A stretch of DNA of 25,358 bases, taken from positions 1-25,358 of IMG/VR virus record IMGVR_UViG_3300037069_000283; one strand, given 5' to 3'. A program made the position numbers and the translations under genes. Positions 1 to 25,358 of the stretch are shown one piece after another. The DNA comes from a virus. The notes under the pieces were generated by a model that ran no database searches, was not told the origin of the DNA, and saw only the letters and a list, made by a program, of their open reading frames with translations. Each line of letters starts with the position of its first letter. Positions within the stretch are counted from its first letter, which is position 1.

Positions 1-167
1 AAGCTGATAGCGAACCTGGCAACATACGCCTTGGTTAGCCCCTTCTTGGTCGCATAGGCGTCCAATGCTTCCTGAGTGACGGGAGACAGCCAGATTGTCT
101 GGCGCTTGTATCCCTTCTCAATGAGCCGGGTTTGATGGTCCATTGACCGCTGTGAGGCTGTTTTCAT
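1..167 (-). CDS. Ribbon-helix-helix (CopG/Arc-like) DNA-binding protein, 5' part only
   Basis: The minus strand reads ATG at 167 and stays open to the window edge, so 55 residues are visible and the C-terminus is missing. After a basic N-terminal arm, residues from about 20 on read as one short beta strand (YKRQTIWLSP) followed by a helix (VTQEALDAYATKKG), a turn and the start of a second helix (LTKAYVARFAIS). That is the strand-helix-helix pattern of CopG/Arc-type repressors, which bind DNA as dimers through the strand. It is the only early gene here on the minus strand and is divergent from the plus-strand early operon, so it may be a repressor of that region or of itself. The promoter lies so close that the message is probably leaderless. 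The fold is fairly secure; the regulatory role is inferred. Confidence 0.75.
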   Translation of the reverse strand, partial: MKTASQRSMDHQTRLIEKGYKRQTIWLSPVTQEALDAYATKKGLTKAYVARFAIS

Positions 168-173
168 GCGCCA

Positions 174-201
174 ATTCTAGCCGTGAAAAACTTTACGTCA
201 A
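174..201 (-). promoter_or_regulatory. Sigma-70-type (alphaproteobacterial) promoter of the ribbon-helix-helix gene
   Basis: On the minus strand TTGACG (201-196) is followed by a 16-base spacer and TAGAAT (179-174), preceded by GC, giving the TTGAC...GCTAGA form typical of alphaproteobacterial housekeeping promoters. Six bases separate the -10 box from the ATG at 167, so transcription from the usual distance would start at or next to the A of the start codon. No Shine-Dalgarno sequence fits in that gap. Confidence 0.7.
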
Positions 202-269
202 GTGCATGATTTGTGTTGACCGGCGCGATAGTGAAGGGGCTTGCGAAGCATAGCCATTTGAGAGAGATT

Positions 270-307
270 GGGCGGGCGGGTGAGGTCACCACAACCTCAG
301 CCCGCCC
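270..307. other. Strong inverted repeat in the divergent control region
   Basis: GGGCGGGC and TGAGGT on the left pair with ACCTCA and GCCCGCCC on the right, with a three-base bulge (GGG) on the left arm and a seven-base loop, giving 14 pairs. The loop side also contains GGTGA-GG-TCACC, a second smaller palindrome. No T-run follows on either strand, so a simple intrinsic terminator is unlikely. It may be a repressor operator or a leader structure ahead of the DUF1376 gene. Confidence 0.5.
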
Positions 308-379
308 TTTGCCAACGGCTCTTGGGGGGCCATCGACTATGCACAGGATACCTATCCGCATATCTGGTTGCAAGCGCCC

Positions 380-1198
380 GTGAGCGCTCCTCCGTACATG
401 CGTTGGTTCCCAGGCGACTACGCCAAGGACACCCTACACCTCACCAGATCAGAGCACGGGGCCTACAGGCTGCTCATCGACGCCATGTGGAGCGCCGGGG
501 GAAAGCTGCCGGCCGATGACGCCAGGCTGGCCCGACTGGCGCTCTGCACCCCCTCGGAGTGGGCTGAATGCCGGGACACGATCATGGCCTATTTCCACAC
601 TCGCGGGGCCTTCATCCATCACAAGCGTATCACGAAGGAAATGGCTCATTACAAAGCCGTGTCTGAGAAGCGAAAAGCAGCCGGAAAAATGGGTGGTAAG
701 CCAAGTGTCGGAAAACGTTCGGCTTCTAGCCAAGCAATTGCAAAGCAAATGGATAGCAAAAGCCCCCATAACCAGAACCAGAACCAGACTCCTATCGGAG
801 AGCCTATAAAAGGCTCTCCGAATAGGAGGCGAGAGCCCTCGCTTTCGCTTTTGAGAAGCGACGCGCCGCTCTCGCTCGAAGCGTTGAGAGAGAAGATCGA
901 AGCCGAAGCGCTGGAGCTTCAAGCCCGCAAAGGAACCCCGCATGGCCTACCTAGGCGAACCCCCGATGTTCAGCCCGACCGTCCCGATGAGCCTCTGGGA
1001 GGCTGTGGCGGAGACCTTCAGCAAGGAGTTCGCGGACTCGTACCTGTGGGGAGCGTCGTTGTTGAATGGCAAGCTGACCCCACACACAACGATGGCCTGG
1101 AGCCGCCTGAACGATCAGGGAGCGTTCCGGGCGATCATGAAGGCGCTGAAGTACGACCTCGAAAAGCCAGACCGCTTTCCCGGCGTGCCAGCGCGTGA
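380..1198 (+). CDS. DUF1376 (YdaU-like) phage replication-type protein
   Basis: Residues about 6-90 match the DUF1376 pattern: YMRWFPGDYAKDTLHLT, then EHGAYRLLIDAMW, LPADD and ARLAL. Members occur in phage early or replication regions, often near primosomal functions; biochemistry is poorly known. The basic, polar stretch after residue 90 (EKRKAAGKMGG, NQNQNQ) is typical of the linker that follows the domain. The GTG at 380 gives MSAPPYMRWF, the usual N-terminus; TTG 368 and ATG 398 are alternatives, and none has a good ribosome-binding site. From about codon 188 the frame overlaps another gene starting at 942, and the tail is rich in Arg, Pro and Gly like non-coding frame, so the true end of the protein is uncertain. 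A frameshift joining it to the 942 frame is possible. Confidence 0.75.
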   Translation: MSAPPYMRWFPGDYAKDTLHLTRSEHGAYRLLIDAMWSAGGKLPADDARLARLALCTPSEWAECRDTIMAYFHTRGAFIHHKRITKEMAHYKAVSEKRKAAGKMGGKPSVGKRSASSQAIAKQMDSKSPHNQNQNQTPIGEPIKGSPNRRREPSLSLLRSDAPLSLEALREKIEAEALELQARKGTPHGLPRRTPDVQPDRPDEPLGGCGGDLQQGVRGLVPVGSVVVEWQADPTHNDGLEPPERSGSVPGDHEGAEVRPRKARPLSRRASA

Positions 1199-1280
1199 TT
1201 CAATCAAGGTCGCATACCCGGAATATTTCTCGGATGACAAGCCACGGCGCGGCCATCGGAGAGGCGTCGAACAGTGGTAG
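942..1280 (+). CDS. Conserved-looking protein overlapping the end of the DUF1376 frame
   Basis: This 112-residue frame starts with ATG at 942 behind AAAGGA, a good ribosome-binding site seven bases upstream. Its composition looks like a real globular protein (SLWEAVAETFSKEFADSYLWG, then SRLNDQGAFRAIMKALKYDLEK), unlike the Arg/Pro/Gly-rich sequence of the DUF1376 frame over the same bases. I do not recognise the family. It is offset by +1 from the DUF1376 frame. It could be an independent gene with a long overlap, or the true C-terminal part of the DUF1376 protein reached after a frameshift between about 885 and 1000. A C-run at 960-965 lies in that interval. Confidence 0.65.
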   Translation: MAYLGEPPMFSPTVPMSLWEAVAETFSKEFADSYLWGASLLNGKLTPHTTMAWSRLNDQGAFRAIMKALKYDLEKPDRFPGVPARDSIKVAYPEYFSDDKPRRGHRRGVEQW

Positions 1281-1343
1281 CTGGCCACCTTGACCGGCCC
1301 ATAAAATCCCCTCAACATCCCCAAGCTTGTTCGGAGCCCCTGA

Positions 1344-1742
1344 GTGGAAACCACCCCCAACCTGGCTGAGGAAAACGCGGCGCTACGGCGCTACGTGGCC
1401 TATCTCGAAACCGAGGTTGGCATAGTCAGGTCGGAGATCGCCCCCAGCACCATTGCCAGCGCCTTCGGCCTCAGCCACACACAGGCGCTCATCGCGATCA
1501 CCCTGGCCCACGCCTACCCACGCCCAGCCTCTTTGCGAGCCCTTCGCGCCCACCTTGGCCCATGCGGCTCCAAGCGTGATTCAAAATCCCTCACCGTCCA
1601 GATCCACAAGATGCGCGGCGCTCTGGGCGAGGATTTCGCGATATCCAATTACGCCGTTGGCTACACCATGTCCGAAACCACCGCCGCCCGCATCCTCGTC
1701 ACGCTGCGGCTAGCGCAAAAGTCCATGGAGTTGGGCGCCTGA
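1344..1742 (+). CDS. Winged-helix DNA-binding protein with N-terminal coiled coil
   Basis: GTG at 1344 is preceded by GGAG at a suitable distance. Residues about 7-28 (AEENAALRRYVAYLETEVG) form a short coiled coil. Residues about 35-110 resemble the OmpR/PhoB-type winged helix: a helical part ending in a probable recognition helix (KSLTVQIHKMRGALG, 81-95), then a wing (ISNYAVGYTMS). There is no receiver domain, so it is not a classical response regulator. It is coupled by a one-base TGATG overlap to a second winged-helix-like gene, and the two may act together as early regulators. The fold is my reading of the pattern; the target is unknown. Confidence 0.65.
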   Translation: METTPNLAEENAALRRYVAYLETEVGIVRSEIAPSTIASAFGLSHTQALIAITLAHAYPRPASLRALRAHLGPCGSKRDSKSLTVQIHKMRGALGEDFAISNYAVGYTMSETTAARILVTLRLAQKSMELGA

Positions 1743-2092
1743 TGGGCCTGATCCGGTATATCCACCCAGTGGTGCAAATGGGTCTCGCCCGCCGGCTGGA
1801 GACTGAGCCAGGCACAGCCGCCGCGCTCCTGCACCTCTACAATTCCCGATCCCCGCAATCTACTCAACAGATCGCCGTTGGCTCTCGCAGCGCTATCGGA
1901 TCAACCCGCGTGAGAATCCAGCACATTCGAGACATCTTCGGCTCTGGCGCTGTTCCCACCATTGGCCACAAAGGCGATACCCGCTATAGGCTATCGGATC
2001 AAGCACGCACTGAGCTGCGGGAAATCCTCAACGATATGGCGGAAGAAGTGCTAGCTTATCTGGCCCCCCTCATCGCAAAGGCCGCAGCATGA
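1742..2092 (+). CDS. Second winged-helix-like protein
   Basis: The ATG shares a base with the upstream stop (TGATG), indicating translational coupling. The 116-residue product has the same apparent design as its neighbour: a helical N-terminal half, a probable recognition helix (STRVRIQHIRDIFG, about 54-67), a wing ending in RYRLS (about 71-85) and a C-terminal helix rich in Leu and Ala. It lacks the leading coiled coil. The two proteins probably descend from one ancestor but have diverged far. It is likely a DNA-binding regulator of the phage, possibly a partner of the upstream protein. The family name is uncertain. Confidence 0.55.
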   Translation: MGLIRYIHPVVQMGLARRLETEPGTAAALLHLYNSRSPQSTQQIAVGSRSAIGSTRVRIQHIRDIFGSGAVPTIGHKGDTRYRLSDQARTELREILNDMAEEVLAYLAPLIAKAAA

Positions 2093-2247
2093 CCCTTGAA
2101 CAGATCGTCGCCATCCTGCAAGCCTATCGCATCTCCGTCCCCATCACGGTCGGCGACCAAACCATCAACATCAAGGTCCAGATCGCCGACGACCTCGCCC
2201 AGGACATGGCAAAGCGCATCCTCGCTGAGACGCCCTCCCCTGAGTGA
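2089..2247 (+). CDS. Small protein of 52 residues, unknown function
   Basis: The frame begins with an ATGA overlap on the stop of the winged-helix gene and ends TGA at 2245-2247. The product is MTLEQIVAIL followed by a segment that alternates hydrophobic and polar residues (ISVPITVGDQTINIKVQIAD) and a C-terminal helix. This reads as helix-strand-strand-helix, a plausible small fold. The gene is short and easily missed, but the junction type matches most real genes in this cluster. I do not recognise it. Confidence 0.6.
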   Translation: MTLEQIVAILQAYRISVPITVGDQTINIKVQIADDLAQDMAKRILAETPSPE

Positions 2248-2320
2248 GGTCCCGCAAAGCTACACCAACAGGCCCCTCCCATCCCCAGCATGGCGACGGG
2301 TTGGAATAGGCGATAGGCAC

Positions 2321-2422
2321 ATGACCCGCGACCCCCGCGACGCAACCTGGCTTGAGCTGGCAATGCTGATCGTCCTGGCCGTTGTGATCGTAGGGCTGAT
2401 TGATTGGGTGGCTAGGACGTAA
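2321..2422 (+). CDS. Small single-pass membrane protein (33 residues)
   Basis: ATG at 2321 follows a weak AGG ribosome-binding site. After a polar start (MTRDPRDATW) the protein is one hydrophobic segment, about residues 11-28 (LELAMLIVLAVVIVGLID), then a short basic end (WVART). It is probably an inner-membrane peptide with the N-terminus inside or outside not decidable. About 70 bases without an obvious gene separate it from the previous small gene. Small membrane proteins of this kind are common in phage accessory regions, where they can act in superinfection exclusion or lysis control, but nothing here identifies the role. Confidence 0.5.
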   Translation: MTRDPRDATWLELAMLIVLAVVIVGLIDWVART

Positions 2423-2428
2423 AGCTGC

Positions 2429-2456
2429 TTGTGGTTACGCGTAACCATGCTAGGGT
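2429..2456 (+). promoter_or_regulatory. Promoter with leaderless geometry ahead of the zinc-finger gene
   Basis: TTGTGG (2429-2434) and TAGGGT (2451-2456, preceded by GC) lie 16 bases apart. Six bases then lead to the ATG at 2463, the same geometry as the promoter of the minus-strand ribbon-helix-helix gene. Transcription would start at or beside the start codon. Both boxes are imperfect; the support is the repeated geometry and the palindrome that fills the spacer. Confidence 0.55.
2432..2447. promoter_or_regulatory. Perfect 16-base palindrome, probable operator
   Basis: TGGTTACGCGTAACCA is a perfect palindrome that begins within the -35 box and occupies most of the spacer of the promoter above. 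A third copy of the half-site, TGGTTACG, lies at 2464-2471, beginning at the second base of the start codon of the downstream gene. A dimeric repressor bound here would block RNA polymerase; the additional half-site could strengthen repression. The ribbon-helix-helix or winged-helix proteins of this window are candidate ligands, by inference only. Confidence 0.65.
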
Positions 2457-2462
2457 CGGTCC

Positions 2463-2723
2463 ATGGTTACGGCTCCCAAATGCAAGGTCTGCGGCGTGGC
2501 TCACTTCGGGAGCGCGCATGTGTGGCCTAAGGTTAAGGACGTGACGACATCGGCGACCCCAGAGGAAAAGGCGTGGGCCGAGGCTGCTCACAAGTTAGAG
2601 CCTCAAGAGGTCTATGCCGCCGGGCGCACGATTGCCAAGTTCGATGCGGAGCCGACTGGCCCGAAGCGCGACCGGGCAGCCTACATGCGGGAATATCGCG
2701 CGCGGCAGAAGGGGAAAGAATGA
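2463..2723 (+). CDS. Small zinc-finger-like protein with basic C-terminal tail
   Basis: The 86-residue product starts with a C2H2-type metal site: C7-x2-C10, then H14 and H19 (CKVCGVAHFGSAHVW). The middle is acidic and helical. The C-terminal end (RDRAAYMREYRARQKGKE) is a basic amphipathic helix of a type often found at the end of small alphaproteobacterial phage proteins and likely binds nucleic acid. There is no ribosome-binding site; the promoter and palindrome immediately upstream point to a leaderless message under repressor control. It heads a coupled chain of small genes. The exact function is unknown. Confidence 0.7.
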   Translation: MVTAPKCKVCGVAHFGSAHVWPKVKDVTTSATPEEKAWAEAAHKLEPQEVYAAGRTIAKFDAEPTGPKRDRAAYMREYRARQKGKE

Positions 2724-3061
2724 TGTTCCTCTACATCATCACGGCCAGCGAGTTCTGCCATAAAATCGGCATGTCCGCCGATCCAAAGGCGCGGCTGAAC
2801 GCGCTAAGAACCGGCCACTATCAAGATCTGAAGCTAGTCTTCGAAGCTGAGATGCCCAGCCCTGAATGGGCTATATGGGGCGAGCGAGCGGTTCATAAGT
2901 ATTTTGCGTCCGTGAGGATACGAGGTGAATGGTTCACGGTGCCGGTTGAGGACGCCAAATGGGCGGTGTCGGTCGCTTCCGAGGATGCCGCTCTGGCTTT
3001 TTCGGAGGGATATGCGCTGCCATCGGACGTTCCATGGGAAGCAAGCGAAGCTGCTGCATGA
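2720..3061 (+). CDS. T5orf172/MUG113 domain protein (GIY-YIG nuclease superfamily)
   Basis: The 113-residue protein starts at an ATGA overlap (a second ATG follows at once). It matches the T5orf172/MUG113 group of the GIY-YIG superfamily: FLYIIT at 3-8, KIGMSADPKARLNAL at 15-29 with the conserved Arg25, then GERAVHKYF (54-62) with Glu55 and His59, and GEWF (69-72). The domain fills the protein, so it lacks a DNA-binding extension. Family members are predicted endonucleases of phages and plasmids, mostly uncharacterised. An AAGGGGAAAG ribosome-binding site lies just upstream. A nuclease activity is plausible, but the exact substrate is unknown. Confidence 0.8.
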   Translation: MMFLYIITASEFCHKIGMSADPKARLNALRTGHYQDLKLVFEAEMPSPEWAIWGERAVHKYFASVRIRGEWFTVPVEDAKWAVSVASEDAALAFSEGYALPSDVPWEASEAAA

Positions 3062-3102
3062 GCCTCGATAAGTCCTACGTCAAGCCGAAGGGGAAGAAGT
3101 GA
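3058..3102 (+). CDS. Possible 14-residue coupling peptide
   Basis: ATG at 3058 overlaps the stop of the preceding gene (ATGA) and the frame ends in a TGATG overlap with the next gene. The product, MSLDKSYVKPKGKK, is basic. Its last codons (AAGGGGAAGAAG) also serve as the ribosome-binding site of the next gene. It is a plausible translational bridge rather than a functional protein. The case rests only on the two junctions. Confidence 0.35.
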   Translation: MSLDKSYVKPKGKK

Positions 3103-3350
3103 TGGTTCATACGGAGCAAGCCCGTCTTGGCTCCTCATGGTCGCCAATCGGAACAACCCCTTGGCCTCCTGAACGCGGAGCATTTCTAGTCGGGTGTCCA
3201 GAACATCGGAACGTCTATCTCGTAGTTCGCAATCGTTGGACCACTGATCCCGGTGCGCTTTATATGCATTTTGGCGGGGGATCGGTCATCCCACTTCGGG
3301 AGGATGTAACGCACTGGATGAGGTGTCCAGATGGACCGGAACATGGCTAG
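3102..3350 (+). CDS. DUF551-like small protein
   Basis: The 82-residue frame begins with ATG at 3102 (the GTG at 3099 is an alternative) behind AAGGGGAAG. The end (VTHWMRCPDGPE) is the hallmark of DUF551-type phage proteins, which finish with a THWxPLP-like motif, and the start region SSWSPIGTTPWPPERGAFL resembles the tryptophan-containing opening of that family. Function of the family is unknown. The gene overlaps the next one by 20 bases. Assignment is by motif only. Confidence 0.6.
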   Translation: MVHTEQARLGSSWSPIGTTPWPPERGAFLVGCPEHRNVYLVVRNRWTTDPGALYMHFGGGSVIPLREDVTHWMRCPDGPEHG

Positions 3351-3519
3351 AAACACGGGGGCAATTCATTGGGGGCCTGCAACTGGCGGCATTTATTCTC
3401 AGGCGTGGGCAGATTATTTTGCGGCCCACCCAGAAATAATAGACGAATATTGCAGGATTTTCGCCTTCCCCGATGGGCCAAAGGCCCAAGACGAGACCGA
3501 AGGCCCAGCAACGGTATGA
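3331..3519 (+). CDS. Small protein, unknown function
   Basis: ATG at 3331 has GAGGTG five bases upstream; an in-frame ATG at 3343 is a second option. The 62-residue product is rich in aromatic residues (GGIYSQAWADYFAAHPEIID, then EYCRIFAFPDGPK) and looks like a small helical domain. It overlaps the previous gene by 20 bases and is joined to the next by ATGA. I do not recognise the family. Confidence 0.55.
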   Translation: MDRNMARNTGAIHWGPATGGIYSQAWADYFAAHPEIIDEYCRIFAFPDGPKAQDETEGPATV

Positions 3520-3758
3520 ACAAAGAACCCAAACCCGATAGCATGATGGAGAGGCTGGCAAACCGAGTGCGCCGCGAAGCTTACCTGGCGCAGAAAGCGG
3601 GGAGTCTTTTGTCAGCCGAAAACATGGTCCGCGCCATCCTCCAAGAGCTGAGAGAGCCGAGCGAAGAAATGCACAGCATCTGGTCTCAAGGGCACACAGA
3701 GAACGGGCACATGGTGGTCAGGGCCATGATCGACGCCATTCTAGAGGGTAGGGCATGA
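3516..3758 (+). CDS. Small helical protein, unknown function
   Basis: The frame starts at an ATGA overlap and encodes 80 residues that look wholly helical, with a basic first half (MMERLANRVRREAYLAQKAG) and an acidic middle. The pattern GSLLSAENMVRAILQELREP suggests amphipathic helices suited to a small dimer. It is linked by ATGA to the following membrane peptide. No family recognised. Confidence 0.55.
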   Translation: MNKEPKPDSMMERLANRVRREAYLAQKAGSLLSAENMVRAILQELREPSEEMHSIWSQGHTENGHMVVRAMIDAILEGRA

Positions 3759-3859
3759 AGTTCGCCGCCGTCATGCTTCTGATGGGCTCAAGCGCGTTCA
3801 TCGTCCTGCTGATCCTCCTGAAGGCTGCGGATATAGTGCAGATGGCTCTGAACTCGTGA
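3755..3859 (+). CDS. Small single-pass membrane protein (34 residues)
   Basis: The ATGA junction and the run MKFAAVMLLMGSSAFIVLLI followed by LLKAADIVQMALNS define a short protein with one hydrophobic helix, about residues 3-23. It resembles a signal anchor more than a cleaved signal peptide. Its position at the end of the early strip would fit an accessory membrane function, but there is no evidence for a holin. Confidence 0.5.
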   Translation: MKFAAVMLLMGSSAFIVLLILLKAADIVQMALNS

Positions 3860-3867
3860 GGTCTGCC

Positions 3868-3930
3868 ATGAAACACCTACGGCGCCTGATCGCCTTCGAC
3901 ATTGAGCGGCGACTGCGGTTCTGGCCCTAA
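3868..3930 (+). CDS. Possible 20-residue basic peptide
   Basis: ATG at 3868 has GAGGT five bases upstream. The product MKHLRRLIAFDIERRLRFWP would be one amphipathic, strongly basic helix. It is the last reading frame before the structural module. The good ribosome-binding site and helix pattern support it, but the length makes any call weak. Confidence 0.35.
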   Translation: MKHLRRLIAFDIERRLRFWP

Positions 3931-3958
3931 TTGCACCCTACCAGATTTAGTGTAGCAT
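3931..3958 (+). promoter_or_regulatory. Candidate promoter of the structural operon
   Basis: TTGCAC (3931-3936) is followed after 16 bases by TAGCAT (3953-3958). It lies in the only clear gap before the packaging and head genes. The same TTGCAC begins the last 80 bases before the tail module at 18231. Both could mark late promoters; the match to consensus is moderate. Confidence 0.4.
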
Positions 3959-3974
3959 ACGATCTTCAAGCCGA

Positions 3975-4015
3975 GCGAAGCACGGCCCTCATCCTGATTT
4001 TGAGAGGCGCTTCGC
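3975..4015 (+). promoter_or_regulatory. Leader hairpin ending at the start codon of the first structural gene
   Basis: GCGAAGC (3975-3981) pairs with GCTTCGC (4009-4015), which touches the ATG at 4016. Inside, CCTCA can pair with TGAG(A)GG, and this inner arm contains the GAGAGG ribosome-binding site. The fold would hide the site, suggesting control of translation. A similar hairpin ends at the start codon at 18311. Confidence 0.45.
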
Positions 4016-4423
4016 ATGGCCACTTCGTTCTCCAATGACCAAGGGACTGGAACTGTCACCTCCGATGGTTTCGCTGGCCCTGGCGCTCTGACCTCCATCG
4101 CCAACAGCGGCCCGCTGACAGCGACCCCGACCGTCGTAGCCGCTGCCGGGGCATCGCAAGCCACTTCCACTCTGATCGGCAACTTCATGGTGGTTGTCGT
4201 GACCGCCTCCACCAGCGCGCAGGGCATTCGCTTTCCCAGCGCCGCAACGGGGCGAATGCTTTTTCTGTTCACCACGGGCACGAAAGCCCCGCTAGCCTAC
4301 CCCTTCCTCCACGACAAGATCGGGACTGGCGCCAGCAACATCGCGTTGCAGCTTACCGCGAACAAGGGTGGCATCTTCATGGCGAAGGACGCGACGACGT
4401 GGCTGGACATCCTGGGTGCGTAA
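4016..4423 (+). CDS. Putative virion structural or appendage protein
   Basis: The 135-residue product is rich in Ala, Gly, Thr and Ser and in predicted beta strands (NFMVVVVTASTSAQGIRF, GRMLFLFTTGTKAPLAYPF), without a signal peptide or membrane segment. The composition is that of small head-decoration or fibre proteins of phages. It is the first gene after the putative late promoter, and its start is embedded in the hairpin described above. I cannot name the family; a structural role is inferred from composition and position. Confidence 0.6.
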   Translation: MATSFSNDQGTGTVTSDGFAGPGALTSIANSGPLTATPTVVAAAGASQATSTLIGNFMVVVVTASTSAQGIRFPSAATGRMLFLFTTGTKAPLAYPFLHDKIGTGASNIALQLTANKGGIFMAKDATTWLDILGA

Positions 4424-4447
4424 CAGCGTTCACGCGGAGCCTCTTGC

Positions 4448-5215
4448 TTGACCTATCCCGTCGTTAAATTCGACATTCTTACTCCATGCAACGGCGACCA
4501 GGTCGCCCAGAACATCGCGCACGCCCGCAGCTTGGGTCTCCCCGAGTTTGACGACCAAGACCTAAAGATCCTCCACATCGTCGCCAACGGTCCCAGCGCC
4601 AAGCTGTTTGATCCAACCACGCCAGGCCCAACACTCGCGGTCAACGGCGCCGGGAAACTCTTCAACCCCGACCAGCCCCCGACCTATTGGGCGGTATGCG
4701 ATCCTCAGGCCCTCGTGGCGGACTTCTTCAAAGACCCTCCGCTGCACACGATCTACCTCGTCGCCTCCAAATGCGATCCCCTCGTCTTTGAGATGCTCAA
4801 GGGCCGCGATGTCAGGCTCTGGCACATTGATGACCACCCCTCCACCAAATCAGGCTGTAGGGCCGTCTCCGTCGCCTCCAGCGTCACACTCTGCGTGCTG
4901 ACCTTGATGCAGCGCTTCGGCTTCCGGCATTTCGAGACCTGGGGCTGGGACGCCTGCTTCTACGATACCGAACATCACGCCGGCCAACACGTCACCGACT
5001 TCCCCGAGAACACGGTAGACCTCTGCGTCGGCGCAATCGCCATCACCGACGACGCCACCGGAGAAACCAAGTACGACGGCGGCCGGTGGTTTCGAACCAC
5101 TTCTACGTGGGCCGCTGAAGGCCAGGACGCGGTAATCCAGACCCACTACGCCGACTACACCCTGACGGTTCACGGAGACGGCCTCATCAAGGCCCTTCTC
5201 GAAGCCCGCGCATAG
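4448..5215 (+). CDS. DUF115/MptE-like protein
   Basis: TTG at 4448 has GGAG upstream. The 255-residue protein shows the DUF115 signature: a beta strand and glycine-containing loop at 41-51 (ILHIVANGPSA), a second segment TLAVNGAGKLF (62-72), YWAVCDPQ (80-87), and near the end a conserved block with GCRAV (136-140), a long helix and FGFRHFETWGWDACF (157-171). DUF115 belongs to a Rossmann-like superfamily that includes pterin pyrophosphokinase MptE and motility-linked glycan-modifying proteins. The true substrate is not evident. Lying just before the terminase genes is unusual for a metabolic-type enzyme and may reflect a cargo gene for nucleotide-sugar or surface modification. Confidence 0.6.
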   Translation: MTYPVVKFDILTPCNGDQVAQNIAHARSLGLPEFDDQDLKILHIVANGPSAKLFDPTTPGPTLAVNGAGKLFNPDQPPTYWAVCDPQALVADFFKDPPLHTIYLVASKCDPLVFEMLKGRDVRLWHIDDHPSTKSGCRAVSVASSVTLCVLTLMQRFGFRHFETWGWDACFYDTEHHAGQHVTDFPENTVDLCVGAIAITDDATGETKYDGGRWFRTTSTWAAEGQDAVIQTHYADYTLTVHGDGLIKALLEARA

Positions 5216-5280
5216 CCCCTTCCCAAATCACTCAAGCTCGTTCATTGTCCAAAACGTGGACCAAAGGACCGCTTCGACGC

Positions 5281-5727
5281 ATGGCTACGCCATTCATATT
5301 CGATCAGGCCATCGCCGACGAAATCTGTGAGCGCCTTGCGAACGGCGAAAGCCTCCGGTCCATCTGCGGCTCTGATCGCGATGACTTTATTCCCGGATCG
5401 ACTACAGTGTTCAAGTGGCTCGCGGAAAACACCAAATTCGCGGAGCAATACGCACACGCGCGGGAAGCCCAAGCGGACGCGATTTTCGATGAAATCCTCG
5501 ATATCGCTGATGATGCTCGCAACGACTGGATGGAGCGCAAGGACGCTGAAGGCCAAGGCGCTGGCTACGTCGAGAACGGCGAACACATCCAGCGCTCCCG
5601 CATCCGCATCGACGCGCGGAAGTGGATGGCCGGCAAGCTGAAGCCGAAGAAGTACGGCGAGAAGCTGGGCGTTGAGCATTCCCTGGATGAGAGTCTGAGG
5701 GCGTGGATGGTGTCACGCGATGGCTGA
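5281..5727 (+). CDS. terS: Terminase small subunit (Sf6-type)
   Basis: The 148-residue protein recognises the packaging site and loads the large subunit. It has an N-terminal helix-turn-helix (IADEICERLANGESLRSICG at 11-30, then STTVFKWLAEN at 40-50), a central helical oligomerisation part (EQYAHAREAQADAIFDEIL) and a conserved end IDARKWMAGKLKPKKYG (110-126), all typical of Sf6-like small terminases. The ATG at 5281 gives the usual start close to the first helix; TTG 5245 would add 12 residues, and neither has a strong ribosome-binding site. It overlaps the large subunit gene by eight bases. Confidence 0.9.
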   Translation: MATPFIFDQAIADEICERLANGESLRSICGSDRDDFIPGSTTVFKWLAENTKFAEQYAHAREAQADAIFDEILDIADDARNDWMERKDAEGQGAGYVENGEHIQRSRIRIDARKWMAGKLKPKKYGEKLGVEHSLDESLRAWMVSRDG

Positions 5728-7348
5728 CGGCTCGCTTCTCGCCGAGGCTCAGGTTGACGCGCTGAAGTGCGCGGACGACTTCGCTTATTTCGCCCGGCGC
5801 TGTTTGAAGATCAGGACCAAGAGCGGCGAGTTGAAGCCATTCATCCTCAATCGCTCGCAGCGCTATCTGCATGAGGCTATTGAGGACCAGATGCGCCGCA
5901 CCGGAAAGGTGCGAAAGTTGATCGTGAAGGGCCGGCAGATCGGCTCCAGCACGTACATCGAAGGGCGTCTTTACTGGCGCAATTGGAAGACCAAGAAGGG
6001 CACAGCGCTCAAGGCGTTCATCCTGACTCACGCGCAGGACGCCACCAACAATCTGTTCGGCATGGCCGAGCGCTTCCATAACAACATGCCTGACGCGCTG
6101 CGTCCGCTCACCAAGGCGGCCAACGCGAAGGAGTTGGTATTCGCAGACACCGAGTGCGGCTATCTCGTTTCCACTGCCGGCGCCAACGAGGTTGGGCGAA
6201 GCGATACGATCCAGCTCTTCCATGGATCTGAAGTACCATCCTGGCCAAACGCTCAGAAGCATTTCACTTCTCTCGTCACCACGGCGCTCGCGAAAGAGCC
6301 TGGCACTGAGGGTTATCTGGAGGCGACTGCCAAAGGGATTGGCGATGTCTTCCACCTCACGGCTCAAGCGGCGATCCGTGGCGAGTCGGAATATGAGGCC
6401 GTGTTCATCCCCTGGTTTTGGGGTGACGATTACCGCACACCGTGCCCCGAAGTGTGGGCTCAGGCCGTCCCGCCGAAATGGCAGGAATATGGCGTCCTGC
6501 ACGCGCTGGATTGGGATCAACTCTATTGGGCATTCGTCACCAACCGCGAACTGGCGAAGGCGCACAGCCTAGCGGATGACGAGCCTTGCTGGGTCTTCAA
6601 GCAAGAGTACCCGGCTACTTTCGATGAAGCGTTCCAATCCAGCGGCAACAGCTTCATTCCGGCTGTCAGTGTCACGCGGGCGCGTCAGAAGCGCATCGGC
6701 GCCGACAAGATCATTGGTCGTGGCCCGATCATCCTTGGTATCGATCCAGCGGCCCAGCGCGACAAGGTTGGGATCATTGACCGCTGCGGCCGGGTGATGG
6801 GCGAGCGTATCTGCGAACGCTGGGCGCCAAATCCCGATGTTGAATACGTCGGCGCGCGCATCGCCGCCATCATCAAGAAAATCAGCCCTGATGCTGTGAA
6901 CATCGACACGTCCGAGGGCTTTGGAGCGGCGCTGTACGCGTGGCTGTCCAACCACGGCTACGCTGATATCTGCAACGCGGTCAGCTTCGGCTCTGGCCCT
7001 GTAGGCTGCGGCCCGACTGGCGATGAACTCTACGCCAACCGTCGCGCCGAAATGTGGGACGTGATGCGGTTTTGGTTTGAGACGCCAGGCGGCGTGCAAA
7101 TTCCCGACGATGACGGATTTCACGCTGACGTGACGTCGCCTCAGTGGGGTCCTGGTCAGACGCGCAATTCGCCCACCACGAACGAGCTGATCATCGAGCC
7201 GAAAGACAAGATCAAGGAGCGCTTGGGCGCTTCCCCTGATCTTGGCGACGCCGCCGCTCTCACCTTCGCCGTTCCCTTCGCTGAGGGGATGCAGGCTCAG
7301 AACCAGCCACGCCAGCAGCGGCGCGGCAATTCCCGAACTGGATATTAG
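5720..7348 (+). CDS. terL: Terminase large subunit (packaging ATPase and nuclease)
   Basis: The 542-residue motor protein pumps DNA into the procapsid and cuts concatemers. A variant Walker A, VKGRQIGSST, lies at 69-78; the Walker B-like strand LFHGSEV ends near Glu171; the coupling motif appears as EATAKG (201-206). The RNase H-fold nuclease follows, with Asp342 (LGIDPA), Asp396 (NIDTSEG) and Asp507/Asp510 (SPDLGDAAALTF). The length is normal. The protein ends in a basic tail, RRGNSRTGY, which recurs almost unchanged at the end of a 47-residue protein next to the portal. In P22-type motors the C-terminal tail of this subunit docks on the portal. Confidence 0.95.
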   Translation: MADGSLLAEAQVDALKCADDFAYFARRCLKIRTKSGELKPFILNRSQRYLHEAIEDQMRRTGKVRKLIVKGRQIGSSTYIEGRLYWRNWKTKKGTALKAFILTHAQDATNNLFGMAERFHNNMPDALRPLTKAANAKELVFADTECGYLVSTAGANEVGRSDTIQLFHGSEVPSWPNAQKHFTSLVTTALAKEPGTEGYLEATAKGIGDVFHLTAQAAIRGESEYEAVFIPWFWGDDYRTPCPEVWAQAVPPKWQEYGVLHALDWDQLYWAFVTNRELAKAHSLADDEPCWVFKQEYPATFDEAFQSSGNSFIPAVSVTRARQKRIGADKIIGRGPIILGIDPAAQRDKVGIIDRCGRVMGERICERWAPNPDVEYVGARIAAIIKKISPDAVNIDTSEGFGAALYAWLSNHGYADICNAVSFGSGPVGCGPTGDELYANRRAEMWDVMRFWFETPGGVQIPDDDGFHADVTSPQWGPGQTRNSPTTNELIIEPKDKIKERLGASPDLGDAAALTFAVPFAEGMQAQNQPRQQRRGNSRTGY

Positions 7349-7350
7349 GC

Positions 7351-7584
7351 ATGGATTTCGGACAAGCGCTGACTCAACTGCGCGCTGGCGAGAAGATCGC
7401 GCGTGACGGCTGGAACGGCAAGGGGATGTGGCTGGAACTTCAGCGGCCTGATGCCAACTCCAAGATGACGCTTCCCTACATCTTCCTCAGCTATCCGCCG
7501 GGCGATGCTTACCCGGACGGCGCGCGCGTTCCGTGGCTGGCGTCCCAAACCGATCTGCTGGCCTACGATTGGGTGGTGGTGTGA
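7351..7584 (+). CDS. tad2: DUF2829 protein, Tad2 (Thoeris anti-defence) family
   Basis: The 77-residue protein matches DUF2829 across its length: MDFGQAL at the start, RAGEKIARDGWNGKGMWLEL (11-30) and PWLASQTDLLAYDW (61-74). Tad2, the founding anti-defence member, is a tetramer that captures the cyclic ADP-ribose signal made by Thoeris ThsB and so blocks the suicide response. The conserved GWNGKGM and WLASQTDLL motifs are both intact. It lies between large terminase and portal, joined by GTGA to the next small gene, so it would be made with late proteins unless another promoter exists. Family membership is clear; that this copy binds a signal molecule is inferred. Confidence 0.85.
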   Translation: MDFGQALTQLRAGEKIARDGWNGKGMWLELQRPDANSKMTLPYIFLSYPPGDAYPDGARVPWLASQTDLLAYDWVVV

Positions 7585-7778
7585 CCGAACCCCTCACCCA
7601 CGAGGATGGTTCGACCATCATCCTCTCTGTCCTACGCGATACCGTGAGCTTGACGGTCAGGGGTCCTACAGCACCCGCGTCACCTCCCGTGGTCCTCACC
7701 CTGGCTGAAGTCGAAGCGCTCCAGAAGACGCTGGGCACGATGGCGGCTCAAGTCCGAGGAGTGCGCGCCCGTGGCTGA
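7581..7778 (+). CDS. Small protein of 65 residues, unknown function
   Basis: GTG at 7581 overlaps the stop of the DUF2829 gene. The product has a strand-rich first half (STIILSVLRDTVSLTVRG) and a helical end (LTLAEVEALQKTLGTMAAQVRG). The gene overlaps the next one by eight bases. Small genes of this kind lie between terminase and portal in many alphaproteobacterial podophages, but I cannot assign a role. Its coupling to the Tad2 family gene might make it an accessory to that gene. Confidence 0.6.
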   Translation: MTEPLTHEDGSTIILSVLRDTVSLTVRGPTAPASPPVVLTLAEVEALQKTLGTMAAQVRGVRARG

Positions 7779-8058
7779 CACCGTGTCCCAACTCACCGCA
7801 GTTGAAGCCGAGCCTGATCGCCAGCGCATTGAGCGACTGGTTCGGTCCGTGCTCGACGGTCACTTTGCCGCTGGCGACGCCAATGTGGGGGGCTTCGCAT
7901 TCATGGTTTGGGATGTGAACGGTTCGAGCACATGCGAGTGCCGAAACGTGGACGGTCACATCCCCGAAATCCTGATCCCCGATTTCGTTCGCAATCGCCT
8001 CTTGGCCTTCAAGATCGAGAGCTGGACCATCGATACCGTAAATGAGGCGAGCGCATAA
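7771..8058 (+). CDS. Hypothetical protein of 95 residues
   Basis: GTG at 7771 overlaps the previous gene, and its stop shares a base with the portal ATG (TAATG). An N-terminal helix (EPDRQRIERLVRSVLDGHFA) precedes a strand-rich section (GGFAFMVWDVNGSSTCECRNV) and a segment IPEILIPDFVRNRLLAFKIE. There is no known motif that I recognise. Tight junctions on both sides show that it is a member of the packaging operon. Confidence 0.65.
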   Translation: MADTVSQLTAVEAEPDRQRIERLVRSVLDGHFAAGDANVGGFAFMVWDVNGSSTCECRNVDGHIPEILIPDFVRNRLLAFKIESWTIDTVNEASA

Positions 8059-10232
8059 TGGCTGACTCTCTCGGCTACGCCACGCGCCAAGTGGTTCCCG
8101 TCCCCGAGCCGCAAGGCCACATCGACACGTCCGCTCTCGAGCCAATGGAACAGGGCGATCCGTCGTCGCTGGCGATCCTCAACGCTTGGGCCAGCAGCGG
8201 CGGTGATATCTCCGACATGCTGCCTGATGGGGAGTTGTCCCGTCTCGGCGCTCAGACCATCCGCGAATGGCGTCTCGACCAGGGCTCACGCAAGGATTGG
8301 GTTGAGCGCGCGGAACACTACCTCGACCTTGCCGCGCAAGAGACCGATGACGACGACCGCGAGCCCATCTGGGAAAACGCCGCCGACGTTCACTATCCCA
8401 TCCTCTCGACCGCGACCGGCCAATTCCTAGCCCGCGCCTCTCCCGAACTGATCAAGGGCGACAAGGTGGTGGGGGTCAAGGTGTTCTCCCCGCCAAGCCA
8501 ACAGCCAAGCCCGGTGGAGGCCGCCAAGGCGGGTCCGCAGCCGCAGGACGAGCAACAGGCCCAACAAGCCGCGATGGCCCTCCAGCAAGCCGAACAGGCC
8601 CAGGCCAAGCAAGCGGCGATGATCTCGGCTCGGAACGCCAGAGCGGAGCGCGTCAAGCACTTCCTCAACTTCCTGATCTTCTACCGCATGGACGATTGGG
8701 AGGAAGACTCTGACCTGTTGCTCCTTCAGGCGTCGGCCATCGGGTCGGGGTTCAAGAAGGTCTACATGGGCGAGCGCGGTCTGCGGTCAGACTTCATGTC
8801 CGCGACCTGCCTGACCGTTCACAACGATGCCAAGAGCCTGCACACCTGCCCCCGGATCACGCAGGAATTTGAGGTCTACCCCAACGAGATCGAGGAGCGA
8901 AAGCGTTCCGGCGTCTATCGCAACGTGACCCTGGATGCTCTCGGCAGTGAAGACCCCGAAGCGCCTCGCACCTTCATCGAACAGCACCGCCTGGACGATC
9001 TCGACGGCGACGGCCTGGCCGAACCCTACATGGTCACGGTGGACGTGAAGACCATGCAGGTGATGAGCGTGGTCCCGTCCTACACGCCCGATGACATCAT
9101 CCTGAACAAGGAAACCGGCCAGGTCATCCGCATCGACCGGTGGCAACCCTTCGCCATGTTCACCTTCCTCCCTGACCCAAGGGGACGGTTCTACGGCATT
9201 GGGCTTGGCTCGCTCCTCGATAGCATCACAGCCACGATTGACACCCTGCTCAACCAGATGATCGACGCCAACACGGCGGCTATTGCGGGGGGTGGGTTCA
9301 TCGGGTCCGGTGTGCGCCTGCAAGGAAGCGGGCAGGGCGGTTCGCTGTTCTTCGGGCCGGGTGAGTTCAAGACGGTCAACTCGCCTGGGATCGATCTTCG
9401 CCAAGCGATCTGGGAGCGCACCGTTCCCAACCAGTCGCCCAACTCCATGAACCTGCTGGAACTGCTCCTCGGGGCGGCCAAGGACATCTCCAGCATCAAG
9501 GACGTAATCACCGGGGAAGCGCCTTCGACGGCTCCGGTGGGAACGACGCTGGCCCTGCAGAACCAGGCCCTGCAAGTCTTCTCCAGCATCTACAAGCGCA
9601 TCTATCGCGGCTTCCACGATGAGTTCAGGCTCATGTACCGCTGCCTCAAGCGCTGGGCCACGGACAAGGAGAAGTTCGAATATAACGAGCTGACCGGCGG
9701 GGATTTCGATCAGGACTTCCAAGGCGACGGAACCGACATCGAGCCGGTGGCCGATCCCACCGTTGTGACGAAGATGCAGAAGATCGCCAAGTTCCAGACG
9801 GTGATCCAGTTCGCTGAGTCCCCGGTGGGCATGGCGGCCGGTATGACCCAATCAGGCCCCGCTCAAGCCCTGGCGACCGACTTCCTCGACGCCATCGACT
9901 ACGACCGGCCCGAACGTCTGATCGCCCAGGTTCAACCCAACCCCGAACTGATCGCCAAGACGCAAGAGACGCAAGCCGCCGCCGAGTTGAAGGGCGCGCA
10001 GGCGATGAAGACCAAGGCGGAAGTCGGGGCTCTGGTCGGCGACGCTCACAAGACGGCGGCCGAGACGACTCACATTCAAGCCCAGACCGTGAAGACCATC
10101 GGCGAGACGGCGCACTCAACGCACCTGATGCACGTCATCGCCGATCAGATCCACGATAGCGGCTCGCTGCAACCGCCCCCCGAAGGAGAGAGCGATGGAC
10201 AGACCAGTCCCAGCACCAACAGCCCCGCGTGA
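8058..10232 (+). CDS. Portal protein (P22 gp1-like)
   Basis: At 724 residues this matches the large P22-type portals. Conserved blocks include DREPIWENAADVHYPI (100-115), the wing region with HFLNFLIFYRMDDWEEDSD (201-219), RWQPFAMFTFLPDPRGRFYG in the core, and a late Ala-, Lys- and Gln-rich helix (AELKGAQAMKTKAEVGAL) that would build the barrel. Residues about 145-190 form a Gln/Ala/Pro-rich insert of low complexity. The portal forms the dodecameric DNA channel, binds large terminase during packaging, and later binds the gp4-like adaptor encoded at 16737. The start follows the common TAATG overlap. Confidence 0.93.
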   Translation: MADSLGYATRQVVPVPEPQGHIDTSALEPMEQGDPSSLAILNAWASSGGDISDMLPDGELSRLGAQTIREWRLDQGSRKDWVERAEHYLDLAAQETDDDDREPIWENAADVHYPILSTATGQFLARASPELIKGDKVVGVKVFSPPSQQPSPVEAAKAGPQPQDEQQAQQAAMALQQAEQAQAKQAAMISARNARAERVKHFLNFLIFYRMDDWEEDSDLLLLQASAIGSGFKKVYMGERGLRSDFMSATCLTVHNDAKSLHTCPRITQEFEVYPNEIEERKRSGVYRNVTLDALGSEDPEAPRTFIEQHRLDDLDGDGLAEPYMVTVDVKTMQVMSVVPSYTPDDIILNKETGQVIRIDRWQPFAMFTFLPDPRGRFYGIGLGSLLDSITATIDTLLNQMIDANTAAIAGGGFIGSGVRLQGSGQGGSLFFGPGEFKTVNSPGIDLRQAIWERTVPNQSPNSMNLLELLLGAAKDISSIKDVITGEAPSTAPVGTTLALQNQALQVFSSIYKRIYRGFHDEFRLMYRCLKRWATDKEKFEYNELTGGDFDQDFQGDGTDIEPVADPTVVTKMQKIAKFQTVIQFAESPVGMAAGMTQSGPAQALATDFLDAIDYDRPERLIAQVQPNPELIAKTQETQAAAELKGAQAMKTKAEVGALVGDAHKTAAETTHIQAQTVKTIGETAHSTHLMHVIADQIHDSGSLQPPPEGESDGQTSPSTNSPA

Positions 10233-10338
10233 GGAAAAGCCTCGTGAGGCGACCTATCAGGATTGGGTGCGCGCCGTGAAACAAGAGCAGCTTGAGGCAC
10301 GCGTTCCTCGTCGTGGCAATAGGCGGACGGGCTACTGA
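10195..10338 (+). CDS. 47-residue protein sharing the large-terminase C-terminal peptide
   Basis: ATG at 10195 has a strong AAGGAGAG site and lies inside the portal gene's 3' end in another frame. The product starts MDRPVPAPTAPREEKP, continues with a helix (TYQDWVRAVKQEQLEA) and ends RRGNRRTGY. The large terminase ends RRGNSRTGY, identical at eight of nine positions. Most of the identical codons differ in the third base, so the match is at protein level, not a recent DNA copy. A common binding site, perhaps on the portal, would explain it. The function is unknown. It joins the next gene by TGATG. Confidence 0.7.
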   Translation: MDRPVPAPTAPREEKPREATYQDWVRAVKQEQLEARVPRRGNRRTGY

Positions 10339-10673
10339 TGCGCCGTCCCCGCAAAGTCCTGACCGAAGACGAACGCAAGCGCCTTGAAGAAATCGAGTCT
10401 CTCAAGGCGATGCGTCCGCGTCCAGACGCTCGCGTCGCCCCATCGCTGGAGGAGTTCGCCGCTTGGACTGAACACCCGGTCACTCGGTATGTCGCAGCCG
10501 CTTGGCTCGCTGGAGCCAGGATGCAGCGTGAAGCTTGGGCCGAAGCCAGCTGGAACAGCGGCAAAGCAGAGCCGCAAACCCTTGGCGAACTTCGCACTCG
10601 CGCTGACGCCTACTCAGCCTTTCTGGAAACCGGACTGGAACGCTATGTCGAACTCAACACCCAAGATCGCTAG
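10338..10673 (+). CDS. Hypothetical protein of 111 residues
   Basis: The TGATG overlap ties it to the 47-residue gene. The first 35 residues are very basic and helical (MRRPRKVLTEDERKRLEEIE), followed by Trp-containing helices (SLEEFAAWTEHPVTRYVAAAWLAG). It overlaps the following co-chaperonin gene by 29 bases. It has the look of a small head-assembly accessory, but no family is recognised. Confidence 0.65.
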   Translation: MRRPRKVLTEDERKRLEEIESLKAMRPRPDARVAPSLEEFAAWTEHPVTRYVAAAWLAGARMQREAWAEASWNSGKAEPQTLGELRTRADAYSAFLETGLERYVELNTQDR

Positions 10674-11157
10674 CCTTGGCAAGATCGGGGAGGCGAGACT
10701 TGATCTCGTCCCCCAGCTTGGCGAGTGCAACCCCGGCATTCAGCCGGTGGAATATAACGTCGTCGTCGCCCCGGCGGTGATGCCGGAAAAGATCGGCTCG
10801 CTGCACGTCCCCGACGAGTACCGCGACAACCAAGCCCTGGCCATGCAGGTCGGCCGCATCGTCTCGATGAGCCCCCTGGCCTTTGACTACGCCAAGTGGC
10901 CCGACGGTTCCACCAAGCCCTCAGTCGGTCAGATCGCGTGGTTCGCCCGCTACGCCGGCAAGGAGTTCGAGGGCATCGACGGCAAGACCTACCGCATCCT
11001 GAAGGACAAGGACATCGGCGCCGTGATCGAGGACGCGCCACAGCCACCATCGTTCGCCGCCGTTTTCGAAGAACTGCGGGCGAAGAAGCTTTTGCCGCCA
11101 GAGCCCGAAGACCTCTCCACGCTCCCCATCCTGAAGACTGGAACCGACCATGGCTAG
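10645..11157 (+). CDS. GroES-like co-chaperonin (Cpn10 fold)
   Basis: Residues about 36-130 follow the GroES pattern: EYNVVVAPAVMPEKIGSLHVPDE (first strand plus mobile loop), MQVGRIVSM, then the VGQIAWFARYAGKEF strand pair, DGKTYRILKDKDIGAVIED at the end. The mobile loop with a hydrophobic tip (IGSLHV) is where such proteins touch GroEL. An N-terminal extension of 35 residues and a C-terminal tail of about 40 are additional. Phage co-chaperonins such as T4 gp31 help the host GroEL fold the capsid protein. Placement directly before scaffold and coat genes fits that role. The start ATG 10645 has GGA upstream. Confidence 0.8.
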   Translation: MSNSTPKIASLGKIGEARLDLVPQLGECNPGIQPVEYNVVVAPAVMPEKIGSLHVPDEYRDNQALAMQVGRIVSMSPLAFDYAKWPDGSTKPSVGQIAWFARYAGKEFEGIDGKTYRILKDKDIGAVIEDAPQPPSFAAVFEELRAKKLLPPEPEDLSTLPILKTGTDHG

Positions 11158-11962
11158 AGCCGCCCAAGCGTCTGTTCAGGCGCAAGACGCCCCCGAAGAC
11201 GATACTGTTGACATTGTCCACGAAACAGACGACTTTCGGTCTGGTCAAGTCTCCGAAGGTGAGCTTGATCTGGCTCGCTCCGTCGCCAAGCGCATGGGGT
11301 GGACGCCTAAAGAGGAATGGAAGCGCGATCCCGCCAAGTGGGTCGATGCGCCAGACTTCCTCGAAAACACCCCACGCGAACTTGAGGCCGCCAAAGACCG
11401 GCTCAAGCGATCAGCCCAAGCCACCGAAGCTTTTGTCGAAGAAGAAAAGCGCCGGGCACGGCAACAGGCCATCGAAGAACTCCGCGCCGCCGAACGTGCG
11501 GGAGAGACTGACAAGGCGAATGCCGCTGTCGAGCGCATCCGTCAGACTGAAGGTCCTCCCGCCGTAGTGTCCAGTTGGATCGCTGAAAACAGCTGGTTCA
11601 ACACCGACCCGGTGGCTCAGGCAGCAGCTCGCGCGGTTACGGATCGCCTCAAAGACCGCCCCGTCCACGAGCAACTCGAAGCGGCGAGGGAAGAGGTCAA
11701 GCGGAGGTTCCCGGAGCATTTCGACGCCCCGGCCCAACGCGAGGAAGTCCGCCTTTCCGACGTGCGCCGGCCCCCCGCGCCTCCTGCCCAGCAGGGCTCT
11801 CGGGGTCCAACCAGCGCCCCAAAGGAAAGAGGGTGGAGTGATCTACCCGTTGCCGCTCGGTCAGCAGCGGCGCCGTTCGTGAGGGCGTTCAAAAGCCGGG
11901 GTCTCTCTGAGGCTGAGTCCCAGGCGAAGTACGCCGGATCTTACTGGAAGGACCAGGCATGA
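11150..11962 (+). CDS. Scaffolding protein (P22 gp8 position)
   Basis: The 270-residue protein is acidic to start, then shows ARSVAKRMGWTPKEEWKRDP and KWVDAPDFLENTPRELEAA, a pattern common in podophage scaffolds. It continues with a long charged coiled coil (about 75-130) and ends in a basic, Pro-rich part and an amphipathic helix (FVRAFKSRGLSEAESQAKYAG) that could bind coat. It lies between co-chaperonin and capsid genes as expected. It overlaps its upstream neighbour by eight bases and its downstream neighbour by ATGA. Scaffold function is inferred from composition, motif and position. Confidence 0.75.
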   Translation: MARAAQASVQAQDAPEDDTVDIVHETDDFRSGQVSEGELDLARSVAKRMGWTPKEEWKRDPAKWVDAPDFLENTPRELEAAKDRLKRSAQATEAFVEEEKRRARQQAIEELRAAERAGETDKANAAVERIRQTEGPPAVVSSWIAENSWFNTDPVAQAAARAVTDRLKDRPVHEQLEAAREEVKRRFPEHFDAPAQREEVRLSDVRRPPAPPAQQGSRGPTSAPKERGWSDLPVAARSAAAPFVRAFKSRGLSEAESQAKYAGSYWKDQA

Positions 11963-12567
11963 GCATGGACGAGATCACCGCCGAACAAGACGCTTCCGGC
12001 CGGGGGCGTGCGCCGCGTGTTGAGGTTGAGGCCGGACGCCGTCGTCGCCGCACCGGGATGCTCGATGTCATGGCCCATGACCGTCTCAACCCATTTGATG
12101 ATGGGATGCTGGATCACACCGCCTACGTCTACCGCTGGCAGACGGACGAGGGCGGCGCGCTGCGAGCACTGACCACCAAGGACGACTACGATTTCGTCAA
12201 TGCTGACGATCTGGACGGCTTCGACATTACCCAGACCGATAGCGAAAGCGACGGCCGAATCCGCCTGATCATGAATGGCGCCCAAGCCGGCCCGAACGCC
12301 ATCTACGGCTATCTCCTGCGAAAGCCACGCGACTTCTGGGAAGAAGACCGAGGACAGGTTTCTGACTTCTACGAACAGATGATGGAGGGCCGCGTCTACG
12401 AGGCCCAATCCACCAACGATGATGATGTGAGCGTCGAGCGCGCGCGTCAGGCGGGACACCGTGTCGGCCCCCAAGATCGCAGCGCCGCCTATGCACTTGA
12501 ATCCAATCAGCTTGGCTCCGTCAGCGGCACTCGCCGCCGTGGGCCTGTCACCCGTTCACTGAAGTAG
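11959..12567 (+). CDS. Head-module protein, unknown function
   Basis: The ATGA-coupled frame encodes 202 residues with an Arg-rich stretch (EAGRRRRRTGM), an acidic central domain rich in Asp and Tyr (TAYVYRWQTDEGGALRALTT, DDYDFVNADDLDG), and a polar, flexible C-terminus (SGTRRRGPVTRSLK). It sits between scaffold and coat genes in an arrangement seen in many related podophages. It is probably a minor head or assembly component. The exact role is not known. Confidence 0.7.
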   Translation: MSMDEITAEQDASGRGRAPRVEVEAGRRRRRTGMLDVMAHDRLNPFDDGMLDHTAYVYRWQTDEGGALRALTTKDDYDFVNADDLDGFDITQTDSESDGRIRLIMNGAQAGPNAIYGYLLRKPRDFWEEDRGQVSDFYEQMMEGRVYEAQSTNDDDVSVERARQAGHRVGPQDRSAAYALESNQLGSVSGTRRRGPVTRSLK

Positions 12568-12579
12568 GGAGCCAGACCG

Positions 12580-13215
12580 ATGGCCGCCAATCCTAACACC
12601 CCGTCTGGGCTCCAGCCCTACCAACGCAAGGGTTCGGCCAGCTACCGCGCCAATACGCGGATGGTCTATATCGCCAATGGGGACACCAGCGCCTACTACC
12701 TTGGCGACCCCGTCAAGCGCGTGGCGACCCCGGCTTCGGCCAACGGCATCATGACCGTGACCCTGGCGACCGCCGGCACCTCAGCCTTGATCAGCGGCGC
12801 CATCGTCGGCTTCGTGGGGGCGGGTCCGATCGGCGCCAGCGCGCCGCAAGGCAGCTTCTTCGCCAACTCCGGCACCCCTGGTCCGTACCACATTCCGGCC
12901 AGCAACAGCACCGGCTACCTGGTGATGATCGATGACGATCCCAACTCGGAATACGTCATCCAGGCCAACGCCACCCAACTGGCGACTTCGGTGGGCAAGA
13001 ACGCCAACCTCGTCTCGGGGACTGGCTCCAACTACACCGGCTGGTCCGGTTGGCAACTGAACACCTCTACGGTGGGCACCCAATCGACCAAGCAAGTGCA
13101 GATCATCGACGTTCTGGCCGAGCCGGATAACGTCGCTGGCGCCGGCCGCAACTACACCAAGTTCATCGTCCGTATCAACCAATCCACCGAAGGTCTGGCG
13201 GCCACGGGCATCTAG
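12580..13215 (+). CDS. Head decoration or accessory structural protein
   Basis: A good ribosome-binding site (GGGAG) precedes ATG 12580. The 211-residue product begins MAANPNTPSGLQPYQRKGSA, then MVYIANGD, YYLGDPVKRV, GAIVGFVGAG and YLVMIDDDPNSEYVIQAN. This arrangement recurs in a widespread family of small phage head proteins encoded just upstream of the capsid gene. It is rich in Gly, Ser and Thr and would be a beta protein. A stabilising role on the capsid is likely but inferred. Confidence 0.75.
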   Translation: MAANPNTPSGLQPYQRKGSASYRANTRMVYIANGDTSAYYLGDPVKRVATPASANGIMTVTLATAGTSALISGAIVGFVGAGPIGASAPQGSFFANSGTPGPYHIPASNSTGYLVMIDDDPNSEYVIQANATQLATSVGKNANLVSGTGSNYTGWSGWQLNTSTVGTQSTKQVQIIDVLAEPDNVAGAGRNYTKFIVRINQSTEGLAATGI

Positions 13216-13243
13216 CCCGACCCGTCTTTAAGGAGCGCGCCCC

Positions 13244-14173
13244 ATGGCCACCGTGATCACCCGTTCAGCCCACCCGGACCTTCTGTGGCCCGGCGTGGAA
13301 ACCATCTTCGGCGTGGACTACGAGCAGTTCCCGGAAGTGTGGTCGATGTTCTTCGACCGCACCGAAGGTTCGCTCGCCACCGAACGCCTGGTTGAAGCAA
13401 CCACCTTCGGCCTCGCTCGGACGAAGACGGAAGGGGCGCCGATCACCTACGACACCGACGCCGAGGGTTACGTGACCCTGGCGACGCCGTATGTGATCGG
13501 GTTGGGCTACCAGGTCACGCGGGAAGAACTCGAGGACGGCCTCTACACCGAAGTGTCGATGTCGCGCGCAAGTTCTCTGGCCTTCTCGCTGCGGACCACG
13601 ATCGAACTGGCTCACGTCGGCATCTTCATCAACGGCTTCACCAACTCCGCCGCCTACCTCTTCGGCGATGGCCAGCCGCTGTTCAGCGCCTCGCACCCGA
13701 CCAAGAGCGGTACGCAATCCAACCTCGCCGCCATCGCCGCCAACTTCTCCGAAGCGGCCTTGGAGTCGATGATCAAGCAGGTCTACCTCGCGCAGAACTC
13801 GCGTGGCCTGCTGATCAACCTGCGCCCCCGCATGGTGCAAGTCGCCGCCGCCGACATGTTCAACACCACCCGCGTGCTGGAATCGCAGCTCCGCTCCTCG
13901 ACGGCGAACAACGACATCAACGCCATCAAGCAGATGGGCCTGATCCCCGAAGGCGTCCAGGTGAACCCCTACCTGGGCACGCTCTCCACCGGCTCGTGGT
14001 TCCTGCACACCAGCGTGCAGAAGAACAAGGGCCTCAAGTCCATCTGGCGCCGCGATCCGGAGCTGGAGAAGGATAACGACTTCGATACAGAAAACGCAAA
14101 GGCCAAGAGCACGGCGCGTTTCATCCCGACCAACGGCGACTGGCGCTCCGTGTACGGCAACGCCGGCGTCTAA
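13244..14173 (+). CDS. Major capsid protein
   Basis: AAGGAG precedes ATG 13244. The 309-residue protein has features of HK97-fold capsid proteins similar to Mu gpT: the N-arm, an E-loop-like region with ITYDTDAEGYVTLATPYVIG (67-86), the segment LFSASHPTKSGTQSNLAA (146-163), and LLINLRPRMVQVAAADMFNTTRVLESQ in the P domain. It is the largest head protein after the portal, in the P22 gp5 position, and uses GC-rich preferred codons heavily, as expected for a highly made protein. Confidence 0.85.
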   Translation: MATVITRSAHPDLLWPGVETIFGVDYEQFPEVWSMFFDRTEGSLATERLVEATTFGLARTKTEGAPITYDTDAEGYVTLATPYVIGLGYQVTREELEDGLYTEVSMSRASSLAFSLRTTIELAHVGIFINGFTNSAAYLFGDGQPLFSASHPTKSGTQSNLAAIAANFSEAALESMIKQVYLAQNSRGLLINLRPRMVQVAAADMFNTTRVLESQLRSSTANNDINAIKQMGLIPEGVQVNPYLGTLSTGSWFLHTSVQKNKGLKSIWRRDPELEKDNDFDTENAKAKSTARFIPTNGDWRSVYGNAGV

Positions 14174-14189
14174 CCTGTGAGGAGCCGCT

Positions 14190-14678
14190 GTGAGCCTCTC
14201 ACGCGCATACAGCGGCTCTGATACTTTTCGTCTCGGGAACGCGTGGTTCACCTGTGACCGATGCTCCCAGCGTTGGCGCAGGTCTCAGATGCGGATCGAA
14301 TGGGACAACCTGCGGGTCTGCACACCCTGCCTCGATCCAAGGCCGCCCCAGATGGAACCACCGGATGTGTTCCCCGAGGGTATGCCATTCCTCGACGCCA
14401 GGCCGCCGCCCGACCGCCCGGACCGGCTAGAGGATGACACGGCCCTACAGAGCGTCACAGGCGGCTTTGTCGTCACGCCGGGGGTGACATACCCAGACGG
14501 TCAGTACCAGACGCCAGGGTCGATCTCTCCGCTTCCAGTGACCGAGTCCATTACGTTCGATCCAAACTCACCAGAGCCGGGGCAACCCTCAACGATTGGC
14601 TTGCCGCTGGGACCGGATGTGCTGGCGGACGATGTGACCTTCATTACGGGGCCGGTGGCCGCGCCGAGTAACGATTAG
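14190..14678 (+). CDS. Zinc-ribbon phage protein
   Basis: GTG 14190 has GAGGAG upstream. The N-terminal 50 residues form a zinc ribbon, C22-x2-C25 and C44-x2-C47, with the surrounding pattern FTCDRCSQRW...EWDNLRVCTPCLDPRPPQ known from phage virion-gene clusters. The rest (residues 55-162) is Pro-rich and probably extended or beta-structured. It lies directly after the capsid gene. It may be a minor structural or head-completion protein; the metal site is clear, but the role is not. Confidence 0.75.
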   Translation: MSLSRAYSGSDTFRLGNAWFTCDRCSQRWRRSQMRIEWDNLRVCTPCLDPRPPQMEPPDVFPEGMPFLDARPPPDRPDRLEDDTALQSVTGGFVVTPGVTYPDGQYQTPGSISPLPVTESITFDPNSPEPGQPSTIGLPLGPDVLADDVTFITGPVAAPSND

Positions 14679-14687
14679 GAGGTCTGG

Positions 14688-15173
14688 GTGCCGCAACTGA
14701 GACAATATGATCCGGTCACTTCGTTAGAGCCAGACGACGACTTCTGGATTGACCGAATTGGGCGTGGCACGCTCCGCATTTCTGCGGCTGACACCATGAC
14801 CCAATTTGGGACTTCCTGCATCACCTATGTGATCGACGGCGGGGGCTCGGTTCTCTCAACGGGCGTGGCAGGGGATTTGGAGATCCCGTTCGGCTGCACG
14901 ATCACGGCGGCAACCCTGCTGGCGGATCAAACCGGCTCTGTCGTGGTGGATATCTGGGCTGACGCCTACGCCAACTATCCCCCGACGATTGCTGACAGCA
15001 TCGTGGCGTCCGCGCCTCCAACGATCAGTTCCGGCGTGAAGTCGCAGGATACCACGCTGACGGGGTGGACCACCAGCTTGGCGGCCAATTCCACCCTGCG
15101 CTTCAACGTCAATTCCGTCTCGGCGATCACCCGGCTTACCGTGGCCCTGGCGGTGACGAAGGTGGCGAGCTGA
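14688..15173 (+). CDS. Virion appendage or fibre protein
   Basis: GTG 14688 has AGGAGG upstream. Residues about 43-160 form a beta-sandwich-like unit with ITYVIDGGGSVLSTGVAGDL, then LLADQTGSVVVDIWADAYAN and STLRFNVNSVSAITRLTVAL. The same unit is a recurrent C-terminal module of phage tail and head-fibre proteins. It is coupled by TGATG to the first LamG-like gene, and the two may form one appendage. Substrate binding is not evident. Confidence 0.65.
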   Translation: MPQLRQYDPVTSLEPDDDFWIDRIGRGTLRISAADTMTQFGTSCITYVIDGGGSVLSTGVAGDLEIPFGCTITAATLLADQTGSVVVDIWADAYANYPPTIADSIVASAPPTISSGVKSQDTTLTGWTTSLAANSTLRFNVNSVSAITRLTVALAVTKVAS

Positions 15174-16018
15174 TGGGCCGCACCTTCTGCCCAGGCGGAG
15201 TTTATTTCGACGGCTCGACGCGGATCAAGCGTTCCTCCCTGATCGCGACCGATAGCCCGTTAGTCTCCAATTCGTTCTTCTTCAAGACCATCCCAAATGG
15301 CTTTGTGGGGACGTTTGGCGAATGGTGGGTTAGCAACTCAGCAGTCGGAGCTAATGGCCTTTCGGCGGAAACGGACAGCCCCATCATCACGGTTGTGGGC
15401 GGCTTTTCGGATGTCACCGGCCCCAGCGCCAACGGGGTCCAGATGCACACCCTGGATGGAAGCGTCACCGATCCTCCCGGCTTCGCGGATGACCAGTGGC
15501 ATCATTGCTTCGCGGCTGGAGACCTCTCCAACGGAACGGACAAGCGCGGAACCCTGCTGATCGATGGCCAGCCTCATAGTCGGCTGACGACCTCGGGCTC
15601 CCTCGCGACGATCCTGGCGATGAATGGGCTGGACTTCCTGATCGGCAACGCGGGCGATGAAGCTTTCCCCGACAATGATTTACTGATCGGCTCAATTGCC
15701 GAGTTCTACCTCAATCTCGGAACCAGCTTCCTGAACACCGGAGCTTCACCGGATGGCAATGGCAACACGCCGCTTGTCTCGGGGGCCTTAGCGAAGTTCT
15801 ACGATGGGTCATGCCCGGTGGACCTCGGCGACAACGGCCAAATCCCCACGGGGTCTTCTCCCACGATCTATCTTCGCAGAGGCCCCGCCGACCCCGCCAC
15901 CGCGTTCCTGACCAACCACGGGACGGGGGGCAACTTCCTCAACGATGTGGGCACGCTTCAAGCCGCTGCTGGCCCGTGCGTCTGCGGCGGCCAGCATAGC
16001 CAGGGGCACGTGTTCTGA
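15173..16018 (+). CDS. LamG/concanavalin-like appendage protein (paralogue 1)
   Basis: The 281-residue protein has the LamG-like pattern: VYFDGSTRIKRSSL near the N-terminus, DDQWHHCFAAGDLS and GTLLIDGQPHSRL in the middle, and LDFLIGNAGDE and SIAEFYLNLGTSF. The C-terminal part AKFYDGSCPVDLGDNGQIPT and FLTNHGTGGNFLNDVG is shared with the protein at 20381. LamG folds bind sugars, so a receptor or surface-binding role is plausible. The gene ends at a TGATG from which an open frame continues antisense to the HNH gene. Confidence 0.75.
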   Translation: MGRTFCPGGVYFDGSTRIKRSSLIATDSPLVSNSFFFKTIPNGFVGTFGEWWVSNSAVGANGLSAETDSPIITVVGGFSDVTGPSANGVQMHTLDGSVTDPPGFADDQWHHCFAAGDLSNGTDKRGTLLIDGQPHSRLTTSGSLATILAMNGLDFLIGNAGDEAFPDNDLLIGSIAEFYLNLGTSFLNTGASPDGNGNTPLVSGALAKFYDGSCPVDLGDNGQIPTGSSPTIYLRRGPADPATAFLTNHGTGGNFLNDVGTLQAAAGPCVCGGQHSQGHVF

Positions 16019-16059
16019 TGTCAATCGACTGGTCGCCTTCATTCGGCGAGTGCGAGAAC

Positions 16060-16626
16060 CTAAGGGCTTATATCTCGGTAGCGCTCCCCGCGTGCGACGC
16101 GCCCCACCGCACTCCAGGACACCCCGAGGTGCGTGGCGATGCGTGCGTATGTCCAATGAATGTGCGTCCGAATGAAGCGAACTTGCTCCTCCGTCAGCGA
16201 CGCGCGCTTGTGTTGCGTCCCGCGCGGATTACGACCCTTCTCCACCATATCAGTGATGTTCTGCTGATGCGTGCCAAGCCACAGATGGTCCGGGTTTACG
16301 CACTTCCGAACATCGCAGCGATGGCAGACGAAAAGATCCGGGGGAATCGGACCGTGATGGAGAATCCAAGAAGCCCTGTGTGCGTGGTCAGGGCGCCCGT
16401 TGACGGAGAAAGAACCGTAACCCGTCGTGGACATACCAGCGCACCAAAGCCAGCAGCCGCTAACTGGCTCAATGGCGTATTTCTCAGTGAACCGCTCCAA
16501 AGCGGAGTGCGAAATCGTGCGGGGATTTGCGATGCGATCTCGGTAGTAATGCATCGAACAAAAGCCCTTGGCGAGCAGGCGCTTATTGCAGCCCGACACT
16601 GTGCATGGTTTGAAGGGCGTAGCCAT
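16060..16626 (-). CDS. HNH homing endonuclease 1
   Basis: This minus-strand gene encodes 188 residues. A zinc knuckle lies at C8, C13, C23 and H26. The HNH_3 core spans about 80-132: AHRASWILHHGPIPPDLFVC, then HRCD at 102-105, C109, N111 and H114 (CVNPDHL). A C-terminal helix-turn-helix (LTEEQVRFIRTH...RIATHLGVSWSAVGRVARG, about 144-180) would bind DNA. These free-standing enzymes cut at a chosen site in relatives lacking the gene. It is opposite to all neighbouring genes, sits immediately before the gp4-like gene, and has GGAG upstream of its ATG. A leader sequence upstream is shared with HNH 2. Confidence 0.9.
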   Translation of the reverse strand: MATPFKPCTVSGCNKRLLAKGFCSMHYYRDRIANPRTISHSALERFTEKYAIEPVSGCWLWCAGMSTTGYGSFSVNGRPDHAHRASWILHHGPIPPDLFVCHRCDVRKCVNPDHLWLGTHQQNITDMVEKGRNPRGTQHKRASLTEEQVRFIRTHIHWTYARIATHLGVSWSAVGRVARGERYRDISP

Positions 16627-16645
16627 AGCGCTTTCTCCGAAGCGA

Positions 16646-16679
16646 GGTGGTCAGGCTTGGGCTTTCCGTTCGCAGCGGA
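16646..16679 (-). promoter_or_regulatory. Conserved leader element upstream of HNH 1
   Basis: Given on the plus strand, GGTGGTCAGG (16646-16655), nine bases, then TCCGTT and GCGGA. The end forms a small hairpin (TCCG...CGGA). The same elements with the same nine-base spacing lie at 17951-17983 ahead of HNH 2, starting 19 and 22 bases upstream of the two start codons. The two copies differ elsewhere. Confidence 0.55.
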
Positions 16680-16736
16680 TTGCCCAGGTCGTTCTAACAT
16701 TGCTCTGGCTTCGCACCAAGGCTTGGGGAGGGTCGG

Positions 16737-17450
16737 ATGAGTGTTTCATGGTCGTTAACAGCCGGTCAACTCATCACCCGCGCCTATCGCTTGCTGGGGT
16801 ATCTCGAAAATCCCTGGGTTCCCGACGAAGACCAGATGGCGCAAGGCATGTTGGCGCTGAATGCCATGCTCAAGAGCCTCCAAAGTGATGGCATTAACCT
16901 TTACCGCCAGGAACGCCGCGAGATCGCCGTTCCTGCGATGACTGCGGAAATCGACATCACGCCTCGGGTGATGGGGGTGGAGCAAATATCCTGGGTCGTT
17001 CAAGGGGGTTCGAATCCTTACCATCGTCCCATGGGAGAGTTCTCGTGGGTGGATTACTGGAATCTGCCGAACCCCAATAGCAATACCACGAGCGGCCCAT
17101 CGGTCTGGATGTTCAACCGCCAGAACACCTCGTCATCCGTCTTCATCTGGCCGCTCGCCACGCTAGGCGGCACGATGGTCGCATCTGTCGGCCGAACGGT
17201 TGAAGACGTGAATGACCCGTCAGACCAAACCGACTTCCCTGACGAGTGGACTGAAACCATGGAATATAATTTGGCGGACCGCCTCATGGACGACCAAGGC
17301 GTTGCGGCGTCGGACCCAGAAACCGCCAGACACATCACCAACCACGCCCTGGTGCTTTATCGCCGACTGTCTGACTTCGACCGGCCAACGTCGATCTGGA
17401 TGCGACCGGTCCGGTTGACGGGCTCTGGGTATGGTTCACGTCGTCGCTAA
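16737..17450 (+). CDS. P22 gp4-like tail accessory/head-tail adaptor protein
   Basis: The 237-residue protein opens with TAGQLITRAYRLLGYLENPW, PDEDQMAQGMLALNAMLKSLQSDGI, the pattern of the gp4 family that forms the ring under the portal and closes the packed head. Later parts, FIWPLATLGGTMVASVGRTVED and EWTETMEYNLADRLMDDQG, also fit. A strong GGGGAGGG site precedes the ATG at 16737. Both ends are bordered by HNH genes on the opposite strand; the last 116 bases are overlapped by HNH 2. The N-terminus seems complete, so the gene is likely functional. Confidence 0.85.
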   Translation: MSVSWSLTAGQLITRAYRLLGYLENPWVPDEDQMAQGMLALNAMLKSLQSDGINLYRQERREIAVPAMTAEIDITPRVMGVEQISWVVQGGSNPYHRPMGEFSWVDYWNLPNPNSNTTSGPSVWMFNRQNTSSSVFIWPLATLGGTMVASVGRTVEDVNDPSDQTDFPDEWTETMEYNLADRLMDDQGVAASDPETARHITNHALVLYRRLSDFDRPTSIWMRPVRLTGSGYGSRRR

Positions 17451-17928
17451 CGTGGCGCCAAGCTTTACCACTTCGAATGCCATATATCTGCGACGCGGCC
17501 ACATCAAAACTCACCGCAATTTGCGCTGGGTGCTCTCCCCTTGCCAATCGCCTGCGTATTTCCCGTACCTTAATGTCATTAAGCTTTGCCATCGGACGCG
17601 CCTCTCCCCGCGTAGGCCGGTGGCGTCCCTTCGACATCATATCGGCAACGTTCTCACGATTGCTGCCAAGGAACAGATGGTCTGGGTTCACGCAGGCCGG
17701 AATATCACAGCGATGAAGGACCATTTTTCCAGGCGGGACAGGTCCACGAAATAACATCCATGAGACGCGATGCGCTTTCGTATTAGGGCGCTCGACTAGA
17801 TAGAACTGGCCATAACCATCTCGGTCACACCCGTACGCCCATAACCAGCAGCCGCCGTTGGTGTCGTACTCGACCCTGCTTTCAAAGCGCTTTTCTGGCG
17901 GGATTCTGGGATATACGCTGGTAGCCAT
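17335..17928 (-). CDS. HNH homing endonuclease 2, with an extended C-terminus
   Basis: ATG at 17928 on the minus strand has an ideal AGGAGG site. The 197 residues include HNH_3 motifs: KAHRVSW (51-57), LHRCDIPACVNPDHL (71-85) with His72, Asn81 and His84, and FLGSNRENVADMMSKGR (86-102). A helix-turn-helix follows (LNDIKVREIRRRL...ASQIYGIRSGKAWRHV, to 160). Proteins of this kind normally end there. The remaining 37 residues are read antisense from the end of the gp4-like gene, the crossover falling exactly at that gene's stop codon, and look like non-coding sequence. The enzyme probably lost its own stop when it inserted. Confidence 0.9.
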   Translation of the reverse strand: MATSVYPRIPPEKRFESRVEYDTNGGCWLWAYGCDRDGYGQFYLVERPNTKAHRVSWMLFRGPVPPGKMVLHRCDIPACVNPDHLFLGSNRENVADMMSKGRHRPTRGEARPMAKLNDIKVREIRRRLARGEHPAQIAVSFDVAASQIYGIRSGKAWRHVSDDVNHTQSPSTGPVASRSTLAGRSQTVGDKAPGRGW

Positions 17929-17950
17929 TCGTTGCCTCCTTAGGGCTTCG

Positions 17951-17983
17951 GGTGGTCAGGAGGCGGCGGTCCGTTGGCGCGGA
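17951..17983 (-). promoter_or_regulatory. Conserved leader element upstream of HNH 2
   Basis: On the plus strand, GGTGGTCAGG (17951-17960), nine bases, then TCCGTT and GCGGA (hairpin TCCG...CGGA). It matches the leader of HNH 1 in sequence and spacing, which argues that both genes came as the same type of cassette, leader included. Confidence 0.55.
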
Positions 17984-18310
17984 AAGCCGTCTCCGATTTG
18001 ACCTTCACCCTACCATTAGCCGCCTGACCCTGCTATAGAAGCAGCAATGCGGCGGCGTGGAAAGCAGACACGCTAATCAGCGGAACGAGAGCCTACCCGG
18101 TGTAGCGATACGGTGCGGGTGTAGCCCCTGAGATGAGTATGGTTAGGGGGCGCGGTTGGGCATTAAAACGAGGCGTCGCTCACTACACGCCTATCGTCCG
18201 TTAGTCGGGGTAGCGACCGGCCCGCAGACCTTGCACTAAAGGTCCACTTCTAGTACCGTCCCAGACGCGCCCGAAGGGTTCATCCAAGCCACTACGCTGG
18301 ACCCCTTCGC
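17984..18310. other. Non-coding region rich in short inverted repeats
   Basis: I see no credible gene here. The plus strand contains successive short stems: CTGCT/AGCAG (18030-18044), GCGTG/CACGC (18055-18073), ACCCG/CGGGT (18095-18120), GCCCCT/AGGGGGC (18124-18151), AGGCGT/ACGCCT (18171-18192) and GACCTT/AAGGTC (18227-18244). GTAGC recurs three times after G-runs (18102-18106, 18121-18125, 18210-18214). Single stems of five or six pairs arise by chance in GC-rich DNA, but their number and even spacing are notable. Neither a tRNA nor a group I intron core was recognised. The last 80 bases resemble the leader at 3931. Confidence 0.4.
18272..18309 (+). promoter_or_regulatory. Leader hairpin ending at the start codon of the tail module
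   Basis: CGAAGGGT (18272-18279) pairs with ACCCCTTCG (18301-18309) with one bulged base; the ATG follows at 18311. A TTGCAC lies 80 bases before the ATG, as it does 85 bases before the ATG at 4016, where a similar hairpin also touches the start codon. This suggests a common control element for the two late gene blocks. Confidence 0.4.
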
Positions 18311-18514
18311 ATGGCCAAACCCAAATACTCCGACTACTGCGGTCATCACAAGATCACCCGCGAGCCCCTGAAGCTGGGCTCCGATGCTCCGTTCTTCAAG
18401 GACGGCAAGCTGAACCGCGATCCTCACGCCGCCCCCTCAGGCCCCGCCGTCATCCAGAGCGAGGCCAACTACAAGCGCGTCGATGTTTTCCATCACCGAG
18501 CCGACAAGGACTAG
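18311..18514 (+). CDS. Small polar protein, unknown function
   Basis: The 67-residue product is polar, basic and likely extended (MAKPKYSDYCGHHKITREPL, then DAPFFKDGKLNRDP). Cys10, His12 and His13 form a possible metal site but not a known motif. It is the first gene of the tail block after the non-coding region. The ribosome-binding site is weak and lies in a hairpin. No family recognised; the position before the gp10-like gene suggests a virion or assembly role. Confidence 0.55.
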   Translation: MAKPKYSDYCGHHKITREPLKLGSDAPFFKDGKLNRDPHAAPSGPAVIQSEANYKRVDVFHHRADKD

Positions 18515-18516
18515 CC

Positions 18517-18702
18517 ATGAAGACCGGGACCAACTTCGCAAACCAACGAGGCCCTCAGCCCGGTGGCAAGGATAGTGTGAACCTGCACAAGGCCATCGCC
18601 ATGGGAACCTCTGCGCCGGCTTCCAAGCGTGAGACCAAGCCCGTCGGCATGAAGGGTTCCAGCAATGGCGCCTGCAAGGTCGTTGGCCTGACCAACCGCT
18701 AG
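18517..18702 (+). CDS. Small basic protein, unknown function
   Basis: ATG at 18517 follows the stop of the previous gene by two bases, with AAGGA as ribosome-binding site. The 61 residues are basic and rich in Gly, Ser, Asn and Lys (GTNFANQRGPQPGGKDSV, KPVGMKGSSNGACKVVG), suggesting a disordered chain. Together with its neighbour it could be a pair of small packaged or assembly proteins. I do not recognise it. Confidence 0.5.
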   Translation: MKTGTNFANQRGPQPGGKDSVNLHKAIAMGTSAPASKRETKPVGMKGSSNGACKVVGLTNR

Positions 18703-18721
18703 GGAGGCTGCCATCCCTACC

Positions 18722-20137
18722 ATGGATATGCCTTTGGGTGCGTATGGTAGGCCGCGCGTTGGCTTGCCCACTATTCGTCTGATCAACGCTTACGCAGAGG
18801 CGTCCAAGGAAGGTCCCACCGCCGTTGCACGCATCCCCCGTCCTGGGTTGACGGCGCAATATTCCTTGGGAGGCGGCGACGGACCGGCAGGCCCATGCCT
18901 GCGGATGTTTCAGATCCCCGGCATGTTCAACGGCGACCTGTTCACCATCGCCGGGGGGCAACTCTTCCGCAATAACAACTTTGTCGGGGATGTGCCCTAC
19001 GGCCTTCAACCCCGCATGGCGTGCAGCCTGACCCAACTGGCTATCGTTGTCGGCGGGGCGCTGTACGTCTATGACGGGGCCACCCTGACGCTGGTGCAGT
19101 ATTTCGATGACGGGTCGTCCAGGCTTCCGCCGTTCTCCTCCGTCGCGGTGCTCTACAACATCTTCGTCTACACCGTCGCTGGGTCCAATTCGTTCTACAC
19201 CTCCAACGTAGGCGATGCGACCACCATTCCAGCGCTGAACCTGGACAACGCCGAGACGGCTCCCGACCCGATCCTTGAAGTGCAGGTCCTGGCCGAGGAG
19301 CTGTACTTCTTCGGCACCAAGACCACGGAAATCTGGGACTTCAACGGAGGCGCTGACCCCGCCAAGCCATTCTCTCTCAGCCAGGGCCGAACCTATCCCC
19401 GAGGCACGGCCGCTCAAGGCTCCGTCGCCTTCACCGACAACGCCCTGTTCTGGGTCGGTGACAACTACACCATCTATCGCACCAGCTCAGCCCCGGTTCG
19501 AGTCTCCACGCCCTATATCGAGGATCTGCTGCGGGAAGCCGGAACCGGCCTTGACGAGATGACCTCGTTCAACGTCGCTATCGAAGGCCACGACTTCTAC
19601 GTCATCAACCTTCCCTCGCTGAACCTCTCCTTCGCCTACGATTGCCAGACCTCCGAATGGGCGCAATGGGGCTCTCAGCAGCGCTTTCAGAGCGAGCCCG
19701 GGCTACTCATGGCCGGTTGCTCGACGGGTCAGGGCTCAACCCTATTCGCAGGCTCAGCCACGGATAGTCGGGTGTTCCTGTGGGACACCTCCAACAAGAC
19801 CGACGACGGAACCGCCATCGAAAAGCTGGTGACAGCAGTATTTTGGACCACAGCGGGAAAGCTTCGTCTGAACAGCCTGGGTCTCGCCTGCGTGCGCGGG
19901 GTTGGCAATGCGCTTTCCCCCGATCCACAAGTCCGAATGCGGATGAGCAAGGACGGCGGCCGCACCTTCGGTTCATGGGTCGCGCGCTCTCTGGGCGCCG
20001 CTGGGGAATACACCCGCAAGGCGGTCTGGCGAGCCCTTGGCCTGGTCAGTCAGCCTGGCGTGCTGGTGGAGTTAGCCACCACTGAACCCGTCATCTTCGC
20101 CGCTGAAGGCGTGTCATACAACGAAGCGAGATACTAA
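18722..20137 (+). CDS. P22 gp10-like tail hub/packaged DNA stabilisation protein
   Basis: The 471-residue length is almost that of P22 gp10 (472). Matching features include an early RLINAYAEASKEGPTAVARI with PGLT, the repeated beta-propeller-like blocks (NGDLFTIAGGQLFRNNNFVG, LAIVVGGALYVYDGATLTLV, YNIFVYTVAGSNSFYTSNVG), EELYFFGTKTTEIWDFNG, and a C-terminal jelly-roll-like part with MRMSKDGGRTFG. It plugs or connects the tail beneath gp4 and retains DNA. ATG 18722 has GGGAGG 12 bases upstream; ATG 18728 is an alternative. The P22 order gp4-gp10 is kept apart from the inserted HNH 2 gene and two small genes. Confidence 0.88.
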   Translation: MDMPLGAYGRPRVGLPTIRLINAYAEASKEGPTAVARIPRPGLTAQYSLGGGDGPAGPCLRMFQIPGMFNGDLFTIAGGQLFRNNNFVGDVPYGLQPRMACSLTQLAIVVGGALYVYDGATLTLVQYFDDGSSRLPPFSSVAVLYNIFVYTVAGSNSFYTSNVGDATTIPALNLDNAETAPDPILEVQVLAEELYFFGTKTTEIWDFNGGADPAKPFSLSQGRTYPRGTAAQGSVAFTDNALFWVGDNYTIYRTSSAPVRVSTPYIEDLLREAGTGLDEMTSFNVAIEGHDFYVINLPSLNLSFAYDCQTSEWAQWGSQQRFQSEPGLLMAGCSTGQGSTLFAGSATDSRVFLWDTSNKTDDGTAIEKLVTAVFWTTAGKLRLNSLGLACVRGVGNALSPDPQVRMRMSKDGGRTFGSWVARSLGAAGEYTRKAVWRALGLVSQPGVLVELATTEPVIFAAEGVSYNEARY

Positions 20138-20138
20138 A

Positions 20139-20381
20139 ATGGCGTTCAACTCGACAACTGTTACGGCGGAATGCTTCGCGGTGACAAAGAGCGACACGAC
20201 CAAGATCACTGCTTATGGCTTCTACGTCGGCACGACCGGCGATGTCGCCATTCAGGACGGATCGGGCAACACCGTCACCTTCACGGCGGTTCCGGCCGGT
20301 GCGGTAGTTCCGGTGGTCTGCTCACGGATCATGAGCACAGGCACCACGGCTAGCAACATCGTCGCCTTCGGTCCGCGCTGA
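20139..20381 (+). CDS. Small beta-rich virion protein
   Basis: The 80-residue product has the pattern AVTKSDTTKITAYGFYVGTT, GDVAIQDGSGNTVTFTAVPAG and RIMSTGTTASNIVAFG. Small proteins with this layout, a short beta sandwich, are encoded near tail or fibre genes in many phages of alphaproteobacteria. It starts one base after the gp10-like stop and overlaps the next gene by TGATG. It is likely a minor virion or appendage component. Confidence 0.7.
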   Translation: MAFNSTTVTAECFAVTKSDTTKITAYGFYVGTTGDVAIQDGSGNTVTFTAVPAGAVVPVVCSRIMSTGTTASNIVAFGPR

Positions 20382-21376
20382 TGGCCTTGGCGCTGGCCCT
20401 CAGTCTGGCGGCGGTGCGGGAACCCTTGGGAGGTTCGTTGCCCCCTCCTGGCTATACCACGGGAGGGGTGGTGCTTGATGGGGCGACGTGGCTTCTCAAC
20501 ATGGCTTTGGCGCTCGGTGTGGACAGCGGCGTGTTTAGCGCGTCGCTGTGGCTTTGGTTTCCGGCCGCGCCGGGCAGTAGTCAGGCGCTTTGGGAAAGCG
20601 ACAGCGCGGCCCAAGGCAATAACTATGCAGAACTAGACGTCGATGGGTCTTGCGATACCGAGATCGCCAACGAGAGCAACGATGCTCTTATAGACCTAAC
20701 GACAAACGCGCCAACACCTTTGGGTGTGTGGCAAAACCAAATCTGGTCATTGGATATTAATGCCAATCCTACTGTAGGCAAAGTCTACATCGACGGAGTT
20801 GATGCAAGCGGTTCCGGTGCGGGCGGTGCGGGCGGCGGCGCGTTCACAATGGATGGGTTGCCTTTCTCCATCGGGTCTTCCACGACCGGCGGCAGGCTAT
20901 TGACGGCCTACACGGCAGACCTTTGGATTGCGCCGAACCAGTCGCTATTGGTGGACGGGGATATTCCCCCCGAAACGATTGCCAAGTTCATCAAGGACGG
21001 CAAGCCCGTAGACCTTGGCTCTGACGGCTCTACGCCCACTGGAACCTCGCCCGCGATCTTCCTGCATATCGATGCGGATGGAGACCCGGCCGACTTCGCG
21101 ACGAACCGGGGAACGGGGGGTGATTTCGCGGTTGGCGGTGGCGTGACCCAAACCGGCGCCTTGGTCAGCGGCTCGGCCGATGTCGTGATGGCGGACGTGA
21201 CCGGCATTACAGCGGGGGCTTTCGTGCATGTAACCGGCGTTCCGGCGGGGACCACGGTTCTCTCCATCGACACGCTCACCGTCACCATGAGCGCGCAAGC
21301 GACCGCGACCAATCCCACGGCGTCGATCAAATTTGGCGGCGCGCTGATGCTCGCGCCATCCAGTCCGAGCGACTAG
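20381..21376 (+). CDS. LamG-like appendage protein (paralogue 2)
   Basis: The 331-residue protein repeats the design of the protein at 15173. A LamG-like part runs from GGVVLDGATWLLNMAL through VWQNQIWSLDIN, VYIDGVDASG and PFSIGSSTTGG. It then has AKFIKDGKPVDLGSDGSTPT and FATNRGTGGDFAVGG, close to the shared motifs in paralogue 1. A further beta domain follows (VHVTGVPAGTTVLSIDTLTV), absent from paralogue 1. A receptor-binding role is plausible. The two paralogues differ enough to be old duplicates or exchangeable specificity units. Confidence 0.75.
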   Translation: MALALALSLAAVREPLGGSLPPPGYTTGGVVLDGATWLLNMALALGVDSGVFSASLWLWFPAAPGSSQALWESDSAAQGNNYAELDVDGSCDTEIANESNDALIDLTTNAPTPLGVWQNQIWSLDINANPTVGKVYIDGVDASGSGAGGAGGGAFTMDGLPFSIGSSTTGGRLLTAYTADLWIAPNQSLLVDGDIPPETIAKFIKDGKPVDLGSDGSTPTGTSPAIFLHIDADGDPADFATNRGTGGDFAVGGGVTQTGALVSGSADVVMADVTGITAGAFVHVTGVPAGTTVLSIDTLTVTMSAQATATNPTASIKFGGALMLAPSSPSD

Positions 21377-21649
21377 ATGGCCCAGACTCTCCCGCAGCGC
21401 ACCCTGCCAATCGCCGAGGGCAACGCCTTCACGCTCTATTGGTATCGATTCTTCCAGGACCTGAGCACCAGCGCTGGAAGCGGTGTCACGCTGGCCCAGG
21501 TGGAGGCGTTGATCGCCGCTGTGGTCGCCGCACTGGAAGCCGAGATCGCCGCTGTCCAGGCTATCGCGGAAGACGCCTTGGCTCAAGCGGGGGGGCTGAA
21601 TGTCCTGAGCCTTCTGGCCCTGTCGGAGCTTGACGGCTATGGCGGCTAG
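21377..21649 (+). CDS. Small coiled-coil protein of the fibre block
   Basis: ATG directly follows the previous stop. The 90-residue product has a short N-terminal domain (NAFTLYWYRFFQDLSTSAG) and a long Ala-rich helix (VEALIAAVVAALEAEIAAVQ and beyond) likely to form a trimeric or dimeric coiled coil. This is a frequent plan for an adaptor that attaches a fibre to the particle. It overlaps the collagen-repeat fibre gene by 11 bases in another frame. Confidence 0.65.
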   Translation: MAQTLPQRTLPIAEGNAFTLYWYRFFQDLSTSAGSGVTLAQVEALIAAVVAALEAEIAAVQAIAEDALAQAGGLNVLSLLALSELDGYGG

Positions 21650-22877
21650 GATCGGAGACACGGATTATGGTCTGTTAGCGCTTGTGGCGCTGGCGGGGCC
21701 GGAAACGAACGCCGGGTCATCTGGCCCGACAGGTCCGACAGGTCCGACAGGACCTACGGGCCCGACGGGCCCGACGGGTCCTGGCTCCTCCGGCGCTAAT
21801 CCAACCGCAACAGTTGGCCCGGCGGCTGTCAACGGGTCAGCCACGACTTTCATGCGCTCCGATGCGGCTCCAGCCCTGGCTAACACGGCTGTTACCGCTG
21901 GCAGCTACACCAGCGCAAACATCACCGTAGACGCCCAAGGAAGGCTCACAGCCGCCGCCAACGGGTCCGGTGGGGGAAGCGGTACGGTTACGAGCGTCAG
22001 CCTCTCAGCGCCCTTGGGCGGCGGGACGGTGACGACCTCTGGGACGCTGGGAACCACGTCCTACACGGCGCACGGTGTCGTCATGGGGGCCGGGACGTCG
22101 CCCCTCAGCGTCTCGGCGGTGGGGACCGCTGGGCAACCTTTCCTGTCGGGTGGCTCCGGCGCGGACGGGGTCTATGGCGCCTTGGATATCTCCACGGCTG
22201 CGATCACCGGGAACCTCGGTGTCTCCCACCTCAACAGCGGCACGAGCGCATCCTCCACGACGTACTGGCGCGGGGATGGGACTTGGGCGACGCCGGCTGG
22301 GGGAGGGGGCGGCCACGCCTACGAAGCCTGGGGCAATCTCGCCACAATCGCGGGATTCGTTCGCGTGGGAACCAGCGTCTCGACGCTGACGCAGGGGACT
22401 TATTCGATCCTCGATACGTGGACAGCCTCGGGCGCCAATACGATTGAGCTGTGGAAGTCATCCGCTCCCTCGACGCCCTACGATGTCTATATTCGGATGT
22501 CCCCCTTCCTCTCAACGACCAATGATCAGTTCGGACTTGTCCTTCGCAACTCATCCAACGGGAAAATCTTTCTCTTCACGTTGAACTGGCTAGGCGTTGT
22601 CGGGGCGCAAGAATGGACCAACGCCACCACGTTCTCAAGCACGCTCTCGACCGTGACGGTGACGCAGAACCTGTTTCAGGCGATGTGGCTGCACATCAAC
22701 AACGATGGCACGACGCTGACCTATCAATATTCACGCGACGGCTCGCTGTGGATCACAGTGGGAACGCGGACTATCGCGACCTTCATGGGGGCCTGCGATG
22801 AATATGGACTTGGCGGCGTCCCCCAGCACGCGGGTAATGCCTGGATTGGCAATTTTGGCACGACGGTGCCCAGCTAG
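21639..22877 (+). CDS. Tail fibre with collagen-like repeat and lectin-like C-terminus
   Basis: The 412-residue product (from ATG 21639; TTG 21630 is an alternative) has a short N-terminal part (RIGDTDYGLLALVALAG), then six GPT triplets and one GPG, a collagen-like stalk. Next comes a fibre section with typical phage motifs (NGSATTFMRSDAAPAL, GTVTSVSLSAPLGGG, TYWRGDGTWATPAG). The C-terminal 190 residues look like a jelly-roll or lectin domain (TYSILDTWTASGANTIELWK, WLHINNDGTTLTYQYSRDG). It probably forms a trimer and contributes to host recognition. Confidence 0.8.
   Translation: MAARIGDTDYGLLALVALAGPETNAGSSGPTGPTGPTGPTGPTGPTGPGSSGANPTATVGPAAVNGSATTFMRSDAAPALANTAVTAGSYTSANITVDAQGRLTAAANGSGGGSGTVTSVSLSAPLGGGTVTTSGTLGTTSYTAHGVVMGAGTSPLSVSAVGTAGQPFLSGGSGADGVYGALDISTAAITGNLGVSHLNSGTSASSTTYWRGDGTWATPAGGGGGHAYEAWGNLATIAGFVRVGTSVSTLTQGTYSILDTWTASGANTIELWKSSAPSTPYDVYIRMSPFLSTTNDQFGLVLRNSSNGKIFLFTLNWLGVVGAQEWTNATTFSSTLSTVTVTQNLFQAMWLHINNDGTTLTYQYSRDGSLWITVGTRTIATFMGACDEYGLGGVPQHAGNAWIGNFGTTVPS
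21723..21785 (+). repeat. Tandem 9-base repeat encoding collagen-like GPT triplets
   Basis: Seven imperfect copies of GGNCCNACN code for (Gly-Pro-Thr)6 and Gly-Pro-Gly. Third-base differences between units indicate selection for the triplets. Such tracts can expand or contract by slippage in steps of three residues without breaking the frame. Confidence 0.85.
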
Positions 22878-22894
22878 ATACTAAGGATCACCGC

Positions 22895-23227
22895 ATGTCT
22901 CTCACCGTCAACAACAAACAATTCCTGGTTTCGGCGACCACGACAAGCGCTGCCCTGACCTGTGACGCCAACTCCGGGATTACCTTGTTGAAGGTCAACG
23001 CGGTCAACAATGACAGCGTGCCCCGACTCCTCACGGTCTGGCGGGTTGGCTCGGGAGGCGCCGCAAATGCCACCTCCAAGATGCTTCCCGCAACCGCGAT
23101 GGCTGTGGGAACGACCGTCCTTCCGTTCTCCGGCCAGACCTTGACCGGCGGCCAGTCGATTATGGTCAAGGCCACGGCCACGGGGGTCATGGTGCTCAGT
23201 ATCGGGTATGTACAGGCTCCTCAGTGA
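22895..23227 (+). CDS. Beta-rich virion protein
   Basis: The 110-residue product reads as alternating strands (QFLVSATTTSAALTCDANSG, RLLTVWRVGSGG, LPFSGQTLTGGQSIMVKATA) with no helix-rich part or signal peptide. Such small beta-sandwich proteins occur beside phage fibre genes. ATG 22895 is preceded by AAGGA. It is joined to the GNAT-like gene by a GTGA overlap. It is likely a minor tail or head appendage protein. Confidence 0.65.
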   Translation: MSLTVNNKQFLVSATTTSAALTCDANSGITLLKVNAVNNDSVPRLLTVWRVGSGGAANATSKMLPATAMAVGTTVLPFSGQTLTGGQSIMVKATATGVMVLSIGYVQAPQ

Positions 23228-23943
23228 TCCGAACGCTTGAATCGGAAGATTTGAACCGGATCGCCAATGATCCCGAGGTTCGCCCCTGGCTTGGCGGGGA
23301 GGGGTTTATCGATCTTACCGAGATTGCAGCTAACCCCGATAACATCTGCCTGCTGACCCCAAACCGAGACGGGGCCTACGTCCTGCATAAACTCCAGTCG
23401 GGGATGTACGAGGCGCATAGCTTGGCCTTAGAGACCGCCCGTGGCAAGCCGATGCTGACCTTGATGCGGGATGGTTTCCGGTGGATGTTCACCGCGACGG
23501 ACGCCTTGGAAATCTGCACCAAATGCCCCGATGGCAACCCCGCTGCGGCGCGCTGGGCTGACCTGGCGGGGTTCCGTGAGACCTTCCGCCGGGAAGGCGC
23601 CTTCGACGGAAGGGGTGTTTCGTATCGGACCTTGCACTATCCAGATTGGATTCTCAAGGACCGCAGGAACCAGAAGGAAGGCGAGCGCTTCCACGAGGTT
23701 CTGGAGGCTCTAAGACCCCACAGCCACGCCGACGATCCAGCGCATGACTTCTGGGTCGGGGCCACCGTGGAGGGATGCAGGCGAGGGAATATCAGCAAGG
23801 CGGTGGCGATGTATAACCGCTGGGCCGTCTTCGCTGGCTATATGCAGTCCACCATTCTCTCCGTCATGCCTCCGGTTGCCAATATAGGGGATGCGGTGGT
23901 ACATTTGATGGACGAACAGGTTCAGGTCTTGCGCTTGCTCTAA
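23224..23943 (+). CDS. GNAT-fold protein in the P22 gp14 position
   Basis: The 239-residue protein shows a degenerate GNAT pattern: DLNRIANDPEVRPWLGG (9-25), a central strand pair with AYVLHKLQSGMYEAHSLALETA, then RGKPMLTLM..FRWMFTATDALEI, and NPAAARWADLAGFRETFRRE. It resembles phage GNAT-like proteins of the DUF2824 type, to which P22 gp14 (a head-assembly protein) belongs as I recall. The P22 order gp14-gp7 is preserved here. A canonical acetyl-CoA loop is hard to see, so a structural rather than enzymatic role is possible. The C-terminal 90 residues are additional. Confidence 0.7.
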   Translation: MIRTLESEDLNRIANDPEVRPWLGGEGFIDLTEIAANPDNICLLTPNRDGAYVLHKLQSGMYEAHSLALETARGKPMLTLMRDGFRWMFTATDALEICTKCPDGNPAAARWADLAGFRETFRREGAFDGRGVSYRTLHYPDWILKDRRNQKEGERFHEVLEALRPHSHADDPAHDFWVGATVEGCRRGNISKAVAMYNRWAVFAGYMQSTILSVMPPVANIGDAVVHLMDEQVQVLRLL

Positions 23944-23978
23944 GGGCCGAAGGCTCCAAACTCTCAGGAGAATCCTTC

Positions 23979-24653
23979 ATGCCTGTTACGGCGATTACCG
24001 CTGGCGCATCCATCGCCAAGGGAGCCATTGGAGCGGCCGGCGCCAACTCCGCCGCCAATGCCGCAAAGACCGCCGCGTCCCAGGCCATCGGGTTCGACAA
24101 GGGGGTCTATTCCGACGCCCAACAGAACCTCAATCCGGTCATTCAATCTGGCCAGAACTCCACCGGCATCCTCTCCGGTCTGATCAATGGCAATTCCGAC
24201 GCTTTCAACAAGTACTTGAACAGCACGAACTACAAGTTCCAGCTCGACCAGGGTTTGAAGGGCGTCGCCTCCGCTAATGCCCCCAGCTTCAACAGCGGGG
24301 CCACAGGCAAGGCGCTGAACAACTATGCCCAAGGCCAAGCCGGAAGCGCTCTGGCAGGCTATGAGGGGTTGCTACAGGGCCAGCAAACCACGGGCACGCA
24401 GGCTGCGCTCGGGCTTGGAGCCTTGGGCAACCAGACAGGCTCCCTGGTCGGCAATGCCTTGGGCTTCGGAGCTAACGCGGCGGGAGCGGCGTCCAATGCT
24501 GGCGCGGCTTTCGGTGGCGGAATCCTAAGCGACCTGACCGGCCAACTCAACCAGGCGCACACCGCATCCAGCTTTGGGGGCGGATCGGCCGGAACCAACA
24601 TCAACAGCAGCGGCCCTGGTGGTGTGTTTTCTGAGGTGGGGATGTATCAATAA
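23979..24653 (+). CDS. DNA ejection protein (P22 gp7-like)
   Basis: AGGAG precedes ATG 23979. The 224-residue product is rich in Ala, Gly, Asn and Gln, with a short hydrophobic N-terminal helix (AITAGASIAKGAIGAAGANS), LNPVIQSGQNSTGILSGLIN, a YKFQLDQGLKGVASANAPSF motif, and low-complexity Gly/Ala sequence to the end. This is the usual composition of proteins of the P22 ejectosome, which leave the virion and line a channel in the host envelope. Its TAATG overlap with the next gene supports a common operon. Family identity is good by motif and position. Confidence 0.8.
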   Translation: MPVTAITAGASIAKGAIGAAGANSAANAAKTAASQAIGFDKGVYSDAQQNLNPVIQSGQNSTGILSGLINGNSDAFNKYLNSTNYKFQLDQGLKGVASANAPSFNSGATGKALNNYAQGQAGSALAGYEGLLQGQQTTGTQAALGLGALGNQTGSLVGNALGFGANAAGAASNAGAAFGGGILSDLTGQLNQAHTASSFGGGSAGTNINSSGPGGVFSEVGMYQ

Positions 24654-25358
24654 TGGGCTTCTCAACCCCCTCCTGGATCGCGCAGCTTCCTCAAGGCACG
24701 GCTGGCGGTATTACGGACGCGGCCCAGAAGGGCGCGCTGATGGGCTACGACCTGGGCCAGAAGCGGGCCGTTCGAGGAGCCTTGAACGGCCTGGATGTCA
24801 ACGACCCCGCCTCCATCAACCAGACCGTGGGGGCCTTGGCGCGGGCCGGCGCCAGCGATACCGCGACCGGCGTTCTCAGTCTCAACAATGCGCGGGTGCT
24901 GCAACAGGTCAAGTTGCCGATCTATCAGGCGGTGGGCAAGCAAGCTCTCGCGGGTCTGGCGGGGCAAAGTTCGGCGCAAACGCCCGATGTCGCGTCCATG
25001 TCCTCGGACCAGCATGACCACATCCTAGGCTCGCTGGATGCAATGGACAGCATCGAAAAGCAGCTTAGTGCGGTTCCCTACGGAACAGATGGAGCCGAGC
25101 GCAAGGCGATGTTGGCCCGACTCGCCCCCTCCCTACACGATCGCGGAATGGACCCATCCGCTATCGCCGGGTTCGATCCGACAGACGAGAACATCGCCAA
25201 GACCCTTCAGGATCATGCCGCCGTCCGGTCTCAGATCGCCGCGCTCTACCCTCAGCAGGCGCCCCAGAGCCCTGACGCCTCGAACTATGGCATCGCCAAC
25301 GCCAATCTGAGCAATCCCCTCTACGCCAACCCCTTGGTGGCTGGCGTGGTCAAGGATA
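24653..25358 (+). CDS. Second ejection-type virion protein, 5' part (P22 gp20 position)
   Basis: The frame starts at a TAATG overlap and remains open to the window edge, giving 235 codons. The product begins MGFSTPSWIAQLPQGT, then a helical DAAQKGALMGYDLGQKRAVR, GLDVNDPASINQTVGALARA, and further Ala/Gln-rich helices (VLQQVKLPIYQAVGKQALAG). The composition and the NDPASIN... pattern are typical for large phage internal virion or ejection proteins. In P22 the gene after gp7 is gp20. The C-terminus is not in the window. Confidence 0.7.
   Translation, partial: MGFSTPSWIAQLPQGTAGGITDAAQKGALMGYDLGQKRAVRGALNGLDVNDPASINQTVGALARAGASDTATGVLSLNNARVLQQVKLPIYQAVGKQALAGLAGQSSAQTPDVASMSSDQHDHILGSLDAMDSIEKQLSAVPYGTDGAERKAMLARLAPSLHDRGMDPSAIAGFDPTDENIAKTLQDHAAVRSQIAALYPQQAPQSPDASNYGIANANLSNPLYANPLVAGVVKD

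Follow-up and report, generated by a model that had tools for sequence, protein, structure and literature searches.

In phage P22, the large terminase subunit (TerL) deprived of residues 483-499, a basic and proline-rich C-terminal tail, does not bind the portal, and phages T3 and lambda are cited in the same work for docking of the TerL tail on the portal (PMC5290284). For D6E, the C-terminal arm was described to contribute to the ATPase site of TerL itself (PMC5727402). The window, that is, the whole stretch of DNA analyzed here, is a 25,358-base virus record of a P22-like phage (Table 1). Its P22-like module comprises an Sf6-type small terminase subunit (TerS), an SU10-type portal, a capsid protein, Ad3-like and Hc3-like neck proteins, and TerL. 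The TerL profile matches the structures of T4 gp17 and Sf6 gp2, and the window thus combines an Sf6/P22-type TerS with a T4/Sf6-type TerL, as is characteristic of P22-like packaging modules. Similarly, both components of a P22-like neck, the head closure protein Hc3 (gp10-like) and the adaptor Ad3 (gp4-like), are present, the neck proteins being identified by profile searches (phrog_578, E 7e-68; Phage_stabilise, E 1e-9; and phrog_637, E 2e-5 (Ad3-like gene 16737-17450)). Upstream of the packaging genes, positions 2573-3061 encode a protein with a T5orf172/MUG113 (GIY-YIG-like) domain, and a Tad2-like (anti-Thoeris) gene is located immediately 3' of terL, in an interval filled with diverse cargo in the relatives.

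Table 1. Features of the packaging region, in window positions
Feature	Positions	Strand	Basis
Terminase small subunit (Sf6 type)	5245..5727	+	Pfam Sf6_terminase E 5e-44; phrog_1482
Terminase large subunit TerL, 542 aa	5720..7348	+	phrog_2 E 2e-15; AF2 pLDDT 89
TerL C-terminal tail RRGNSRTGY	7319..7345	+	AF2 disorder; tail similarity tracks portal similarity
Tad2-like gene, terL-portal interval (cargo region)	7351..7584	+	Pfam Tad2-like E 9e-23
Portal protein, 724 aa, presumed docking partner for both tails	8058..10232	+	Pfam SU10_portal E 1e-11; phrog_1216
Probable ribosome-binding site AGGAGA of the small gene	10184..10189	+	Sequence
Small protein, 47 aa	10195..10338	+	Homologues L001, L018/L119, L123, L126; pooled pN/pS 0.53
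Predicted helix, small-protein residues 21-36, including conserved QDWV	10255..10302	+	AF2 pLDDT 75; T-x-QDWV invariant in five members
Small-protein C-terminal tail RRGNRRTGY	10309..10335	+	R-x-G-Y at stop codon in 5/5 members; synonymous codon changes

The C-terminal peptide shared by TerL and a 47-residue protein

TerL of the window terminates in ...QPRQQRRGNSRTGY followed by TAG, and the 47-residue protein in ...ARVPRRGNRRTGY followed by TGA. Eight residues of the nine in the two tails agree, and the codons at these shared residues (cgg/cgt, cgc/cgt, ggc/ggc, aat/aat, cga/cgg, act/acg, gga/ggc, and tat/tac) differ in six cases. Direct reading of the sequence and of the codons thus bears out both initial observations of the sequence-only reading, the near-identical ends at the stop codon and the six differing codons. 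The small ORF appears to be translated: AGGAGA is positioned five bases 5' of its ATG, its first bases coincide with the last 38 of the portal gene, and its TGA shares bases with the ATG of the gene that follows.

The earlier reading had proposed a search for homologues of the small gene in related phages. Searches with TerL, the portal, and the small protein yielded more than 100 loci, and homologues with R-x-G-Y ends were found in four further distinct phages, L001 (= L002), L018 (= L119), L123, and L126. All five members, the window included, possess the T-x-QDWV helix motif followed by a basic R-x-G-Y-COOH end, and TerL has a tail of the same type in every small-protein phage whose contig includes it. 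The homologues are confined to phages with basic R-x-G-Y TerL tails and the portal type of that class. The location of the small gene at the end of the portal gene, to which attention had been drawn, is correct for the window, where the small gene follows the portal gene, but does not extend to the relatives: in L001, L018, and L126 it is situated in the terL-portal interval, and in L123, where terL is off the contig, it is immediately 5' of the portal gene. For the small protein, AlphaFold predicts a single helix with extended ends, and searches of Pfam and PHROG gave no matching family. No homologues were found by tblastn in cultured phages, nor in 385 genomes from the class of a Sphingomonas genome, the latter search having had no positive control and hence being weak.

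Comparison of the coding sequences demonstrates purifying selection on the small protein, with a pooled pN/pS of 0.34 in the helix and 0.58 in the tail, and with two or three codons used for each of the invariant R, G, and Y of the tail while synonymous sites are near saturation. Near-identical gene pairs were uninformative for the selection test, as the small genes of L001 and L002, and likewise those of L018 and L119, are identical. The suggestion that the likeness is kept at the protein level is thus supported for both tails. However, around a dozen members of the clade lack the small gene although their TerL possesses the tail; because of this patchy distribution, the small protein is dispensable for this motor and cannot constitute a general step of it.

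The peptide is short and basic C-terminal ends are common, so that a coincidental likeness of two basic C-termini had to be considered. The ungapped 9-mer score is 44 for the tail pair of the window and 37 for that of L001, whereas unrelated ORFs reach at most 28 (approximately 24,000 ORF ends). Among 17,727 distinct ORFs (30 residues or longer, all loci; the window ORF being listed through its copy L016), 25 have an R-x-G-Y ending, and these are TerLs, the small-protein family, one HNH protein (L142), and two unrelated ORFs. With the 9-mer score far above the background and the likeness recurring in five lineages, coincidence is very improbable.

A stricter expectation is that each small-protein tail covaries with TerL of its own phage. 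In the four phages with both genes, own-phage pairing is the best of 24 permutations when these pairs are taken alone, but this preference is lost when 21 distinct TerL tails of the clade serve as the reference. The own TerL ranks 1, 1, 15, and 7 of 21 at nine residues; depending on the compared length, it is first (tied) in the window, first or second in L001, approximately 14th to 18th in L018, and 7th to 16th in L126, the combined p value from these four pairs being a non-significant 0.12-0.30 over several lengths. The own-phage covariation proposed as a check is therefore seen in the window and L001, partly through ties, and not in L018 and L126. On these few pairs, two of them off their own TerL, the small tails match a clade-wide TerL motif and not demonstrably the tail of their own phage.

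The TerL tail and the portal

Residues 528-542 of TerL are disordered in the AF2 prediction (pLDDT <50), and by both prediction and sequence this protein has the flexible basic C-terminal end typical of a portal-docking TerL tail. Similarities of the tail, the TerL body, and the portal were compared across 87 phages using partial correlations. The tail is correlated with the portal given the TerL body (r = 0.55, permutation p 0.002, the lowest value attainable with 500 permutations), and not with the TerL body given the portal (r = -0.03, p 0.77); these are correlations on related sequences, and because phages are taken to be exchangeable in the permutation, the p values are on the optimistic side. 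Hence, variation in the tail goes with the portal and not with the enzyme body, linkage to further head genes being only partly excluded. The portal link is confined to the last 3-20 residues of TerL (0.46-0.55), all other 30-residue segments giving values from -0.14 to 0.12; as this holds even for the segment that adjoins the tail, mere linkage between neighbouring stretches of DNA is an unsatisfactory explanation. Within 39 alignable portals the link persists (0.35, p 0.003). Correlation by portal segment, used to look for the docking site, gave a diffuse signal with no single prominent segment.

TerS shows no link to the TerL tail (-0.01) and was rejected as its partner. The genes after the portal retain a weaker link to the tail given the portal (0.186) than does the portal given those genes (0.307), and the portal is therefore the best but not the only candidate partner. 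These results agree with the work on portal binding in P22 (PMC5290284) and also with the discussion of a C-terminal arm in D6E (PMC5727402). They also support the view, taken in the sequence-only reading, that the terminase tail docks on the portal in P22-like motors: the TerL tail behaves like a docking element that tracks the portal and neither TerS nor the TerL body.

TerL itself, DNA, or a head protein other than the portal might instead be bound by the shared tail, in which case the small protein would regulate or bridge TerL. The role of the D6E arm in the ATPase site (PMC5727402) and the basic character of both tails would suit this explanation, and another head protein could be the partner, since the tail is encoded in the neighbourhood of the portal gene and also shows a link to the later genes. 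Nevertheless, we consider it unlikely in view of the absent links to the TerL body and TerS and of the stronger link to the portal when the later genes are accounted for; a tail acting as an arm of TerL's own ATPase was likewise ranked below portal docking.

The TerL tails of the family are of the basic R-x-G-Y, GR[SN]xxTGY, and G-x-WMG types; these and the DKVAGY ends co-segregate with portal subfamilies, even when TerL bodies are similar (e.g. L067 versus L065). In L091, where TerL ends in KVAGY, a 54-residue ORF after the portal (5356-5520) ends in KKKKKKKSRPGY and may likewise be a small basic protein terminating in GY. Long in-frame insertions of intein-like appearance are seen near the C-terminal end of the TerL ORFs L164:999-3281, L165:1122-3170, and L167:1092-3278, from phages of Acinetobacter, Rhodobacteraceae, and Tetrasphaera.

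A TerL tail on an HNH endonuclease

In the L142 locus, a gene for an HNH_3 endonuclease (5589-7846) located immediately after terL carries the TerL tail in synonymously recoded form. The endonuclease ends in ASNQPQQPRGVRRKRAGY and TerL in AQNQPNSPRGVRRKRAGY, the last 11 residues being identical and their codons mostly synonymous, and the last 40 codons of terL have a GC3 of approximately 0.40, compared with 0.79 for the gene. The arrangement is consistent with a homing-type insertion in which terL received a new end, the old end staying with the HNH gene. TerL tails can thus be captured by mobile DNA, possibly without function, and the small protein might have arisen in the same manner, mobile DNA having entered the terL end and provided a new one, while the displaced tail came to terminate an ORF located downstream and persisted as a non-docking relic. 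Related HNH genes do adjoin terL in other phages, and the terL-portal interval holds varied cargo. However, a nuclease domain and a recoded terL end occur together in L142 only. The small protein, with no Pfam or PHROG match, lacks an HNH domain and has a conserved body, GC3 of the window terL end is normal, and R, G, and Y are retained in all five members despite near-saturated synonymous sites; such an origin is therefore rather improbable for the small gene.

Possible role of the small protein and comparison with known systems

Because the peptide that it shares with TerL changes there with the portal, the small protein probably binds the same portal ring. We tentatively favour an accessory role in packaging or assembly, in which the protein docks on the portal by a TerL-type tail and either competes with TerL or brings a partner. 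Its tail would be the same C-terminal peptide that TerL uses on the portal, a basic stretch with R-x-G-Y-COOH, placed behind the short helix T-x-QDWVRAV. From these sequence features we infer that the small protein most likely would use this tail to bind the portal at the terminase site, either ahead of TerL docking or upon TerL departure, and that it would consequently compete with TerL, with possible effects on the timing and release of the motor, or would carry a helix-bound partner to the portal. In the sequence-only reading, competition by such a protein could release the motor at headful, or the protein could hold the portal until packaging. More specifically, it could be a phage-encoded mimic of the docking tail, a free protein occupying the TerL site of the portal and timing motor docking or release, which we regard as conceivable but doubtful. 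The exit of the motor from the portal at full head is not fully settled, and a natural docking-tail protein would be a ready probe of this step. In addition, as the extreme C-terminal residues of TerL track the portal family and the remainder of the protein does not, they offer a sequence-based map of motor-portal compatibility.

No small protein carrying a TerL-type docking end was found in the literature searched, and the described systems resemble this one in part. The packaging chaperone gpFI of lambda is likewise a small accessory that could assist or pace docking of the terminase on the prohead, but it is bound to the capsid lattice (PMC4856287), and a gpFI-like role was ranked lower; the small protein matches no known packaging-chaperone family in Pfam or PHROG. 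The head-tail adaptor gp4 (Ad3) of P22 also has an extended C-terminal tail, which is inserted into the portal (PMC5290284); the window, however, has its own Ad3-like gene, which the small protein does not match, and this candidate was ranked lower as well. Free-standing HNH endonucleases adjacent to terL are encoded in the same terL-portal interval, and that of L142 ends in a TerL tail, whereas the small protein has no nuclease domain. With the portal-docking tail of P22 TerL, described also for T3 and lambda, the window phage shares a TerL C terminus that is flexible, basic, and proline-containing and that is linked to the portal, and differs in having a second, separate small protein with the same end.
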